Shown: positions 1-64,000 of the stretch, in pieces
How the letters are laid out: each line of letters begins with the position of its first letter
How positions within the stretch are numbered: the first letter of the stretch is position 1
Assembly (NCBI RefSeq): GCF_900046475.1
Contig: NZ_FCOU01000007.1
Coordinates: forward strand, 124,001-188,000
Origin: Collinsella ihumii
GTDB lineage: Bacteria > Actinomycetota > Coriobacteriia > Coriobacteriales > Coriobacteriaceae
Length of the DNA stretch: 64,000 bases
Direction of reading: 5' to 3'
Notes under the pieces: model-generated
Told to the model about the DNA's origin: nothing
Databases searched by the model: none
Seen by the model: only the letters and a program-made list of their open reading frames with translations
Translations under genes and position numbers: made by a program

Positions 1-2
1 AG

Positions 3-737
3 CAGACGCGCCAGGGGCTGCCCATTCTGGCCAAGAGCGGCTACTTCTTCAATCGCGAGGGGTCCCCTCTCGCCGACACCTCGAAGGCCGACCTCGCGCA
101 TCGCTGGTGGACCAAGCGGATTGAGTTCAACCGCTGGATGCGCAAGGCGCTGGCCGGCACGCGCATCTCGCGTTCCAACTACGTATGCGGCGGCTGCTTC
201 GCGCTGCACGCGCGCGCCTACACGCGCGTGGCGTTCGACCCGTGGATCACACGCGGCGAGGACCTCGACTACCTGTTCAACATGCGCATGCAGGGGCTCG
301 ACGTGTGGTTCGACAACCAATGGGCGGTCAAGCACCTGCCGCCGGCGAGCGAGCATCGCGCCCCGCGCTTCATGCAGAACGTCTACCGTTGGTACTACGA
401 GCGCGCCAAGCTCTCGTATGCCGCCCGCCAGCACGACCTGGTGCCCGTGACCCCCGCCTCGCTCATGCCGTACCCCGGCCCGTGGTTTTCCAGCGAGCTG
501 GACGAGCGCGTGCGCAAGACCGCGTTCGCCCGCGCACTGCTCACGCGCGAGCGCGAGGGCTATCTGCATATCTGGCGCTATGGTCGAGGGCAGGCGGAGC
601 GCTACGCCAACGAGAACAAATCGAAATATATCCGGTTCCAAAGCTTCTGGCCCAGCATCATGGATGGCCTGTGGAATGACGAGGGACTGTCCAAGATGTT
701 GGAGGATTGCACATGCCGAATACCATCAAACGCCTGA
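3..737 (+). CDS. glycosyltransferase family 2-like protein, C-terminal part (5' end outside window)
   Basis: The reading frame is open from the window edge to the stop at 735-737, so only the last 244 residues are present. The segment has a GGCFALHARAY stretch and a GEDLDYLFNMRMQG stretch, which match the acceptor-site ED motif region of GT-A fold glycosyltransferases, followed by a basic/aromatic tail (YRWYYERAKLSY). The family would transfer a sugar from a nucleotide-sugar donor at the cytoplasmic membrane; donor and acceptor cannot be read from this fragment. The stop lies 24 bases past the start of the next gene, so the two genes overlap and are probably co-transcribed. The N-terminal DXD half is not visible, so the family call is moderate. 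Confidence 0.6.
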   Translation, partial: QTRQGLPILAKSGYFFNREGSPLADTSKADLAHRWWTKRIEFNRWMRKALAGTRISRSNYVCGGCFALHARAYTRVAFDPWITRGEDLDYLFNMRMQGLDVWFDNQWAVKHLPPASEHRAPRFMQNVYRWYYERAKLSYAARQHDLVPVTPASLMPYPGPWFSSELDERVRKTAFARALLTREREGYLHIWRYGRGQAERYANENKSKYIRFQSFWPSIMDGLWNDEGLSKMLEDCTCRIPSNA

Positions 738-2083
738 ACGAGCGGATGATATCGCGCCCGGGCGTGCTGCCCGGGTTTCGCGTCTTCTCGACCATATGCA
801 TCTTGGGGCTCGCGGCGCTGTGCGTCTACACGCTCGTGGAGGGGCTCGATTCCGCCTCGGCGGTCGTGGCGAGCGTCATCTTGTGCCTGACGCTGATCGC
901 CTTCATCTACCTGTGTCTGAATCCCGATTCGCTGCGTTCGCAGTACACCGAGCAGGCGCTGTCCACCGCCTCCGAGATGCTCGAGATCACCAAGTCGGGC
1001 CTGAACGCGCAGAGCGCAGAGGAGATCTGCCGGCGCCTGCTGCCCGAGACGCGCGCCATGGCCATCGCCGTGACCGACGACGAGTGCGTGCTGGCCTGCG
1101 TCGGCGACCTCGCGACCGACTTTCCGCCGGGATCGCCCATCCACACGCCCGCCACGCGCTACGTGCTCGAGCACGGCGTGGCCCAGTCGTTCACCCATAT
1201 GGTCGACGTGAAAAGCGAACGCTCCGAGCACCGCGCCATCCCCGCGGGCATCATCGTGCCGCTCAAGGTGCGCGGCAAGGCCGTCGGCACGCTCAAGTTC
1301 TATTTCCGCCGCAGCCATGATGTGAACCGCACCCAGTATGCGTTGGCCTCGGGCTTTGCCGAGCTTCTGTCCACGCAGCTGGCCATCCACGAGCTCGAGC
1401 TGCAAGACGAGCTCACGGCGCGCGCGGAGCTGCGGGCCCTGCAGGCGCAGATCAATCCGCACTTCCTGTTCAACACGCTGAACACCATCGCCGCGCTCAC
1501 GCGCACGGAGCCGTTGCGCGCACGTGGGCTGCTGCGCGAGTTCTCGTCGTTCTACCGCGCGACGCTCGAGAACTCCGGATCGGTCATTCCCCTTGCGCGC
1601 GAGGTCGAGCAGACGAGCCGCTACCTGCTGTTCGAGAAGGCGCGGTTCGGCGAGGACCGCATCCAGGAGACGGTCGACATCTCCGGCGAGGCGGGCAGCA
1701 CGCCGGTGCCGGCGTTCATCATCCAACCGCTGGTGGAAAACGCCGTCCGCCACGGCATGCGCGACGAGGGGACGCTGCACATCTCGGTGCGCGCCTCGAT
1801 TCCCGAGGAGGACATCGTGTGCATCGAGGTGTCCGACGACGGCGTGGGCATGGACGAGCAGACCGCGTCGCGCCTGTTCGGGGGCGATGAACGCCCCGAT
1901 ATGCGCGACGCGCCGCAGGGCGGCGGCGCCGGGGTGGCCATGCGCAACATCTTTGAGCGTATTGAGCACTTTTACGGACCGCGTTCGAGTGCTAAGGTCG
2001 ATTCTGTGCAGGGTCGCGGTACAACGGTTTCGTTCAGGCTCGACTTGCAGAACAGCATTCTGTTTGAGAGAGATGTAAAATAA
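713..2083 (+). CDS. LytS-like sensor histidine kinase (GAF + His_kinase + HATPase)
   Basis: This is a membrane sensor kinase of the LytS/YehU class. Two hydrophobic segments lie near residues 22-65. A GAF-like region follows (about 75-210, containing AGIIVPLKVRGKAVG). The phosphoacceptor motif is INPHFLFNTLNTI (His250) and the ATPase N and G boxes are PLVENAVRHG and VSDDGVGM. ATG at 713 is preferred because GGAGG at 701-705 sits 7 bases upstream; a TTG at 707 is too close to it. It is followed after about 70 bases by a LytTR response regulator, its evident partner. The signal sensed is unknown; LytS relatives respond to cell-envelope state or metabolites. Confidence 0.88.
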   Translation: MPNTIKRLNERMISRPGVLPGFRVFSTICILGLAALCVYTLVEGLDSASAVVASVILCLTLIAFIYLCLNPDSLRSQYTEQALSTASEMLEITKSGLNAQSAEEICRRLLPETRAMAIAVTDDECVLACVGDLATDFPPGSPIHTPATRYVLEHGVAQSFTHMVDVKSERSEHRAIPAGIIVPLKVRGKAVGTLKFYFRRSHDVNRTQYALASGFAELLSTQLAIHELELQDELTARAELRALQAQINPHFLFNTLNTIAALTRTEPLRARGLLREFSSFYRATLENSGSVIPLAREVEQTSRYLLFEKARFGEDRIQETVDISGEAGSTPVPAFIIQPLVENAVRHGMRDEGTLHISVRASIPEEDIVCIEVSDDGVGMDEQTASRLFGGDERPDMRDAPQGGGAGVAMRNIFERIEHFYGPRSSAKVDSVQGRGTTVSFRLDLQNSILFERDVK

Positions 2084-2153
2084 ACCACGCATCGTGGATG
2101 TTTTGGCCGCCGCGATGTCACATGGAGAGCAACCGGGAAGGATTTACACGCCT

Positions 2154-2870
2154 ATGCTACGTGCGATGATCGTCGATGATGAGGCGCCTGCACGATCTGA
2201 GCTGCGCTTTTTGCTGGAGCAGACCGGCAAGATGGGGGCTATCACCGAGGCCGCGAGCGTTCGCACGGCCATCGAGATGCTCATGGAGAATCGGGTCGAC
2301 GTGGTGTTCTTGGATATCTCCATGCCGGGTGCATCGGGAATCCAACTGGCTGAGGCGCTCCATAAGCTGAAGAATCCGCCCGCGATCGTGTTCGTGACGG
2401 CCTACAGCGACCACGCGGTCGAGGCCTTTGACGTCGATGCGGTCGACTATCTGCTGAAGCCGGTGGAGGAGGCGAGGCTCGACCAGGCCATCAACAAGGT
2501 GCTGGCCCGCGTCAAGCCGGTGGCGGAAAGCAAGGCCCCGATCGAGCGCATCCCCGTCGAGAAGGGTGGGCGCAAGGTCCTGATCCCGGTCGATCAGATC
2601 CGCTACATCATGGCCAAAGACGATTACTCCTGCATCTTCACGGAGGACGACCGCTACCTGTCGACCACGTCGCTCGCGCAGTTCGAGTCCAAGCTCGGCG
2701 ACTTCGGCTTCTTCCGCGTGCACCGTCGCTATATCGTGAACCTTGCGTGCGTGGAGGACGTGGAGACCGCCGCCTCCGGCGCCATCCAGCTGGGCGTGAC
2801 GAGTGTGGACGATCGCATCCCGGTGTCGCGCCGCCGCGTGGTGCCGCTCAAGAAGGCGCTCAATCTGTAG
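2154..2870 (+). CDS. LytTR-family response regulator
   Basis: An N-terminal receiver domain (residues 1-120) has the acidic pocket IVDDE, phosphoacceptor Asp54 in VVFLDISMPG, and the conserved Lys in YLLKP. A C-terminal LytTR DNA-binding domain (about 140-235) carries the typical DDYSCIFTEDDRYLSTTSL and FFRVHRRYIVNL stretches. It should bind DNA as a dimer when phosphorylated by the kinase just upstream. The frame is open further upstream to a GTG at 2094, but homology starts at MLRAMIVDDE, so ATG 2154 is chosen. The target genes are not evident. The family and the pairing with the kinase are secure. Confidence 0.9.
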   Translation: MLRAMIVDDEAPARSELRFLLEQTGKMGAITEAASVRTAIEMLMENRVDVVFLDISMPGASGIQLAEALHKLKNPPAIVFVTAYSDHAVEAFDVDAVDYLLKPVEEARLDQAINKVLARVKPVAESKAPIERIPVEKGGRKVLIPVDQIRYIMAKDDYSCIFTEDDRYLSTTSLAQFESKLGDFGFFRVHRRYIVNLACVEDVETAASGAIQLGVTSVDDRIPVSRRRVVPLKKALNL

Positions 2871-2906
2871 GAACGACGGCAGACGGCAAGACATGGGGGC
2901 ATCTGC

Positions 2907-3371
2907 GTGAACATGCGGGACGCCAAGCGAATCGACATCATCTCCGATACCCATGGACATCTGTCCTCGCGATTGCTCCAGGAGCTTGAGGGCGCCGACC
3001 TTATCGTCCATGCCGGAGACATGACGTCGGAGTCGGATTACTTCGAGCTCGCGACCATCGCGCCGATCAAGGCGGTGCTCGGCAACAACGATTATTTCTA
3101 CGATTACGGTCCCGGTGTCGAGCGCACGATCCGCTTTGAGTACGAGGGGCTGAGGTTTACGGTCAACCACTACCAGGAGCGCCTGCAGCTCATGGGAGTC
3201 GACGTGGCGGTGTGCGGGCACACGCACCGCTCGAAGATCATGCGCCTGGGCGCATGCACGCTCGTCAACCCCGGGTCGCCCACCTATCCTCGCGACGACC
3301 GGGGCCCCACGATGGCGCGCATGTTCGTCATGGACGGGACGATCGTCTCGACGAAGATCATCAGCCTGTAG
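2907..3371 (+). CDS. YfcE/MJ0936-type metallophosphoesterase
   Basis: A 154-residue calcineurin-like phosphoesterase. The metal-binding motifs appear in order: DIISDTHGH near the N-terminus, HAGDMTS, GNNDYF, and CGHTHRSK with NPGSPTYPR near the C-terminus, which is the full set for the YfcE group. Relatives are small cytosolic manganese phosphodiesterases active on artificial or cyclic phosphodiesters; the natural substrate is usually unknown. GTG 2907 follows a GGGGG stretch with usable spacing; ATG 2913 is the alternative start. The gene follows the response regulator by 36 bases and may be in the same transcript. Confidence 0.85.
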   Translation: MNMRDAKRIDIISDTHGHLSSRLLQELEGADLIVHAGDMTSESDYFELATIAPIKAVLGNNDYFYDYGPGVERTIRFEYEGLRFTVNHYQERLQLMGVDVAVCGHTHRSKIMRLGACTLVNPGSPTYPRDDRGPTMARMFVMDGTIVSTKIISL

Positions 3372-3457
3372 GGGAGCGTCGGACGGTTCGCGCCGCACCC
3401 GGTCGGACGAGCGCTGGCCGCGCCGGTTGGACGCGCAAAAGTTTTTGAAAAAAGCCC

Positions 3458-3487
3458 TTGCGCAACCGATTGGGTTCTGTGTATACT
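3458..3487 (+). promoter_or_regulatory. sigma70-type promoter for the first tRNA-Asp
   Basis: A TTGCGC -35 element (3458-3463) and a TATACT -10 element (3482-3487) are separated by 18 bases and lie about 35 bases before the tRNA 5' end. Confidence 0.65.
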
Positions 3488-3522
3488 AGCTCTCGCAGCA
3501 CGCGGGGTACCGCGAACTGTAT

Positions 3523-3600
<78 letters not shown>

Positions 3601-3609
3601 TTGCAATCA

Positions 3610-3636
3610 AAGCCCTGCCTTCGAGCAGGGCTTTTT
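3610..3636 (+). terminator. rho-independent terminator after tRNA-Asp 1
   Basis: Perfect 9-bp stem AAGCCCTGC / GCAGGGCTT with a 6-base loop, followed by a T run. Confidence 0.85.
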
Positions 3637-3705
3637 GCTATCGATAGAGCACAGCCGCTGCAGCGCGCAGACGTTGTGGTTTGCTTGTGAAGCGCATCTG
3701 CGCTC

Positions 3706-3733
3706 TGGTCATATCGTGCGAACCCGATATACT
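3706..3733 (+). promoter_or_regulatory. likely promoter for the second tRNA-Asp
   Basis: A TATACT -10 element at 3728-3733 is identical to that of the first tRNA copy. The -35 is poor (TGGTCA at 3706-3711). The intervening terminator implies the second tRNA has its own promoter. Confidence 0.45.
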
Positions 3734-3759
3734 TATCACTCGCAGCGACGAGCTGTGAT

Positions 3760-3837
<78 letters not shown>

Positions 3838-3849
3838 TCGCAAAGATGC

Positions 3850-3880
3850 AGCCCATCCGGGTAATCCGGGTGGGCTGTTT
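3850..3880 (+). terminator. terminator after tRNA-Asp 2
   Basis: An 11-bp stem AGCCCATCCGG / CCGGGTGGGCT with one wobble pair and a 5-base loop, ending in GTTT. Confidence 0.7.
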
Positions 3881-4101
3881 GCGTTGAAGCCCCTGGTTTC
3901 TCCGTCGTCCTCTTCGTCCTGTTGTCGGCCCGCAGCCAGCGCGTCTTCCGAAATGACTGACATACCGCCTGAAGAGTGGGTGTATAGTAGTGAACACCGT
4001 TTTGGCGCTCTGGCCGTCTGGACGGATGCCGCGTTGTACATTCTTCTTGAACGCGATCGCCGCGCACGAGGCGACCGCGCGTAAACGTCCAAGGAGGAGA
4101 A

Positions 4102-4596
4102 ATGGACATCTCCAGGAAGACCGACTACGCCCTCCGCATGTTGTCCATGTTGGTGAAGGACGAGGAAAATCTCTTGTCGGTGAGGACCGCCGCCGAGCAG
4201 GTCGGTGTTCCGTATTCGTTCGCCCGCTCCATTCAGCACGGCTTGGTGCAGGCGGGCATCGTGGAGAGTCTGCGCGGCGTGCACGGCGGCATGCGTCTTA
4301 AAATCGACCCGGCGGACATAACGATTCGCCAGGTCGTCGAGGCCGTTCAGGGCCCGCTCATCATGAACGACTGCACGGGCGAGGAGGGGATATGCTCCCG
4401 CCAGGCCACATGCTGCTATCATCCCATCTGGGTCGGTACGCAGGCGCTGGTCTTCAGCTATCTTGATTCCGTCACACTCGACGACGTGGTCAACGGCAAG
4501 AATACGCCGGCGGTCGATCCCAAGTTTGCCGATCGCAACGCGTTTTACACGTACGTATCGTGCGGCGAGAGCTGTCCGCGGTTCAATCAGCAGTAG
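4102..4596 (+). CDS. Rrf2-family transcriptional regulator
   Basis: A 164-residue winged-helix protein opening with the Rrf2 signature MDISRKTDYALRML and including VSRT-like helix residues (AAEQVGVPYSFARS) and the wing LRGVHGGMRL. A cysteine group CTGEEGICSRQATCC (about residues 91-105) matches the position where IscR/NsrR/RsrR-type members bind a [2Fe-2S] or [4Fe-4S] cluster, so it probably senses iron-sulfur status, redox or NO. Start ATG has AAGGAGGAG just upstream. No isc/suf genes lie alongside; the oxidative-stress gene rubrerythrin is 1.2 kb downstream, but no shared operator was identified. The next gene starts 36 bases downstream. Confidence 0.88.
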   Translation: MDISRKTDYALRMLSMLVKDEENLLSVRTAAEQVGVPYSFARSIQHGLVQAGIVESLRGVHGGMRLKIDPADITIRQVVEAVQGPLIMNDCTGEEGICSRQATCCYHPIWVGTQALVFSYLDSVTLDDVVNGKNTPAVDPKFADRNAFYTYVSCGESCPRFNQQ

Positions 4597-4632
4597 CCCG
4601 GGCGCTCCGTCTTCACGTCCCAAGGAGCGCCT

Positions 4633-5535
4633 GTGCCTGATATCGAAACGTTTCGCACGCTTGTACGAGCCGAAGGGGCGCGCCTGTATCGCGACCTTCC
4701 CTGGCGTCGCACGCGCGACCCCTACGAGATCTGGCTTTCGGAGGTCATGCTCCAGCAGACGCAGGTGGCGCGCGTCATGACGCGGTGGGGCGAGTGGCTG
4801 GAGCGGTTCCCGACCGTCGAGGCGCTGGCGCAGGCGAGCGTGAGCGACGTGCTGGCCGCATGGCAGGGGATGGGGTACAACCGTCGCGCTCTGGCCCTCA
4901 AATCGGCGGCGGAGGCTGTGGTTTCCGATTGCGACGGCGTGTTTCCCCGCGAGACCGCGCAGCTCAAGGCGTTGCCGGGTATCGGTCCGGCGACCGCCCA
5001 GGGAATCCGCGCGTTCGCGTTCGACCTGCCGGGCGTCTATCTCGAGACGAATGTGCGCACCGTGTTGCTGCACCACTTCTTTCCCGATGTGCCCGGCGTG
5101 CCCGACCGGGAGCTCACGCCGCTTGCCGAGGCGTCCTGCCCTGCACGTGCGGGGGAGACGGACAAAGGTCCCTACGCTATGCCGCAAGACGCCGATGACA
5201 CTCCGCGCTCCTGGTATTACGCCATGCTCGACTACGGCGCATATCTCAAAAAGACGATTCCCAATCCGTCGCGGCGCTCAAGCTCCTATACGCGGCAGTC
5301 GCGATTCGAGGGGTCGCGCCGTCAGAAACGGGCCCACATCGTGCGCATGCTGCTCGACGCGCAGGCGTCGGGACGCCCCGGGCTCGTCCTCGAAGAGGTT
5401 CGCGCGGGCGTGAACGACATGGAGATCGGTGCCGGCCGCGATACCGTTTCCAGCGATGAGGTCGCCTCCATCCTCGCCGATCTGGTACGCGAGGGCTTTG
5501 CAAGGGCAGAGGAGGACGCCTGGAGCATTGCGTAA
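4633..5535 (+). CDS. MutY-like A/G-specific adenine glycosylase lacking the Fe-S motif
   Basis: A HhH-GPD base-excision glycosylase of the MutY branch, expected to remove adenine mispaired with 8-oxoguanine. The N-terminus matches MutY closely: PWRRTRDPYEIWLSEVMLQQTQV with Glu37 at the E. coli catalytic position, and the helix-hairpin-helix LPGIGPATAQGIRAFAF. The residue matching catalytic Asp138 is Glu138 (VYLETNVRTV). The C-terminal cluster C-X6-C-X2-C-X5-C is absent and replaced by a basic region (NPSRRSSSYTRQSRFEGSRR). The MutT-like C-terminal domain is also missing; a winged-helix-like tail takes its place (about 235-300). GTG start with AAGGAG upstream. It could belong to a cluster-less subfamily rather than orthodox MutY. 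Confidence 0.8.
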   Translation: MPDIETFRTLVRAEGARLYRDLPWRRTRDPYEIWLSEVMLQQTQVARVMTRWGEWLERFPTVEALAQASVSDVLAAWQGMGYNRRALALKSAAEAVVSDCDGVFPRETAQLKALPGIGPATAQGIRAFAFDLPGVYLETNVRTVLLHHFFPDVPGVPDRELTPLAEASCPARAGETDKGPYAMPQDADDTPRSWYYAMLDYGAYLKKTIPNPSRRSSSYTRQSRFEGSRRQKRAHIVRMLLDAQASGRPGLVLEEVRAGVNDMEIGAGRDTVSSDEVASILADLVREGFARAEEDAWSIA

Positions 5536-5539
5536 CCCT

Positions 5540-5671
5540 GTGCAAATCGGGGGCGACCGCGGCGCAACTCTGGGGACAGTCCCTCAAATTTCACGGAGGA
5601 GGCATGTGCCTCCTCCGTGAAATTTGAGGGACTGTCCCCAGAGTTGCGCCGCGGTCGCCCCCGATTTGCAC
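5540..5671. repeat. 132-bp palindrome with 65-bp perfect arms
   Basis: Arms 5540-5604 and 5607-5671 are exact reverse complements with a 2-base centre. Each arm contains CTGGGGACAGTCCC and starts GTGCAAATCGGGGGCG, which relates it to the other GGGGAC-type repeats of the window. It begins 4 bases after the glycosylase stop, so it could also stop transcription. No coding function is credible; an ATG at 5624 that opens into the rubrerythrin frame lies in the right arm. Confidence 0.95.
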
Positions 5672-5713
5672 GCCATGTGTAGCCGTCGTGAAGTTGGGTA
5701 TAGTGACAATAAG

Positions 5714-5743
5714 GTAAATGGTTCCTTATTAGGAATCATTTAC
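5714..5743 (+). promoter_or_regulatory. operator-like palindrome upstream of rubrerythrin
   Basis: GTAAATGGTTCC (5714-5725) and GGAATCATTTAC (5732-5743) form a 12-bp inverted repeat with one mismatch and a 6-base spacer. It lies just after a TATAGT -10-like hexamer (5699-5704), where a repressor would block transcription. The A/T-rich form resembles Fur/PerR-class boxes; which protein binds is an inference. Confidence 0.6.
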
Positions 5744-5750
5744 AATAAGG

Positions 5751-5775
5751 ATGTCCGAAAGCCTGTATCGGACAT
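5751..5775 (+). other. 5' UTR stem-loop of rubrerythrin
   Basis: ATGTCCGA / TCGGACAT forms an 8-bp stem with a 9-base loop, ending 25 bases before the start codon. It may stabilise the mRNA or expose the strong AAAGGAGGAA ribosome site. Confidence 0.5.
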
Positions 5776-5800
5776 CTTGCTACACAAAGGAGGAACACCA

Positions 5801-6340
5801 ATGGACTTCGAGAACTCCCAGACCAAGAAGAACCTTGAGACCGCGTTTGCAGGTGAGTCTCAGGCCCATACCAAGTATCGCTACTACGCCTCCAGGGCCA
5901 AGAAGGACGGTTACGTCCAGATCTCCAACATCTTCATGGAGACCGCTCTCAACGAGTCCGAGCACGCCAAGCTGTGGTTCAAGTACCTGCACGACGGCGC
6001 TGTGCCCGACACCCTGACCAACCTCAAGGATGCGGCAGCCGGCGAGAACTACGAGTGGACCACCATGTACGACGAGTTCGCCAAGACCGCTGACGAGGAG
6101 GGCTTCAAGGAGATCGCCGCCAAGTTCCGCGGCGTCGGCGCCGTCGAGAAGGCTCACGAGGAGCGTTATCTCAAGCTGGCCGAGCGCGTGGAGAAGGGCG
6201 AGGTCTTTACCCGCGAGGGCGTCAAGGTGTGGAAGTGCGGCAACTGCGGTCACCTGCATGTCGGCCCCACCGCTCCGCAGCTCTGCCCGGTCTGCAACCA
6301 CCCGCAGAGCTACTTCGAGGAGCAGGTCGTCAACTACTAA
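5801..6340 (+). CDS. rbr: rubrerythrin
   Basis: A 179-residue cytosolic non-haem iron peroxidase that reduces hydrogen peroxide in anaerobes. The N-terminal ferritin-like four-helix domain (about 1-135) carries the diiron Glu/His ligands in motifs such as [14 protein letters not shown] and [10 protein letters not shown], with EKAHEERY later. The C-terminal rubredoxin-like domain has CGNCGHLH and CPVC (about 147-165) for one FeS4 site. ATG 5801 follows AAAGGAGGAA; an in-frame ATG at 5624 lies inside the palindromic repeat and is rejected. A strong terminator follows, so the gene is a single-gene unit controlled from the 5714 palindrome. Confidence 0.95.
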
Positions 6341-6394
6341 GCTGTCCGGCCCACTTGCCGCCCAGCGCAAAACGCAAGCTGTCGCGTCGCGTTC

Positions 6395-6428
6395 GCCCCG
6401 ACGGGTTTCACCGCCCGTCGGGGCTTTT
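6395..6428 (+). terminator. terminator of rubrerythrin
   Basis: Perfect 11-bp stem GCCCCGACGGG / CCCGTCGGGGC with an 8-base loop, followed by TTTT. Confidence 0.9.
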
Positions 6429-6429
6429 C

Positions 6430-6999
6430 ATGTATGTGGAGAGATGGCCGATCGGGGATCGGCGCGGATCGGCCGCACTGCCCGCCGCGGATCGGACGTT
6501 CTGCGCGCGGGCAATGGTGCCGTTCTGCTACAAGACGGCTCCGGTTACCGTGCCGAAACAGCCGCTTCCGATAAGCATGACGCTGTCGGGCAGCACGGTA
6601 TTCGCGGCGGACGGGATGCTGCCGCAGCGCAACCTGCCGATCGTCGACGTGTTCTCCGGCGGGACGGAAGTCCACGGGACCCTCGCCGACTGCATCGCTC
6701 GCGGGCGCCGGCTGCACGATGGCGGGCGCGCCGCGGTGTCCTTCCGCGGTCCGGAGCATGCGAGCAGGCAGCAGGTGGTGCAGATCGCCCGGGAGCTCCG
6801 GCAGGCGCTCGCGCCCGGCGCGGTCGTGCTCGTGGAGGGCGATTTCGCGAAGGCACTGGGGCAGCAGCTCGCCGTGCTGGGGCTGCGCCAGGTGGTGGTG
6901 CTCGACGGCGTCTCGGTCGGGCGCGGGGATTACATCGACATCGGTCGGCCGGTGGGAGACGCCGTGCCCGTGGTGGTGAAGACCATCGCCTTTCGCTGA
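6430..6999 (+). pseudogene. C-terminal remnant of EutA-like ethanolamine ammonia-lyase reactivase
   Basis: About 190 codons resemble the C-terminal part of EutA, the ATPase-fold factor that reactivates ethanolamine ammonia-lyase: RNLPIVDVFSGG, then VLVEGDFAKALGQQL, and the end GDYIDIGRPVGDAVPVVVKT. The first two-thirds of a normal EutA (about 470 residues) is missing. The first available ATG (6430) sits in the T-run of the rubrerythrin terminator with no ribosome site, so translation is doubtful. No eutB, eutC or microcompartment gene is nearby. I read it as a decayed leftover. The family assignment rests on motif recognition only. Confidence 0.55.
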
Positions 7000-7261
7000 G
7001 GGCCGACACGGCCCGTCGTCTCGGCGGCGTGCCCGCACCGTTTGTCTTGAAGCTGTAAAGAGCGTGTTTCACGTTTGAAAACGGGGACTACAGGGCAGTT
7101 AGGGGCCTGTAAAGAAAGGCCGTTGCCACCATGTTCCAAGGTTTTATGCACCTATAGTGCAACGTGTTGTGTGCGAGGCGTCACGTTCAGGCCGACGCGG
7201 TGCGTATCCGCGGCCCGGAGCCTCCACCGTGAATCGAATGCAATGAATGAGGGAGGCATTG

Positions 7262-8419
7262 ATGAACAGGGAAACGGTCGTTCGCGCCGCCATCGAGCGC
7301 GGCATGTCGCGCAGGCAGTTCTTTGGGATTCTCGCCGGCATGGCGGGTATGGCCACGGTTGCCAGCATGGGTCTGACGGGTTGCGATGATGGCGGTTCTG
7401 CCGCTTCCGATGTCGATTACAACTCGATGTCGCTCGAGGATCTCATCTCCCAGGCTCAGGAGGAGGGCGAGATCCAGTCCGTAGGCATGCCCGATACGTG
7501 GGCCAACTGGGTTGAGACCTGGGAGGACATCGAGTCTGAGTACGGCATCACCCATGCCGACCAGGATATGTCCAGCGCCGAGGAGCTCTCCATGTTCCGC
7601 GAGGAGGGCACCGACGGCACCAAGGACATCGGCGATGTGGGCCAGTCCTGGGGCCCGGTGGCCGAGGAGCAGGAGTTGACCCTCAAGTACAAGACCAGCT
7701 ACTGGGATGAGATCCCCGACTGGGCCAAGGACGACGATGGCGACTGGATCGTCGGCTACTACGGAACCATTTCCATCATGTCCAACGACGCCAACGTGCC
7801 CGAGGCCCCCACGAGCTTCCAGGATCTGCTCGATGGTGACTACAACGTCTGCATCGGCGACGTGACCGCTGCCGCCGTGGCCCAGTACGCCGTGCTCGCC
7901 GCTGCCAATGCGCTTGGCGGCAGCATCGACGACATGCAGCCCGGCTATGACTTCCTGCAGCAGCTCGCCGAGGCGGGCCGTCTGGACGTCTCCGACGCCT
8001 CGCTCGCCCGTATCGAGTCCGGCGAGATCGACGTCTGCGTCAACTGGGACTACAACGCGCTGAACTACCGCGCCCAGATTCTCGAGAACAACCCCAACGC
8101 GTCCTTTTCGGTGAACATCCCGACCGATGCTTCCATCCGCTCGGGTTACTGCACCATCATCAACAAGAATGCCCCGCATCCGGCGGCGGCCTGCCTCGCT
8201 CGCGAGTTCATCCTGTCCGATGAGGGCCAGATCAACCTTGCCCGCGGCTATGCGACTCCCATCCGCGACGTCGAGCTGCCCGAGGATGTCCAGGCCATGC
8301 GCCTTGACGATTCCCAGTACGGCGACCAGGTCCAGAGTGTCGACGAGACTGTCTGGAGCGAGGTCAGCCAGAACATGATCACCTGGTATCAGGAGAACAT
8401 CATCCCGATTCTCGGATAA
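7262..8419 (+). CDS. ABC transporter substrate-binding lipoprotein (PotD/AfuA/PhnS-like)
   Basis: A periplasmic-type binding protein anchored as a lipoprotein. The N-terminus has a twin-arginine motif (SRRQFF, residues about 17-22), a hydrophobic stretch and the lipobox LTGC near residue 41, implying Tat export and lipid anchoring. The mature part is acidic with the extracellular solute-binding fold of the polyamine/iron/phospho-compound importers (GYYGTISIMSNDANVPEAP, FILSDEGQINLARGYATP). ATG 7262 has GGGAGG 5 bases upstream; an earlier in-frame ATG at 7247 overlaps that site. It is the first gene of a four-gene importer unit. The ligand is not readable; the adjacent phosphoesterases suggest a phosphorylated compound. 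Confidence 0.85.
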   Translation: MNRETVVRAAIERGMSRRQFFGILAGMAGMATVASMGLTGCDDGGSAASDVDYNSMSLEDLISQAQEEGEIQSVGMPDTWANWVETWEDIESEYGITHADQDMSSAEELSMFREEGTDGTKDIGDVGQSWGPVAEEQELTLKYKTSYWDEIPDWAKDDDGDWIVGYYGTISIMSNDANVPEAPTSFQDLLDGDYNVCIGDVTAAAVAQYAVLAAANALGGSIDDMQPGYDFLQQLAEAGRLDVSDASLARIESGEIDVCVNWDYNALNYRAQILENNPNASFSVNIPTDASIRSGYCTIINKNAPHPAAACLAREFILSDEGQINLARGYATPIRDVELPEDVQAMRLDDSQYGDQVQSVDETVWSEVSQNMITWYQENIIPILG

Positions 8420-8441
8420 TCCGAGTGATGCGAAATCGATT

Positions 8442-8469
8442 GGGGGCGGGCCGTATGCGGCCCGCCCCC
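8442..8469 (+). other. intercistronic GC-rich hairpin
   Basis: Perfect 11-bp stem GGGGGCGGGCC / GGCCCGCCCCC with a 6-base loop, between the binding-protein and permease genes. There is no T run, so it more likely protects the upstream mRNA (giving more binding protein than permease) than terminates. Confidence 0.65.
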
Positions 8470-8491
8470 GCATTAAGGTAAGGAGTGCGCA

Positions 8492-9406
8492 ATGCAGCAA
8501 ACCGCAGTGGCGGGACGGCAGGAGGTGAGCAGGGCCGAGGCGACCACCAAGGTCGCCAAGCGTCGCCCGTGGCTCGGATATCTCGCGATCGTTCCGTTCT
8601 TTGTGGTCGTGGCGCTGTTCGAGATCATGCCGCTTCTGCAGCTGGCATTGAACAGCGTGATCGGCCGCGAGTCCGGCTCGCTCGGTCTCGAGAACTTCAT
8701 CCGCGTCTTCACCACCCCGCTCTACCAGCAGTCCATCTGGAACAGCGTGTGGATCAGTCTCCTTTCGGCCGTGGTGGGCATCATCGTGGCGTTTTTGGCC
8801 GCGCGCTTCTGCTCCGAGGCGAGCCCGCGCGTGCAGAACGCGTTCACGATGGTCCTCAACATGATGTCGAACTTCTCCGGCGTGCCGCTGGCCTTCGCCT
8901 TCATGATTCTCATGGGCAACTCCGGCGTGCTGACGCTCATCGGCCAGAACTTCGGTATCCCGTTCCTCGCTGACTTCAACCTGTACGGTTCCGAGGGCCT
9001 GGTGCTGATGTACATCTACTTCCAGATCCCGCTGGCGACCCTGTTGATGATCCCGGCGTTCGCCGGCATCCGCAAGGAGTGGCGTGAGGCCGCGACCATC
9101 CTCAAGGCCACGACCTTCGACTACTGGTTCCGCATCGTCATCCCCAACCTCATGCCGTCGATCCTGGGCACCTTGTCGGTGCTGTTCTCCAACGCGCTTG
9201 CCGCCTATGCGACCGCTTACGCGCTCGTGATGAACAACTACGCGCTGCTCGCCCTGCAGATCACTTCGCGCTTCAAGGGCGACGTGCAGACCGACGCCGC
9301 CACCGGTGGTGCCCTCGCCATGGTCCTCATCGCGCTGATGGTCATCTGCACCCTCGTCAACAACTACTTCACGCGACGTGCCGCTAAGGGGAGGGAGCTC
9401 GTATGA
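8492..9406 (+). CDS. ABC transporter permease (PotB-like)
   Basis: A 304-residue inner-membrane permease with about six transmembrane segments, starting near residue 28 after a charged cytoplasmic tail. The cytoplasmic EAA loop is visible as EWREAATILKATTFDYWFRIVIP, the contact site for the ATPase. Length and order match PotB/PhnU-type subunits. ATG 8492 has an AAGGAG site. The stop overlaps the next permease start (ATGA at 9403-9406), indicating coupled translation and a heterodimeric channel. Confidence 0.9.
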   Translation: MQQTAVAGRQEVSRAEATTKVAKRRPWLGYLAIVPFFVVVALFEIMPLLQLALNSVIGRESGSLGLENFIRVFTTPLYQQSIWNSVWISLLSAVVGIIVAFLAARFCSEASPRVQNAFTMVLNMMSNFSGVPLAFAFMILMGNSGVLTLIGQNFGIPFLADFNLYGSEGLVLMYIYFQIPLATLLMIPAFAGIRKEWREAATILKATTFDYWFRIVIPNLMPSILGTLSVLFSNALAAYATAYALVMNNYALLALQITSRFKGDVQTDAATGGALAMVLIALMVICTLVNNYFTRRAAKGRELV

Positions 9407-10221
9407 GTAAGGTCGCAGCTGTCCAGGCGGGCGGCAAGAAGACCTCGCTTGCGGGCAAGATCTTTTTGGCCGTCGTCGCCATCTACCTGCTGGTCCCGTT
9501 CGTGACCACCTTCATCTACTCGCTGTTCGTCGAGTGGACCGACATCCTTCCCTCCGGCTTCACGCTGCGCAACTACATCGAGCTGTTCAGCAACATGACG
9601 TTCTGGAGCTCTATCGGCCGCACGCTCGTCCTGTGCATCGTGAGCGTCTTGATCACCATCGTTTTGATCCTCATGGCGATGTACGTGGTGGTTGCCGTGA
9701 ACCGCAAGTTCGCGGGCGCCATGCAGTTCCTCTGCATGATCCCCTACGCGCTGCAGGGCGTCATCCTGTCCATCGGCATCATCTCGCTGTACACCGGCAC
9801 GGGCACCATCCTGTCCAACCGCATGTTCATGCTGTTCGGCGCCTATGCCATCTTGGTGCTGCCCTACATCTACCAGGGCATCCGCAACGCGCTGAACTCC
9901 ATCGACGCCGAGATGCTCATCCAGGCCGCCGAGATGCTGGGCTGCGGTCGCTTCCGCGCCTACGTCCAGGTCGTGCTGCCCAACATCTTCTCGGGCATCC
10001 TCGTGTCGAGCCTGCTCGCCGAGAGCATCATCTTCGGCGACTTCGTGCTTGCCAACAACATTGCCGGCACCAACTACCAGAACATCCAGGTGTTCCTGCA
10101 GGCCAACATGGACGTCTCCAGCGGCCTTTCGAGTGCCATCGTCGTCGTTATCTTCGTGGTGGTGGCCCTGGTCACCGGTATCGTGCTTAAGCTCCAGGGT
10201 GCGTCCCAGAAGCGAGCGTAA
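9403..10221 (+). CDS. ABC transporter permease (PotC-like)
   Basis: A 272-residue second permease subunit with about six transmembrane helices and the EAA motif AEMLGCGRFRAYVQVVLPNI. It starts inside the stop of the first permease (4-base ATGA overlap), so the two are made together. It resembles the PotC/PhnV half of polyamine, iron and organophosphate importers. The ATPase gene follows after 15 bases with its own AAGGAG site. Confidence 0.9.
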   Translation: MSKVAAVQAGGKKTSLAGKIFLAVVAIYLLVPFVTTFIYSLFVEWTDILPSGFTLRNYIELFSNMTFWSSIGRTLVLCIVSVLITIVLILMAMYVVVAVNRKFAGAMQFLCMIPYALQGVILSIGIISLYTGTGTILSNRMFMLFGAYAILVLPYIYQGIRNALNSIDAEMLIQAAEMLGCGRFRAYVQVVLPNIFSGILVSSLLAESIIFGDFVLANNIAGTNYQNIQVFLQANMDVSSGLSSAIVVVIFVVVALVTGIVLKLQGASQKRA

Positions 10222-10236
10222 AGGAGTAGTTAACCC

Positions 10237-11259
10237 ATGGCTTATATTGAGTTCCACGATGTCGTCAAGCGTTTCGGCGACAACACCGTGCTCGACCACA
10301 TCAACTTCGGGATCGAGAAGGGCGACCTCGTGACGCTGCTCGGCCCGTCGGGCTGCGGCAAGTCCACCCTGCTGCGCTGCCTGTCCGGTCTGGAGCAGGT
10401 CTCCGAGGGCAAGATCATCCTCGACGGCGTCGACGTGACCAACGTGCCCGCCTCCAAGCGCAACATCGGCATGGTGTTCCAGCAGTACAGTCTGTTCCCC
10501 AACATGAACGTGGCGCAGAACATCGCCTTCGGTCTCAAGATGCAGAAGGTCCCGGCCGACCAGATCGACGAGAAAGTTGCCCGCGCCGTGGAGATGGTCG
10601 AGCTCAAGGGCAAGGAGAAGACTTACCCCGCGAACCTGTCCGGCGGTCAGCAGCAGCGCGTGGCGCTTGCCCGCTCCATCGTGACCGAGCCCAAGGTCCT
10701 GCTGCTCGACGAGCCGCTGTCGGCCATCGACGCCAAGCTGCGCCGCGCCCTGCAGTCCCGCATCCGCGAGATCCAGCAGGAGCTGGGCCTGACCTCGATC
10801 TTCGTGACGCACGACCAGGACGAGGCTATGGTCATGTCCGACGTGATCCAGCTGTTCCATGCCGGCCGCATCGAGCAGGCGGGCAGCCCGGTCGACGTCT
10901 ACACCAAGCCGGTCTCCGAGTTCGCCGCGAGCTTCATCGGCAGCTACAACCAGCTCACGGCCGCCGAGTTCGCCGATCTGACCGGTGAGCGCGTCGCTGC
11001 CGACCAGGTGGTCGCCGTGCGCCCCGAGACCATCGGCATCTCCGTCGAGGAGCCCGAGGCCGATGACGTCTATGTGCTCAAGGGCATGGTCGCCGGCAGC
11101 ATGCCGCGCGGCAACGTCCTGCGCTACACCGTGCGCGTGGGCGCCTCGACCCTGCGCGTGGACGTGCTGTTCCGCAGCTTCCACATGTTCGGCACGGGCG
11201 AGACGGTCTATCTGTCCCTTCCCAAGCACGACTGCCTGATCATCCCGGCGGCCGCGTAG
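10237..11259 (+). CDS. ABC transporter ATP-binding protein (PotA/FbpC/AfuC-like)
   Basis: The energising subunit of the importer. All nucleotide-binding motifs are present in order: Walker A GPSGCGKST, Q-loop MVFQQYSLFP, signature LSGGQQQR, Walker B VLLLDEPLSA and the switch histidine in VTHDQDEA. The C-terminal 100 residues (about 240-340) form a TOBE-type regulatory domain (VRPETIGISVEE), as in PotA and iron/phosphosugar ATPases. The gene ends the transporter unit before a strong terminator. Substrate class is not decided by this subunit. Confidence 0.93.
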   Translation: MAYIEFHDVVKRFGDNTVLDHINFGIEKGDLVTLLGPSGCGKSTLLRCLSGLEQVSEGKIILDGVDVTNVPASKRNIGMVFQQYSLFPNMNVAQNIAFGLKMQKVPADQIDEKVARAVEMVELKGKEKTYPANLSGGQQQRVALARSIVTEPKVLLLDEPLSAIDAKLRRALQSRIREIQQELGLTSIFVTHDQDEAMVMSDVIQLFHAGRIEQAGSPVDVYTKPVSEFAASFIGSYNQLTAAEFADLTGERVAADQVVAVRPETIGISVEEPEADDVYVLKGMVAGSMPRGNVLRYTVRVGASTLRVDVLFRSFHMFGTGETVYLSLPKHDCLIIPAAA

Positions 11260-11317
11260 CGCTGTCGGGCGAGGACGCGCGTGTCTTTTCGCCCGCCGTC
11301 CAGCACCCCTTCCTGTG

Positions 11318-11356
11318 CACCCGGCCTCGCTTCGCTCTCGCGGGGCCGGGTGTTTT
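11318..11356 (+). terminator. terminator at the end of the ABC unit
   Basis: CACCCGGCC / GGCCGGGTG stem extended inward by further G-C pairs, followed by TTTT. It lies 59 bases after the ATPase stop. Confidence 0.75.
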
Positions 11357-11467
11357 GGCGATGCAGCGGGTGGAGCTTGCGCGCGAGGGGAGAATCGGGC
11401 CGGCTGCGCCGCGCCGCCGGTTCGCCGGATACGAAGGTGAGAGCACAAGGGGATGTAAGGAGCCGCC

Positions 11468-12451
11468 ATGATTGCCGACCAGCAGGGTCTTCCGTCGCTG
11501 CAGGACATGCCTCGCTACAAGGGCAACCTGCACAGCCATACCACCAACTCCGACGGGTGCCTGACGCCCGCGGAGGCGGTGACCGCGTTCCGTGAGCGCG
11601 GGTACCAGTTCCTCTGCCTGTCCGAGCACGACCTGTTCACGGACTACTCGGGGGAGTTCGACCGCGAGGATTTCATCATCCTGCCCGGTATCGAGGCGTC
11701 GGCCTACCTGTATGCCGACGAGTCGCATACCGCGCGCCTGCGCTGCCACCACATGCACGGCATCCTGGGCACCGACGAGATGGTCGCGGCGGCGCCCGAG
11801 CGCTTCGCGCACATGGAGCGGTTGGAGCCGCCGGCGTATGTGGGCACGTGGGACGGCCTGGCGGTGGCGCGCGAGCTCGGTGCCGAGCTCGCTGCGCACG
11901 GGTGCGCCGTGACGTACAACCATCCCATCTGGAGCCGCATCGAGCCGGAGGACCTGATGGGTCTCGACTGCGCCTTCGGCATCGAGGTGTGGAACTACGA
12001 CACGGTGAACGAGTGCGCGCTGGGTGCCGATACGGTCTATTGGGACATGCTGCTGCGTCGCGGGATTCACGTGGGCGCGATCGCCGCCGACGACAACCAC
12101 AACCCCGGGACGTTCGACGATGCGTTCGGCGGCTGGGTCGTCGTGTGCGCGCCCGAGCTGACACGCGACGCCGTGGTGCGGGCGCTGCTCGACGGGCGCT
12201 ACTATTCGAGCTCCGGTCCCGAAGTGCACGGGTTCGGCGTGAACGACGGGCGCGCCTGGATCGAGTGCAGCCCCTGCGAGCGCGTGAACCTGATCTGCGG
12301 CGGCCCGATCGGCGTGGGCGAGACCCGTATCGCCCCTGAGGGCGAGCTGCTGGAGCGCGCCGAGTTCACGCTGCGCGGCACCGAGACCTACCTGCGCTTC
12401 GAGTGCGTCGGCGCGAACGGCCGCACCGCCTGGACCAACGCCCTGCGCTAG
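11468..12451 (+). CDS. PHP-domain phosphoesterase
   Basis: A 327-residue PHP (polymerase and histidinol phosphatase) protein. The first metal-binding motif is NLHSHTTNSDG (about residues 20-30), followed by LSEHD, a central TYNHPIWSR and an ADDNHN motif near 205, the usual set for a trinuclear metal centre. Relatives hydrolyse phosphomonoesters or cyclic phosphodiesters; one characterised Eggerthella PHP protein hydrolyses a cyclic phosphodiester stepwise. It starts after a TAAGGAG site, 208 bases after the ABC unit and beyond its terminator. The C-terminal 80 residues look like a separate beta-rich segment. The substrate may be what the ABC system imports, which is inference from position. 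Confidence 0.8.
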   Translation: MIADQQGLPSLQDMPRYKGNLHSHTTNSDGCLTPAEAVTAFRERGYQFLCLSEHDLFTDYSGEFDREDFIILPGIEASAYLYADESHTARLRCHHMHGILGTDEMVAAAPERFAHMERLEPPAYVGTWDGLAVARELGAELAAHGCAVTYNHPIWSRIEPEDLMGLDCAFGIEVWNYDTVNECALGADTVYWDMLLRRGIHVGAIAADDNHNPGTFDDAFGGWVVVCAPELTRDAVVRALLDGRYYSSSGPEVHGFGVNDGRAWIECSPCERVNLICGGPIGVGETRIAPEGELLERAEFTLRGTETYLRFECVGANGRTAWTNALR

Positions 12452-12569
12452 CGCGGGACCTATGCGGGCGCGGTTTTCGCTGTCGGCCGGGGGCGCTTGA
12501 CGACCGGTGCGCGGCGGGGTCCGGGGTGGCGCGGTATCCGCTCTGCCCCATCGTGCGCGGCCGCACCGG

Positions 12570-12626
12570 ACGCCGAGCCTTCCGCATGGTTGCGCGACAG
12601 GGACCGTGCGGAGGGCTCGGCGTTTT
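12570..12626 (+). terminator. long-stem terminator after the first PHP gene
   Basis: A 17-bp stem (12570-12586 with 12607-12623, one wobble pair; core GCCGAGCC / GGCTCGGC), followed by TTTT. The rest of the 12452-12812 spacer shows nothing else recognisable. Confidence 0.85.
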
Positions 12627-12812
12627 CGGAAGGACGATGAGATTCCTTGGGAGGCGTCGGGGTCTTTGTAAGGTCCCGGAGACCGGGCGATGCGGAGGCC
12701 TCGAAGCTCGAACGGGTTTCGGGATCGATCGGAGACGGCGTTCCGTTTCGTGCGAAAATACCGCTATCGAGGGGCCGCATCGTCGGCTGTTCAAGAGAGA
12801 AAGGGAGTTCCC

Positions 12813-13652
12813 ATGGCTACCCCGTTGCCCGCCCGCTCCATCGTGGACACCCATACCCATACGCATTTCTCCGACGGCGTGGGCACGTTCGAGGAGAACG
12901 CCTGCACTGCGGCGGCGGCCGGCTGCCGCGTGATCGTGTCGACCGACCACCTCACGCTGCCGCGCATCATGGATCCGGCGGGGGCCGTCCAGGTCGTGGA
13001 GCATGAGCTGGCAGCGCACCGGGCGGCCTTCGAGGCCGCGCGCGACGCGCACCCCGAGATCGAGTATATCTACGGGTTCGAGTGCGACTGGTACGAGGGC
13101 TGCGAGGAGGACATCCGCCGCTGGTCGGCGGATGCGATTGTGCGCCTGGGCTCGGTGCACTGGCTGGGCAGCCAAGAGGACGGCGCCTGGATCGATGACG
13201 CGACCGACCAGCATATCTGGACCGAGCTCGGTCCCGACGAGGTGTGGCGGCGCTACGAGGAGACTTGGTGCCGCGCCTGCGCATGCGACCTGTTCGACAC
13301 CATGGCGCACCCCGATCTCGCGATGCGTTTCGTAAACGAGGGGTTCGCGCCCACGATCGACCTGGCCCCGCTGTGGGATGAGATGGCCGCGTGCGCGCAC
13401 GACACGGGCAAGCGCGTGGAGCTGTCCACAGCGGGTTGGCGCAAGGGCGTGGGCGACTACTATCCCGCCCGCGGCCTGCTCGAGCGCTTCTTCCGCGCCG
13501 GCGTGCCCATCACGGTGGGTTCTGACGGGCACTATCCGAAAGATATCTGCGACGGCATCGCGAGGGCGTACGACCACGCGGCGGCCGTGGGCTACCGAAC
13601 GGTCGAGGTACCGCGCGCCGACGGCTCATGGGAGCAGATGCCCATCGCGTAG
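12813..13652 (+). CDS. PHP-domain phosphatase, HisJ/histidinol-phosphatase-like
   Basis: A 279-residue PHP protein. Motif 1 is DTHTHTHFSDG (residues about 12-22), motif 2 STDH, then GFECDWYEG and GSVHWL, TMAHPDL, and the C-terminal GSDGHYP, which together resemble the HisJ (histidinol-phosphatase) branch. There is no his operon nearby, so another phosphate ester is as likely as histidinol phosphate. ATG 12813 has an AAGGGAG site 6 bases upstream. It is the second PHP enzyme downstream of the same ABC importer and has its own transcription unit, after a strong terminator. Confidence 0.82.
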   Translation: MATPLPARSIVDTHTHTHFSDGVGTFEENACTAAAAGCRVIVSTDHLTLPRIMDPAGAVQVVEHELAAHRAAFEAARDAHPEIEYIYGFECDWYEGCEEDIRRWSADAIVRLGSVHWLGSQEDGAWIDDATDQHIWTELGPDEVWRRYEETWCRACACDLFDTMAHPDLAMRFVNEGFAPTIDLAPLWDEMAACAHDTGKRVELSTAGWRKGVGDYYPARGLLERFFRAGVPITVGSDGHYPKDICDGIARAYDHAAAVGYRTVEVPRADGSWEQMPIA

Positions 13653-14041
13653 CGCGCGATAGCAGGCTGCCCGCCGCGGCTGGCTGGCAAGTCCGCCGAT
13701 CCCGACCGGTACGCTGGCCGCTGCCGGATGGTTGCCAGGTCCTCTACCTAGTTTTCCGCTGACCCCTCCGGTGCCGACCTCCAGCACGCGCGTCCGCAGG
13801 TTCTCAAGCGCCCCTCGGTGCATGTGCTGGAGGGTCGTGGTGGGGGGACTATCGGGGGATGGGCGTAAGGCCCGTAGCCGAGGGCGCGGCCGGCCAAGAG
13901 ACGGGCGGGTGTTCCCCTTCAGGGCATGGCCCGGCTTTCCCGCGAAGGGGCATCCCGGCTTGACCCGCGCCCCGAAGCCAGATGGCGCCGCCCTGCGCTT
14001 CCGGTGCGGCCGTCGAGGATGCGCGGGGGCGCTCTTTCATC
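13653..14041. other. intergenic region without a recognised gene
   Basis: About 390 bases, GC-rich, with no reading frame that shows domain motifs or a ribosome site. I see no strong repeat or RNA element in it. Confidence 0.5.
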
Positions 14042-14070
14042 TTGACGATGCGGTCCCGGGCACTCACAAT
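14042..14070 (+). promoter_or_regulatory. candidate promoter of the Pro/Ala-rich membrane protein gene
   Basis: TTGACG (14042-14047) and CACAAT (14065-14070) are 17 bases apart and lie 45 bases before the start codon. Confidence 0.5.
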
Positions 14071-14114
14071 GGAGAGACCCTCTCCCGTGCACGCCTCGAT
14101 TTGGAGGCCTGCAC

Positions 14115-14795
14115 ATGAACCTATTTCTCGAAACACCCCAGCGGGCTGCGGAGCGGCTGCTGAGAGAGCAACGCCGGCAATACACTGCACCGCCGGCGGC
14201 TTCAGGTTGGAACGGGGGCGCAGCGTCCCCACCGCAATCCTCCGCTTCCCCGATGACGCCCCGGGCAGACGCCCCGGCCTACGACCAGCCGCGCACCGCG
14301 CACGGTGGGGGACAGGCTCCTGCCGCGGCGGCCTCGGCCTATGCGGCGCCGCCTGCTCCCCAGGTATCGATGCCGCAAGGTGGTGCGCCCGCTGTTCCCG
14401 GGGCGCCGCAGACAGCGTATCCGGCAGCAGGCCCGACGGGCCCGGGCCCGCAGGCGACTCCCGCTGCGTACGGGGCCTCGGCCCAGTCCGCACCCGTCTA
14501 TCCCGAGCGGGGACCGTCTCAGCAGCCGTGGAACCAGTACTCGCTCGCGCAGGAGACGTATCGCGAGGAGCGCGCATACGATCGCCGGCGCGCCCGACGG
14601 CGCAAGCGGCACGGCGCGCTTCGGATTGTGGGGATGTTCATCCTGGTTCCGCTGATGCTCGTGGCAGCATTTCTGGTTTCATACATTCTGACCTGCATCA
14701 TCAACGGCGCTTCGCCTGACGATGTGGCCGGCCTCCTTGCGAATCTTTGGGAGCGCGTCCGAGGATGGTTCCTCGGAATCGCGCTATTCGGGTAG
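14115..14795 (+). CDS. Pro/Ala-rich protein with one C-terminal transmembrane segment
   Basis: A 226-residue protein of no family I recognise. Residues 1-20 are amphipathic and charged (QRAAERLLREQRR). Residues 25-150 are a low-complexity Ala/Pro/Gln/Gly region. A strongly basic stretch (YDRRRARRRKRHG, about 155-167) precedes one hydrophobic segment (IVGMFILVPLMLVAAFLVSYIL). By the positive-inside rule the long disordered part is cytoplasmic. A short hydrophobic end (WFLGIALFG) may touch the membrane again. ATG 14115 follows TTGGAGG at good spacing. The rmuC promoter begins 38 bases downstream. Function unknown. Confidence 0.7.
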   Translation: MNLFLETPQRAAERLLREQRRQYTAPPAASGWNGGAASPPQSSASPMTPRADAPAYDQPRTAHGGGQAPAAAASAYAAPPAPQVSMPQGGAPAVPGAPQTAYPAAGPTGPGPQATPAAYGASAQSAPVYPERGPSQQPWNQYSLAQETYREERAYDRRRARRRKRHGALRIVGMFILVPLMLVAAFLVSYILTCIINGASPDDVAGLLANLWERVRGWFLGIALFG

Positions 14796-14832
14796 CGGGG
14801 CGCCGATGCATGTGCCGCCGCGCGCACCTCGA

Positions 14833-14838
14833 TATAAT
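14833..14838 (+). promoter_or_regulatory. -10 element (TATAAT) of rmuC
   Basis: A consensus TATAAT; the -35 region is weak. It predicts a transcript start near 14845, which makes ATG 14847 almost leaderless and favours ATG 14877. Confidence 0.5.
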
Positions 14839-14876
14839 GACGGCAGATGGATGAACGGATACGAGACGGGCGGTTC

Positions 14877-16316
14877 ATGGAAACTGAGCTCTTGATGATT
14901 GCGGTGCTTGCCGCCGCCGCAGCTGTCGTGCTGTCTGCCGTGGCGGCGGTCGGCGTCATGCAGATGAGGCGAACCCAGGCGCAAGCCCTCGATCTCGCGC
15001 AGCGGGCGGCGGAGTCGGCGGAGCGCTGCGCGATGGCGGTCGAGTCGATGGGTCCCGTGGTGGCGCAGACGCACGCCGTGGCCTCGGGGCTGAGCCAGCA
15101 TGCCGCATCGGTTGCGGCGGTCGACCAGCAGCGCTTCGACACCACGGCGCGCGAGTTCAGCCGCATGGACGCCAAGGTCGATGACCTGCGTCGCGAGGTC
15201 CAGGCGCAGCTGGGCCAGAGCCGCGAGACCGTCGACACCCGCCTGGGCGAGATGCGCGTGTCGGTCGATCGCCAGCTGCGCGCCATCCGCGTCGACAACG
15301 AGCGCCAGCTCGAGCGCATGCGCGAGACGGTGGATGAAAAACTGCAAGCCACGCTCGAAAACCGTCTGACGCGGTCCTTCAAGCAGGTGAGCGACCAGCT
15401 CGAGGCGGTCTACAAGGGCCTGGGCGACATGCAGGGCATCGCGCAGGGCGTGGGCGACCTCAAGCGCGTGCTCGGCAACGTGAAGACGCGCGGCATCTTG
15501 GGCGAGGTGCAGCTGGGGGCGATCCTGGCCGATATCCTGGCGCCCGAGCAGTATGTGCAAAACGTCGCGACCAAGCCCGGCAGCGCCGAGCGCGTGGAGT
15601 TCGCCGTGCGCATCCCGGTCGAGGGGTCCGAGCCGGTGCTGCTGCCCATCGATGCGAAATTCCCCGGCGATGCGTACGAGCACCTGCGCGATGCGATCGA
15701 TGCAGGCGATACCGAGGGCATCGCGTCGGCGCGCAAGCAGCTGGAGCTGCGCATCCGCACCGAGGCGCGCGACATCTCGACCAAGTACCTGTCTGTGCCG
15801 GAGACCACGAACTTCGCCATCATGTTCCTGCCGTTCGAGGGCCTGTACGCCGAGGTGGTCGACATGCCCGGGCTGGTCGAGACGATCCAGCGCGATTACC
15901 AGGTGAGCGTCGCGGGCCCCTCGACCATGGCGGCCATCCTCAACAGCCTGCAGATGAGCTATCAGAGCTTTGCGTTTCAGCGGCAGGCGGACGAGATCCA
16001 GCGCGTGCTCTCCGCGGTCAAGGCGGAGCTTCCGCGATACCAGGCCGCCCTGCAGAAGGCCTACGAGCAGATCAATCGCGCCGGCTCGACCGTCGAGACC
16101 CTCATGACCACGCGCACGCGCGCCATAGAGCGCAAGCTCAGGGGCGTCACCGCGCTCGAGAGCGAGGCCGAGGCGCTGCGCGTGCTGGGGTTTGACGAAG
16201 GCGACCGCTCGCAGGAAGCGGACGAGGTCATCTTCGAGACGCCGGAAGACGAGGGGTCCGCCTCGGCCGCGCACGGAGAGCGGGAAACCGATACGACGGA
16301 AAGGGACGATGCCTGA
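14877..16316 (+). CDS. rmuC: RmuC family DNA recombination protein
   Basis: A membrane-anchored coiled-coil protein with a nuclease-like domain; RmuC in E. coli limits inversion at short inverted repeats. The N-terminus is one transmembrane helix (LLMIAVLAAAAAVVLSAVAAV), then a long coiled coil (about 35-190, many E/R/Q heptads such as ERQLERMRETVDEKL), then the RmuC domain (about 190-430) with VKTRGILGEVQLG, PIDAKFPGDAYEHL, and NFAIMFLPFEGLYAEV. ATG 14877 gives METELLMIAV; ATG 14847 is a 10-residue longer alternative. Its stop overlaps the nth start by one base, so the two DNA-maintenance genes are translationally linked. Confidence 0.9.
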   Translation: METELLMIAVLAAAAAVVLSAVAAVGVMQMRRTQAQALDLAQRAAESAERCAMAVESMGPVVAQTHAVASGLSQHAASVAAVDQQRFDTTAREFSRMDAKVDDLRREVQAQLGQSRETVDTRLGEMRVSVDRQLRAIRVDNERQLERMRETVDEKLQATLENRLTRSFKQVSDQLEAVYKGLGDMQGIAQGVGDLKRVLGNVKTRGILGEVQLGAILADILAPEQYVQNVATKPGSAERVEFAVRIPVEGSEPVLLPIDAKFPGDAYEHLRDAIDAGDTEGIASARKQLELRIRTEARDISTKYLSVPETTNFAIMFLPFEGLYAEVVDMPGLVETIQRDYQVSVAGPSTMAAILNSLQMSYQSFAFQRQADEIQRVLSAVKAELPRYQAALQKAYEQINRAGSTVETLMTTRTRAIERKLRGVTALESEAEALRVLGFDEGDRSQEADEVIFETPEDEGSASAAHGERETDTTERDDA

Positions 16317-16984
16317 TGCCACGCGAGACGAATGCGGCGAAGCGCGAGCGCGCTATCGAGGTGTGCCGGCGCCTGAACGAACGCTACGGTCCGGTCGAGT
16401 GCTTTTTGGACCACGAGAACCCGTTCAGGCTGGTCATCTCGGTCCTGCTGTCCGCGCAGACCACGGACGCCCAGGTGAACAAGGTGACGCCGGAGCTCTT
16501 CCGCCGCTGGCCGACGCCGGAGGCCATGGCGGGGGCAACGCCTGCCGAGATCTCCGAGGTGATCAAGTCGCTCGGCTTCTACAAGACCAAGGCGAAGCAC
16601 TGCGTCGAATGCGCGCAGATGATCGTGGCCGACTACGGCGGCCAGGTCCCGGCCGATATGAAGGAGCTGGTCAAGCTTCCGGGCGTGGGGCGCAAGACGG
16701 CGAACATCGTGCTGAACGTCGGGTACGGCATCGTCGAGGGCATCGCGGTCGACACGCATGTGAACCGCATCGCGCATCGGCTCAAGCTGTCTCCGAAGAC
16801 CCATGAGAAAGAGCCGCTTAAAACGGAGCAGGACTTGCTCAAGATCTTGCCGCGCGAGTACTGGAACGATGTCAACCATCAGTGGATCATGCTCGGCCGC
16901 GAGATCTGCGATGCGCGCAAGCCTCTGTGCGGAGAGTGCCCGCTCGCAGACATCTGCCCCAGCGTGCGCGTGACCGCGGAGTAG
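16316..16984 (+). CDS. nth: endonuclease III
   Basis: A bifunctional DNA glycosylase/AP lyase that removes oxidised pyrimidines. The HhH motif LPGVGRKTANIV carries the catalytic Lys, and AVDTHVNRIAHRL has the catalytic Asp. The C-terminus has the complete [4Fe-4S] motif C-X6-C-X2-C-X5-C (CDARKPLCGECPLADIC). Length (222 residues) is normal. It starts at 16316 inside the rmuC stop (TGATG). A repeat array follows directly, with no classical terminator. It contrasts with the MutY-like protein at 4.6 kb, which lacks this cluster. Confidence 0.95.
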   Translation: MPRETNAAKRERAIEVCRRLNERYGPVECFLDHENPFRLVISVLLSAQTTDAQVNKVTPELFRRWPTPEAMAGATPAEISEVIKSLGFYKTKAKHCVECAQMIVADYGGQVPADMKELVKLPGVGRKTANIVLNVGYGIVEGIAVDTHVNRIAHRLKLSPKTHEKEPLKTEQDLLKILPREYWNDVNHQWIMLGREICDARKPLCGECPLADICPSVRVTAE

Positions 16985-16996
16985 CCGCGCCGGAAT

Positions 16997-17216
16997 GCAA
17001 ATCCGGGGACGTACCTTCAGCGTGCACTTTTGCAAATCGGGGACGTACCTGCTGCGTGCATCATTTTGGTGCAGCGGGTGCGCTCCCGATATGCGATATG
17101 CATAAAAAATTACGCAACAGGTACGTTCCCGATTTGCATGTGAGCCCCAGAATGCACGCCGAAGGTACGTCCCCGATTTGCAAAAGTGCACGCCGAAGGT
17201 ACGTCCCCGGATTTGC
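16997..17216. repeat. nested inverted repeat of the GGGGACGTACC family
   Basis: Arms 16997-17050 and 17163-17216 (54 bp) are reverse complements with one mismatch. Each arm holds two copies of a unit GCAAATC(C)GGGGACGTACC followed by GCGTGCA. A further GGTACGTTCCCGATTTGC copy lies inside. It occupies the space between the convergent nth and GntR genes, so it may also end both transcripts. Confidence 0.9.
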
Positions 17217-17233
17217 GTCCCCGAATTTGCACG

Positions 17234-17959
17234 CTAGCGCTGGGAGCGGACGGCGGTCTCGTGGTAGGCGAAGAATCCCGGGCGCTGGCGGGATTCGGTG
17301 TACTCGATCATGACGCCGTCGGCATCGAAGGTGTGCGAGCGCATGACGCCCACCGCGTTGAATTCGCCGAGGTCGATGTAGCGCCGGTCGGTCTCGGTCG
17401 CCGCTTCCACGGTGATGGTGCGCTTGCTCGTGCCGATCTTCATGCCGAGCTCGCCCTCGAGGTAGGCGTAGACCGAGTTCGCGATGATCTCGAGCGTCAA
17501 TCCGGGCACCTCGTCGGCAAGATAGAAGCTCTCGTCGGTCGAGATGCGTATGCCATCGGCGCGGCGCGCGCGCATGATGTGGGTGAGGCGGCTTCCCGTG
17601 GCGAACCCCGTCGTTTCCGCGAGCCCGTCATCGGCAACGATCTCCTCGAGCAGCACGGCGTCGGTGTGCGGCGTGAAGTCGAGCCGCGCGGCGAGCTCGT
17701 TGAACGTCTCCAGCCCGTTATAGCCGCTGATGTCAAGAAGCGCGGGGTTGCGTATGACGCGCACGCCCTTGCCCTGCTGCGACTGGACGTAGCCGTCTTC
17801 CGCGAGCATGCGCAGCGCGCGGCGGACGGAGCTGCGCGAGCAGTCGAATCGCGCGGTGAGTTCCGCCTCGGAGGGAAGAAACGATTGGTATGCGAAGATC
17901 CCGTCCTCGATGTTCTGCTTGAGGGCGCGGTAGATATCCTGGAACACTGCTTTGGGCAT
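17234..17959 (-). CDS. GntR/HutC-family regulator (TreR-like)
   Basis: A 241-residue repressor. The N-terminal winged helix (about 1-70) has the GntR pattern YRALKQNIEDGIF, FLPSEAELTARFDCSRSSVRRAL and a QQGKGVRV wing. The C-terminal UTRA effector domain (about 90-235) includes RARRADGIRISTDESFYL and MIEYTESRQRPGFFAY. Such proteins bind sugar phosphates. It is divergent from the alpha-glucoside PTS and GH4 genes, and the intergenic region holds repeated operator sites, so it most likely represses them until a phosphorylated disaccharide is present. Its own -10 lies in a perfect palindrome, suggesting self-control. Confidence 0.9.
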   Translation of the reverse strand: MPKAVFQDIYRALKQNIEDGIFAYQSFLPSEAELTARFDCSRSSVRRALRMLAEDGYVQSQQGKGVRVIRNPALLDISGYNGLETFNELAARLDFTPHTDAVLLEEIVADDGLAETTGFATGSRLTHIMRARRADGIRISTDESFYLADEVPGLTLEIIANSVYAYLEGELGMKIGTSKRTITVEAATETDRRYIDLGEFNAVGVMRSHTFDADGVMIEYTESRQRPGFFAYHETAVRSQR

Positions 17960-17983
17960 TGCATCACCTATTCGAACAACTTG

Positions 17984-17998
17984 CTATACAGAGTATAG
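17984..17998 (-). promoter_or_regulatory. palindrome over the -10 of the GntR gene
   Basis: CTATAC-AGA-GTATAG is a perfect 6-bp inverted repeat. On the minus strand it contains TATACT, a good -10 hexamer 25 bases before the start codon, so it may be part promoter and part operator. Confidence 0.5.
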
Positions 17999-18068
17999 AC
18001 CGATGTAATCCGCATGACCACGGCATCTTGCACGACCAGGTCGTTGCGCCCGTTTCGGCTCTCGCTAA

Positions 18069-18082
18069 CTTGTACGAACAAC
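18069..18082 (+). promoter_or_regulatory. operator 1 for the GntR regulator
   Basis: CTTGTACGAACAAC: inverted TTGT and ACAA half-sites with a 4-base spacer. First of three matching sites between the divergent genes. Confidence 0.6.
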
Positions 18083-18139
18083 AATAACGTTTACCGGTGA
18101 ATTCCGACCGTTCGCCGCGCCGCCTGCGGTATGGATAGA

Positions 18140-18153
18140 CTTGTACGAACAAG
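18140..18153 (+). promoter_or_regulatory. operator 2, overlapping the PTS promoter
   Basis: CTTGTACGAACAAG is a perfect inverted repeat. It overlaps the end of a -35-like TAGACT (18136-18141), which is 17 bases before CATAAT (18159-18164), so binding would block RNA polymerase. Confidence 0.65.
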
Positions 18154-18174
18154 AATCGCATAATTAAGCCATAA

Positions 18175-18188
18175 CTTGTACGAACATG
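18175..18188 (+). promoter_or_regulatory. operator 3, downstream of the PTS -10
   Basis: CTTGTACGAACATG: same core as the other two with one changed base. Centre-to-centre spacing to operator 2 is 35 bases. Confidence 0.6.
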
Positions 18189-18303
18189 TTGGGTAGCAAA
18201 CGCCGGCAAGCTTCTGAGCAGGGGAAATGCAGGTTATACGAAAGAATTGACGTCCGGGTATCGCCTGTCCGGACGACGTAAGCAAGAAAGGAGGAAGCCT
18301 CCC

Positions 18304-19893
18304 ATGATGCAAAAGATCCAGAAGTTCGGCGGTGCCATGTTCACCCCGGTGCTTCTCTTTGCGTTCGCCGGTGTGGTGATCGGTCTCGGCACGCTGTTCA
18401 CCACCGAGGTCATCTTCGGTTCGCTGGCGGCTCCCGATACGTTGTGGTACGGCGTGTGGAACGTGATCCTGCAGGGCGGTTGGACGGTCTTCAACCAGCT
18501 GCCGCTGCTGTTCGCGGTCTCGCTGCCCATCGGCCTGGCCAACAAGCAGAACGCGCGCTGCTGCATGGAAGTGCTCGTCGCCTACCTCACCTTCAACTAT
18601 TTCGTGTCCACGATGCTGTCCCAGTGGGGCCCGACCTTCGGCGTCGATTTCTCCGCTGAGGTCGGCGGCTCCTCGGGTCTCGCCATGGTCGCGAGCATCA
18701 AGACGCTCGACATGGGCATGATCGGCGCCCTCGCTATCTCCGGCATCGTCATCGCGCTGCACAACAAGTTCTTCGAGACCGAGCTTCCCGAGTGGCTCGG
18801 CGTGTTCTCCGGCTCCACGTTCGTCTACATGATCGCGTTCTTCGTGATGCTGCCCACCGCGCTCGTCGCCTGCCTGGTGTGGCCGCACGTGCAGGACGGC
18901 ATCCGCGCCTTCCAGGGCTTCGTGGCCGCAGTCGGCCTGCCCGGCGTGTGGATCTTCGCCTTCCTGGAGCGCGCGCTCATCCCCTTCGGCCTGCATCACC
19001 TGCTGTACAGCCCGTTCTACTATGACAACGCCGTGGTGAACGGCGGCATCTACGCTGCCTTCGCCAAGCAGCTCCCCGAGATCGCGGCCTCTTCCGCCCC
19101 GCTTACCGAGCTTGCGCCCTACGCGGCCTTCACCTGCTCCACCTGGTCCAAGATGTTCGGCTGCCCCGGCATCGCGCTGGCCTTCTACGCCACCGCCAAG
19201 CCCGAGAAGCGCCAGGAGCTTCTGGGTCTTTTGATCCCCATCACCCTCACCGCCATCTTCTGCGGCGTGACGGAGCCCATCGAGTTCACGTTCCTGTTCA
19301 TCGCCCCTGCGCTGTTCATCGTCCACTGCGCGCTTGCCGCGTGCCTCGCCACGGCCATGAACGCGGTCGGTGTCGTGGGCGTCTTCGCCGGCGGCCTCAT
19401 CGAGATCAGCTCGCTGAACCTCATCCCGCTGTGGGCCAACCACTGGATGACCTACCTCACCGGTCTGGTCGTGGGTCTTGTCTTCACCGGCATCTGGTTC
19501 GTCGTCTTCCGCTTCCTCATCCTCAAGTTCGACTTCAAGACCCCCGGTCGCGAGGACGACGAGGAGGAGATCAAGTTCCGCAGCAAGGCCGAGTACCGTG
19601 CGGCCAAGCAGGGCGGCGGCGCTGCGGCCATCGAGGCCGGCGCCGAGGAGAACCCCTACGCTGTCACCGCCGCGGCGTGCATGGAGCTCGTGGGTGGTCC
19701 CGACAACATCGTCGACGTGACCAACTGCGTCACCCGCCTGCGCCTGAACGTCAAGGACGAGACCCTCGTCGCCGACGATAAGGACTTCAAGGCCGTCGGC
19801 ACGAGCGGATGCATGAAGAAGGGCAAGTCGGTCCAGATCATCATCGGACTCAAGGTCGCCAAGGTCCGCGATGAGTTCGAGAAGCTGATGTAG
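18304..19893 (+). CDS. PTS alpha-glucoside transporter subunit IIBC
   Basis: A 529-residue permease that imports and phosphorylates a disaccharide. The IIC part (residues 1-430) has about ten hydrophobic segments and motifs of the glucose/alpha-glucoside family (KFGGAMFTPVLLFAFAG, LPLLFAVSLPIGLANK, GVTEPIEFTFLFIAP). The C-terminal IIB domain (about 455-529) has the phosphorylated cysteine in DVTNCVTRLRL. There is no IIA domain, so a IIA(Glc)-type partner must be encoded elsewhere. ATG 18304 follows AAAGGAGGAA. The downstream GH4 gene hydrolyses the phosphorylated product. Substrate is most likely maltose, isomaltose or sucrose isomers. Confidence 0.92.
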   Translation: MMQKIQKFGGAMFTPVLLFAFAGVVIGLGTLFTTEVIFGSLAAPDTLWYGVWNVILQGGWTVFNQLPLLFAVSLPIGLANKQNARCCMEVLVAYLTFNYFVSTMLSQWGPTFGVDFSAEVGGSSGLAMVASIKTLDMGMIGALAISGIVIALHNKFFETELPEWLGVFSGSTFVYMIAFFVMLPTALVACLVWPHVQDGIRAFQGFVAAVGLPGVWIFAFLERALIPFGLHHLLYSPFYYDNAVVNGGIYAAFAKQLPEIAASSAPLTELAPYAAFTCSTWSKMFGCPGIALAFYATAKPEKRQELLGLLIPITLTAIFCGVTEPIEFTFLFIAPALFIVHCALAACLATAMNAVGVVGVFAGGLIEISSLNLIPLWANHWMTYLTGLVVGLVFTGIWFVVFRFLILKFDFKTPGREDDEEEIKFRSKAEYRAAKQGGGAAAIEAGAEENPYAVTAAACMELVGGPDNIVDVTNCVTRLRLNVKDETLVADDKDFKAVGTSGCMKKGKSVQIIIGLKVAKVRDEFEKLM

Positions 19894-19955
19894 CGGATCG
19901 AGCCCGCCTACCCCGCGCATCGATGCGCGAAACCCCTTCGAACGGGGCGGCTTGA

Positions 19956-21419
<1,464 letters not shown>

Positions 21420-21550
21420 GTGCATCTGCGGAAAGGCGTTTGAGGGGCGGCCTGACCGGCATTCCCCGGCGCCTTTCCGACCCTCTTTACGCGCCCGCGG
21501 CGCTTGCCTGCTGCGGGCGCGTGCTGAACGAGGGGCGAGTCCTGCTCACC

Positions 21551-21588
21551 CTGCCAGATGGGCGTTATGTTCGGTGCGCATCTGGCAG
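21551..21588. repeat. 10-bp inverted repeat upstream of a membrane protein gene
   Basis: CTGCCAGATG / CATCTGGCAG with an 18-base loop, 55 bases before the next start codon. It could be an operator or leader hairpin. Confidence 0.5.
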
Positions 21589-21642
21589 AATGAACGGGAA
21601 TCTTCCCAAGACGACGAAGGATCGCCCGCGAAAGGGGATACC

Positions 21643-22236
21643 ATGGCAAAGACGACTCGTGCTCAGGCGGCGGCGCGCGGAACGAAGCTCGACGACGAGC
21701 GCTCGATCAGGCCCACCGATGCCGTCGAAAAGCCCGGGCAGGCGGCCCGTCCCCAGTCCAAGTACGAGGCGCGCACCGCCAAGATCTTCACGACGGTGCA
21801 GGTCATCATGGTCGTGGTCCCGCTCGCGATGATAGGGTACGTGTGGATGGTCGGAGGCGGGTCCATCTCGGCGCTGCAGGACGCCATGGAGCAGAACCCG
21901 ACGCTGACGGTGTCGTTCATCTCGGCCATGTGCCAGCCGCTCGTCGCCTGGCTGCTCAAGTTCGTGAAGCAGCACTACCAGGCGGGAGACGGCGGTTACG
22001 CCGCGGCGAACCTCATCGGCCTTATCTGCGGCGAGCTCATGCTCCAGAATGCCGTGGGTGTGATCGGGTGCGCGCTGCTTCTGTGGCGCATCTGGAAGAG
22101 CATCGACGGCGAGCTGACGGCGTGGAAGCAGGAGCGTCGATTGGGCGGCATGCTTGCCGACCTGTCCGGTGCGCTGGTGATTTGCGTGTTCGGCGCGCTG
22201 TGCGCGTTCGCCAGCTGGAGGGTCGGCCTGGTGTAG
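21643..22236 (+). CDS. membrane protein of unknown function
   Basis: A 197-residue protein that I do not recognise. Residues 1-45 are hydrophilic (KLDDERSIRPTDAVEKPG). Four hydrophobic segments follow: VQVIMVVVPLAMIGYVWMV, SFISAMCQPLVAWLLKFV, AANLIGLICGELMLQNAVGV and LSGALVICVFGALCAFASW. ATG 21643 has AAAGGGG at suitable spacing; upstream in-frame starts lie in the inverted repeat. It stands alone between the GH4 gene and the MFS exporter. The layout suggests an integral membrane protein with a cytoplasmic N-terminus and no obvious enzyme motif. Confidence 0.7.
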   Translation: MAKTTRAQAAARGTKLDDERSIRPTDAVEKPGQAARPQSKYEARTAKIFTTVQVIMVVVPLAMIGYVWMVGGGSISALQDAMEQNPTLTVSFISAMCQPLVAWLLKFVKQHYQAGDGGYAAANLIGLICGELMLQNAVGVIGCALLLWRIWKSIDGELTAWKQERRLGGMLADLSGALVICVFGALCAFASWRVGLV

Positions 22237-22428
22237 ACCGCCGCGGGCGCCGCGTCGGTTTGCGGCGGGCGCCGGTGCTGGGATGCGCGGAAGTGCGTCG
22301 GCTTTTCGTCTCCATACGGTCGCATGATGTTCGCACATGGTTTGTAAGGAGATGGAAGAGGATCGGGGTTGTCGCTTTCCGTGCGTCCGCGTGGGTGCTA
22401 CTATCCGCTGGTGCAAAAATGCCATGAC

Positions 22429-22460
22429 GAGCCGGACCGCTCTTGTGCAGTCCGGCTCTT
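22429..22460 (+). terminator. leader terminator/attenuator upstream of the MFS gene
   Basis: Perfect 9-bp stem GAGCCGGAC / GTCCGGCTC with a 12-base loop and a short TT-containing tail, 26 bases before the MFS start. A -10-like TACTAT at 22399-22404 lies upstream, so the hairpin is inside the probable leader RNA rather than after a gene. Confidence 0.5.
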
Positions 22461-22485
22461 GCTGTGAGAAAGGGTCGGATCGACT

Positions 22486-23661
22486 ATGAAAAAGAGCCTC
22501 ATCGCCCTCGCCATGGGCGCGTTCGTGCTCGGATTCGCCGAGTTCGTCATGATGGGCATCCTGCCGGTCGTGGCGGAGGGTGTGGATGTGACCGTCGCCT
22601 GGGCGGGCAACTTCATCACGGCGTACGCGGTGGGCGTCTGCGTTGGCGCGACGATGCTCGTGGTCGGGCGCCGCGTGCCGCCCCGTCGGCTCATCATCCT
22701 GTTCATGGCGATCTGCGCTGCGGGCAACGCCCTTTCCGCGATCTCGGGGGATCCGATGATGCTGCTCGCAGGCCGTTTCATCGCGGGCCTGCCGCACGGC
22801 GCGTTCTTCGGCACCGCGACGCTTGCGTCCAAGATGCTCGCCGACCCCGGCCGTGAGGGCCAGGCGGTGGCGACCATGGTCCTTGGCCAGACGGTCGCCA
22901 ACATGATCGGCGTGCCCGCCGGCACGCTGATGGCGAGCATGTTCTCCTGGCACGCGCCCTTTGTGTTCGCGGCGGCGTGGGCCGTGCTGGCGGCGGTGCT
23001 CATCCACCGCTTCGTGCCGGTGCTCGACGCCATCCCCGATGCGGGCTTAGCCGGGCAGTTTGCGTTTCTGAAGGCCCCCGGCCCGTGGTTCATCCTCGCC
23101 GCGGTCCTGCTGGGCAACACGGGCATCTTCTGCTGGTGGAGCTACGTCTCTCCCTGGCTGCAGCATATGGGCGGATTTGCGGAGAGCATGGTGCCGATGC
23201 TGCTGGTGCTGGCTGGTGCCGGCATGGTGGTCGGCTCGACGCTGGGCGGGCGTGCCGCCGATCGTCGGAGCCCGGGCATCGCCGCGGCCGCCGGCCAGTC
23301 GCTTGCCGGCGTGGCCCTGCTGCTCATCTTCCTGTTCGGCCGCGGCTCGGCGCTGTGCGCGCTGCTGATGTTCGTGGTCTCCATTGGGCTGTTCTTCGTT
23401 TCCAGCCCGCAGCAGATCCTGATGGTCGAGGTCGGTCAGGGCGGCGGTGAGCTTTTGGGCGGCGCCTGCGTGCAGATCGCCTTCAACGGCGGCAATGCCA
23501 TCGGCGCCCAGGTGGGCCAGATGGTGTTGAACACGGGTGCGACCTACAACTGGATCGGCCTGGCGGGCGTGCCGTTCTCCATCGTGGCGGTGCTGTTGCT
23601 GCTGGCCTTTGCCCGTCGCTACGAGCGCCAGTACCACCTCAAGGCGACCGGTCGCGCCTAA
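22486..23661 (+). CDS. MFS transporter, DHA1 family (AraJ/YdhP-like)
   Basis: A 391-residue permease with twelve predicted membrane segments. The N-terminal half has the family pattern GFAEFVMMGILPVVAEGV, the motif A equivalent GRRVPPRRL, RFIAGLPHGAFFGTATL and the antiporter-like VLGQTVANMIGVPAGTL. These fit the arabinose/drug exporter branch. It most likely exports sugars or small toxic compounds by proton antiport. ATG 22486 has a GAAAGGG site. A hairpin 26 bases upstream suggests leader attenuation, which is common for drug exporters. Confidence 0.85.
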   Translation: MKKSLIALAMGAFVLGFAEFVMMGILPVVAEGVDVTVAWAGNFITAYAVGVCVGATMLVVGRRVPPRRLIILFMAICAAGNALSAISGDPMMLLAGRFIAGLPHGAFFGTATLASKMLADPGREGQAVATMVLGQTVANMIGVPAGTLMASMFSWHAPFVFAAAWAVLAAVLIHRFVPVLDAIPDAGLAGQFAFLKAPGPWFILAAVLLGNTGIFCWWSYVSPWLQHMGGFAESMVPMLLVLAGAGMVVGSTLGGRAADRRSPGIAAAAGQSLAGVALLLIFLFGRGSALCALLMFVVSIGLFFVSSPQQILMVEVGQGGGELLGGACVQIAFNGGNAIGAQVGQMVLNTGATYNWIGLAGVPFSIVAVLLLLAFARRYERQYHLKATGRA

Positions 23662-23691
23662 AGGCGCCTGGCCGCCGCGCTGTCGGGGGCG

Positions 23692-23904
23692 GGTACATTC
23701 GGCGATTCGCATCTCGGCATCGAGCCCGAGGAGTGCGTCGCGTTTGGCGACGGCGGCAACGATATCTCGATGTTTCGATGCGTGGGCACGAGCGTGGCCA
23801 TGGGTAACGCGTCGGACGAGGTGAAGGCGGCGGCGAGCCACGTTACACCGCACGTCGACGAGGACGGCATCGCGCGGGCCTGCAGGGACCTCGGGCTGAT
23901 ATAG
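23692..23904 (+). pseudogene. 3' fragment of a Cof-type HAD phosphatase gene
   Basis: About 70 codons ending at TAG 23902-23904 encode the HAD motif IV region GDGGNDISMF, then VAMGNASDEVKAAASHVT and a DEDGIARA end, as in the C-terminus of Cof/HAD-IIB phosphatases. The catalytic DXD motif and cap domain are missing, and there is no start codon with a ribosome site. It is a remnant left between the MFS gene and two palindromic repeats. Confidence 0.7.
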
Positions 23905-23954
23905 GAGGGCGTCGAGAGGCTCCTTTTGCTCGCCGCAACCTGTAACCACAACGG

Positions 23955-24014
23955 TATCACCCGGCCGGGATGCACGGGATAAGGCCTTATCCCGTGCATC
24001 CCGGCCGGGTGATA
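23955..24014. repeat. 60-bp perfect palindrome
   Basis: Arms 23955-23984 and 23985-24014 are exact reverse complements with no spacer (centre AAGGCCTT). TCGTTTTCTTT follows, so on the plus strand it could end transcription. It has no GGGGAC core and may be unrelated to the other repeats. Confidence 0.9.
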
Positions 24015-24109
24015 TCGTTTTCTTTCCGGACCGGGTAACGACCGATGAAGATCGGTCGGCGCTCCCTCGGGTGATGCCGTTGGGTGAACATGTCGCCTTT
24101 CGAGAAGAG

Positions 24110-24224
24110 GGGCGAGCAGGGGGTCAATGACACAGAATGGGCAATTTGGCACGCTAAAGAGAGCTAATAGAGGCCTCTAGCGTGCCAAATTGCCCATTCT
24201 GTGTCATTGACCCCCTGCTCGCCC
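24110..24224. repeat. 115-bp inverted repeat with 47-bp perfect arms
   Basis: Arms 24110-24156 and 24178-24224 are exact reverse complements around a 21-base loop. They contain GGGGGTCAATGACACAG and CAATTTGGCACGCTA. It lies 220 bases before mfd and does not look like a coding or promoter element. Confidence 0.95.
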
Positions 24225-24444
24225 TGATCGTAAGGCGCAACATGCCGTCGCTGCGCGAACCGAGTCGACCAACGTTCCCATGAGGCGCCTCAGGTGTTCC
24301 CTGTGAACTTCTCGGCCGTTCGCCCAATTGCGATACGATACACATGACAACCTGTTTTCGCATCACCCGTTCGACCCGCTCGGACGGGCTTTTGGCATGA
24401 GGGGGCAGTCCGGGAGCGACCCGGTTGCCATAGGGAGACGACAC

Positions 24445-27400
24445 ATGCTCATCCATCGCATAGCCGCCCAGCTCTACACGGCCGAGGCGCTGCAGACCGT
24501 CGAGGCGGCGCTCGCGGAGGGCCAAGACGCCACGCTCGCCGTGTCGCAATCCGGCCGCACGCTCATGCTCGCGGCGCAGTTCGCGCGCAATCCGCGCTCG
24601 ACGGTCTATATCGTGTCGGGCGAGGACGCGGCCGACCGCGCGGCCCGGTCGCTGGCCGCGTACCTGGGGCTGGAGCACGTGGTGCGCTTTCCCGAGCGGA
24701 CCGACTACCCGTGGAAAGACACGCAGCCCGACGACGCGGTCGTGGCGGCCCGCTGCGCGGCGCTCGGCCGCGTGGCGCAAGGGGAGCCGGTCGTCATGGT
24801 CGCCTCCGCCCGTGCGCTGCTGCGCTGCGTGCCGCCGCGCGAGAGCCGGTACTGGGCGTCGACCACCTTCACGGTGGGGGAGGAGATTCCCTACGACGAG
24901 GTGCCGGCGCGCCTGGTGGGCATGGGGTACACCAGCTCGGATGCGGCAGATGCGCCGGGCCTGTTCCGCGTGCACGGCGACACCGTCGACGTCTTCCCCG
25001 CGCAGGCGACCTCCCCGGTGCGCATCGAGTTTTTCGGCGACGAGATCGATCGCATCCGCCGCATGGTGAGCTCGACGGGTCAGACCATCGGCGACGAACA
25101 GTCCGTCGAGATCTTCCCGGTCCGCGAGCTCGCGCTGACCGACGACGCGGTGCGCCGCATCTCCGCCGCGCTGTACGCGCCCGCCAAAAACGATACGGAG
25201 CTCGCCGCCATGCTCGAGATGGTGAAGGCGCGCATCGTGACCCCGGGGCTCGACCGTTTCATGCCGCTCATGTACGAATCGACCGTAAGCCCGCTCGCGC
25301 ACGTGAGCGACGACACGCTCGTGGTGCTCTCGGAGCCGCGCAGCCTGTTCGACGACTGCACGCGCGCCTATGAGGACCTCGAGCGGCGTGCGGGCGAGGC
25401 GAAGGTCTCGCATCTCGACGGCCTGTACGTGCGCCCCCAGCAGCTCGACTTCGGCCGTCAGCAGCGCCTGCAGTACGTGTCGATTATCCGGGCGGGCGGC
25501 GCGGTGACCGCTGAGCTCAAGATCGAGCAGCCGGCGCTCGCGGGTTCGGACAACCGGTTCATCTCGCGCATCCAGGAGGTGGTCAACAACCGCTTTGCCG
25601 TGACGTTCGCCATCCCCGACCGCGGTGCACGCGAATCGATGGAGCTGTCGTTTACCGACGAGTCGATCCCCTTTGAGGAGTCGCTGCAGGTCGCGCCCGA
25701 GAACAGCGGTTCCGTTGCCGGCGATGTGCACGTGAACGTGACGCTTCTCAAGCGCGATGCGGACAAGCTGAACGCGGCCGACCTCTCGGGCGCGCCCGCC
25801 ATCACGGTGCCGACCATCACGCGCGGCCGCGTGACCTTCGTGGATGCGCCGATTCCCTCCGGCGTGGTCGTGCCCGATGCGCATCTGGCCGTGTTCTCGC
25901 TCAACGACCTGAACGCGCGCATGGACGCCAAGCGCGGCCGCCGGGCGCGCCGTCGGGTGGACGTGACCGAGGTCACGTTCCCCTTCAAGCCGGGCGATTA
26001 CGTCGTGCACGCCACGCACGGTATCGCCCTGTTCTCCGAGATCGTGCGCCAGGAGGTCGCCGGCCGCGAGCGCGACTACTTCCTGCTGGAGTATGCGGGC
26101 GGTGACAAGCTGTACGTGCCACTCGAGCAGGTCGATCGCATCACGCGCTACGTCGGCCCGGACGGGGCCAATCCGCGCCTGACGCGCCTCAACACGGCCG
26201 ACTGGACGCGCGCCACCAACAAGGCGCGCAAAAGCGCCAAGAAGCTCGCGTTCGACCTCGTCGACCTGTACACGCGCCGCAGCTCCATCACGGGGTTCGC
26301 CTTCGGGCCCGACACGCCCGAGCAGAACGAGATGGAGGAGAGCTTCCCGTACGAGCCCACGCGCGACCAGCTCGAGGCCATCGCCGACATCAAGGCCGAC
26401 ATGGAGAGCGCCAAGCCCATGGATCGCCTGCTGTGCGGCGACGTCGGTTTCGGCAAGACGGAGGTCGCCCTGCGCGCCGCGTTCAAATGCGTGGACGGCG
26501 GGCGCCAGGTCATGGTGCTGTGTCCCACGACGATCCTGGCGCAGCAGCACTTCGAGACGTTCTTCAACCGCTTTGCGCCCTTCGGCGTGGAGGTGGAGGT
26601 GCTGTCGCGCTTCCGCACGCCCGCCCAGCAGAAGCGCGCGCTCGCCGCGTTCGCGGAAGGCAAGGTCGACGTGCTGGTGGGAACGCACCGTCTGCTGTCG
26701 GCCGATGTGAACCCGCACGACCTGGGCCTGGTCATCATCGACGAGGAGCAGCGGTTCGGCGTCCAGCACAAAGAGCAGCTCAAGAACCTGCGCGAGCAGA
26801 TCGACGTGCTGACGCTGTCGGCCACTCCGATCCCGCGCACCATGCAGATGGCCATCTCCGGCGTGCGCGACATGAGCCTCATCACGACGCCGCCGACGGG
26901 CCGTCGCCCGGTCGTCGTGCACGTGGGCGAATACGATCCCGACGTGGTGAGCGCGGCCATTCGCCTCGAGCTCGATCGAGGTGGCCAGGTCTACTACGTG
27001 TCCAACCGTGTGAAGACCATCGACGACGCGGTCGACCGCGTGCATGAGGTCGTGCCCGAGGTGCGCGTCGCCGTGGCGCACGGCAAGATGAGCCCGCGCG
27101 AGGTCGAGGACGTGATGGTGCGCTTCGCGACCGGCGAGGTCGATGTGCTGGTCGCCACGACCATCATCGAGAGCGGTATCGACAATCCGCGCACGAACAC
27201 GCTGATCATCGAGGACTCGCAGCGCCTGGGCCTGGCGCAGCTCTATCAGCTCAAGGGCCGCGTGGGCCGCTCCGCTACGCAGGCGTACGCGTACTTCATG
27301 TTCCCCGGCGAGATGCCGCTGACCGAGGAGGCGACCGAGCGCCTGACCGCCCTGTCCGAGTTCCAGGACCTTGGCAGCGGCATGCGCATCGCCATGCGCG

Positions 27401-28029
27401 ACCTTGAGATTCGCGGCGCGGGCTCTCTGGTGGGCGCCGAGCAGCATGGAAACCTGTCGAGCGTCGGCTTCGACCTGTTCACGCAAATGCTCGGGCAGGC
27501 CGTCGCCGAGGCGCGCGGCGAGGACGGCGAGGACCTGGAGCAGGCTGGCGTGGCCATCAACCTGCCCGCCGACTTCTACCTGTCGGAGGAGTACCTGCCG
27601 GCGGTCGACCAGCGCGTGCTCATCTACCGCAAGCTCGCGGCTGCCACCCTGCTCGGCGAGGTGGACGAGGTCCAGCAGGATTGCGAGGAGCGCTACGGCG
27701 AGCTGCCGCTTGCGGCGATGAACCTGTTCGATCGCGCGCGCATCCGCATCCGCGCGGAGCGCCTGGGGCTGGAGAGCGTGTCGCTCACGCAGGGGCGCCT
27801 GGTGTATCAGGGTGTCGATGTGCCCAAAACGGTCGCGTTCGAGCTCAAGAACAAGCTCGGCGCCATCACCTATCCCAAGACGCGCAAGTTCACCGTTCCG
27901 GCGCGCGCGGGCGCGGGAGCCGGAACCGGCCTGGGCCGCGGTGTCGATACGGGCGAGAACGGCTCCGGTGTCGTCGCGGCGGCGCTCGCGATCCTGACCC
28001 AGCTCGGGGCCTCCGGCGACGACGACTAG
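24445..28029 (+). CDS. mfd: transcription-repair coupling factor Mfd
   Basis: A 1194-residue DNA translocase that removes RNA polymerase stalled at damage and recruits UvrA. The N-terminal UvrB-like region (about 1-330) contains VYIVSGEDAADRA and FRVHGDTVDVFPA. The RNA-polymerase-interacting CarD-like domain (about 512-570) contains FKPGDYVVHATHGIALF. The RecG-like motor has Walker A GDVGFGKTE (about 664), Walker B IIDEEQRFG (about 764), TATPIPRTMQ and QLKGRVGRS, followed by the TRCF domain. ATG 24445 has GGGAG upstream; a longer in-frame start at 24328 is not supported. The C-terminus ends in a Gly/Ala-rich tail. recQ follows after 54 bases. Confidence 0.96.
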   Translation: MLIHRIAAQLYTAEALQTVEAALAEGQDATLAVSQSGRTLMLAAQFARNPRSTVYIVSGEDAADRAARSLAAYLGLEHVVRFPERTDYPWKDTQPDDAVVAARCAALGRVAQGEPVVMVASARALLRCVPPRESRYWASTTFTVGEEIPYDEVPARLVGMGYTSSDAADAPGLFRVHGDTVDVFPAQATSPVRIEFFGDEIDRIRRMVSSTGQTIGDEQSVEIFPVRELALTDDAVRRISAALYAPAKNDTELAAMLEMVKARIVTPGLDRFMPLMYESTVSPLAHVSDDTLVVLSEPRSLFDDCTRAYEDLERRAGEAKVSHLDGLYVRPQQLDFGRQQRLQYVSIIRAGGAVTAELKIEQPALAGSDNRFISRIQEVVNNRFAVTFAIPDRGARESMELSFTDESIPFEESLQVAPENSGSVAGDVHVNVTLLKRDADKLNAADLSGAPAITVPTITRGRVTFVDAPIPSGVVVPDAHLAVFSLNDLNARMDAKRGRRARRRVDVTEVTFPFKPGDYVVHATHGIALFSEIVRQEVAGRERDYFLLEYAGGDKLYVPLEQVDRITRYVGPDGANPRLTRLNTADWTRATNKARKSAKKLAFDLVDLYTRRSSITGFAFGPDTPEQNEMEESFPYEPTRDQLEAIADIKADMESAKPMDRLLCGDVGFGKTEVALRAAFKCVDGGRQVMVLCPTTILAQQHFETFFNRFAPFGVEVEVLSRFRTPAQQKRALAAFAEGKVDVLVGTHRLLSADVNPHDLGLVIIDEEQRFGVQHKEQLKNLREQIDVLTLSATPIPRTMQMAISGVRDMSLITTPPTGRRPVVVHVGEYDPDVVSAAIRLELDRGGQVYYVSNRVKTIDDAVDRVHEVVPEVRVAVAHGKMSPREVEDVMVRFATGEVDVLVATTIIESGIDNPRTNTLIIEDSQRLGLAQLYQLKGRVGRSATQAYAYFMFPGEMPLTEEATERLTALSEFQDLGSGMRIAMRDLEIRGAGSLVGAEQHGNLSSVGFDLFTQMLGQAVAEARGEDGEDLEQAGVAINLPADFYLSEEYLPAVDQRVLIYRKLAAATLLGEVDEVQQDCEERYGELPLAAMNLFDRARIRIRAERLGLESVSLTQGRLVYQGVDVPKTVAFELKNKLGAITYPKTRKFTVPARAGAGAGTGLGRGVDTGENGSGVVAAALAILTQLGASGDDD

Positions 28030-28083
28030 CGCCGGCGCGACAGCGGGTATAATCCCCGCTATTGAGATGAGGAGGAGGACGCT

Positions 28084-30072
28084 ATGCCGGACGCTAATCA
28101 AAATGCACGGAATGCACAGGATGCATTGCGGCGCTACTTTGGATACGATTCGTTCCGCCCCGGTCAGCAGCGTCTGGTCGATGCGATCCTGGCCGGTCGC
28201 GATGCGCTGGGCGTCATGCCCACGGGCGCCGGCAAATCCATCTGCTACCAGGTGCCGGCGCTCGTCAGGCCCGGCATCACGTTCGTCGTGAGTCCGCTCG
28301 TCTCGCTCATGGGCGACCAGGTCCGCGCCCTCAAGGCAGCCGGCGCGCGCCCGAGCTACCTCAACTCGTCGCTCACGCTCGGCCAGCAGAACACGGTGCT
28401 CAAGCGCGCGGCCGAGGGCTGGTACCAGATCATGTACGTGGCGCCCGAGCGCCTGCTCGAGCCGCGCTTTCTGGCGTTCGCGCAAGCGGCGGCGGCACCT
28501 GGCGGCATCGGCGTGCCGCTGGTCGCCGTCGACGAGGCCCACTGCGTCTCGCAGTGGGGTCAGGACTTTCGCCCCTCCTACCTCGATATCGCCGCGTTCA
28601 TCCAAGCGCTTCCCGTCCGTCCCGTCGTGGCGGCGTTCACCGCGACGGCGACCGAGCGCGTGCGCGCCGACATCGTGCGCATGCTCGGCCTGCAGCGTCC
28701 GGAAACCGTGGTGACGGGTTTCGACCGCGCCAACCTCTTCTTCGGCGTCGAGGAGATGGGCGACAAGGCGAAAACCGCCTGGATCCGCGATTTCGCGCTC
28801 AACCATGCCGACGAGAGCGGCATCGTATACTGCTCCACGCGCAAGGCGGTCGACGAGCTCTACCTCAAGCTCGCCCACGCGCTCGAGCCGCGCGGCATCC
28901 ACGTGGCGCGCTACCATGCCGGCATGTCCAACGGCGACCGCACGGAAAACCAGGTGGCGTTCATCAACGACACGGCGCCGGTCATCGTGGCCACCAACGC
29001 GTTCGGCATGGGCATCGACAAGCCCAACGTGCGCTATGTCATCCACAACAATGTGCCCGAGAGTATCGAGGCGTACTACCAGGAGGCGGGCCGTGCGGGG
29101 CGAGACGGCGACCCCGCGAGCTGCTATCTGCTTTGGAACGGCAACGATTTTCGCCTGCGCCGCTACCTGATTGACCGCGAGCCCGAGGACGAGCGGCTGG
29201 ACGGCGAGGCGCGCGACATGGCGCGGCAGAATCGGTATCGGCTGCTGAGCGCTATGGAGGGCTACTGCCAGACGACCGGCTGCCTGCGCGGATACATCCT
29301 GCGCTACTTCGGCGATGAGGGCGCGTTGGGCGTGGAGCGGCCCGCGGACGCGGACGGGGCGGCAGAAGGGTGCGGCAACTGCTCGAACTGCACGACGCCC
29401 TACGAAACCGAGGACGTGACCGAGGTCGCGCGCAACATCGTGCTGTTCGTGAGGGACTGCAACGGGCGCTTCGGCCGCGCGCTGGTGGCGGACGCGCTTC
29501 ACGGCGCCAACACGGAGCGCATCCGCAGCTGCCATCTCGACGAGGCACCCGGCTACGGCTCGCTCGCATCGGAGTCGACCGGTCGCATCAAGGATGTGAT
29601 CGGGCAGCTTGTGGGGCGGGGCTATCTGGTGCAGTCGCAAGGACAGTACCCGGTGGTCGCCTTGGGCCCGCACGCCGTGGAGGTCATGGCCGATAGCCCT
29701 GAGCAGCCGTTCGTCTTCACCATGAAGCGCCGCGCGGCCAAGCGTCGCAGCAACGAGCGCGTGCGGCGCGCAGTCGATCTCATTCGGGAGGATGCGGCAG
29801 AGCCGTCCGCGCCGCGTCCGCGCCGTGCGCACGTGGGCGATGACGGCGAGCTGTTCGAGCGCCTTCGCGAGCTGAGGCGGGATTTTGCCGTCGAGCGGTC
29901 ATGGGCGCCGTACATGATCATGTCCGACAAGGCGCTGCGGGGCATCTGCCGCCTGCGTCCGGAAACGCGCGAGGAGCTGCTGGAAGTGCCGGGTATCGGC
30001 GAGAAGAAGGCCGACGACTTCGGCGACGCCTTCCTGGCCGCAGTCGCCTCCTTCGAAGACGAGCAGCGCTAG
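28084..30072 (+). CDS. recQ: ATP-dependent DNA helicase RecQ
   Basis: A 662-residue 3'-5' helicase. Motif 0/I appear as FRPGQQRLVDAIL and MPTGAGKSICYQ (about 45-57), motif II as DEAHCVSQWGQDFRP (about 150), motif V/VI as GMGIDKPNVRYVIH and YYQEAGRAGRDG. The zinc site has CQTTGC and CGNCSNC (about 400-440), followed by a winged helix and an HRDC domain (about 595-660) with LEVPGIGEKKADDFG. ATG 28084 follows GAGGAGGAGG. It is probably co-transcribed with mfd, giving a two-gene repair unit. The region after it holds a GGGGACGGG repeat. Confidence 0.95.
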   Translation: MPDANQNARNAQDALRRYFGYDSFRPGQQRLVDAILAGRDALGVMPTGAGKSICYQVPALVRPGITFVVSPLVSLMGDQVRALKAAGARPSYLNSSLTLGQQNTVLKRAAEGWYQIMYVAPERLLEPRFLAFAQAAAAPGGIGVPLVAVDEAHCVSQWGQDFRPSYLDIAAFIQALPVRPVVAAFTATATERVRADIVRMLGLQRPETVVTGFDRANLFFGVEEMGDKAKTAWIRDFALNHADESGIVYCSTRKAVDELYLKLAHALEPRGIHVARYHAGMSNGDRTENQVAFINDTAPVIVATNAFGMGIDKPNVRYVIHNNVPESIEAYYQEAGRAGRDGDPASCYLLWNGNDFRLRRYLIDREPEDERLDGEARDMARQNRYRLLSAMEGYCQTTGCLRGYILRYFGDEGALGVERPADADGAAEGCGNCSNCTTPYETEDVTEVARNIVLFVRDCNGRFGRALVADALHGANTERIRSCHLDEAPGYGSLASESTGRIKDVIGQLVGRGYLVQSQGQYPVVALGPHAVEVMADSPEQPFVFTMKRRAAKRRSNERVRRAVDLIREDAAEPSAPRPRRAHVGDDGELFERLRELRRDFAVERSWAPYMIMSDKALRGICRLRPETREELLEVPGIGEKKADDFGDAFLAAVASFEDEQR

Positions 30073-30076
30073 CCGG

Positions 30077-30117
30077 CGGATGGGTTGGTTGGGGACGGGT
30101 TCGTTCCAACCCATCCG
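30077..30117. repeat. GGGGACGGG-family hairpin repeat
   Basis: CGGATGGGTTGG / CCAACCCATCCG (12-bp perfect stem) with a loop containing TTGGGGACGGGTTCGTT. It starts 5 bases after recQ, and close relatives lie near 31.35, 33.44 and 34.98 kb. Confidence 0.85.
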
Positions 30118-30190
30118 TCCAAATGACCCGTCAAAACGTGCCGGCGCATGTAATAATTGACCTCACGAACTGTCTTGATCGGGGGTCGCC

Positions 30191-31345
30191 ATGTTTTGCA
30201 GACACTGCGGGAAGAAACTGCCGGACGATTCGCAATTCTGCGTCTACTGCGGCACGAGCGTCGAGCCCACCTCGGTCTCAGATGATGAACACCCTGCCGC
30301 AAAGCAGATGAATACCGAGTCTGCGGAGGCCCCCGTGGAGTCTTCGGATTCCCGGGCGGCAAAGGTCCTTGGCGCCCTAGGTTCTCGCCGCATGCTGCTC
30401 GGTATCGCCGTCGCTGCCGTCGTCATCGTCGTTGCGGTGGGCGGTACGATGATCTTCCAGCGCGCCGAGGCCGAGCGAATGGCAGCCGAGGAATTAGCGC
30501 GCGAACAGGGGGAACGACGGGAGATGCTCGCTGCATCCCATGACGTGACCATCGGCGTGGATGCAAGCGGGTGGGATACGGAGGAAGGCGGAACCCCGAT
30601 GCCGGTCCTCATCAGCGGGACGACTGCGGCGGGCGAGGATTACGAGGAGCGGCAGTTCGTCGACAGCGACGGCGAGGGCATCGAGCTGGTTCCCGGCTCG
30701 TACGCGCTCAGCGTGGAGGCGTCGCCGTTCGGCGAATACGGGCGCATGTACGATTACCCGAGCGCGGACTTCGCCATCGCGGTCGACGAGGATCTTGCCG
30801 AGGGCGAGGGCATCGATATGTCCGACGACCTCGTGATCGAGCTTTCCTATCCCGACAACCTGACGCCCGATGGAGTCGAGCGTGCGCGCGAGATCGCGCT
30901 CGATGCGGGCTACGATGAGGCCGATGACCTGGCGGATCGCGCGCACGGGCGCTATTTCGACGAGGATGAGGAGGACGAGGACGAGTCCGATGCGTCCTCT
31001 GCGAACACCACGTCGACGTCCAAATCCGGCACGAACGTACGGACCTACGAGGGCGACTTCTTCGATATCGAGCTTCCCGTCGCGTGGGACATTCGGGTCG
31101 CGAGCGGCGGCGGGGACCTGCATGCGCGTCATACCGTCAGCTTGGAGGGCGAGGACATCCTCATTATCGATGTCATGTGGGGCGATGAGGATATCTCCGG
31201 TGTGATCACAGATGCCGCCGGTGTGCAGAAGCTCGGCGTGACCAGCGACGGAGGTGCGGTCATCGCATGGCGCGGTAACGGCCCGCGGACTTCGAACAGC
31301 ATGGAGCTCATCGAAGAGGCCCTGGAGACCATCGACATCAAGTAG
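30191..31345 (+). CDS. zinc-ribbon membrane protein of unknown function
   Basis: A 384-residue protein with an N-terminal zinc ribbon (FCRHCGKKL and FCVYCG, two CXXC pairs within residues 1-24), a disordered linker, one transmembrane helix (about 68-92, LLGIAVAAVVIVVAVGGTMIF), then an extracytoplasmic part. The outer part has a short coiled coil, a beta-rich domain (about 120-230) and a very acidic linker (YFDEDEEDEDESDASS) before a last domain (about 278-384). The layout (cytosolic ribbon, single helix, outer beta domain) is common in Gram-positive membrane proteins of unknown role. There is no catalytic motif. GTG/ATG alternatives are not apparent; ATG 30191 is taken. Confidence 0.75.
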   Translation: MFCRHCGKKLPDDSQFCVYCGTSVEPTSVSDDEHPAAKQMNTESAEAPVESSDSRAAKVLGALGSRRMLLGIAVAAVVIVVAVGGTMIFQRAEAERMAAEELAREQGERREMLAASHDVTIGVDASGWDTEEGGTPMPVLISGTTAAGEDYEERQFVDSDGEGIELVPGSYALSVEASPFGEYGRMYDYPSADFAIAVDEDLAEGEGIDMSDDLVIELSYPDNLTPDGVERAREIALDAGYDEADDLADRAHGRYFDEDEEDEDESDASSANTTSTSKSGTNVRTYEGDFFDIELPVAWDIRVASGGGDLHARHTVSLEGEDILIIDVMWGDEDISGVITDAAGVQKLGVTSDGGAVIAWRGNGPRTSNSMELIEEALETIDIK

Positions 31346-31346
31346 G

Positions 31347-31397
31347 GATGGGTTATTTGGGGACGGCGTGACAGAAAGGCAGGGGAATTGTCACGCC
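31347..31397. repeat. GGGGACGG-family repeat between convergent genes
   Basis: GGATGGGTTATTTGGGGACG followed by the inverted pair GGCGTGACA / TGTCACGCC (31365-31373 and 31389-31397). It fills the gap between the zinc-ribbon and LDH genes, and its right arm touches the LDH stop codon. Confidence 0.7.
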
Positions 31398-32353
31398 TAC
31401 CACCAGGTGAGGCGTGCGATGTTCTCGCGGATATGCGCGCAGCTGCCGTGGAAGCCGGCGAGCTCGTCCTCAGACAGGTCGAGCTCGAATACCTGCTCGA
31501 CGCCGTTCTTCCCGATCACGCACGGCAGCGAGGCGAAGATGCCCTCTTCGCCGTACTGTCCGCGCATGAGCGTGGAGGCCGCCATGACGGCGTGCTCGTC
31601 GTGCAGGATGGCGGCGACGATGCGGGCGGCGGCCGCCGCGATGGCGTACTCGGTGCAGCGCTTGCCCGCCATGGCGACGTATCCTCCGCGTCGTGCGAGC
31701 TCCTCTACCTCGTCATGGTCGAACGCGAAGCGCTCGGGGTGATCGAGGGCCAGGCGGGACAGCGAGACGCCGCCGATCGTGGCGGGGCTCCATGCGGCGA
31801 TCTGCGAGAACCCGTGCTCGCCGATCATGTGGGCGTCGATCGACTTGGGGTCCACATCACCGCATGCAAGCGAGATCTGAGCGCGAAGGCGGGCGGAATC
31901 GAGCGCCGTGCCCGTGCCGATGATCCTGTTCGGGTCGCATCCGGTAAGATGCCAGATCTCGGTCGCGATGACGTCGCATGGGTTGGAGATGTTCACCCAT
32001 ATGCCGGCAAAGCCGCTGCCCGCGACGCGCTCGGCAAAGATACGGCAGATGTCGGTCGTGCAGAACAGCTCGCCGTCGCGGTCGGTCGACGACGCCGCGA
32101 CGTTGCCCGCGGCGTTGACGATGATGTCGCACCCGCTGAGCTCCTCGTACGCATCGCCGCAGTTCACGATTTTGGTGTTGTACGGGTGGAACAGCAGGGC
32201 ATCGTGGAGATCCTGGACTTCTGCCGCGAGCTTCTTCTCGTCGATGTCGCACAGACGCAGCTCGTCGGCCAGTCCCTGCGAAAGCAGCGCGCTGGCGACG
32301 TGCGCTCCCACGTGTCCCATACCGATAATGCCGACAGATCTCGTGGTAAGCAT
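31397..32353 (-). CDS. L-lactate/L-2-hydroxycarboxylate dehydrogenase
   Basis: A 318-residue NAD-dependent dehydrogenase of the LDH/MDH family. The dinucleotide motif is VGIIGMGHVGAHVA at the N-terminus with an acidic LCDID after strand 2. Further motifs are VNISNPCDVIA, GTGTALDSARLR and the catalytic histidine in IGEHGFSQ. The Phe after GEHG departs from classical lactate dehydrogenases and is closer to L-2-hydroxyisocaproate types, so branched 2-oxo acids are possible substrates. The start chosen gives MLTTRSVGIIG with GAAAGGTG upstream; an ORF extension of 12 residues is not supported. It diverges from metA. Confidence 0.85.
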   Translation of the reverse strand: MLTTRSVGIIGMGHVGAHVASALLSQGLADELRLCDIDEKKLAAEVQDLHDALLFHPYNTKIVNCGDAYEELSGCDIIVNAAGNVAASSTDRDGELFCTTDICRIFAERVAGSGFAGIWVNISNPCDVIATEIWHLTGCDPNRIIGTGTALDSARLRAQISLACGDVDPKSIDAHMIGEHGFSQIAAWSPATIGGVSLSRLALDHPERFAFDHDEVEELARRGGYVAMAGKRCTEYAIAAAAARIVAAILHDEHAVMAASTLMRGQYGEEGIFASLPCVIGKNGVEQVFELDLSEDELAGFHGSCAHIRENIARLTWW

Positions 32354-32470
32354 ACGGGCACCTTTCTCGCTGACTGGCTGGGAGCCCATTGTAGCGCGTT
32401 ACAATGAACGCACGATTTCTTGTTGCCGGTTTTCACCGCGCAGCCGAATCCTGCACAGAGGAGACGCTCC

Positions 32471-33394
32471 ATGCCTATTCGCATTCCCGACGCCCTGCCC
32501 GCCACCGAGACCCTCGAGGGCGAAAACATCTTCGTCATGACGGAGTATCGCGCGATCCATCAGGATATCCGTCCGCTGCATGTGCTGATCCTCAACCTCA
32601 TGCCCACCAAGATCGCCACCGAGACCCAGATCATGCGCAAGCTGTCCAACACGCCGCTGCAGATCGAGGTCGAGCTCATGCGCACCAAGAGCCATGAGGC
32701 GACGCACGTGGCGGCGAGCCACCTGGAGACGTTCTATCGGACCTTCGACGAGGTGCGCGACCGCCATTACGACGGCCTGATCATCACCGGCGCGCCGGTG
32801 GAGCAGATGCCGTTCGAGGAGGTCGACTACTGGGACGAGCTGTGCGACATCATGGAATGGTCGACCACGCACGTGCATTCCACGCTGCATATCTGCTGGG
32901 GAGCGCAGGCGGCGCTGTATTACCACTACGGCATCGACAAGTACGACCTGCCGGCGAAGGCGTCCGGCGTGTTTCAGCATCGACTGATCAAACCGTCGAG
33001 TCCGCTCGTGCGCGGCCTGGACGACCGCTTCTGGGCGGTGCATTCGCGCAACACGGGCGTGCGTCGCGAGGATGTCGAGGCCGTCTCGGAGCTGGAGGTC
33101 ATCGCCGTGTCCGACGAGGTGGGGCTGTATATCGCGAAGTCGACGGACAGCAGGCGCTTCTTCGTGTTCGGCCATCCCGAGTACGATTCCGACACGCTCA
33201 AGCTCGAGTACGAGCGCGACATCAAGCGCGGCATCGACCCGCAGATACCGGTCAACTACTTTCCCGATGACGACCCGACGAAAGAGCCGCTCAACGTATG
33301 GCGCGCGCAGGCGCAGCTGCTCTACACCAACTGGCTGAACTACTACGTGTACCAGACGACGCCCTACGACATCCGCAAGGCAGGCGGGCAGTAG
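32471..33394 (+). CDS. metA: homoserine O-acetyltransferase (MetA type)
   Basis: A 307-residue class I glutamine-amidotransferase-like acyltransferase making the activated homoserine ester for methionine synthesis. Catalytic Cys142 lies in [12 protein letters not shown] and the catalytic His in FGHPEYDSD. Residue 111, which decides acyl specificity in characterised MetA enzymes, is Glu ([15 protein letters not shown]), as in the acetyl-CoA-using Bacillus cereus enzyme; succinyl-using E. coli MetA has Gly. I therefore call it an acetyltransferase although the family is often labelled succinyltransferase. ATG 32471 has GAGGAGA upstream. It stands alone, divergent from the LDH gene. Confidence 0.93.
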
Positions 33395-33435
33395 ACTGCC
33401 AGGGTAAGACCGCCGTGGACACGGCGTGCCGATAG

Positions 33436-33466
33436 GTTGGTTGGGGACGGGTTCGTTTCAACCCAT
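33436..33466. repeat. GGGGACGGG-family repeat after metA
   Basis: GGTTGGTTGGGGACGGG and TTCGTTTCAACCC are nearly identical to the copy after recQ. The flanking GGTT / AACC bases pair weakly. Confidence 0.75.
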
Positions 33467-33472
33467 GCCTGA

Positions 33473-33626
33473 CGTCGCGACGGTTTTTGCGGGAAGCTCG
33501 GACGAAATATGCATGTCAATTCGAGCAAGACGCAGAACTCCGAGGTGAATGGTCATGCCGTATTGGCCGTTATGCAGAACATCACCGCCGTTCCCGCAAA
33601 ATCCGTCGCGACGGTTTCTGCGGGAA
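33473..33626. repeat. nested imperfect palindromes (CGTCGCGACGG elements)
   Basis: A 23-base element at 33473-33495 recurs inverted at 33591-33613 with one mismatch, and the latter is itself half of an 18-bp-arm palindrome (33591-33608 with 33609-33626, two mismatches; centre CCGTCGCGACGG). It looks like a small non-autonomous repeat. Confidence 0.75.
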
Positions 33627-33657
33627 GGTGCCGCGGCGACCGCAGGGCCCCAGGGGA

Positions 33658-33694
33658 GTGCATATCGGGGACGTACCTTCCGCATGCACTTCTG
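33658..33694. repeat. GGGGACGTACC-family repeat unit
   Basis: GCATATCGGGGACGTACC followed by TTCCGCATGCACTTCTGCA: a single diverged copy of the unit seen four times at 17.0-17.2 kb and once at 39.49 kb. Confidence 0.75.
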
Positions 33695-33851
33695 CACGCT
33701 GGGGACACCCCTTCGACGCGCATGTTTGCACAAGCCCCGTGTCTACGGCGGCATAACAGAGGCTCTCAAACAATACCAGTCCGTTTCGCTAGGGAAACAC
33801 TGATCAATTCATTCCGCGCCGGTCGGCCCCGTCCCAAAAAGGCCCGTCTCG

Positions 33852-34955
33852 CTATGCGCAGCAGATGCGGGCGAGTGTCCGGTCGTGCTCCTCGACGGGA
33901 ACGCGGTCAACGCGCTGTGTCTCGAACGCGGCGCCTATGACGGTGCAATCTGAACTCAGGTGCGGCAGGTACGTATCGTAGTTGCCGCCGCCATACCCTA
34001 GGCGATGCCCGTTGTCGTCGAAGGCCACGAGGGGAACGACCATGAGGCGTATTGTCTGCGGGTTGACGAGCGGAAAACGCTGCTCATCTACGGATGAGGG
34101 CTCGAATGATGCAACGGGGCGATTGATGAACGGCACGTCGTGCGCAAGGTAGTCCGTCTGAGAGACTGCGCGCATGACCATGGTCTGCCGTCCGCTCGTC
34201 GCGCGCTGCATGCAGGGAAACGCCACGGTAAGGTCGCGCTCATAAGCGGCGCGGATGTATGCATCGAGGTCGGCCTCGGTGCGCATGGCGGCGTATGCGG
34301 ATACGACGGAACGTGCAGGCAGGCGGTCGAGCGCATCAACAAGCTCACGGCACAGCTCGCGTGAGCGGGTGGCGCGGTCCTCGGCATCCATGGCATCGCG
34401 GCGTGCGAGTATCACGCGGCGTACGGCGCGCTTGGCCAGGTGCATATCGATCTGCTCCGCAAGAGGGCTGTAGGCAAGCACCAGATCGTCCAGGCGCATG
34501 CGCGCGTTGGCGCCGCTTGTGGAGGGCAGTGCGATATGCGTCACGCCTCGCTCGCGCAGTAGGCTTCCGTCAAAGCGACGGCACAGCTTGGCCGCGGCGC
34601 CGCCCGTGGTGAACACGTGCGAGATGGGGGCGGCGTCAAGGATGTGCGTCAGGTCGTTGGGTACGGGATCGGCGATGCTTGAATCCGAAGCCCCTTCAAT
34701 CGAGCAAGAGGCGAGCACATCCCACAGGGCGATGCGGTGTTCGAGCAAAAACGATATGCGGGCGTCGTTGTCCACGAGCGCATGGTCTGGCAGAGCGAAC
34801 AGCCGCTCCATGACTCGCCAGAATCGGTTCTGCGGGTGCCCGTAGAAAAAGCCGACGTTGCGAGAGGTGGGCGATGGCATCGTACCCAAGACGAGCACGC
34901 GCGAGCGATCGTCGTAGACCGGTTCGATGGTATGCGTCACGCGCTCGTGCTCCAT
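33852..34955 (-). CDS. fusion of hypoxanthine-DNA glycosylase-like domain and 5-formyltetrahydrofolate cyclo-ligase
   Basis: A 367-residue two-domain protein. Residues 1-165 match the uracil-DNA-glycosylase superfamily branch of hypoxanthine/deoxyinosine glycosylases: VLGTMPSPTSRNVGFFYGHP, NRFWRVM, VFTTGGAAAKL and LPSTSGANA. Residues 170-367 match 5-formyl-THF cyclo-ligase: KRAVRRVILARRDAM at the ATP/phosphate-binding start and PLVAFDDNGHRLGYGGGNYD near the end. The first domain would remove deaminated bases; the second returns 5-formyl-THF to the folate pool. Both domains look complete and no frameshift is visible between them. The coding strand faces away from metA, and a GGGGACGGG palindrome lies just upstream. 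Confidence 0.85.
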   Translation of the reverse strand: MEHERVTHTIEPVYDDRSRVLVLGTMPSPTSRNVGFFYGHPQNRFWRVMERLFALPDHALVDNDARISFLLEHRIALWDVLASCSIEGASDSSIADPVPNDLTHILDAAPISHVFTTGGAAAKLCRRFDGSLLRERGVTHIALPSTSGANARMRLDDLVLAYSPLAEQIDMHLAKRAVRRVILARRDAMDAEDRATRSRELCRELVDALDRLPARSVVSAYAAMRTEADLDAYIRAAYERDLTVAFPCMQRATSGRQTMVMRAVSQTDYLAHDVPFINRPVASFEPSSVDEQRFPLVNPQTIRLMVVPLVAFDDNGHRLGYGGGNYDTYLPHLSSDCTVIGAAFETQRVDRVPVEEHDRTLARICCA

Positions 34956-34981
34956 TCATTCTCCTCTCGCAATGGGTTGAT

Positions 34982-35038
34982 TGGGGACGGGTTCGTTTTT
35001 GCTCGACACCGTGTCGAGCAAAAACGAACCCGTCCCCA
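34982..35038. repeat. 57-bp perfect palindrome with GGGGACGGG arms
   Basis: Arms 34982-35009 and 35011-35038 (28 bp) are exact reverse complements around one base. The left arm reads TGGGGACGGGTTCGTTTT then GCTCGACAC, and the preceding AATGGGTTGAT matches the other GGGGACGGG copies. It lies between two minus-strand genes. Confidence 0.95.
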
Positions 35039-35066
35039 TTTGTTAGCGGGGTTCTGTGGTGCTCGA

Positions 35067-38000
35067 TCAGCCAAGCAGGTCCACGGCATTCAGGCCGGCA
35101 TGGCTGCGCTCGATGACCTCGCGCCCGCCGAACACACACAGCGGCGCCTCCTCAGCGACGCGCGAGATGGTCTCGCCAAGCGCACGCAGCTTGTCGGGCG
35201 TGGTTGCGAGCATGCCGTCACGCAGCTCATCTCGCCAGTTGACCGGGCGCTTGGTGAAGAACTCGATGTTCTGGCGACGCGTGAGCGCGTAGGGCTTGAG
35301 CGGCGCGTCGTGGCTGGCCACGCTGGACACAATGAAGCCCTCGAAGCTCAGCGGGTCGGGCTCAAAGGTCGAAAGCCAGGTGCCGGCGCCCGCGATGCGC
35401 TCGATCGAGGGATCGATCGCCGGGTCGCGATAGGTATAGAAGCACAGCTGGCGGTCTGCGACCGCGCGGAAGCCGCAGCCGTAGGCGCCGCCCTTCACGC
35501 GGATCTCGTTCCACAGGTAATCGTAGGACAGCACGGTCGCCGCGACGCTCCAGCTGCCGTCCATGGCGAGCCCCATCGCGCGCGGGTCGGCGGCTTTCGC
35601 CACGTAGCAGATGTCGCTCGGGATGATGAACGCCTCGCGCTTGGGCTGCGGCATGGGCACGTAGAGCTCCTTGGCGGCGGCAAGGCGGGGCTCCAGGCCC
35701 AGCGAGCCGGCGGCGTTCCAGAAGCGCTCGTAGTCCTCATCGGTTCCCGTGAAGCTCACGACCGTGTCCGTCGACGTGAAGATGCGCGCCTGAAGGTCGC
35801 GCAGCTTCTCGACGAGATCGTCGGCGCGCTCGTCGAAGTGGTCGAGCAGGTCGCGCAGGAACTGATAGAAGTCCACCCCGGAGATGTTCTCGGCTACCAT
35901 GCCTGCGGGCGACACGTAGGACCAGGCGCGGGCGAGCGCGGCCTGGTGGCCTGCGGTAATAAAGCTCTGCTCCATGCCGATGCGCATCTGCGTCAAGACC
36001 TCGCGGATGCGGGCGGTGTCGTCGAACACCGTTTTGCCCCACACCTCGGCAGGAATCGATGCGAGCTGCTCGATCTTCTCGGTAAGGGCACCGGCGGCGA
36101 CCGTCATCACGGGGCGGGCGAGCTTCCAGTTGGGCTGCGCCATGACCTCGGGCGCAAATGCGAGGAAGCCCAGGTTGGAGCCGATATAGCTGTCCAGCTC
36201 GGAAGCGCTGCGGCAGGTGGTGCCGAGCTGCTTCATCAGACGGGCGAGAATCGACACGTAGGGCAGCTCCGCGTAACTGACGTGCGTGAGGTCGAAGTAC
36301 GCCATGAAGTAGGCGAGGCGATGCGTCGGGATGTCGTGCTTGAGACAGGGAAGGGGCGAGGTGGTGTCGAGCGTGAGCGCGGGCTCGGGACGCGCCGGGC
36401 CGATGTCGGAGACGTGCAGGCGCGGCAGGGTCGCGCGGGCCTCGGGCGTGTCATCGGCCTCCTGGACCGCGCGGAGGGCGGCGACGTTGTCGGCCACGGA
36501 CTTGAGGTCCGCGTCGCTCATGCTCGCGCAAAGCGCTGCGAGCTCGGTTGCCTCGGGATCTTCGGCCTGGTCGTCAGCATCGTGCGGAATCAGGTCGACG
36601 AGCGCGCTGTGCTGGGATTCGAGCACGAGCTCGCGCAGCAGGTTCTCAAAGTAGGGGCCGTCGAGCTCGCGGCGCAGCTCGGCGTAGATGGGGCCGTAGG
36701 TGAGCGCCGACGTGGCGGCATCGTCATCGTACAGCCAGGTCGACAGCAAATCGCAGGTGATGGCCACGCCGTCGGCCACGCCGTAGTCGCGCTGGCGCAG
36801 CGCGTACTCCTCGCTGGAGAGCACGGCCTCGAGGCGGTCGCGGGGGATGCCACCTTCGACGAGCTTGCGGCACTCGTCCTCGATTACATGGCGGAACTCG
36901 CGCGCCACGCCCGGCTTTGCTCCCTGCAGCACGATGAGCTCGTAGGGCTGCAGACACGCGGCGTCGGTGTAGCTCATGACGTTGCCGCCGAGGCCCGCTG
37001 CGAGGATGGCCTTCTTGACCGGGGCCTCGTTGGAGCCGAGCAGCGCGTCGAAGAGCACGTCGGCCGCGATCACGCGCTTGCGGTCGAGCGCATGGCCCAG
37101 CACGTAGGCCATGCCGACCTGCGCGTTCTCGGGCGTGGTGTTCATCGTGATGGAGTCGTACTCGCACACGACGGGCGCCTGTAGCTCGAGTGGGTTGGGA
37201 TCTCCGGGGTTCTCGACCAGCGTGCCGGCCTCGCGCTTGAATGCGCGTGCGGCGGCAAGCGCGTTGTCGGACAGATAGCGGTCGTCCAGAAACGCGAGCA
37301 CGCGGTCGGCGTCCATGTCGCCGTAGAGCACGATGTAGCTGTTGGCAAGGTTGTAGTGGCGCGCGTGCGTGTTGAGGAAGTTCTCGTAGGTGAGCGTGGG
37401 GATGGCGCGCGGGTTGCCGCCTGACTCGAACCGGTAGGCGGTGTCGGGATACAGCTGGCGCATGATCTCGTTGTCGAGCACGTCGGTGGGGTCGGACAGC
37501 GCGCCCTTCATCTCGTTGAACACGACGCCGTTGTAGCGCAGGCCGGGGGTGTCATCGGCGGTGTCCGAGGCCTGCTCCGCAGCGTCCGCCTCGTCCAGCT
37601 CCAGGTGCCAGCCCTCCTGCTCGAAGATGGCGCGCTTGGAGTAGATGGCCGGGTTCAGCACGGCGTCCATGTAGACGTCCATGAGGTTCAGCAGGTCCTG
37701 CTCGTTGGTCGACGCCACCGGGTAGATCGTCTTGTCAGGGTAGGTCATGGCGTTCAGAAACGTCTGCATCGACGTCTTGATGAGGTCGACGAACGGCTCT
37801 TTGACCGGGAACTTGGCCGACCCGTTCAGCACGGAATGCTCGAGGATGTGGAACACGCCGGTGTCGTCGGCGGGAGGGGTCTTGAAGCCGATGGCAAAGG
37901 ACTTGTTCTCGTCCTCGCATGCAAGATAGAGCAGCCGGGCGCCCGACGACGTGTGGCGCATGACGTAGGCGTCGGCATCGAGCTCGTCGATCGTCTCGTC

Positions 38001-38096
38001 GCGCACGACGGTGAAGCCGTGCAGCTGGGTGCCGGGGGCCAGCAGCTGGTGCGCGCGCTCGCGCGCCGGGGTGGCAGATGAGGTCATATCGGTCAT
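35067..38096 (-). CDS. M16C-family zinc metallopeptidase (PreP/falcilysin-like)
   Basis: A 1009-residue peptidase of the inverted-zincin class that degrades peptides in a closed chamber. The metal motif HXXEH is HILEHSVLNGSAKFPVKEPF with His83, Glu86 and His87. The following SMQTFLNAMTYPDKTIYP is typical of the presequence-protease subgroup. Downstream FNEMKGALSDP, the M16C-associated region (about 480-720) and the C-terminal half with VKGGAYGCGF fill the expected length. No signal peptide is seen, so it is cytosolic. ATG 38096 has GAGGAG 9 bases upstream; an ATG three codons later is possible. It stands alone and probably disposes of oligopeptides. Confidence 0.93.
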   Translation of the reverse strand: MTDMTSSATPARERAHQLLAPGTQLHGFTVVRDETIDELDADAYVMRHTSSGARLLYLACEDENKSFAIGFKTPPADDTGVFHILEHSVLNGSAKFPVKEPFVDLIKTSMQTFLNAMTYPDKTIYPVASTNEQDLLNLMDVYMDAVLNPAIYSKRAIFEQEGWHLELDEADAAEQASDTADDTPGLRYNGVVFNEMKGALSDPTDVLDNEIMRQLYPDTAYRFESGGNPRAIPTLTYENFLNTHARHYNLANSYIVLYGDMDADRVLAFLDDRYLSDNALAAARAFKREAGTLVENPGDPNPLELQAPVVCEYDSITMNTTPENAQVGMAYVLGHALDRKRVIAADVLFDALLGSNEAPVKKAILAAGLGGNVMSYTDAACLQPYELIVLQGAKPGVAREFRHVIEDECRKLVEGGIPRDRLEAVLSSEEYALRQRDYGVADGVAITCDLLSTWLYDDDAATSALTYGPIYAELRRELDGPYFENLLRELVLESQHSALVDLIPHDADDQAEDPEATELAALCASMSDADLKSVADNVAALRAVQEADDTPEARATLPRLHVSDIGPARPEPALTLDTTSPLPCLKHDIPTHRLAYFMAYFDLTHVSYAELPYVSILARLMKQLGTTCRSASELDSYIGSNLGFLAFAPEVMAQPNWKLARPVMTVAAGALTEKIEQLASIPAEVWGKTVFDDTARIREVLTQMRIGMEQSFITAGHQAALARAWSYVSPAGMVAENISGVDFYQFLRDLLDHFDERADDLVEKLRDLQARIFTSTDTVVSFTGTDEDYERFWNAAGSLGLEPRLAAAKELYVPMPQPKREAFIIPSDICYVAKAADPRAMGLAMDGSWSVAATVLSYDYLWNEIRVKGGAYGCGFRAVADRQLCFYTYRDPAIDPSIERIAGAGTWLSTFEPDPLSFEGFIVSSVASHDAPLKPYALTRRQNIEFFTKRPVNWRDELRDGMLATTPDKLRALGETISRVAEEAPLCVFGGREVIERSHAGLNAVDLLG

Positions 38097-38485
38097 AGGG
38101 ATGGTCTCCTCAAGGTTGAACGTACATGGCTATTATGCAACCTGATCGCGAAGGATGCTGCCCTCACGGGGAGGTTCCGGCGGAGCGCCTCGTCGGACCA
38201 GGCTTTTCCGTTGCCCATGGTTATACCCGGTATCGCGCGCGCATGCGTCCGGATCGGCGGCGGCTTTGCATCGTGCTCGCATGAACCCACATCCGTGGTG
38301 AGTTTATCGAGGGGCGCTCGGTGGGTTCGGCGGTCTGCGCCGTTTGCCGAGGGCGCGCTACAGCGAGCTGAAGTGAGTTTCACACGTGGCCGGAATTGTC
38401 GTAAAACACCCTATCAACCTGCGGAATCTTACGTTATGGTAGTCGGGCTGGAATCATGCTGAACACAACGTGTCGAGGGGGATCT
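38097..38485. other. divergent promoter region between the peptidase and EamA genes
   Basis: No coding sequence is credible here. It must hold both divergent promoters. On the plus strand a TTGTCG near 38395 and a TATGGT near 38436 are the only promoter-like words noted, with unsuitable spacing. No repeat of the GGGGAC family is seen. Confidence 0.4.
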
Positions 38486-39469
38486 ATGGGCGTCAAGACG
38501 GGTGCGATCAAGCAGGAAGCGGTGCCTTCGGGCGTCGACGCCGGCTCGCGTGCCGCTCGTCGCGCGTGGCGCGAGCGCTTGAACAACGAGGCGTCGCGCA
38601 AGCTGCTGATCGGTGCCCTCGCGGCCTTTCTGGGCGGCTCGTTTTGGGGCTTTTCCGGCACGGCGGCGAGCGCCCTGTTCGACGTGTACCATGTCGACAC
38701 CATGTGGCTCATGAGCGTTCGCCAGCTGCTTGCGGGCGCTTTGTTCATGATCATCATCCTGCTGTTCGACCGCAAGCGCTTCGTTCAGCTGTGGACCACG
38801 CCCGAGCATCGTCGCCAGCAGATCATCTTCACGATCTTCGGCCTGCTCGCCAACCAGTTTTTCTATCTGAGCGCGGTGCGCCTCACCAACGCCGGCACCG
38901 CGACGGTGCTGCAGTGCCTGCAGCTCGTGGTCATCATGGGCTACACCTGCGTCAAGGGCCGTCGCCGTCCCCGCAAGCGCGAGATCGTGGGCCTCATGCT
39001 GGCATTCGCGGGTACCGTGCTGATTTCCACAGGCGGTGATCTCACGCGCCTGTCTATTCCGCCGCTGGGCCTTGCCATGGGTCTGCTCACCGCGCTGGGC
39101 GCGGCGCTCATCACCATCTTGCCGGTCAAGATCCTGCCGGTGTACGGCTCGACGATTGTGACGGGGTCGGCCATGTTCATGTCGGGTATCCTGACCAGCA
39201 TTTTCGTGCAGCCGTGGAGCAACCCGCCCGCGCTCGACGCCGGCGGTCTCGAGATGCTCGCCGTGTTCGTGCTCATCGGCTCGTTTTTGGCGTACCTGCT
39301 CTACATGCAGGGCGTGAAGAACGTGGGCAGCATGCGCGCCGGCCTCATCGGTACCGTGGAGCCCGTCTCGGCCACCGTGACGAGCGCGATCCTGCTGGGC
39401 ACGGCGTTCGCCCCCACCGATATCGTGGGCTTCGTCCTCATCATCGCGATGATGTTCTTAACGGTGTAG
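38486..39469 (+). CDS. EamA/DMT-family transporter
   Basis: A 327-residue drug/metabolite transporter with ten predicted membrane segments arranged as two EamA repeats (about 45-180 and 190-327): GGSFWGFSGTAASALFDVY in the first and a second repeat ending VSATVTSAILLGTAF. Such proteins export amino acids or metabolites; the substrate cannot be read. ATG 38486 is chosen because GAGGGGGA lies just before it; the ATG at 38456 would add ten residues without a ribosome site. The N-terminal 45 residues are basic and cytoplasmic. A run of repeats follows. Confidence 0.87.
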   Translation: MGVKTGAIKQEAVPSGVDAGSRAARRAWRERLNNEASRKLLIGALAAFLGGSFWGFSGTAASALFDVYHVDTMWLMSVRQLLAGALFMIIILLFDRKRFVQLWTTPEHRRQQIIFTIFGLLANQFFYLSAVRLTNAGTATVLQCLQLVVIMGYTCVKGRRRPRKREIVGLMLAFAGTVLISTGGDLTRLSIPPLGLAMGLLTALGAALITILPVKILPVYGSTIVTGSAMFMSGILTSIFVQPWSNPPALDAGGLEMLAVFVLIGSFLAYLLYMQGVKNVGSMRAGLIGTVEPVSATVTSAILLGTAFAPTDIVGFVLIIAMMFLTV

Positions 39470-39485
39470 GGGCCGGCCCGCGCAA

Positions 39486-39524
39486 GTGCAAATCGGGGAC
39501 GTACCTTCTGCGTGCACTTTTGCA
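39486..39524. repeat. GGGGACGTACC-family repeat unit
   Basis: GTGCAAATCGGGGACGTACC then TTCTGCGTGCACTTTTGCA: almost identical to the units at 17.0-17.2 kb. The ends (TGCAAA and TTTGCA) are inverted relative to each other. Confidence 0.85.
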
Positions 39525-39576
39525 AGCCCCTGTTGGGCCACCGTGGATATGCGCCCCACCCAAAAACCGTGTATAC

Positions 39577-39711
39577 GAGTTTGTCATTGTTTTTGGGTGC
39601 CGATTCCCCATACGCGCCGTAGCCCCCAGCGTTTTCGCAGGAAACAACTGGGAAAATGTCGAGGGGTATGCCGCATGTGGGGAAAGGGCACCGAAAAACA
39701 GTGACAAACTC
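39577..39711. repeat. 135-bp imperfect inverted repeat
   Basis: Arms 39577-39610 and 39678-39711 match as reverse complements at 30 of 34 positions (GAGTTTGTCA, TTGTTTTT, TTCCCCA in the left arm). It looks like a decayed hairpin element. Confidence 0.75.
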
Positions 39712-39972
39712 AGCCTATATCTCAGGTGGGTTTTACTTCGGGCGGATTATTATGCACGGAGATTCTCACCACCTGCTGGTTTGTTGGGGCTTTATACATG
39801 GATAATCCCGCCGATGTACGGTGTCCCCTTTATGTGGTTCTGTATACGTACTTTCGGTTTGGACGACACCCCTGCATGCCGCGATGAGCGCAAAAAGCGT
39901 CGGTCCGGGAGGGCTGCCCTCCCCGTGTCGGTTCTCCGGGGCCTCCGCACCCACGGTGGTCCAACAGAGGTC
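39712..39972. other. intergenic region without a recognised gene
   Basis: Between two hairpin repeats downstream of the EamA gene. No reading frame shows family motifs or a ribosome site. Confidence 0.45.
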
Positions 39973-40047
39973 TGGTCAAAAAGCGCCTTCCCATTGCAAG
40001 CTTTTGTACAGAATGGGGATGCGCAATGGGAAGGCACTTTTTGACCA
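39973..40047. repeat. 75-bp inverted repeat
   Basis: Arms 39973-39997 and 40023-40047 (TGGTCAAAAAG then GCCTTCCCATTGC) pair with one mismatch around a 25-base loop. Confidence 0.85.
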
Positions 40048-40154
40048 TCTGAGGGATGCCGTAGGTTAGGGAAACGCCGATAAGTGCTTTCGCGTTGCGC
40101 AGCTCATCAGGCCTGCAGCGATCCCGTAGGCGGCGCCGAACCCTCTTGCAGTTC

Positions 40155-40664
40155 TCACTGAATCTCTTGGTGCGAGGATTCTGCATCTCCCTCGGGATAC
40201 GCAAGCGCCCGTGCGAGGCGCATCGATTTCTCGCTGATGGAGCCCTCGGCCAAAGGAATGATCAGCCTCGCGCCTTCCGGGGTTGAGGCGATGCGGATCA
40301 TGCGGTCGTGCAGCTCGTCGGGCAGGCTGCCGTTTTCGTAGCTTGCATAGGTCTGTTCGCCAAAGCCGAGAAAGCGGCTGAATTCGCGCAGCGACATGCC
40401 GTAACGCGCGCGGACCTCCTTGATGTCCTTGGTGAACAGCATGTTGTGACGCGTACGGTAGATGTCGAACGCGCGGTCGATTGTTGGCCCGTCGATGCGC
40501 GTGTTCCCGATGTCTTCGCCGCAGAGGGGGCATACGGCGACGGGGACGTTGTCGAGTATGATCTCCTCGCCGCGCACGCAATGACGCTCGGTCCTGATAT
40601 CGAGGACGGCCTCTACCTCCTCGTCGCAGTATGGGCAGAAGGTGCTAAAGGTCTTTTGTTCCAT
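40155..40664 (-). CDS. MqsA-like antitoxin (zinc finger + XRE helix-turn-helix)
   Basis: A 169-residue protein. The N-terminus has two zinc-binding CXXC pairs (FCPYCDEE and VCPLCGED), as in MqsA. The middle/C-terminus is an XRE-type DNA-binding domain (KEVRARYGMSLREFSRFLGFGEQTYASYENG). It should neutralise the toxin encoded just upstream and repress the operon. Its start lies 20 bases inside the toxin gene, so the pair is translationally coupled with toxin first, the MqsRA order. The C-terminal 35 residues are extra relative to a minimal MqsA. Confidence 0.82.
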   Translation of the reverse strand: MEQKTFSTFCPYCDEEVEAVLDIRTERHCVRGEEIILDNVPVAVCPLCGEDIGNTRIDGPTIDRAFDIYRTRHNMLFTKDIKEVRARYGMSLREFSRFLGFGEQTYASYENGSLPDELHDRMIRIASTPEGARLIIPLAEGSISEKSMRLARALAYPEGDAESSHQEIQ

Positions 40665-41019
40665 CGTGGACCTCCCATGTGTCTCGGTATGGCTTGATAG
40701 ATAGGCACTTGCAGCTTCTTGTCTTTATGTTGATGGATATCTTGAAGTAGATGCGGGTGCCGTGCCACATTGGGTTGAACTCCGCCACGGTCCAATACCG
40801 TGCGTGGGCAGGATTGTTATCCGGCTCCGGGCCGTCGAAGCAGTCGGATACGGACAGTGCGAGCAAGATGATCTCAACGTCTTGGGGCGAGAGTCCGTAC
40901 ATTTCCATGAAGTCGATGCTTGCCGGACGGGGTATGAGGTACAAGCCTTTCTCTTTTGTGAACTGCTTGGCGAGCCTAAGGAACAGCTCAATGGATGCTT
41001 TGGGTTTCAAGGATATCAC
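40645..41019 (-). CDS. probable toxin of an MqsRA-like toxin-antitoxin pair
   Basis: A 124-residue small basic protein upstream of and overlapping the antitoxin gene. It has the broad outline of MqsR-type RNase toxins: YGLSPQDVEIILLALSVSD in the middle and a beta-rich end with IYFKISINIKTRSCKCLSIK. I rely on position as much as on sequence. The reading frame opens with GTG at 41019, but the GAGGAAG ribosome site abuts it; TTG at 41010 has better spacing. An inverted repeat 13-32 bases upstream is a possible operator. Confidence 0.65.
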   Translation of the reverse strand: MISLKPKASIELFLRLAKQFTKEKGLYLIPRPASIDFMEMYGLSPQDVEIILLALSVSDCFDGPEPDNNPAHARYWTVAEFNPMWHGTRIYFKISINIKTRSCKCLSIKPYRDTWEVHDGTKDL

Positions 41020-41031
41020 CTTCCTCTCAAT

Positions 41032-41051
41032 CTGTAACGATGTAATTACAG
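41032..41051 (-). promoter_or_regulatory. candidate operator of the toxin-antitoxin pair
   Basis: CTGTAA (41032-41037) and TTACAG (41046-41051) form an inverted repeat just upstream of the toxin start, where an XRE-type antitoxin would repress. Confidence 0.4.
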
Positions 41052-41828
41052 ATGGACATTACGCCCTTCTGCATGAAGCGGTGGACTGAGAGGATACGGA
41101 CGGGATCGTGTGACGCATCCCGTGTTTGCTTGCCATGTTCCGGGTGCGTCTTGGGTGCATCTTGTCGGATCCTAACGGGGAATGCGAGGCGTCGTGACGC
41201 GGCGCCTCGCGCTCCTGCGAGCACAGCTAGCGGGCGCGCCGTCGGCCTACCTTGCGCCTAGTCTTCGCCCATAGCGCTTTCGTTTGTATGCGTCGTGCAT
41301 GGATAAAACATGGTTCGCAGAGGGTTATCAATAGATAATCTGTGTGGTCTACCAGCGTGTTGTTTGTGCACAGGAGGGCATGAATCTGTAAGCGATGACG
41401 TTGCGCAACAAGTGCGCGGCGGCAAGGTGATATAGTAGATTCGCTTATGGCGCGCGGGGCGTTCGCGCCGCGTCGTATGAGCTCTGCCGCCGGATGCGCT
41501 GCATGCGGTAGCAGATGAATATATCCGTTGGACGGGCAATCGTCGCTGAGTGCGCGTTGGTTATGCCTTCGGAGGATGAATATGCCGTGCGCTGCCTTTT
41601 TGCTCTGCAAAGGGGTCGAGTGGGGACATGTATACACGGGCGAGGCGTACCGAGCGTGCGTCTAGCCCGCTGTGTCTCGTCTCGCCGTCGCGCTTTCAGC
41701 CGTCCATGATGCCGGTTGGAAAAGCGTGACGGTTCGGCATGGATCCGCCGAAGACGGACGACAAACCATCGCATACAACGCAATAGATGCCTCCTTCTTC
41801 CAGCAGTGAGGGTCGGGCTGCCGTGGAG
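41052..41828. other. upstream and leader region of the polysaccharide locus
   Basis: About 780 bases without a credible gene. The stretch after the promoter at 41.43 kb would be a leader RNA of nearly 390 bases. GGCGCG / CGCGCC can form a hairpin shortly after the predicted start. Long leaders with RNA hairpins are expected where LoaP-type antitermination acts; that use here is inference. Confidence 0.45.
41428..41436 (+). promoter_or_regulatory. extended -10 promoter of the polysaccharide locus
   Basis: TG-A-TATAGT is an extended -10. A consensus -35 is lacking at the usual spacing, as is common with extended -10 promoters. Confidence 0.5.
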
Positions 41829-42265
41829 ATGTACGTGCTGCAAGTTCCGGGCGGACACGAAAAGGTCGCGCGGAACTTGCTGGAAAAGCTGCTCGGCGAT
41901 CTCGTGAGGGAATGCTTCGTGCCCCTGTACGAGTCCATGCGCCGTCGCGATGGCGCATGGAAGCGCGAGACGCGTCTGCTGTTTCCCGGGTACGTGTTCG
42001 TGACGACGGGCGACATCAACAGGGTCGCGCAGCATCTGCGCGAGCTGCCCTTCTACGCGAAGGTTATCGGAGGGCGCGACGAGGCCTACGTGCCACTGCT
42101 GCCGGAGGAAGTCGCGTGGCTTCAGGCGCTGACCAATGTCGATTCGCACACGGTCGAGCTGTCCTGCGGCGTCATCGAGGGCGACGAGGTCAAAATCTGG
42201 AAAGGCCCGCTCAAAGGACAAGAGGCCAAGATCAAGAAGATCGATCGCCACAAGCGACTGGCCTT

Positions 42266-42273
42266 TTTGGAGA
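42266..42273. repeat. left target-site duplication (TTTGGAGA)
   Basis: Identical to 43509-43516 on the other side of the inserted element; 8 bp as expected for the IS1595 family. Confidence 0.9.
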
Positions 42274-43508
42274 AAATGATCTTTTGCACAGTGTGGATAG
42301 ATTCGCCGTCCCGACTGCCTCGGTCGTATAATCCGAGATGACATAGCACGCCCGCGAGAGCGTCCCGCGGGGTGCCGCGCTCTCGCGACGTGGTGGTCCG
42401 GATCGCGCGGCATCCCGCGGGACGGGATCGGACCACCACCATGCGCGCAAGGAAGAAGATGCCCTCGGCGTCCGCGACGCCGTGGGACGGCGTCCCCGAA
42501 TCGGACGTCACGCCCGCCCAGGCGCTCGTCGCCCGGGCCCACCGCGAGGCCTACGCCGCCAGGCACGCCCCGACCGCCGGGGACGCGGAGTTCCTCAACG
42601 GGTACGAGCGGGCATCCTGCCCGCGGTGCGCGTCGCCCGACATCGTGCGCGACGGTTTCGACTCGCGCGGCGTCAGGCGCTGGGCCTGCCGGTCCTGCGG
42701 CAGGACGTTCACGCCCGCCACGGGGACCATCTTCGAGGGGCGCAAGGTGCCGGTCTCGGATTGGTGCGAGTTCGTCATCCAGCTGCTCTCCTTCGACAGC
42801 GTCCGCGAGATAGCCCGCTCGAACCGCAGGTCGCCGACCACCCCGCCCTGGTGGCTCGCCAAGCTCTTCCTCGTGCTCGACGGGATCCAGGACGGCACCG
42901 TCCTCTCCGGGCGCGTCCAGATTGACGAGACGTACTACCCGGTCCCCGCGGCGGAGGCCGAGCGCAACGCCGACGGCTCCCTCAAGCGGGGCCTGTCGCG
43001 CAACAAGCTGTGCATCGCGGTCGCGACCGACGGCCGGGGCCGGTCCGCCTTCGAGCCGTGCGGACGGGGCAAGCCGAGCGCGCGGAGGGCGCTCGCGGCC
43101 TACTCGGGCCACGTCGCGCGGGGCTCGACGCTCCTGCACGACAAGGAGAAGTCCCACCGCGCCCTGGTCCGCGAGCTCGGGCTCGCCAGCGTCGAGTACG
43201 ACTCGAGGCGGCTGAAGAGCCTGCCCGACCGGGAGAACCCGCTGGCGGACGTGAACCGGCTGCACTTCCTGCTGAAGTCGTTCCTGGACGCCCACAAGGG
43301 CTTCGACCGCGCCGACCTGAAGGGATGGCTCGACCTGTTCAGCGTCATCGCCAACCCGCCGTCAGGCGCCATGGAGAAGGCCGCGATGGTGCTCGGTCGC
43401 GCCATGGAGTGCCCCGGTACGCTGAGGTACCGGGACTTCTATGGAGGAGGCCGCAGCTAGGCGGCATATATGGAGTCAAATCTATCCACACTGTGCAAAA
43501 GAGCATTG
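42274..43508 (+). mobile_element. IS1595-like insertion sequence (1235 bp)
   Basis: Both ends carry 30-bp terminal inverted repeats matching at 28 positions (core TCTTTTGCACAGTGTGGATA, left end 42274, right end 43508) and the element is flanked by an 8-bp duplication. It contains one transposase gene. Two GC-rich hairpins occupy the 100 bases before that gene, probably shielding it from outside transcription. The clean duplication and near-perfect ends suggest a recent insertion. Confidence 0.92.
42441..43460 (+). CDS. IS1595-family transposase
   Basis: A 339-residue transposase counted from ATG 42441; the frame is open from 42372, and the exact start is unclear because no strong ribosome site is visible. 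The N-terminal zinc ribbon (SCPRCASPDIVRDG and WACRSCGRTF) is typical of the family. The DDE-type ISXO2-like domain follows, with the first Asp in VQIDETYYPV, the second in LLHDKEKSH and a late LADVNRLHFLLKSFLDAHKGF stretch carrying the conserved Asn/His region. It lies within the inverted repeats of the element that splits loaP. Confidence 0.88.
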   Translation: MRARKKMPSASATPWDGVPESDVTPAQALVARAHREAYAARHAPTAGDAEFLNGYERASCPRCASPDIVRDGFDSRGVRRWACRSCGRTFTPATGTIFEGRKVPVSDWCEFVIQLLSFDSVREIARSNRRSPTTPPWWLAKLFLVLDGIQDGTVLSGRVQIDETYYPVPAAEAERNADGSLKRGLSRNKLCIAVATDGRGRSAFEPCGRGKPSARRALAAYSGHVARGSTLLHDKEKSHRALVRELGLASVEYDSRRLKSLPDRENPLADVNRLHFLLKSFLDAHKGFDRADLKGWLDLFSVIANPPSGAMEKAAMVLGRAMECPGTLRYRDFYGGGRS

Positions 43509-43516
43509 TTTGGAGA
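43509..43516. repeat. right target-site duplication (TTTGGAGA)
   Basis: Second copy of the 8-bp duplication; loaP coding sequence resumes immediately after it. Confidence 0.9.
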
Positions 43517-43617
43517 TGCATATGTTCGGCCGGACGAAGATCGTCAAGGTCGGGCTGGAGATTGTGAGTAAGCGGTAATCACCGCGAGTCGGGGCCGGGT
43601 GCCGGGAGGTGCCTGGT

Positions 43618-44442
43618 GTGGTGAAGATGGCTGAAGAGAATATGAGCGGCTGCGTCGTGGAAACGCGCGGCGGATCTTCGTGTGACGCGGTCTCCGCCGA
43701 GGGGGTATTCGACGGGGGTTCGTCCGCGAGTTCAGGGTCGGGGTCGACGGTCTATGCGGATCTGCACGTGCCCGTTTCGGGGACACGTGAGCGCGCTGAG
43801 CGCGAGAGCCGGCGCGGTCGCCGCTATGCCCCGCTGCGGCGCGCGGAGGATTGGGACCGGACCCGTGTGGGGTACCGCGTCGTCAAGCGCGCCTTCGACA
43901 TCGTGTTCAGCTTGGCGGTAATCCTCGTCGCGCTCGTACCGTCTGCACTGCTGTGCCTGGCGATCCGTCTCGAGACCCCGGGGTGCCCGCTGTACGGCCA
44001 AAAGCGCGTGGGCAGGATCGGGCCGGACGGCAAGCCCTGCGAGTTCATCATGTGGAAGTTCCGCAGCATGGTGAAGGATGCCGACGCGACGAAGGCGGAC
44101 CTCTTGGAGAAAAACGAGGTCTCCGGCCCCATGTTCAAGATGGCCGATGATCCCCGCGTCACCCGCGCGGGGCGGTTCATCCGCCGGCACTCCATGGCTC
44201 CGGTGATAATAGGGACACCGGGCGACGGGGAGCCGACCAAATCCTTATCGCATCCAGTAAATTCCTCACTTGACCTGCATAAATGCGAGCGTCTCCCGGA
44301 ACCTTTCCTGGTTGCGCAAACCCATTATACCAGCATCCAATTCTTGTCTTTTGCCGTTTTTGGGGCCCCGACGGGCACCTGGGAGCGGCCTTTCTGCGCC
44401 TGCGGAGGGACCTCCCTCCAGGGCCTCAGGGCGGTGGCATAG
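43618..44442 (+). pseudogene. truncated phosphoglycosyl (sugar) transferase
   Basis: The first part is a bacterial sugar transferase that would load the first sugar-phosphate onto undecaprenyl phosphate: a disordered N-terminus, one membrane segment (FDIVFSLAVILVALVPSALLCLA), GQKRVGRIGPDG, WKFRSMVKDAD and KMADDPRVTRAGRFIRRHS. After that Ser (near 44190) the expected LDELPQ...GDMSLVGPRP block is missing and an unrelated 80-codon tail follows, so the catalytic C-terminal part is lost. A minus-strand frame inside the tail (44277-44350) looks transposase-like but I cannot name it. GTG 43618 is favoured by GGGAGG upstream. An intact relative follows. Confidence 0.75.
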
Positions 44443-45264
44443 ATGGCGGACGACGTCATGAAGAAGGCCTCGACCGTTGCAGCCGGGAACGGTCGCGGAG
44501 CCCGGCTCTCGTCCGGCGGCCCGGGCGCGGCATGGCGATGCCACAGCGACGGGGGAGCGTGCGTCGCGGCGGCCGAGGGTTGCGACCCCGAGGTCGTCGC
44601 CGCGGCCGAGGGTTGCGACCCCGAGGTCGTCGCCGCGGCCGAGAGGCTCTCCAGGAACTACGCCTACTGCTTCGTCAAGCGCACCTTTGACATCGCCTTC
44701 AGCCTGTTCGTCCTGGTCTGCTTCTGCTGGCTGTTCGCCATCGTCGCGATCGCCATCAAGCTCGACGACCCGAAGGGCCCGGTCCTCTTCAGGCAGAGGA
44801 GGGTGACCAAGGACGGGCGTGAGTTCACCATGTACAAGTTCCGCAGCATGTGCGCGGACGCGGAGGAGCGCCTCGCCGAGCTCAGGGCACTCAACGAGAA
44901 GACCGGTCCGGTGTTCAAGATGCGCGACGATCCCCGCATCACGCGCGTCGGCCGCCTGCTGCGCCGCGTCTCGCTCGATGAGCTGCCTCAGTTCGCCAAC
45001 GTCCTCAAGGGCGACCTCTCCGTGGTCGGCCCGCGCCCTGCGCTGCCCAGCGAGGTCGCGGAGTACACACCGTACCAGCGTCAGCGCCTATTGGTGAAGG
45101 CGGGCATCACCTGCTACTGGCAGACGCGCAGGAACCGTGACTCCATCACCTTCGACGAGTGGGTCGACCTCGACCTTCTGTATATCAAAAAGTGCAGCCT
45201 CTGGACCGACGTCAAGCTGATCGTCCAGACCGTGGGCTGCGTGCTCACATTCCAAGGGGAGTAG
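44443..45264 (+). CDS. phosphoglycosyl (sugar) transferase
   Basis: A 273-residue monotopic membrane enzyme starting glycan assembly on undecaprenyl phosphate. After an Ala-rich N-terminus with an 11-residue duplication come the membrane segment (FDIAFSLFVLVCFCWLFAIVAIA), RQRRVTKDGREFTMYKFRSM, KMRDDPRITRVGRLLRRVSLDELPQ (split here: the SLDELPQ block is present, unlike in the upstream copy), GDLSVVGPRPALP and the CYWQTRRNRDS end. All blocks of the family are present. It is the probable functional initiator for this locus, replacing the truncated copy before it. Confidence 0.9.
   Translation: MADDVMKKASTVAAGNGRGARLSSGGPGAAWRCHSDGGACVAAAEGCDPEVVAAAEGCDPEVVAAAERLSRNYAYCFVKRTFDIAFSLFVLVCFCWLFAIVAIAIKLDDPKGPVLFRQRRVTKDGREFTMYKFRSMCADAEERLAELRALNEKTGPVFKMRDDPRITRVGRLLRRVSLDELPQFANVLKGDLSVVGPRPALPSEVAEYTPYQRQRLLVKAGITCYWQTRRNRDSITFDEWVDLDLLYIKKCSLWTDVKLIVQTVGCVLTFQGE
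44569..44643 (+). repeat. 33-bp in-frame tandem repeat (2.3 copies)
   Basis: Units 44569-44601 and 44602-44634 are identical and a third starts at 44635. They encode AAEGCDPEVVA twice near the N-terminus of the sugar transferase. Copy number can change without breaking the frame. Confidence 0.9.
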
Positions 45265-45276
45265 GAAGGAATCCTG

Positions 45277-46530
45277 ATGAGAATTGCCGTCGCCGGAACA
45301 GGCTACGTGGGCCTCTCTGTCGCTTTGTTGCTGAGCCAGCATAACGACATTAGGGCGCTGGACATAGTGCCCGAGAAGGTCGAGATGCTGCAGAGGGGCG
45401 TCTCGCCCATCCGGGACGCGGAGATCGAGAGGTTCCTTGAGCATCGGGATGAGATGGGCCTCTCCTTCGAGGCGACCGCGGACGCCGCCGAGGCCTACGG
45501 CGAGGCGGAGTACGTGGTGGTGGCGTGTCCCACGAACTACGACACGGACACCAACTCCTTTGACACCTCGGCCGTCGAGGCAGCGATGGACGCGGCGAGG
45601 GAGGTCAACCCCGACGCTTGGATCGTCGTGAAGTCGACCATCCCGGTGGGCTACACGGAGAGGATCCGCGAGGAGCGGGGAGATAACAAGATCATCTTCT
45701 CCCCGGAGTTCCTGCGCGAGGGGCACGCCCTCTACGACAACCTGCACCCGAGCCGCATCGTGGTGGGCGCGCCGAGGGACGACGCCGATGCCGTCGCGGC
45801 GGCCGAGCGCTTCGCCGCGCTCCTCGAGGAGGGGGCGGCGCCCGAGGAGCGCTCGCGGCGGAACGCCGACGGCACGGCCGGGATCCCGAGGCTCGTGCTC
45901 GGCTGCACCGAGGCCGAGGCGGTGAAGCTCTTCGCCAACACCTACCTGGCGCTGCGCGTCTCCTACTTCAACGAGCTCGATACCTACTGCGCCACCAAGG
46001 GGCTCTCGACCAAGGACGTCATCCGCGGCGTCTCCCTCGACCCGCGCATCGGTGACTTCTACGACAACCCGAGCTTCGGCTACGGCGGCTACTGCCTGCC
46101 CAAGGACACCCGCCAGCTGCTCGCCAACTACCGGGACGTCCCCCAGAACCTCATCCAGGCCATCGTGGACTCCAACTCCACCCGCAAGGACTTCATCGCC
46201 GACGAGGTGCTCAAGCGGGTGAACGGGCTGGTCTACGAGAGCGTCCCCAAGCCCCTGGTGGGCGTGTACCGACTGACCATGAAGAGCGGCTCGGACAACT
46301 TCCGCGCTAGCTCCATCCAGGGGATCATGAAGCGCGTCAAGGCCAAGGGCGTGCCCGTGCTGGTCTACGAGCCCACCTACAGAGGTGATGAGTTCTTCGG
46401 GTCCGAGGTGACCGCCGACCTCGCCTCCTTCAAGTCCCGCGCCGACGTCATCGTCGCCAACCGCTGGTCGGACGATCTCGCTGACGTCGAGGGCAAGGTG
46501 TACACGCGCGACCTGTTCGGGAGGGACTAG
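45277..46530 (+). CDS. ugd: UDP-glucose 6-dehydrogenase
   Basis: A 417-residue NAD-dependent enzyme oxidising UDP-glucose to UDP-glucuronate. The N-terminal motif is [19 protein letters not shown], followed by [19 protein letters not shown] and FSPEFLREG. The catalytic cysteine is in [14 protein letters not shown] (about residue 274). The length and the arrangement of two Rossmann domains are normal for the short UgdA/WbpA type. AGGAAGGA precedes the ATG. The next gene encodes a UDP-glucuronate epimerase-like protein, suggesting the pathway UDP-glucose to UDP-glucuronate to UDP-galacturonate in this locus. Confidence 0.94.
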
Positions 46531-46532
46531 CC

Positions 46533-47582
46533 ATGGCAGACTCTCGGAAGGTCCTCGTCACCGGCGCCGCCGGCTTCATCGGCTCGTTCCTGTGCAGGCG
46601 GCTCATAGAGGACGGCGGCGGGGAGGTCACCGGGCTCGACAACGTGAACAGCTACTACGACCCCGGCATCAAGGAGGACAGGCTCCGGATGCTGCGCGAG
46701 GCGGACGCTGAGGGCCGCTTCACCTTCGTGCGGGGCGACCTCGCGGATGCGGCGCTGATTGAGCGGCTCTTCGCCGAGAACGGCTTCGACGTCGTGGTGA
46801 ACCTCGCCGCGCAGGCGGGCGTGCGCTACTCCATCGAGAATCCCAAGGCCTATGTGGACTCCAACCTCGTCGGCTTCTTCAACGTGCTCGAGGCGTGCCG
46901 CCACCATCCCGTGAAGCATTTGGTGTACGCGAGCTCGAGCTCGGTTTACGGCGGCAACAAGAAGGTACCGTTCTCCGAGTCCGACCGAGTCGACTCGCCG
47001 GTGTCTCTCTACGCCGCCACCAAGAAGGCCAACGAGCTCATGGCGGCCGCCTACAGCAAGCTCTACTCCATCCCGGCGACGGGCCTCAGGTTCTTCACGG
47101 TCTACGGCCCCATGGGCAGGCCGGACATGGCCTACTTCAAGTTCGCCGACACCCTGCGCGCGGACGGCACCATCAAGATCTACAACATGGGCGACTGCCA
47201 GCGCGACTTCACCTATGTGGACGACATCGTGGAGGGTGTGGTCCGCGTGATGGCTGCCCCGCCCGAGGTGAGGCCGGGCGCGGACGGCCTGCCCATGGCG
47301 GCGCACCGCGTCTACAACGTCGGCAACTCCAAGCCCGTGCAGCTCCTGGAGTTCGTTAACGTCCTGCAGCGGGTGCTGGTCGAGGAGGGCGTGCTCCCCG
47401 CCGATTACGACTTCGCGGCGCACCGCGAGCTCGTCCCCATGCAGCCGGGTGACGTGCCCGTCACCTATGCGGACACATCTGCGCTCGAGCGCGACTTTGG
47501 TTACAAGCCGTCGACATCCCTGGAGGACGGCCTACGTGCGTTTGCTAAATGGTATGCGTCTTACTATCCTCAGGGGCGGTAA
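46533..47582 (+). CDS. NAD-dependent epimerase (UDP-glucuronate 4-epimerase-like)
   Basis: A 349-residue short-chain dehydrogenase/reductase of the extended class. The NAD motif is VTGAAGFIGSFL, with DNVNSYYDPGIKEDRL typical of UDP-glucuronate epimerases. The catalytic triad is YASSSSVYG (Ser) and YAATKKANE (Tyr-X3-Lys). RFFTVYGPMGRPDMAYFKF also matches this subgroup. It starts three bases after ugd ends, so both are made together, and it should use the ugd product. The stop overlaps the next glycosyltransferase start by one base. Confidence 0.9.
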   Translation: MADSRKVLVTGAAGFIGSFLCRRLIEDGGGEVTGLDNVNSYYDPGIKEDRLRMLREADAEGRFTFVRGDLADAALIERLFAENGFDVVVNLAAQAGVRYSIENPKAYVDSNLVGFFNVLEACRHHPVKHLVYASSSSVYGGNKKVPFSESDRVDSPVSLYAATKKANELMAAAYSKLYSIPATGLRFFTVYGPMGRPDMAYFKFADTLRADGTIKIYNMGDCQRDFTYVDDIVEGVVRVMAAPPEVRPGADGLPMAAHRVYNVGNSKPVQLLEFVNVLQRVLVEEGVLPADYDFAAHRELVPMQPGDVPVTYADTSALERDFGYKPSTSLEDGLRAFAKWYASYYPQGR

Positions 47583-48700
47583 TGCGCATCGCGATGATCG
47601 GCCAGAAGCGCACGGGCTCCCGCGAGGGCGGCGTGGAGGTGGTGGTGACCGAGCTCGCCCGCCGCATGGCGGCGCTCGGCCACAAGGTCACCTGCTATGA
47701 CCGCTCCGGCACTGATGTCAACGGCGAGCCCACTGCGACCGAGCCTTACGAGCTCGACGGCGTCCGCGTGGTGCCTGTGCGCACGATTGATGCCAAGGGC
47801 ATGGCGGCCCTTAGCTCCAGCTTCTTTGCCACGCTTGCCGCAATCAAAGACCACCCGGATGTAATCCACTACCACGCAGAGGGGCCGTGCGTGCCCCTGC
47901 CGCTTGCGCGCCGCGCGGGCGTCCGCACTGTGGCGACCATCCACGGCCTCGACTGGCAGCGCGCCAAGTGGGGGAAGCTCGCCAGCACTTATATCAAACT
48001 GGGTGAGAAGAACGCGGCGCGCCGGGCGGACGAGGTTATCGTGCTCTCGCGTCCCGCGCGGGAGTACTTCCGCGAGACCTACGGGCGGGAGACGTGCCTT
48101 GTCCCCAACGGCATCGAAGCCAAGGAGCTGCGCCCCGCGCGCGTCATCACGGAGTACTGGGGGCTCACCGCGGGCTCGTACGTGCTCTTCCTCGGGCGCA
48201 TCGTGCCCGAGAAGCGCCCGGAGCTCCTGCTGGAGGCATGGCGCAGCCTAGAAACCAATAAGCGTTTGGTAATAGCCGGTGGCTCATCAGACACCTCTGA
48301 GTACCTAGAGCAAGTCAAGATTCTAGCCTCGCAAGATCCGCGCGTCATCATGACCGGCTTTGTGGAGGGCGAGGCGCTCGCGGAGCTCTACAGCAACGCG
48401 TACGCCTACGTGCTGCCCTCCGACGTGGAGGGCATGCCGATGAGCCTCTTGGAGGCCATGGCGTACGGCCGCTGCTGCGTCACGAGCGACATCCCCGAGT
48501 GCGCCGACGTTGTCAATAAAACTGGCGTTACATTCCCATGCGGAAACCTTCGAGCGCTTCGGAAGGCACTTTCTGCTCTAATTTCTGATTCTAGTCGCGT
48601 TGACGCTCTGGGTGGCGCCGCTCGGACCCGCGTCGAAATCGAGTATGGCTGGGATTCTGTAGTTCAAAAGACTCTCGATATATACAGGGAGTTAGTCTAA
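47582..48700 (+). CDS. glycosyltransferase family 4
   Basis: A 372-residue GT-B fold retaining glycosyltransferase. The acceptor-binding N-terminal half has GSREGGVEVVVTELARRM and VIHYHAEGP. The donor-binding half has the FLGRIVPEKRPELLLEAW and PSDVEGMPMSLLEAMAYG motif carrying the E-X7-E pair. It is cytoplasmic and adds one sugar to the lipid-linked repeat unit. The start overlaps the epimerase stop (TAATG) and its stop overlaps the next start the same way. Base composition begins to turn A/T-richer near the 3' end (after about 48.5 kb), hinting at a module boundary. Confidence 0.9.
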   Translation: MRIAMIGQKRTGSREGGVEVVVTELARRMAALGHKVTCYDRSGTDVNGEPTATEPYELDGVRVVPVRTIDAKGMAALSSSFFATLAAIKDHPDVIHYHAEGPCVPLPLARRAGVRTVATIHGLDWQRAKWGKLASTYIKLGEKNAARRADEVIVLSRPAREYFRETYGRETCLVPNGIEAKELRPARVITEYWGLTAGSYVLFLGRIVPEKRPELLLEAWRSLETNKRLVIAGGSSDTSEYLEQVKILASQDPRVIMTGFVEGEALAELYSNAYAYVLPSDVEGMPMSLLEAMAYGRCCVTSDIPECADVVNKTGVTFPCGNLRALRKALSALISDSSRVDALGGAARTRVEIEYGWDSVVQKTLDIYRELV

Positions 48701-49962
48701 TGAAAATTATCCTTGCAAACTATCGATACTACGTCTCCGGTGGTCCGGAGATTTATATGTTCAACGTGAAAAAACTCTTAGAGGATGCGGGCCACACCGT
48801 CATTCCGTTTTCCGTTAGGAGTCCCCTCAACGAGGAAACTCCTTTTTCGAGGTACTTTCCGCACGGCAAGAGCGAGTCAGGCGACGCTTATTTCGACAAT
48901 GTACGGAAGACGCCGCGCAACATTGCCAGATTGCTCTCGTGCGCTTTTTTCAACCGAGAAGCTTACCGGAATCTTAGGCAGCTGGTTCGAGACGAACGTC
49001 CCGATGTCGTTTATGTCCTTCAGCAGATAAACGCGCTATCGCCAAGTGTTTTCAAGGCATGCCATGATGAGGGGGTCCGAGTAATTCATCGACTCTCGGA
49101 TTTCAACATGATGTGTCCGCGATCTGACTTCCTCTGCGACGGGGAGGTGTGCACATCATGCCTCCACGGGGACTACTCCAAGGCTCGTGCTCGAAGATGT
49201 TGTCATGGCTCCCGAGCTACGACAGAGGTACGCGTGGCGTCAATGCGCTTTCATCGATCGGCGCGACTTTTTGACTATGTCGATGCTTTTGTATGCCCTA
49301 CGAGATTTACAGCTGACTTACTCGTGAAATCGGGGATAGATGCTTCGAAAGTCTTTGTTGTTCCGACTTTCACCATTTATGAAAAGCCTGATTACGAGAG
49401 CCGTTTGGCTGATAAGGGATATGCATTGTATCTCGGGCGCATCAGCCCAGAAAAGGGCGTCAATTTCCTTGTTGATGCTGCCGTCTCGAACCCCAATCTT
49501 CATTTCAAGATTACCGGGAAGACTGACGATTCCTACTCTGCGGACTTGAAGCAGAAAGTTAAGGAAGCGGGGGTTGCGGACAGAATCGAATTTGTGGGAT
49601 TCGTCAACGGCACAGAGAAAGAATCTCTTATTACTAACGCGTCTTGCGTCTGTTGCCCATCGACGTGGTTCGAGAACCTTCCCAACGCGGTGCTCGAAGC
49701 GTACGCGCACGGCAAACCCGTTGTTGCTTTCGATATCGGATGCATGCCAGAACTTGTTGTTAACGAGCGGACCGGCTTCATCGTGCCATTAGGGGATGTT
49801 GAAAGACTTGGCGACTCAATAGCAACGCTTTGCGTCAATCAACGTCTTTCTAGCGAGATGGGTGAAGCTGGTAAGAAGCTTTTGATTTCTGAATACTCGC
49901 CTGACTCCCATCTTGCACGACTGCTGGCGGTTCTTGAACCGTCTGGCGCACGAAAGGAATGA
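48700..49962 (+). CDS. glycosyltransferase family 4
   Basis: A 420-residue GT-B transferase. The N-terminus NYRYYVSGGPEIYMFNVKKLL is the usual acceptor-side glycine loop. A cysteine-containing insert (CDGEVCTSCLHGD, about residues 146-158) is found in some polysaccharide GT4 proteins and may bind metal. The C-terminal donor site has YLGRISPEKGVNFLVDA and STWFENLPNAVLEAYAHGKP with the E-X7-E motif. Start overlaps the previous stop by one base. The gene is visibly more A/T-rich than its neighbours upstream. The sugar added is unknown. Confidence 0.9.
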   Translation: MKIILANYRYYVSGGPEIYMFNVKKLLEDAGHTVIPFSVRSPLNEETPFSRYFPHGKSESGDAYFDNVRKTPRNIARLLSCAFFNREAYRNLRQLVRDERPDVVYVLQQINALSPSVFKACHDEGVRVIHRLSDFNMMCPRSDFLCDGEVCTSCLHGDYSKARARRCCHGSRATTEVRVASMRFHRSARLFDYVDAFVCPTRFTADLLVKSGIDASKVFVVPTFTIYEKPDYESRLADKGYALYLGRISPEKGVNFLVDAAVSNPNLHFKITGKTDDSYSADLKQKVKEAGVADRIEFVGFVNGTEKESLITNASCVCCPSTWFENLPNAVLEAYAHGKPVVAFDIGCMPELVVNERTGFIVPLGDVERLGDSIATLCVNQRLSSEMGEAGKKLLISEYSPDSHLARLLAVLEPSGARKE

Positions 49963-49969
49963 TTCCAAC

Positions 49970-51115
49970 ATGGCAGACAAGAAGCTTAACGGCACCGTCA
50001 TCGTCACGTACCGGTGCAACGCGCGGTGCAACATGTGCAACCGCTACAAGGCGCCGAGCAGGCCCGAGGAGGAGCTCTCGCTCGACACGATCAGGAAGCT
50101 CCCGCGCATGTACTTCACCAACATCACGGGAGGGGAGCCCTTCATCCGCACGGACCTCAGGGACATCGTGCGCGAGCTCTACAAGAAGAGCGACCGCATC
50201 GTCATCTCCACGAACGGCTTCTTCACCGACCGCATCATCGATCTCTGCGAGGAGTTTCCGGAGGTCGGCATCCGCGTCTCCATCGAGGGTCTGGAGGACA
50301 CCAACAACGAGATCCGGGGGCTCCCCAACGGCTTCCAGCGCGGGTACCAGACGCTCAAGAAGCTCGTTGAGATGAAGCACCCGGACGTGGGCTTCGGCAT
50401 GACGGTGCAGGACAAAAACGCCAAGGACCTCGTGCCGCTCTACAAGCTCTCAGACGAGCTCGGCATGGAGTTCGCCACGGCGAGCCTGCACAACAGCTTT
50501 TACTTCGTGGAGGCCAAGAACGTCATCCGCGATCGCCCCATGGTGGCCAAGAACTTCGAAGAGCTAGTGAACGATCTGTTGAAGTCCAACAGCCCGAAGA
50601 AGTGGTTCCGCGCCTACTTCAACCACGGGCTCATCAACTATATCTACGGACAGCCGCGTCTTCTGCCTTGCGACATGGCCTTCGACACGTTCTTCATCGA
50701 CCCCTACGGCGACGTGATGCCTTGTAACGGGACCAAGGACAAGGAGGTCATGGGCAATCTCAACCGCCAGTCCTGGGATGAGCTGTGGAACAGCCCCGAG
50801 GCCGAGGCCGTCCGCGCCAAGGTTCGGCACTGCGACCGCAACTGCTGGATGATAGGCAGCGTCTCCCCGGCCATGCACAAGTATATCTGGAGGCCCGCCG
50901 CCTGGGTGATAAAGCACAAGGCGAAGAGCTTATTGGGCATGAAGGCCTACGATATGCACGAGCTAAAAGTGGTGCGCGACTACGAGGAGGGTCGCGTGAC
51001 CAAGGAACAGTTGGACGCGTGCTCGACCTGCGACATGTGCGCCCAGGTGAACGATGGCCTGAGTGCCGCCAGCAAGGCCGATGCGCACGTGTATGAGACG
51101 CATGAGGCGCTGTAG
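49970..51115 (+). CDS. radical SAM/SPASM-like protein in the polysaccharide locus
   Basis: A 381-residue iron-sulfur enzyme. The radical SAM cluster motif is CNARCNMC (about residues 16-23), followed by the SAM-binding GGEP (NITGGEPFIRTDL) and VSIEGLEDTNN. The C-terminal region has further cysteines (LLPCDMAF, DVMPCNGTKD, CDRNCWMIG, CSTCDMCAQ) consistent with SPASM-type auxiliary clusters. Such enzymes modify sugars, peptides or lipids by radical chemistry. Its place between glycosyltransferase and polymerase genes suggests a modification of the polysaccharide or its carrier. ATG 49970 follows GAAAGGA; the target is unknown. Confidence 0.88.
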   Translation: MADKKLNGTVIVTYRCNARCNMCNRYKAPSRPEEELSLDTIRKLPRMYFTNITGGEPFIRTDLRDIVRELYKKSDRIVISTNGFFTDRIIDLCEEFPEVGIRVSIEGLEDTNNEIRGLPNGFQRGYQTLKKLVEMKHPDVGFGMTVQDKNAKDLVPLYKLSDELGMEFATASLHNSFYFVEAKNVIRDRPMVAKNFEELVNDLLKSNSPKKWFRAYFNHGLINYIYGQPRLLPCDMAFDTFFIDPYGDVMPCNGTKDKEVMGNLNRQSWDELWNSPEAEAVRAKVRHCDRNCWMIGSVSPAMHKYIWRPAAWVIKHKAKSLLGMKAYDMHELKVVRDYEEGRVTKEQLDACSTCDMCAQVNDGLSAASKADAHVYETHEAL

Positions 51116-51117
51116 GT

Positions 51118-52373
51118 ATGGTCGATGTTTCGTTGGGGGCGCCTAGGGCGTCACGCCGCTCATCGCTGTTTCTTGAGACCAGCGTGGGGGATCTCGCTCT
51201 GCTATTGTTTCTGAATTTGGCGCTTTTCGGAGAGGCGATCCAGGGCGCGATGGGCTTTTCTTATTGTGATGAGATTGCGACTATTGCCGTGGTATGCGCC
51301 GCCTTTTTTCGATTTCATGCAAGCAAAAACGCTCTTGCCGACGGCATGTCAACTTCGTCCAGACTTGCTCTGGTATGGTTGTTTGTGGTAGTTTCCGCAG
51401 CTTTCCTCGGCAATGCGTTCTGCGGGGTCCATGCATCAACCGCGGCGATTCTGACGGATTTTCTTACTTGCTGCAAATTCCCAATTGCGCTAATTGCCTC
51501 AATCTATGCCTTTGCTTGTTCTGAACGCCTTTCTGCGCTTTTCGAAATCGAGGCGAAGATTCTTCTCGTCGTGATGACGGTGCTTGGAATCGGGAATCTG
51601 TTTTTCGATTTCGGTATGGGATCGGAGGCTCGGTTTGGCATCAGGGCTTCTTTTACTTTTGTGTTCGATCATCCGACATACCTTGTATTTTGCGCCGCCG
51701 GGCTTACGGCGTTCCTCATGAAGGATAGGGAGCGCAATATGCCTTTTATTGTCATGGGCATGCTTGTTGTTTTGCTGTCGCTGCGGTCAAAGGGCTTTGC
51801 ATTTGCGGCAGTCTGTCTCCTGTTGCTCTTGACCTTTGGCAAGAGCAACAGGCTTTCGGTGGTGCATATTGCGCTGGGGCTGGCAGCCGTAGCACTTATC
51901 GGCATGGATCAGTACATCAACTATTACCAATCCGCAGGATACGCAAGAGGCGAGCTGGCTCGCCAGGCGATTGCCGTCGCAAACGATTATTTCCCGCTCG
52001 GGACTGGCTTCGCGACGTATGGGTCCGCCGTCACCGCTCAGATCGATAATTACTCGCCGCTTTATTACGCGTACGGACTTTCTACTGTTTGGGGTCTTGC
52101 CCCTGGGGCAGCATCGTTTTTGAGTGACACTTTTTGGCCTACGGTCTTGGCGCAGTTCGGTTATTTCGGGTTGGTTGCCTTTGCCGCTCTTTTAATTGCT
52201 CTGTTCGTCATGTGCTATAAGGCAGGGGGGGGTCTCGCCTCCCAGTCATTTGCATTTTTGCCTATCTCCTCATCTCAAGCACGTCTGAGAGCTCGTTCTT
52301 TAATCCGAGCGCTGCCTATCTTGCAATGTGCGCTGGGCTTGCGATTTGCCCCGCTGGGGAGCGACGCTCATGA
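51118..52373 (+). CDS. Wzy-like O-antigen/polysaccharide polymerase, out of frame at a poly-G tract
   Basis: A multi-membrane-spanning protein with about ten hydrophobic segments and the loop between late helices typical of Wzy/O-antigen ligase proteins (FPLGTGFATYGSAVTA). The frame continues normally to residue 369. At an 8-G run (52225-52232) it shifts into an unrelated tail ending at 52446. Reading with 6 or 9 G instead continues with SRLPVICIFAYLLISSTSES, NPSAAYLAMCAGLAI and stops at TGA 52371-52373, which overlaps the next start (ATGA). The coordinates given are for the in-phase protein (about 418 residues). As sequenced the C-terminus is replaced, so activity is doubtful. Confidence 0.8.
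52225..52232 (+). repeat. poly-G tract (8 G) inside the first polymerase gene
   Basis: Eight G; 6 or 9 would keep the natural C-terminus in frame. Candidate slipped-strand switch. Confidence 0.9.
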
Positions 52374-53734
52374 TGACGGTGGCTCTTTCAGCATTTCCCT
52401 GCATAGACCTCTCTCGCGTTTTGCGGGGGTGGTTCGCAGTGCTTAGCGGCGCAAAAAGAAGATGTGAAGGCGCAACTGCCTTCTCGGTCATCGCTTTATT
52501 GGTTTGTCTTTTCGCTTTCTGCTCTTCGCTTATCACATACCGTGTGAGCATCCTGCTGTTTGCTTCGGCAATTGTTCTGGTTGCAATCTTGGCGGTTCGA
52601 AGTGGGCGGCTTCTCGAATTTGACTTGCGCGCAATCGTTCCGATTCTGCCTTGGCTCCTCGTGGCTGTTATGGCGGCTGTCGGTTATGTCGCTGGCGGCG
52701 GCTACGACCTTGCCGCCACTGTCGCGCTGGTCTGTACCGTGGCCCTTGCCGTCTTTTCGGTTGAAAATACGAAATGGATTGAGCCTACAATCACCGCATT
52801 CATCGCGGTCCTGCTCGTTTTTGCCATCGCGACTATAGCCTGCTACGTTTTTCCTCAGCTATATTCAGGCTTTATCAAGCCGACTTTCTATTCCAACGTT
52901 CCAATGGCTCAGGACTATCGGTCAGGTTTGGCATCGCACTATAGCCATAACGGGACATTCTGCACAATAGGCTTCATCCTCACTTCGGCTTTGGCGTTTT
53001 ACGATTCTCAAAAGACGAGAAGCAAGCGGTTCTACGTTTTTCTTGCTCTGGTCTTCTTTGCTGCCTTGGTGCTTACGACCAAGAGGGCGCATCTGCTTTG
53101 CGGCATATTCGCGGTCGGTTTTGTCTACCTGATTTCAAACAATCAGCATCGGTATCTAAAGGCCATCGGCGTCGGTGCATTGGTGGTTCTGGCGGTTGCC
53201 GTGCTTGCGCCGCTCATCCCTGGTATCGAGGCGACAATCGAAAGGTTGACCACCACTTTCTCGAGCAACACAAGCTTTGAGGACAATGTCAATAACAGGA
53301 CTTATTTGTGGGATTACGCCCTCAACGGTCTTGCTCAGTCGCCCGTGTTCGGGCATGGGTGGACGAGCTACTGCTATCGCTGGCCAGACGGCGTGACGAT
53401 TACCTATATGGCCCATAATGAGCTGCTTAACCTCCTTTACGAAACAGGCTATGTGGGGACAGCCGTTGTTTTGCTGGGATGTGCAGCGAGCCTGCTGCTC
53501 ACGTTCCACACGATTGCCTTGACCGATGACGGGCATTTCAAGGCGTACCTTCGCCTGTCTTTGTGCGTTCAGATTTTTTTCTTGACATACGCTTTCACGA
53601 GCGGGGCTTTGTTTACGACTATCCCAAACCTGATTACCTATTTCCTCGCCGTGGCGATTATGGCGAGCATTAGATGGGGCGCGCTGAAACGGGATCGAAC
53701 GCCGAGAACATTGCATGGGGGGGGGAACAGATGA
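52370..53734 (+). CDS. second Wzy-like polysaccharide polymerase/ligase
   Basis: A 454-residue membrane protein with about eleven hydrophobic segments and the O-antigen-ligase signature region near residues 320-350: NNRTYLWDYALNGLAQSPVFGHG, followed by MAHNELLNLLYETGYVGTAVVLL. It joins repeat units or ligates the polymer outside the membrane. ATG 52370 overlaps the in-phase stop of the previous gene; a GTG at 52328 in the same frame is less likely. The last codons cross a 9-G tract, and the TGA stop overlaps the next start (ATGA at 53731). Two polymerase-like genes in one locus may mean one makes the repeat linkage and the other a transfer. Confidence 0.87.
   Translation: MMTVALSAFPCIDLSRVLRGWFAVLSGAKRRCEGATAFSVIALLVCLFAFCSSLITYRVSILLFASAIVLVAILAVRSGRLLEFDLRAIVPILPWLLVAVMAAVGYVAGGGYDLAATVALVCTVALAVFSVENTKWIEPTITAFIAVLLVFAIATIACYVFPQLYSGFIKPTFYSNVPMAQDYRSGLASHYSHNGTFCTIGFILTSALAFYDSQKTRSKRFYVFLALVFFAALVLTTKRAHLLCGIFAVGFVYLISNNQHRYLKAIGVGALVVLAVAVLAPLIPGIEATIERLTTTFSSNTSFEDNVNNRTYLWDYALNGLAQSPVFGHGWTSYCYRWPDGVTITYMAHNELLNLLYETGYVGTAVVLLGCAASLLLTFHTIALTDDGHFKAYLRLSLCVQIFFLTYAFTSGALFTTIPNLITYFLAVAIMASIRWGALKRDRTPRTLHGGGNR
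53717..53725 (+). repeat. poly-G tract (9 G) at a stop/start junction
   Basis: Nine G directly before AACAGATGA. With 9 the upstream gene stops on the ATGA overlap; with 10 its frame would run into the next gene as a fusion; with 8 it ends elsewhere. The tract also supplies the only purine-rich ribosome-site candidate for the next gene. Confidence 0.9.
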
Positions 53735-54648
53735 GCCTGATTTCGAAAGCAACTCAATACATCAAGCACCCGCTCAGGGTGTATTCCCTGGTCTCGCGCG
53801 CAGGGTTGACGCGCTTTGTTCCGGATGAGCAACACTTGCGCATCATGTACAGAGCGCTAATCGGTAAGAGGCTCGACCTGAATAACCCGCAGGGGTTCAA
53901 CGAAAAGCTCAACTGGCTGAAACTGCACGATCGTAACCCGCTTTACAACACACTTGTAGACAAGTTGGCGGTAAAGAAGTGGGTTGCCGACAAAATCGGC
54001 GAGAAGTACGTCACTGAGACTTATGGATACTGGAGAGATGTCGAGGACGTCTCGATAGATGGGCTTCCTAACCAGTTTGTCCTCAAAACAAACCACGACA
54101 GCGGTGGAGTCGCGATTTGCCGCGATAAGGCGACTTTCGACTTCGATGCGGCGAAGAAGCTCCTCGCAAAGCATTTGAAGCGTAACTATTTCTGGTGGAC
54201 CCGGGAGTGGCCGTATAAGGACGTCATCCCCGTGGTGATGGCCGAGGAATACCTCGAGGACGAAGGGCATGAGTCCGGTCTGGTCGATTACAAGGTTACC
54301 TGCTTCGGGGGCAAGCCGACCCTCATCGAGGTGCATAGGGGCAGGTTCGGCGAGCATACCTGCAACTACTACGACGCCGAGTGGAATCCCGTTCGCATAG
54401 ACTGGGCTGGAATCCCCGTTTCTCCCGTCGAGGTTGAGCGTCCGGAGAATCTGAAGGAGATGCTTGAGCTGAGCGCCGAGCTTACGCGGGGGATACCGCA
54501 AGTTCGCTGTGACTGGTACGTGCTCGGAGAAAGGCTGATATTCGGGGAGCTGACGCTTTTCAACGGGGCGGGGTTGGATCCGATTGACGATGAGAGTGAC
54601 TCAAAGCTGGGCTCTTTGATTGACCTCGGCCTGGCTCACGGCGATTAA
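53731..54648 (+). CDS. TupA-like ATP-grasp protein
   Basis: A 305-residue ATP-grasp protein of the TupA-type group found in surface-polysaccharide loci; the founding member contributes to teichuronopeptide synthesis, so an amide or peptide-like ligation to glucuronate-containing polymer is possible. Visible family features are NPQGFNEKLNWLKLHDR, LVDKLAVKKWV, FVLKTNHDSGG (nucleotide-binding strand), VDYKVTCFGGKPTLIEV, and RCDWYVLGERLIFGELTLFNGAG (metal-binding end). UDP-glucuronate is available from ugd. ATG 53731 overlaps the previous stop; its expression may depend on the G tract just upstream. Confidence 0.87.
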   Translation: MSLISKATQYIKHPLRVYSLVSRAGLTRFVPDEQHLRIMYRALIGKRLDLNNPQGFNEKLNWLKLHDRNPLYNTLVDKLAVKKWVADKIGEKYVTETYGYWRDVEDVSIDGLPNQFVLKTNHDSGGVAICRDKATFDFDAAKKLLAKHLKRNYFWWTREWPYKDVIPVVMAEEYLEDEGHESGLVDYKVTCFGGKPTLIEVHRGRFGEHTCNYYDAEWNPVRIDWAGIPVSPVEVERPENLKEMLELSAELTRGIPQVRCDWYVLGERLIFGELTLFNGAGLDPIDDESDSKLGSLIDLGLAHGD

Positions 54649-54686
54649 TTGTTGGCCGAGAAGACTATCTAAAGGCGGTATGGGAC

Positions 54687-55760
54687 ATGAAACTCGGAAT
54701 CGTTACCTTGTACGGTGACTTCAATTATGGCAATAGACTGCAGAACTATGCGTTGAGCACTGTGCTGCGCGGTATGGGGCACGATGTTGTGACCCTGGTC
54801 ACAGTTCAGAAGACCTCCGCTATCAAGGGGTTCTACCGAAAGCACTTCGAGAAGGAGGGCGGGAAGATCAGGCTCAAGACTCGCAAGGAGCTCAACAGGG
54901 ACGCCGCGTTCTCTGAGTTCACGAGCCGTAATATTCCCACCAGGTTCATCAAATCCGAGCGGGGTCTTTCGGGGTCCCTTAACGAGGAGTTCGATTCCTT
55001 CGTTGTAGGAAGTGACCAGGTTTGGAACCCCCTCTGGTGGGGTGACGACCTGGATTGCTGCTACTCCAACGACTACCTACTCCGATTCGCGGATGCCGAC
55101 AAGCGAGTGGCCTACTCGGCGAGTTTCGGCCTGGATTCAGTCCCCTATGTGTGGAAGACCCTGTTCAAGGATGAGCTCGGCAAATATAGGGCCATAAGCG
55201 TACGCGAGGAGGCTGGTGCGAGCATCGTCGCCGATATGGTCGGGAGCAAGCCCGCCGTGACGCTCGACCCCACCATGCTACTTGATGCCGAGGAGTGGCG
55301 CGAGGTGGAGGCGGACGTGCGGCCGAGCGGAAAGTACGTATTCCAGTTCAACCTGGGGGAGCGGTCGGACGAGCAGATTGAGCTCGCGCGCCAACTTGCC
55401 AGCAGGGGCTATGAAATCATCGACTACATGGACCCGCAGTGTCGTTACTTCGGAGGCGATCCCTCGGAGTTTCTTTCCTTGCTCGACGGCGCGGCGTGCG
55501 TTCTCACCGACAGCTTCCACGCCTCGGTCTTCTCCATCCTCTTCCGCCGACCGTTCGCTGTGTTCGGGAGGAAGCATGCCAACGGCTCGAACATGAACAG
55601 CCGCATCAACACGCTACTCGGGACTTTCGGGCTTGAGGGGCGCTGGTGCTTGGAAGGCGCAGACGCTGCTTTTAGCTGCGATTTCAGCGGCGTTGACGCA
55701 GCCTTGGATGCGTACAGGCGTCTGTCCCTGGATTACCTGAACAAAGCCCTCGTGCGTTAA
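54687..55760 (+). CDS. polysaccharide pyruvyl transferase family protein
   Basis: A 357-residue GT-B-like protein of the pyruvyl transferase family, which adds ketal-linked pyruvate from phosphoenolpyruvate to sugars, giving negative charge. The N-terminus GIVTLYGDFNYGNRLQNYAL matches the family start. Mid-region VVGSDQVWNPLWW and YSASFG are highly typical, and the end TDSFHASVFSILFRRPFAVFGR carries the conserved S/T-D-S-F-H-A motif. It is preceded by 38 non-coding bases. It lies in the same operon as the ATP-grasp and GT genes. Confidence 0.92.
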   Translation: MKLGIVTLYGDFNYGNRLQNYALSTVLRGMGHDVVTLVTVQKTSAIKGFYRKHFEKEGGKIRLKTRKELNRDAAFSEFTSRNIPTRFIKSERGLSGSLNEEFDSFVVGSDQVWNPLWWGDDLDCCYSNDYLLRFADADKRVAYSASFGLDSVPYVWKTLFKDELGKYRAISVREEAGASIVADMVGSKPAVTLDPTMLLDAEEWREVEADVRPSGKYVFQFNLGERSDEQIELARQLASRGYEIIDYMDPQCRYFGGDPSEFLSLLDGAACVLTDSFHASVFSILFRRPFAVFGRKHANGSNMNSRINTLLGTFGLEGRWCLEGADAAFSCDFSGVDAALDAYRRLSLDYLNKALVR

Positions 55761-55789
55761 ACGAGCCGATGAACTGCCGAGGATTCACC

Positions 55790-56955
55790 ATGTCCCTTAA
55801 GACAACAGTAAAGAACGCAATCTACGACGTCACCGATGATCTGCTCGTCGGCCATGCGCATAAGGTAGAGATGGCGAAGTTCCGAGACCCGAAAAGAACT
55901 GCGATTCTCGAGCAGGCCGATTTGACCGATGGCCAGAAGCGCGCCATCGACGACTTCTATGTCGAGAACTACGGCAAGAAGATCCCCTATACTTGGCATC
56001 GCCACAACCTGGGGATCTCCGGCAACTTCGATGTGCGGTTCTTCCCGGAGCTGCTGTTCATCCCTGAGTTCGAGCGCTACATGAACCAGCCTTCCGAGTA
56101 CGCGACGGTTTTCGAGGATAAGAACCTCCTCTACCTCTTTGCCGATAAGGCCGATGTGAGGACCACAAGAAGCTTGCTCACGAGAACGGCAGGGATTTAT
56201 CGCGATGCAAACATGAAAGAGCTTACCGAGCGGGAGGCTCTTGATTTTGCGGGAAGCGTCAGAAAATGTTTCGCGAAGCCGACGGTCGGCACCTGCTCTG
56301 GGCAGGGCTGCGGTGCCTATGATTTCGACGACGGGGTCGACAGGGGCACAGGCCTGGAAATCAAGACGCTCCTTGATGAACTTGGGGCCGATTTCTCCAT
56401 TCAGGAGCCGATAACCTGCCATCGCTCCATCTCTGCGCTTCACCCAGAGAGCGTTAATACTTTGAGGGTCATGACATATCGATGGCGCGACGAGCTCAGG
56501 GTGCTCCCCATGCTCATGAGAATCGGATGCGGGAAGAGCGCGGTCGACAACGCGCACGCTGGCGGCGTGTTCATCGGCGTGAGCGACCAAGGTTTACTTG
56601 CGCCCTCCGCCCTCACCGAGTTCAACGAGCGCTTCACCAAGCACCCGGACACCGGCGTCGTGTTCGACGGCTACCGGATATTCGGTGCCGAGAAGGTCAT
56701 CGGTGCCGCTAGGCGGATGCATGCGACTATGCCCCAGGTGGGTATAGTTAGCTGGGACTTCACCGTTGACGAAGACGGTGAGCCCCTCGTCATCGAGGCA
56801 AACATCCGGGGGGGGGATCCATATGGCTACCTCAGATGGCGAATGGCGTGCCCGGGTTTGGCGACGCTACGGCCGACATCCTGCGTTGGCTGCGGTTCAT
56901 GAATGCGAAGAAGCCGCATGAGCGATTGAATTACAAGTATGGTTATCACGACTAG
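55790..56955 (+). CDS. sugar-transfer-associated ATP-grasp protein, out of frame at a poly-G tract
   Basis: An ATP-grasp protein of the type found with polysaccharide glycosyltransferases. The body reads GTCSGQGCGAYDF, RVMTYRWRDELRVLPMLMRI, NAHAGGVFIGV and VSWDFTVDEDGEPLVIEANIRGG, ending at the metal/ATP site. A 9-G run (56808-56816) then shifts the frame, giving an unrelated 27-codon end with a stop at 56902. With 7 or 10 G the frame continues GSIWLPQMANGVPGFGDATA and ends at TAG 56953-56955, which fits the family. ATG 55790 is preferred over 55769 because GAGGA lies 7 bases upstream. Coordinates refer to the in-phase gene. Confidence 0.8.
56808..56816 (+). repeat. poly-G tract (9 G) inside the ATP-grasp gene
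   Basis: Nine G; 7 or 10 would keep the natural C-terminus. Third such tract in the locus and the second that is out of phase. Confidence 0.9.
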
Positions 56956-56970
56956 AGGTAACGGCTATTC

Positions 56971-57960
56971 ATGCAGAATAAGGTTTCAATAATCATCCCT
57001 GCCTTCAACGTCGAGGCGTACGTTGAGCGCGGCATCGAGTCGGCATTGGGGCAGACGTATGAAAACGTCGAGCTCGTTATGGTCGACGACGGCTCGAGCG
57101 ACGGGACGTGGGGCGTCATCGAGCGCTACGCGTCCGACAATAGGGTTAAATGCGCCCGCCAGGCCAATTCCGGCGTGTCGAAGGCCCGGAACCACGCCCT
57201 CAGCATGGCGACGGGCGACTACGCCGTGTTCCTCGATTCCGACGATTGGCTTGAGCTCGACACTTGCGATCAGCTTGTCCGTATGCGGCGGAAACACCCC
57301 AACATGCTCGTAGCCGCAGACGCCTATTTCGTCACTATGGATGGGGGCCGCGAGGGCAGGAAAGCGCAGGGTACGAACCTTGCGGCAAGGACGTTTACCC
57401 CAGATGAGGCGATTTGCGAGTTTGGGGTGTTCAATTCCGTGCACATCGGCAGCTCGTGTTACAAGCTGTTCTCCATGGACATCATCGAAAAGAACCATAT
57501 AAGGTTTGACGAGCGTATCTCGCACACCGAGGACGGCCTTTTCGTCTTCGACTACCTCAAGTGCTGCGCGGGACTTTATTACGAGCCGATTCCCCTTTGG
57601 AACATCCTTGAGCGGCCGGGCAGCGCCACTACGAGCGGGTATACCCACAAGATGCTGAGCTCGCTCGACGCGATTGGCCAGATGATCTCCAGACCGGGGA
57701 ATTCTCCCGATGCGATCGCGCACCTCGAGGCCTTCCGCGCTCACGAGGCTCTGAGGATCTTGGGGCTTGGCATAGACTCGGGCGATATGACGGAGGACGA
57801 CCGCAGGGCCCTGCTCGATGCCCTCGCGGATGGTAAAGTCGACCGTGCTAGGCTGAGCGGCGTCGACAAGGTGAGGCTGGCGCTTTATCCCAATGCGCCG
57901 GCGTTCCTCTCCCGCGTCTTCAACGGCTTTGTCGCGCACGCGAAGAAGGGCGGGAACTGA
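56971..57960 (+). CDS. glycosyltransferase family 2
   Basis: A 329-residue inverting GT-A transferase. The N-terminus VSIIIPAFNVEAYVERGIESAL is the classical start, MVDDGSSDGT the nucleotide-binding loop and FLDSDDWLEL the DXD metal site. EDGLFVFDYL holds the ED acceptor motif. It adds a sugar to the lipid-linked unit in the cytoplasm. The stop overlaps the next start (TGATG at 57958), so it is coupled to the F420-dehydrogenase-like gene. Confidence 0.92.
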   Translation: MQNKVSIIIPAFNVEAYVERGIESALGQTYENVELVMVDDGSSDGTWGVIERYASDNRVKCARQANSGVSKARNHALSMATGDYAVFLDSDDWLELDTCDQLVRMRRKHPNMLVAADAYFVTMDGGREGRKAQGTNLAARTFTPDEAICEFGVFNSVHIGSSCYKLFSMDIIEKNHIRFDERISHTEDGLFVFDYLKCCAGLYYEPIPLWNILERPGSATTSGYTHKMLSSLDAIGQMISRPGNSPDAIAHLEAFRAHEALRILGLGIDSGDMTEDDRRALLDALADGKVDRARLSGVDKVRLALYPNAPAFLSRVFNGFVAHAKKGGN

Positions 57961-59138
57961 TGGGGAGCGTGCCCAAGATAATCGACCTGGCCGAAAAGTG
58001 CTGCGGCTGCGGGGCGTGCGCCGCTTCGTGCCGCACGGGCTGCCTTGCCATGGAGCCGGACGCCGAGGGCTTCCTCAGGCCGCGCCTTAACGGGGCGAGA
58101 TGCGTTAGGTGTGGGCGCTGCGATTTCGTCTGCCCTGCGCTCCATCCCAAGGATGCCGTGATGCCCGTCGAGACGGTCTGGGCGAAATCGCGCTCGGACG
58201 AAATACTCGACGCCTCGTCTTCTGGCGGTCTGTTCGGCATGCTCGGGCGCGCCGTCGTCGACTCCGGCGGGCTCGTCGTGGGCGCCGCGTTTGTCGACGG
58301 CTGCAAGAGGGTCGAGCACACAATCGCGGAAGACTACGAAGCCCTGCTGGTGCTTCAGCGCTCGAAATACGTTCAGAGCTCGGTCGGCTCCGATGTGTAC
58401 TCTCAGGTTGGAAAGGCGCTTAGGGACGGACGCAAGGTTCTTTTCGTCGGAACGGCGTGCCAAGTCGCGGGCATGAGGAACTACCTGGGCAGGCTTGCCG
58501 ACTCTGATTTGTTCCTTTCCGTCGACGTGATTTGTCACGGCGCCCCCTCGCCGCTCTTATGGGAGAGGTGGGTCAAGCATGTCGCCTCGTTAGAGGGCGC
58601 TGAAATTGACGAAGTCAATTTCCGGAGTAAGACGACCGGATGGTCGTCTTTCTCCGTCCTATACTACGTAAGGACGGAGAAAGACGCTTCGCGCGTGCGC
58701 GGCGGGCGTTACGGGGACGACTGGTACATGAGGGCGTTCCTCGACAACGTGTCGCTCAGGCCGTCGTGCTTTGGCTGCGCGGCAAAGCGTTCCTGCGGCT
58801 CCGACGTGACGCTTGGCGACTTCTGGGGCTTCGCTGATCTCCATTCCGAGATCGATTCCACCAAGGGCGTGTCTGCCGTCTTGTGCAACACCGAGAAGGG
58901 CGCGGCCGCCGTACATGCCGTGCTTGATGGGGCCGACCATGGCGTTGCGACATACGGTGAGGTGCTTGCTGGCAATCCCGCGCTCGAAGCGTCGGTTGAG
59001 CCGCACCCGCAGCGCAGCGCCTTCATGGCGGCCCTTGTCGACGGCTCCACCATAGAATCGATGATGCGTAGGTGGAGCTTCGAGGACACGTTTTGGTCGC
59101 GGGCGAAACGAAAGCTCAAGAGGGTGTTGAAGGGATAA
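57960..59138 (+). CDS. F420 hydrogenase/dehydrogenase beta-subunit-like iron-sulfur protein
   Basis: A 392-residue protein with an N-terminal ferredoxin-like domain (CCGCGACAASC and CVRCGRCDFVCPA, two [4Fe-4S] motifs within residues 14-60) joined to the FrhB/FdhB-type domain (about 80-330). That domain shows SSSGGLFGMLG, FVGTACQVAGMRNYL, DVICHGAPSP and a second cysteine set CFGCAAKRSCGSDVTLGDFWG. In methanogens this fold handles F420 and FAD. Homologues inside gut bacterial polysaccharide loci, often beside pyruvyl transferases, have no settled function; a redox step on sugars or the lipid carrier is plausible. It overlaps the GT2 gene. Confidence 0.88.
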   Translation: MGSVPKIIDLAEKCCGCGACAASCRTGCLAMEPDAEGFLRPRLNGARCVRCGRCDFVCPALHPKDAVMPVETVWAKSRSDEILDASSSGGLFGMLGRAVVDSGGLVVGAAFVDGCKRVEHTIAEDYEALLVLQRSKYVQSSVGSDVYSQVGKALRDGRKVLFVGTACQVAGMRNYLGRLADSDLFLSVDVICHGAPSPLLWERWVKHVASLEGAEIDEVNFRSKTTGWSSFSVLYYVRTEKDASRVRGGRYGDDWYMRAFLDNVSLRPSCFGCAAKRSCGSDVTLGDFWGFADLHSEIDSTKGVSAVLCNTEKGAAAVHAVLDGADHGVATYGEVLAGNPALEASVEPHPQRSAFMAALVDGSTIESMMRRWSFEDTFWSRAKRKLKRVLKG

Positions 59139-59178
59139 AAGCCCCTTTGACAGCCAGCATCGGATTTTGGACAGGTAG

Positions 59179-60594
59179 ATGGAAGCAGACAGCAAGTACA
59201 AGAAACTCGTCAAGAATTCGGCGGTTTTTTTCATAGGGAACCTCGGCAGCAAGGTCATCACCTTTCTGATCGTCCCGTTCTATACGTACTTCCTCACCAC
59301 GGAGGAGTACGGCACCGCCGACCTCGTGACCACGACGGTGAACCTTCTTGTGCCGTTCGCCATGATGGGCATGAACGAGGCGGTCTTGCGCTTCACCGTG
59401 TCCAAAGAGGTGGACACCAAAGCTATTGCGTCTAACTCCATGCTGGTCGTGCTCGTCGGATGGGCCGTGTGCTGGCTGCTTTCCCCACTTTTTCACGCGT
59501 TCAGCGTTATCGGGGGCAATATCGTCTACTTCCTGCTGCTGCTCTGCCTGACGAGCTACAACTATGTTTTCATGCAGCTTTTGAGGGGAATTGGCGAGTC
59601 AAAGGCCTTCGCCGCGAACGGTGTCGTCATCACCTTCGCAACCGCGATCTCCAACGTGCTCGCCCTCGCCATATTCCACCTTGGGGTTGGCGGGTACCTC
59701 GCTTCGATGGTTATAGCCCAGCTTGTGGGCGCAGTGCACATCGTGATCACTTGTCGGCTTTGGAGGCTGCTTTCTCCGAGGTACGTGGACAAACGTGCGC
59801 TGAAGGGGATGCTGACGTACTGTATCCCCTTGATTCCGAACTCACTTATGTGGTGGATCATGTCCGCCTCGGACCGCTACGTGATCCTGTTCTTTATCGG
59901 TGCTGGCGCGAACGGCATCTACAACGTTGCCCAGAAGATTCCCTCGATCGTGAACATCGTGTACAACATCTTCATGCAGGCGTGGCAAATCTCGGCCATC
60001 GAGGAGCGTGACTCCGAGGACAACGCGAAGTTCCAGTCAACGGTCTTCCGCTGCATCTTCGTTGTGCTTGCCGTTGCCTCTTCTCTTATCGCTGCATCGG
60101 CGTACCCCGTTTATACCTTCCTCATGAGCTCGGCATACGAGGGCTCGTGGCAGCCGGTGGCGATGCTCTCTCTCGCAAACCTCTTCTCCTGCATTGCGGC
60201 TTTCTTCGGCACGACCTACGTCGTGACGAAGAAGAGCAAGAAGGCGTTCTCGACAACGGCGATCGGCGCTGTCATCAATATCGCGCTTACTTTGGCGCTC
60301 GTCCCGCTCTTCGGAATCATGGGAGCCGCCGGGGCGACTGCCATCAGCTATGTGGTCATCGCCATCGTGAGGGCTCGTGATACGCGGAAGTTCGTGAAAC
60401 TAGATTTCCACAAGGGGGAAATCGTTGCCAGCTTTGTACTCATCGGGGCGCAGGTCGTCCTATCGTTTCTTCCGTTTACGCCTGCTGTGCTGGCTATGGA
60501 GTTCGCTCTGTTCGCGGCGGTTCTCATCATACTGAGGAAAGGGTGTATCGACATCGTGCGTATGGGCAGCAAGGTGGTCAAGAATCGTAAATAG
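59179..60594 (+). CDS. Wzx-type polysaccharide flippase
   Basis: A 471-residue MOP-superfamily flippase with about fourteen hydrophobic segments that moves the lipid-linked repeat unit across the membrane. The start KKLVKNSAVFFIGNLGSKVI is the usual opening of this family, followed by TTEEYGTADLV and MNEAVLRF. The middle stretch LIPNSLMWWIMSASDRYVI is strongly conserved in Wzx proteins. It is the last gene of the polysaccharide locus and is followed by a perfect terminator. Together with the Wzy-like genes it defines a Wzx/Wzy-dependent pathway. Confidence 0.93.
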   Translation: MEADSKYKKLVKNSAVFFIGNLGSKVITFLIVPFYTYFLTTEEYGTADLVTTTVNLLVPFAMMGMNEAVLRFTVSKEVDTKAIASNSMLVVLVGWAVCWLLSPLFHAFSVIGGNIVYFLLLLCLTSYNYVFMQLLRGIGESKAFAANGVVITFATAISNVLALAIFHLGVGGYLASMVIAQLVGAVHIVITCRLWRLLSPRYVDKRALKGMLTYCIPLIPNSLMWWIMSASDRYVILFFIGAGANGIYNVAQKIPSIVNIVYNIFMQAWQISAIEERDSEDNAKFQSTVFRCIFVVLAVASSLIAASAYPVYTFLMSSAYEGSWQPVAMLSLANLFSCIAAFFGTTYVVTKKSKKAFSTTAIGAVINIALTLALVPLFGIMGAAGATAISYVVIAIVRARDTRKFVKLDFHKGEIVASFVLIGAQVVLSFLPFTPAVLAMEFALFAAVLIILRKGCIDIVRMGSKVVKNRK

Positions 60595-60639
60595 CGTACT
60601 TGGATAAATCTGACTTTTCGGTAAGTTACCTTTTGATTT

Positions 60640-60672
60640 CCCCGCAACTCAAACCGAGTTGCGGGGTTTCTT
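60640..60672 (+). terminator. terminator of the polysaccharide locus
   Basis: Perfect 11-bp stem CCCCGCAACTC / GAGTTGCGGGG with a 5-base loop, followed by TTTCTT. Confidence 0.9.
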
Positions 60673-60850
60673 GGTCTTTGGGCGGATTATTCGCTGCTGG
60701 TTAACGGTCGTTAACTACCGGGGGTGACAATCGTCAAAAGGCCTTCTTTCATCGTGGCCGCCGCTCGCCCTTAGGGCACGTCCAAATTATCTCGTTTTCC
60801 GTCTCTGGGCAGGAGCGCAATTCCGCGCTCCCCGACCCAGGGGAGGAAAC

Positions 60851-61171
60851 ATGCCCTCATCGCGAGGATGTTGCAGCAGCTACGACTGCATCGTCAAAAT
60901 CAAGGGCGTTACCACACGCCCGATACTGTTCAGCCAGCTCATGCGGAGCGACGGAGAGGGGGCGATAAACCCTGAGGAGCTGTTCGCAGACGACCGCAGC
61001 CCCGCCTCCGAGCAGCAGCGCGCCCACGAGGACGAGCTGCATTCGCTCATGCGCAGCATACTTGACTGGGTGATATCGTTTCTGAGCGAGTCCAGCCAGG
61101 GCACCATTCGCGCCATCTACTTCGAGGGCAAGACCGTCAAGCAGCACAGTGAGGATGAGTACTGCGGATAG
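60851..61171 (+). CDS. small protein of unknown function
   Basis: A 106-residue reading frame with GGGGAGGAAAC before its ATG. Residues 10-45 contain VKIKGVTTRPILFSQLM and 55-95 a helical stretch (ARA-free, rich in Leu/Ser: HSLMRSILDWVISFLSES). The end IRAIYFEGKTVKQHSEDEYCG faintly resembles the start of a sigma-like or phage regulator helix-turn-helix that is cut short, but I do not trust that enough to name it. It may be what remains of a gene damaged by the adjoining insertion sequences. A stem GGAGCGC / GCGCTCC lies just upstream. Confidence 0.4.
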   Translation: MPSSRGCCSSYDCIVKIKGVTTRPILFSQLMRSDGEGAINPEELFADDRSPASEQQRAHEDELHSLMRSILDWVISFLSESSQGTIRAIYFEGKTVKQHSEDEYCG

Positions 61172-61192
61172 TTGGTACTCATGTTCCGCGCG

Positions 61193-61227
61193 GGCGGTAC
61201 CGCCTCTCCGTTGGAGGCGGTACCGCC
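61193..61227. terminator. perfect 14-bp stem-loop between the small ORF and istB
   Basis: GGCGGTACCGCCTC / GAGGCGGTACCGCC around a 7-base loop, followed on the plus strand by TTTCTCT. It could end transcription from the left or be part of an IS21-type element end. Confidence 0.6.
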
Positions 61228-61250
61228 TTTCTCTCCATCGGGTACCGGAA

Positions 61251-62031
61251 TCATTCCCAGTACGACTCGTCGTCCCCTCGCTTCAGCCTCGTCGTGTACT
61301 CCCGCATGTTCGGCCCCTTTATGTCGAGGAACCTCGCATGCTCCACTATCCTGTTGAGGATGGAGTCCGCGCACAGGTCCGAGTTGATCCTCAGGTATCA
61401 CTGGTCGGGCTCCAGCTGCGTGGCGATGAGCGTGGAGCCGCACCCCCTCCCGGGCCTCGAGCATCTCGAAGAGGTCTATGGCGTTGAGCTGGTTCTCGAC
61501 CGGAGTGGTGAAGAAGTCGTCGAGGACCAGCAGGTCGGGCTTGGAGAAGCGGCCGAGGGCCTCGTACAGGGAGTCCTCCGCCCTCGCCACGTTCAGCTCC
61601 CTGAACATATCGTTGAGCCCGGCGTAGCGGACCGAGTGGAGCCTCCTGCATGCCGCGACGCCGAGCGCTTGGGCTATGTAGGACTTGCCGCCGCCGCTCT
61701 CCGAGATGATCACGAGGTTCTCCCTGGCCTCGACCCACGAGCACGAGGCGAGGCGGGCGATGCGGTCGCGGGTCACGCTGCGGTCGGGCAGGTAGTATAT
61801 GTCCTCGACGCAGGCGGTCTTGATCTTGAAGCGGGCGTCGCGCATCGCCTTCTGGATCTTGCGGTTCTCCCGGGCCTCGAGCTCCGCGTCGATGCACATC
61901 CCGACCTTGTCCTCGAAGGTGAGGTCGTCGCACGCCTCGTCCTCGACGATCTCCCGCAGCTTGTCGCCGAAGGCGCCGACGCGCCACCTCGCGAACAGGG
62001 CGAAGTCCTCCTCCGTCAGCACCGCGCTCAC
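61251..62031 (-). pseudogene. istB-like IS21-family ATP-binding gene, doubly broken
   Basis: From GTG 62031 the frame encodes an IstB helper: AVLTEEDFALFARWRVGAFG at the N-terminus, a P-loop ESGGGKSYIAQALG, and Walker B LLVLDDFFTTP. In the C-rich stretch near 61447 (CCCCCTCCC on the plus strand) the frame shifts. The correct continuation (GCGSTLIATQLEPDQ, then LRINSDLCADSILNRIVEHA) is in another frame and also has a TGA where Trp is expected (about 61395). The family's end (GDDESYWE) is reached at 61251. No istA is present. The element is therefore dead and incomplete. Confidence 0.82.
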
Positions 62032-62051
62032 CCCATGTCCCTGCGGTAGTA

Positions 62052-62075
62052 TGAATCTGAATCTGAATCTGAATC
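62052..62075. repeat. TGAATC tandem repeat (4 copies)
   Basis: Four exact hexamer copies directly before TGCCCC. The last copy probably forms the TGAATCTGCCCC end of the IS3-family element. Confidence 0.85.
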
Positions 62076-62144
62076 TGCCCCATTCCCGTTGACACACGGA
62101 CTTCCGTTTCGGCATGATGCCGTAAACGGGGAAAGGAGGCGGGG

Positions 62145-62432
62145 ATGGGGAAACCGTCACCGAAGTACACCGCGGAGTTCAAGCAGCAGGCGGTGAGGCT
62201 GTACAGGGAGCGAGGCGGCACCTACGCCGAAACCGCCCGTGAGCTCGGGGTCGACCCGGGGAGCCTGTCGGACTGGGTCAAGAGGGCGGATGCCGCGCAG
62301 GCGCCGCCCGAGGACAACCCCTTCAAGGTGGCCGAGGAGAACCGGCGCCTGCGCAGGGAGGTCGAGCGGCTCAGGCGCGAGAACGAGGTGCTTTTAAAAG
62401 CGAGCGCCTTCTTCGCCAGCAGGCAGCTGTAG
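62145..62432 (+). CDS. IS3-family transposase OrfA
   Basis: A 95-residue helix-turn-helix protein (SPKYTAEFKQQAVRLYRERGG, ETARELGVDPGSLSDWVKR) with a leucine-zipper-like tail (ENRRLRREVERLRRENEVLLK). It binds the element ends. AAAGGAGG precedes the ATG. The OrfAB fusion would be made by slippage at 62393-62399. Confidence 0.9.
   Translation: MGKPSPKYTAEFKQQAVRLYRERGGTYAETARELGVDPGSLSDWVKRADAAQAPPEDNPFKVAEENRRLRREVERLRRENEVLLKASAFFASRQL
62393..62399 (+). promoter_or_regulatory. -1 frameshift heptamer TTTAAAA of the IS3 element
   Basis: Reads T-TTA-AAA in the orfA frame, fitting X-XXY-YYZ; slipping back one base enters the orfB frame with no stop before 62492. Confidence 0.7.
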
Positions 62433-62491
62433 GCGCCCGGGCGGAGAGGGCCAAGTTCGCTTTCATCCTTCTCAACGAAGGCTCCTGGAGC

Positions 62492-63487
62492 GTGTCCGAG
62501 ATGTGCGCCGCGCTGAAGGTCACCCGCCAGGGCTACTACGCGTGGAGGAAGAGGCCGCCCAGCGCGCACGACCTGCGCGATGCCGAGCTCGCGGCGAAGA
62601 TCTCCGAGATATACGGGGCGAGCCGGGGAAACTACGGGGCGCCGAAGGTCTTCGCCGAGCTCAAGAGGGCCGGCGAGCGGACCTCGCGCAAGCGCGTCGC
62701 GCGCCTCATGCGCGACAACGGCATGGTCGGAACGACGCGCGGCTGCGCCAGGAGGCCGAAGGGCGCGGCCAAACCGGCCGCGCCGCAGGCGAACGTGGCT
62801 CCCGACCTGGTCAAGCGAGACTTCTCGGCGGACGGGCCGAACCGCGCATGGTTCGCGGACATCACCTACGTGCGCACGCACCGGGGATGGCTCTACCTCG
62901 CCGTGGTCATGGACATATGGTCGAGGATGATAGTCGGTTGGTCGATGTCCCCGCACATGACGGCCGACCTTGCCGACGACGCGCTCAAGATGGCGATAGC
63001 GAGGCGGCGCCCGAAGAGGGGGTGCGTCCACCACAGCGACCACGGCTCTCAGTACGTGTCGCTGCTGCTGGGCAAGACGATGCGCGAAGCCGGCATCAGG
63101 CCCTCGATGGGGTCGGTCTCGTCCCCGTGGGACAACGCCGCGATGGAGTCGCTGATGGGCCTCATCAAGTCCGAGTGCGTACACGCCCGCACGTTCGAGA
63201 CGCGCGAGCAGGCAGCCCTCGAGATCTTCGACTACCTCAAGTGCTTCTACAACCGGGTGCGGATCCACTCGGCGCTGGGGCACCTCAGCCCCGAGGAGTT
63301 CGAGGCGAGGCATATGGAGGCCGACGCAAAAAGGCGGCGTACGAGAAGGACCTGTCCGCCCCGCTCAAGCCCGTGCTCGGCATCGCGAGCGACGCCGATT
63401 GCGACCGCGCCGACGAGCTCGCGCGTCGCGGCGAGGCCGCCATGGCCGACTTTCGCGAGCTTGTGGAGAAGAACCAGCTCGACATGA
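62492..63487 (+). CDS. IS3-family transposase OrfB (rve integrase core), 3' end replaced
   Basis: The catalytic part of the transposase. It has the HTH_21-like lead (KVTRQGYYAWRKR), then the DDE core: first Asp in WFADITYVRTHRGWLYLAVVMD, second in HHSDHGSQYVS, Glu in SLMGLIKSECVHA. The end NRVRIHSALGHLSPEEFEARH is the normal C-terminal block. After about 63333 the remaining codons to the stop at 63485-63487 are out-of-frame ricT DNA, not transposase. Expression is probably by -1 frameshift from orfA; the GTG at 62492 is only the first start in the open frame. Confidence 0.85.
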   Translation: MSEMCAALKVTRQGYYAWRKRPPSAHDLRDAELAAKISEIYGASRGNYGAPKVFAELKRAGERTSRKRVARLMRDNGMVGTTRGCARRPKGAAKPAAPQANVAPDLVKRDFSADGPNRAWFADITYVRTHRGWLYLAVVMDIWSRMIVGWSMSPHMTADLADDALKMAIARRRPKRGCVHHSDHGSQYVSLLLGKTMREAGIRPSMGSVSSPWDNAAMESLMGLIKSECVHARTFETREQAALEIFDYLKCFYNRVRIHSALGHLSPEEFEARHMEADAKRRRTRRTCPPRSSPCSASRATPIATAPTSSRVAARPPWPTFASLWRRTSST

Positions 63488-64000
63488 AGCCCGTGGGCGT
63501 CGAGTTCCTCTTCGGCGGCGAGAAGGTCGTCTTCTACTTCGCCGCCGAGGACCGCGTCGACTTCCGCCAGCTCGTCAAGGACCTGTCGAGCCGGTTTCGC
63601 ATGCGGGTCGACATGCGCCAGATCGGCGTGCGCGACGAGACGCGCCTGGTGGGCGGCTATGCGCATTGCGGCCAGGAGCTGTGCTGCACGCGCTTCGGCG
63701 GCCAGTTCGAGCCGGTGTCGATCCGCATGGCGAAAGAGCAGGACCTGCCGCTGAACTCCTCCAAGATCTCGGGCGTGTGCGGCCGTCTGATGTGCTGCTT
63801 GCGCTACGAGTTCGAGGCCTACAAGGACTTCAAGGGCCGCGCGCCCAAGAAAAAGGCGATTATCGAGACCCCGCTCGGCCGCGCGCGCATCCAGGAGTAC
63901 GACACGCCGAAGGAGCAGCTGGTCTTGCGGCTCGAGAGCGGCAAGGTGTTCCGCGTGAACCTGGCCGACATGACGTGCTCCGACGAATGCGTCAAGCGCA
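63337..64000 (+). pseudogene. ricT: ricT (PSP1 domain) gene, 5'-truncated at the IS3 junction, continuing past the window
   Basis: From 63337 the frame reads KPVLGIASDADCDRADELA, then VGVEFLFGGEKVVFYFAAED, the cysteine block YAHCGQELCCTRFGGQ, and KISGVCGRLMCCLRYEFEAY, the signature of RicT/YaaT PSP1 proteins, which act with RicA and RicF in an iron-sulfur complex affecting RNA maturation in Bacillus. The first 60-70 residues of the family are missing, replaced by transposase sequence in a different frame. An internal ATG (63439) could start a shortened protein. The 3' end lies outside the window, so it is unknown whether the rest is intact. Confidence 0.8.

Follow-up and report, generated by a model that had tools for sequence, protein, structure and literature searches.

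A putative poly-G contingency switch in a Wzy-like polymerase gene of Collinsella

The polysaccharide operon and its long G runs

The window, that is the whole 64-kb stretch of Collinsella DNA analysed here, contains a Wzx/Wzy-type polysaccharide operon, which from 49913 onwards includes the gene for a radical SAM/SPASM protein. The operon features described below all lie on the forward strand. The next gene encodes polymerase 1, a Wzy/WaaL-like membrane protein by its context and by the modelled fold of a homologue (L113), with an ORF of 442 aa as sequenced (51118..52446). It is followed by polymerase 2 of the Wzy_C family (52370..53734; PF04932, 2.5e-17, and start context), a TupA-like ATP-grasp gene (53731..54648; PF14305, 3.9e-59) and a polysaccharide pyruvyl transferase (54687..55760; PF04230, 1.1e-27). 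The operon continues with a sugar-transfer associated ATP-grasp gene, the end of which is off the family frame as sequenced (55769..56902; PF14397, 4.4e-42, for the part before its G tract), a family 2 glycosyltransferase (56971..57960; PF00535, 2.4e-34), an FrhB/FdhB-like protein (57960..59138; PF04432, 1.4e-18) and a Wzx-like flippase (59179..60594; PF01943, 1.5e-26). Read by eye, the ORFs 5' of the operon encode sugar transferases, UDP-sugar enzymes and glycosyltransferases. Among them, the first ORF of a sugar transferase (43609-44442) diverges from its family beyond residue ~200, and a second, complete-looking sugar transferase is found directly 3' of it; the first is perhaps a broken or rearranged copy.

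Three G runs of at least eight bases are present in the window. Tract 1 is a G8 in polymerase 1 (52225..52232), tract 2 a G9 in the final codons of polymerase 2 (53717..53725), and tract 3 a G9 in the sugar-transfer associated ATP-grasp gene (56808..56816). Together they span less than 4.6 kb of this one operon. The other G runs of the window do not exceed six bases (two G6, at 3523 and 13842), and C runs do not exceed five. The run table is thus in agreement with the initial annotation, according to which only three runs are this long, all within 4.6 kb of a surface-polysaccharide locus, with a maximum of six elsewhere.

The number of runs as such is within chance. At 63% GC, the window has five overlapping octamer matches against 2.6 expected, and at least as many are seen in 20 of 100 dinucleotide shuffles, so that run-count enrichment was dropped as the main argument. 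The distribution of the runs is more informative. For G or C runs of at least six bases in the window genes, codon resampling predicts about 29, and two were counted, both of them G9 tracts (the G8 lies outside the gene set of this resampling). Medium runs are avoided in the window genes and the long ones are confined to the glycan operon, which is unusual. In the 11 operon genes, three G runs of at least eight bases compare with 0.52 expected (P ~0.012), in a post hoc test, since the operon was chosen by its tracts; polymerase 1 is included and the operon's own codon usage is taken. The operon has a lower GC content than the window. This value supersedes the result of an operon test without polymerase 1 and with window-wide codon usage (0.16 expected, P 0.0005).

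Pattern searches of the genome (2.84 Mb, 35 contigs) identified 24 G runs of at least eight bases over the two strands, and 24 of exactly seven. Seven of the 24 runs of at least eight bases are artefact-like or of low complexity and were left out (L041, L045 and L050, which are adapter-like, as well as L044 and L054). The presence of 3 of 22 separate long-run places of the genome within 4.6 kb has a P value of ~0.012, again post hoc. In L041, L045 and L050 (C3, C10 and C12), adapter-like sequence (SYTHLDVYKGQ, CTCTTATACACA) adjoins G-rich low-complexity stretches, and one of these places is inside an infB-like gene. They are likely library artefacts.

Reading frames at the three tracts

Polymerase 1 is open up to tract 1 for 369 aa, and over this part its homologues are 30-46% identical. 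Such homologues occur in 64 loci of named genomes and, within the genus, in five further genomes. The best ones come from Gordonibacter (46%), an uncultured Collinsella (44-46%) and Slackia (43%), and many others from Clostridia and Bacilli. According to the frame table, the ORF with 8 G runs on to 52446 and gives a product of 442 aa, the last 70 residues of which are unlike those of the relatives. With 7 or 10 G, a stop is reached at 52288. With 6 or 9 G, the protein has 417/418 aa, carries the family ending 'YLLISSTSESSFFNPS' and stops at 52373 in the sequence ATGATGA, where the stop codon and the start codon of polymerase 2 overlap (ATGA, 52370-52373). The tail that is encoded in the 9 G frame (46 aa, 52233..52373) has 43 tblastn matches with E<0.01 in the homologous loci, own copy included. 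In the same loci, the 8 G tail matches only itself, and the 7 G tail matches itself and a single stretch of 16 residues (E 0.006). The alignment of homologues agrees that the 9 G frame is the family frame: a YLLISSTSESAFFNP-like ending is present in most of 12 aligned homologues and missing from the 8 G product.

It had been claimed before that the 8 G run puts the polymerase out of frame, and that 6 or 9 G restore a family-like end with a stop in an ATGA overlap. The frame table and the tail test bear out the first statement; the frames, the tblastn matches of the tails and the alignment bear out the second. The further idea that tract length determines the C-terminus has to be modified. Two ends that would each be of use to the protein were rejected, as no homologue resembles the 8 G or the 7 G tail, and an ON/OFF switch of polymerase 1 is the better description. 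Translational coupling of polymerase 2 to polymerase 1 may exist as a putative additional effect, perhaps a minor one, because polymerase 2 has an SD-like sequence of its own (GGGGAG, 8 nt before the ATG). None of the 12 aligned homologues, the best of which is 46% identical, has a G run at the site of tract 1, and tract 1 is therefore not conserved in the polymerase 1 family.

The structural consequences of the frame can be judged from the model of the homologue L113 (mean pLDDT 84.6). This model matches WaaL (PDB 7TPG) over residues 26-416 with a Z score of 19.8 and 12% sequence identity, followed by matches to RodA/FtsW with Z scores of 8.5-10. On the model, tract 1 maps to the loop after helix 338-368 and before the last two helices, and the 8 G product is without these two helices of the family. 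Up to the tract, polymerase 1 matches no Pfam family at E<=0.001, Wzy_C included, which polymerase 2 does match. We call polymerase 1 Wzy-like by its predicted fold and its context. The modelled homologue is like the O-antigen ligase WaaL and the Wzy polymerases (7TPG) in fold, and polymerase 1 shares its glycan operon with a flippase. In contrast to WaaL, a polymerase rather than a ligase activity is suggested by the locus, at the low identity given above and with no Pfam match to draw on.

Tract 2 is located within the last codons of polymerase 2 and ends 5 nt before the next ATG. With 9 G, polymerase 2 ends on an ATGA (53731-53734), whereas 8 or 11 G lead to a stop at 53828, and 7 or 10 G fuse polymerase 2 to the TupA-like gene. 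For tract 3, the ATP-grasp profile match is longest in the 7/10 G frame, where it reaches position 266 of 278, against positions 255-260 in the others, and the tail of the 7/10 G frame resembles a homologue in locus L121 (E 0.007). Tract 3, with its 9 G, looks out of the family frame, less clearly so than tract 1. Long G tracts are likewise present in several glycan loci elsewhere that contain a homologue of polymerase 1. In L121, which belongs to a Bacilli MAG with 25% GC, a single glycan locus contains four tracts of G8-G10 (at 6743, 9735, 10853 and 13021), far beyond expectation from its composition. A TupA-like and an ATP-grasp gene are the hosts of two of them, which resembles the situation in the window.

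The frameshift could also be a sign of gene decay, in which case polymerase 1 would recently have become a pseudogene through a frameshift in a G-rich stretch, being redundant with polymerase 2, without any reversible switching. A second polymerase gene is indeed located directly 3', decaying genes are frequent in glycan loci, and the sugar transferase at 43609-44442 likewise departs from the end of its family. However, the sole defect of polymerase 1 is at the long tract, with the remaining frame and the ATGA junction intact, two more genes of the operon carry such tracts, and orthologous tracts persist in the genus with varying length (see below). We regard decay as very unlikely.

Poly-G tracts and mismatch repair in the genus

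G runs of at least nine bases are found in all 45 of 45 Collinsella genomes. Among the orders of the class, that of Collinsella has many such runs, and they are scarce in the others. In a crude test on 54 runs of at least nine bases from six Collinsella-type genomes and the source genome (artefact-like places left out), the larger neighbouring ORF was on the G strand in 36 cases, on the C strand in 11 and unclear in 7. The tracts, mostly G9-G11 on the coding strand, are located inside or ahead of genes for pilin-like and surface proteins, BREX, methylases and glycans. Their hosts include acyltransferase 3 and hexapeptide acetyltransferases, a family 2 glycosyltransferase, an N6/N4 DNA methylase, a SpaA-fold surface protein and BrxA of BREX. 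In the pilin-like genes with the motif GQSIIEYVLIIA, which are often tandem paralogues, G9-G11 tracts follow right after the start (MQRQLTF-GGG-) in several Collinsella genomes (L092, L106, L108, L109, L110). Two groups deviate in run number: six genomes of family f3, in the order of Collinsella, have 46-73 G runs of at least nine bases each, far above Collinsella (G067, G084, G099, G103, G117, G149), and the Collinsella genomes G032, G033 and G034 have 32-120, out of line with the rest, possibly owing to assembly artefacts.

Two orthologous tracts could be compared between genomes with exactly matching flanks. The tract at the start of brxA has a length of G9 in four species and of G10 in three (L093, L100, L196, G005, G007, G032, G036). 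With 9 G, it is in frame and an upstream GTG leads into BrxA, so that BREX looks phase-variable in Collinsella, as judged from these sequences. The surface-protein tract is G9 in six cases and G8 in one. The same comparison bears on slippage at the RNA level, where RNA polymerase or the ribosome would slip on the G run and a single DNA length would yield a mixture of full-length and truncated protein. For bacteria, slippage of transcription at homopolymers has been described, with the case of Buchnera cited in PMC2831843, and it would be compatible with slippage of the DNA. However, orthologous tracts differ in DNA length, as expected of a switch in the DNA, and we consider RNA slippage as the explanation highly improbable.

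The tracts of the source genome are found in both states. Tract 2, a G10 in L046 and a G9 in L048 are in frame, and tracts 1 and 3, a tract in L040 and a G8 in L046 are out of frame, a mixture as expected for independent switches. It also has to be considered whether tract 1 owes its frame to an error of sequencing or assembly. The true tract would then be fixed and in frame, and polymerase 1 intact. Homopolymers miscalled by one base are the most frequent type of error, tracts 1 and 3 are each one base off the family frame, and the assembly contains the adapter translations and low-complexity G stretches described above. Yet the adapter remnants indicate libraries of the Nextera/Illumina type, and in such data runs of 8-9 bases are usually called well. 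Moreover, the flanks of all three window tracts are clean, and the in-frame tracts of the source genome show no such shift. A single wrong base would in any case leave the tract itself in place, and the evidence from the genus is independent of the source assembly. An error of this kind is quite unlikely in our judgement.

A long tract is a prerequisite for slipped-strand mispairing, which weak mismatch repair makes more likely. The MutS_I domain was not found in any of 21 Collinsella genomes in a search that was positive in 11 of 14 control genomes. NucS_C was not found in the source genome, and short matches to it were seen in 4 of 21 Collinsella genomes. Collinsella may be without both known bacterial routes of replication mismatch repair, MutS and NucS, and the absence of MutS would be expected to raise slippage here.

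A probable contingency switch of polymerase 1 and its relation to known systems

Altogether, it is probable that the G8 tract is a poly-G contingency (phase-variation) switch of polymerase 1, sequenced in the OFF state. Tract 1 has two features of a contingency locus, namely a homopolymer of about eight bases or more within a gene, in which a one-base change toggles between an intact and a disrupted family protein. Eight G is at the short end of the range for such a switch. The presence of tracts 2 and 3 in the operon supports this interpretation, and it fits the genus, because orthologous poly-G tracts differ in length between identical flanks. Together with the missing MutS match, these observations also favour the slipped-strand switch that the initial annotation had proposed.

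During replication, tract 1 would gain or lose one G by slipped-strand mispairing, and without MutS the resulting loops would more often be left uncorrected. With 9 (or 6) G, polymerase 1 would have its last two membrane helices and the ISSTSES.FFNP-like motif and would be active (ON), and its translation would stop at the ATGA where polymerase 2 starts. At any other length, its end would be unrelated or shortened, and the enzyme is most likely inactive (OFF), a loss of function that for 8 G is deduced from the missing conserved helices. In the source genome, both polymerase 1 and the ATP-grasp gene that carries tract 3 would be OFF, and a single clone could give rise to cells with differing surface polysaccharides. 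Both the slippage at tract 1 and its effect on the polysaccharide are inferred.

The contingency switch could also be part of a larger scheme, in which the three tracts act in combination in a commensal without MutS, within a genus-wide poly-G phasome of Collinsella. Tract 1 would then set whether polymerase 1 acts beside or instead of polymerase 2 and so change the polymer, and tract 3 would toggle a decorating ATP-grasp enzyme. Tract 2 would be both the end of polymerase 2 and, being rich in G, a ribosome-binding stretch for the gene that follows, and depending on its length either two coupled proteins or a fusion of the polymerase with the ATP-grasp protein would be made. This combined scheme is a rather doubtful possibility.

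Contingency genes that work by poly-G tracts are classical in Campylobacter, Neisseria and Helicobacter, where capsule, LOS and methylase genes are concerned. The likeness to Collinsella consists in coding-strand G tracts of 8-12 bases in surface-glycan genes, where one base flips the frame, and in the presence of several tracts per genome and per glycan locus. Unlike these organisms, Collinsella belongs to the Actinomycetota (Coriobacteriia) and has 63% GC, a base composition at which G runs do not count as rare; tract 1 is located near the 3' end of its gene, and its switching is predicted from the sequence. The nearest report from the Actinomycetota that we found concerns Gardnerella, where many G/C tracts of at least eight bases are located near or in surface genes and vary between colony variants (PMC11287997). 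Gardnerella shares the phylum and the homopolymer tracts at surface genes with Collinsella. However, it belongs to another class, and its tracts are mostly upstream of genes, whereas those of Collinsella are inside glycan genes; in addition, variation was shown at the level of reads in Gardnerella (PMC11287997), while the polymerase 1 locus comes from one assembled genome. Homopolymer switching is general in prokaryotes according to Orsi et al. (PMC2831843). In the open-licence literature, we found no report of poly-G switching or slipped-strand phase variation in Collinsella, and nothing on phase-variable Coriobacteriia or on homopolymers in Eggerthella or Collinsella. Where Collinsella and phase variation are mentioned together in this literature, the abstracts and term counts do not link the two.

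The mechanism is a classical one, and the main interest lies in the genus-wide set of tracts. Collinsella is a common genus of gut commensals, and the G runs in its surface and defence genes suggest that these commensals switch their coats on and off by slippery DNA. Reads that already exist would allow a test of this set of poly-G tracts, which concerns glycan, pilin-like, surface-protein, BREX and methylase genes and combines length differences at orthologous sites with the missing MutS match. If the switching is true, work on Collinsella strain typing, on its susceptibility to phages and on host glycans would have to deal with mixed populations.

Follow-up and report, generated by a model that had tools for sequence, protein, structure and literature searches.

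Phase variation is usually treated as an on/off matter. C-terminal phase variation by G-tracts at the 3' ends of genes was described for Helicobacter canadensis by Snyder et al. 2010 (PMC2823697); one of these tracts could join HCAN_0660 to HCAN_0661, and the authors regarded a switch between separate and joined products as perhaps unprecedented. In the sortase-pilus genes of Bifidobacterium breve, replication slippage at a G-tract joins two open reading frames (ORFs), and mixed G11/G12 populations were measured (PMC9187656).

Here, we analyzed a 64,000-nucleotide stretch of the Collinsella ihumii genome (hereafter, the window), in which nine G precede the overlapping stop and start codons of a polymerase gene and a TupA-like ATP-grasp gene. 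As with HCAN_0660/HCAN_0661, the poly-G run is close to a gene's 3' end, a change in its length would merge that gene with the next one, and the tracts are clustered in a surface-glycan region (PMC2823697). However, both H. canadensis genes are hypothetical, the second encoding only 82 aa, whereas both partners at the Collinsella junction are defined enzymes, and this junction differs further in its start/stop overlap, in a tract that doubles as a ribosome site and in having a naturally fused relative. Length variation was present in H. canadensis reads, while the Collinsella tract is known from the sequence of one assembly. The likeness to B. breve, also a gut bacterium, is that intragenic G-tract slippage would join two ORFs, but in B. 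breve this turns one split gene on or off (PMC9187656), whereas both Collinsella ORFs are complete proteins. The coupled pairs of the GeneTack survey (PMC3711429) share with our junction a stop/start overlap resembling a frame transition, and fused homologues, but are not defined by a junction homopolymer. An earlier note on this DNA had presented the junction as following a switch logic different from simple on/off frameshifting; this holds in that both domains stay intact, but the logic has a precedent (Snyder et al. 2010, PMC2823697). Provided that the tract does vary in length, what would be added here to an already known separate-or-fused logic is the defined enzymes, the overlap, the ribosome-site tract and the fused relatives. 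A literature search on Collinsella and phase variation returned nothing relevant, and no paper on capsule G-tract switching in the genus was found.

Position and reading frames of the G9 tract

The upstream gene (52370-53734, + strand, with 52328 as the alternative start) encodes a 454-aa membrane protein of the Wzy_C (O-antigen ligase/polymerase) family (PF04932, E 3e-17; 63.2 bits against a curated cut-off of 31.7). Hydropathy analysis indicated about 10 hydrophobic segments and a basic C-terminal tail. With 5 K/R per 15 tail residues, and following the positive-inside rule, by which a basic tail is placed in the cytoplasm, the polymerase C terminus is probably cytoplasmic, which suggests that it could meet the need of a tethered cytoplasmic enzyme. 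The downstream gene (53731-54648, + strand) encodes a 305-aa TupA-like ATP-grasp protein (PF14305, ATPgrasp_TupA, E 3.9e-59; 200.5 bits against a curated cut-off of 25, covering profile positions 1-240 of 241), and N-terminal alignment showed that its start at 53731 agrees with the starts of homologues. Were translation to begin at ATG 53674, the tract would act as a conventional 5' on/off switch, but this start was rejected: its anti-SD pairing is only -2.7 versus -13.0 kcal/mol, and homologues begin at the position equal to 53731.

The tract (53717-53725, + strand) falls in the final 6 polymerase codons, ahead of the ATP-grasp ATG, and reads as nine G followed by AACAGATGA. The G-run is followed by AACAG and then by ATGA (53731-53734), so that it ends 5 nt 5' of the ATP-grasp ATG (53731-53733), which overlaps the polymerase TGA (53732-53734). 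The arrangement described in the earlier note, nine G ahead of an overlapping polymerase stop and ATP-grasp start, was therefore confirmed by the sequence, the ORFs and the Pfam matches.

Frame arithmetic for 7 to 12 G showed that 9 or 12 G specify the polymerase and the ATP-grasp as separate proteins. Ten G give a single in-frame polymerase/ATP-grasp ORF of 759 aa, exactly the fusion that had been predicted for one extra G, and 7 G also give an in-frame fusion, of 758 aa; the earlier arithmetic is thus corrected, since fusion arises with two fewer G too. With 8 or 11 G, the polymerase becomes 485 or 486 aa long, about 31 aa longer, and stops approximately 95 nt into the ATP-grasp gene. The Wzy_C domain and the entire ATP-grasp ORF were preserved at all computed lengths. 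The early truncation or domain loss of classical on/off translational phase variation was absent at 7-12 G; the arrangement resembles that of C-terminal phase variation, with a homopolymer at the 3' end of the frame whose length alters the C terminus only, and the stop/start overlap resembles that of translationally coupled pairs.

The tract as a predicted ribosome site

The tract is placed where the ribosome site of the ATP-grasp gene belongs, as the earlier note had remarked, with a 5-nt spacing and the strongest predicted anti-SD pairing among the tested starts. Using the general bacterial 16S 3' end in place of one read from this genome, the tract/anti-SD duplex was predicted at -13.0 kcal/mol for 9 G and at -9.8 to -14.1 kcal/mol across 7-11 G, while the other tested starts in the window paired at -2.2 to -10.8 kcal/mol, weaker than the G9 tract. 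Since the tract is predicted to pair with the anti-SD at every length, we expect ATP-grasp production whatever the state, so that any loss of coupling is probably mild and the polymerase C terminus would be the main length-dependent change. The strong predicted pairing argues against a strict dependence of the ATP-grasp start on upstream translation. One G fewer had been expected to move the stop and break coupling: the stop does move (485 aa, with a 31-aa tail), but losing the coupling would probably have a mild effect, because ATP-grasp initiation probably survives on the strong SD-like tract.

Distribution of G-runs in the window and genome

A count of G7 words in the window against dinucleotide shuffles gave no significant difference (8 observed, 10.65 expected). 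More informative is the distribution of run lengths, which is abnormal: on both strands, runs of 5, 6, 7, 8 and 9 occur 65, 2, 0, 1 and 2 times, respectively, and window-fitted Markov models (orders 1 to 5) predict 0.04-0.5 runs of 9 or more. The window has just three G-runs of at least 7, none of them farther than 4.6 kb from the capsule locus. A chance origin of the G9 run is unlikely.

The whole genome (2.84 Mb) contains 24 runs of 8 or more. Several fall in low-complexity, probably artefactual sequence, and others sit in surface-polysaccharide-type genes, namely two hexapeptide acyltransferases; a G10 run lies just upstream of a sugar transferase start. The acyltransferase tracts, G10 and G8, form a second region of this genome (G000:C10:36987-39648; L021, L022), a few kb from another Wzy_C gene (C10:34422). 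Among the artefact-like sequences, L010, L026 and L030 are very G-rich low-complexity stretches, and one such G-rich stretch precedes sequence resembling a transposase adapter end, which suggests assembly junk in the draft.

Neighbouring tracts in the capsule locus

A G8 tract (52225-52232, + strand) lies within the preceding gene (51118-52446, + strand), which encodes a polymerase-like membrane protein without a Pfam match and is apparently frameshifted at this G8. As assembled, the frame downstream of G8 encodes a polar, non-hydrophobic tail overrunning the Wzy_C start, whereas the alternative frame gives a hydrophobic C terminus, its stop codon overlapping the Wzy_C start at 52370 in another ATGA. 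A further G9 tract (56808-56816, + strand) lies in a sugar-transfer-associated ATP-grasp gene (55769-56902, + strand; PF14397, ATPgrasp_ST), which is frameshifted there and out of frame with a family-like C terminus. Adopting the other frame after this tract raised the ATPgrasp_ST score from 145.9 to 154.3 bits and extended the profile match from 255 to 266. Because the frames after both tracts are wrong, both genes appear to be off in the assembly, and two neighbouring off-frame tracts make a multi-tract phase-variable capsule locus credible. In this single genome, the frameshifted genes could also be decayed genes or assembly errors.

Tract length variation across the genus

Runs of 9 or more were present in all 43 genus genomes. 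Lengths were compared between species for sampled tracts with alike 30-nt flanks, at sites other than the 53717 tract. One orthologous tract has 10 G in G014 and 9 in G058, with identical 30-nt flanks; another has 9/9/10/10 G upstream of an open frame of ~2 kb, which is in frame only at 9; and further orthologous tracts with near-identical flanks have 9/9/10/12 and 11/9 G. Since orthologous tract lengths differ, tracts of this class change length on species timescales, and these differences at other genus G-tracts lend support to putative slippage at the junction. Nine G is at the short end for hypermutable tracts. No tract was found at a polymerase/ATP-grasp junction in genus relatives, among which the ATP-grasp gene occurs in only 5 genomes, and a contig search returned only distant relatives, at most 41% identical.

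The length-variable orthologous groups (9 to 12 G) comprise L080/L087, L081/L089/L115/L127 and L116/L119/L053/L058, and some of their tracts lie ahead of ~2-kb open frames that only particular tract lengths put in frame. In two genomes (L040:3393-3400 in G003; L042:13553 in G023), an acyltransferase-like gene carries a G8/G9 tract near its start and lies beside capsule sugar-nucleotide genes; in G003, its frame is open at 8 G only, among the lengths tried.

Natural fusions and junctional tracts in relatives

Of the 36 genomes with TupA, 12 have a Wzy_C domain no more than 2 kb from a TupA domain on the same strand, and in G222 the two genes overlap with no tract present. In a genome belonging to the same order (G185), an uninterrupted 785-aa ORF (L167:6322-8679) combines Wzy_C and ATPgrasp_TupA in matching domain order, a single case from a MAG-like draft genome that is 83% complete. 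The interdomain distance is 153 aa in this protein versus about 145 aa in the predicted Collinsella fusion. Identity between the two is 42% in the ATP-grasp portion; the polymerase portions show only distant similarity (26% over 165 aa), and the linker differs.

A second junctional tract was found in the same genus: the TupA gene of G003 contains G10 near its 3' end (L040, C19:5321-5330), followed by a second, half-length ATP-grasp ORF that is out of frame. By frame arithmetic, 9 G would give a 448-aa double-module protein, an architecture that is intact in single genes of G218 (446 aa) and G141 (449 aa). In both cases, a poly-G run between modules would choose between a short and a longer protein, with the long form intact in relatives, but the G003 tract joins ATP-grasp to a second, partial ATP-grasp, whereas the window tract joins ATP-grasp to a polymerase. 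Given the position of the G003 tract, the window is not the only place where a G-tract at a junction would select between a short and an extended protein. Together, the G185 fusion and the G003 tract favor the separate-or-fused frame logic.

Four other long frames were discarded as fusions. In those of 567, 802 and 837 aa (G255, G260 and G257, respectively), the upstream continuation is outside the neighbour's frame, and the 667-aa ORF of G337 has an N terminus that looks like that of a glycosyltransferase-containing protein.

Discussion

We consider it somewhat probable that the G9 run acts as a contingency tract prone to slippage, and that the junction it occupies is translationally coupled and belongs to a phase-variable capsule locus. 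Since many G-runs of the genus differ in length between species, G9 probably represents a rare form of an already known type of switch, one that chooses between separate and fused products. Replication slippage, which we presume to act at the 53717 site, would alter the tract by one or two G. With 9 (or 12) G, the polymerase would have its normal end and ATP-grasp would initiate at the overlapping ATG; with 10 or 7 G, the polymerase would be read into ATP-grasp, yielding a membrane-tethered protein of ~758 aa, probably along with some free ATP-grasp from internal initiation; with 8 or 11 G, the polymerase would acquire a 31-aa foreign tail ending inside the ATP-grasp gene. ATP-grasp would be made in every state, the tract being SD-like at each length, so that the tract would mainly vary the C terminus or tethering of the polymerase rather than turning a gene on or off. 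The protein output per state is what we infer for this locus, as is any effect on the capsule. More tentatively, slippage might reversibly tether an ATP-grasp modifying enzyme covalently to a capsule polymerase or set both free, with both activities kept, changing the manner rather than the presence of polymer decoration, with the G003 TupA tract as a second case in the genus; we regard this extended reading as possible but doubtful.

The tract follows the final transmembrane segment, where a shift of frame is least damaging, and a length change alters only the last polymerase residues; this would fit a hypermutable tract whose place at the junction is tolerated rather than selected, with the tracts at 52225 and 56808, which cut off conserved C termini, as the real phase switches; relatives also lack a tract at the polymerase/ATP-grasp junction. 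We think this rather unlikely, given that long G-runs are nearly absent elsewhere in the window, that another TupA gene of the genus carries a tract between modules and that the polymerase/ATP-grasp pair is also fused naturally. The tract lies 5 nt from the ATG and has a stronger predicted anti-SD pairing than any other tested start, which could instead mean that the G-run is mainly the ATP-grasp ribosome-binding site, tuned for strong re-initiation, with its length incidental or tuning translation. This is improbable in our judgment, because an ordinary GGAGG would suffice, pairing is almost constant over 7-11 G, which leaves nine unexplained, and runs of this class are also found within genes.

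Slippage of RNA polymerase or the ribosome on G9 could also produce a fixed minor share of fusion protein from an unchanged genome (programmed recoding), and the slippery G9 and products that are all one frame apart agree with this. However, no conserved frameshift signal was found, shuffled sequences fold better than the junction RNA and the genus tracts differ in length at the DNA level, making such recoding very improbable. No repeats were found around the junction. Nor do we give more than slight credence to a chance homopolymer or an error in a short-read draft assembly: although runs of at least 8 number 24 in the genome and some of them fall at contig ends made of low-complexity junk, both genes are intact at 9 G with a textbook ATGA overlap, and the runs cluster and recur genus-wide.

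If the contingency-tract explanation is true, a tract choosing between separate and fused enzymes would mean that slippage can rewire enzyme assemblies, and G-tract capsule phase variation would be a general habit of a gut-type genus. The relative with a frozen fused gene suggests that such tracts could be a route to fusion proteins.

Two observations concern the surroundings of the junction. At 43609-45264, two sugar-transferase-like ORFs lie in tandem, the first of which looks truncated after a conserved start (RAGRFIRRHS) and is perhaps a remnant. Transposase remnants at 61117-63487, comprising an IS21-like ATPase ORF (- strand) and an IS3-like pair (+ strand), bound the capsule locus.
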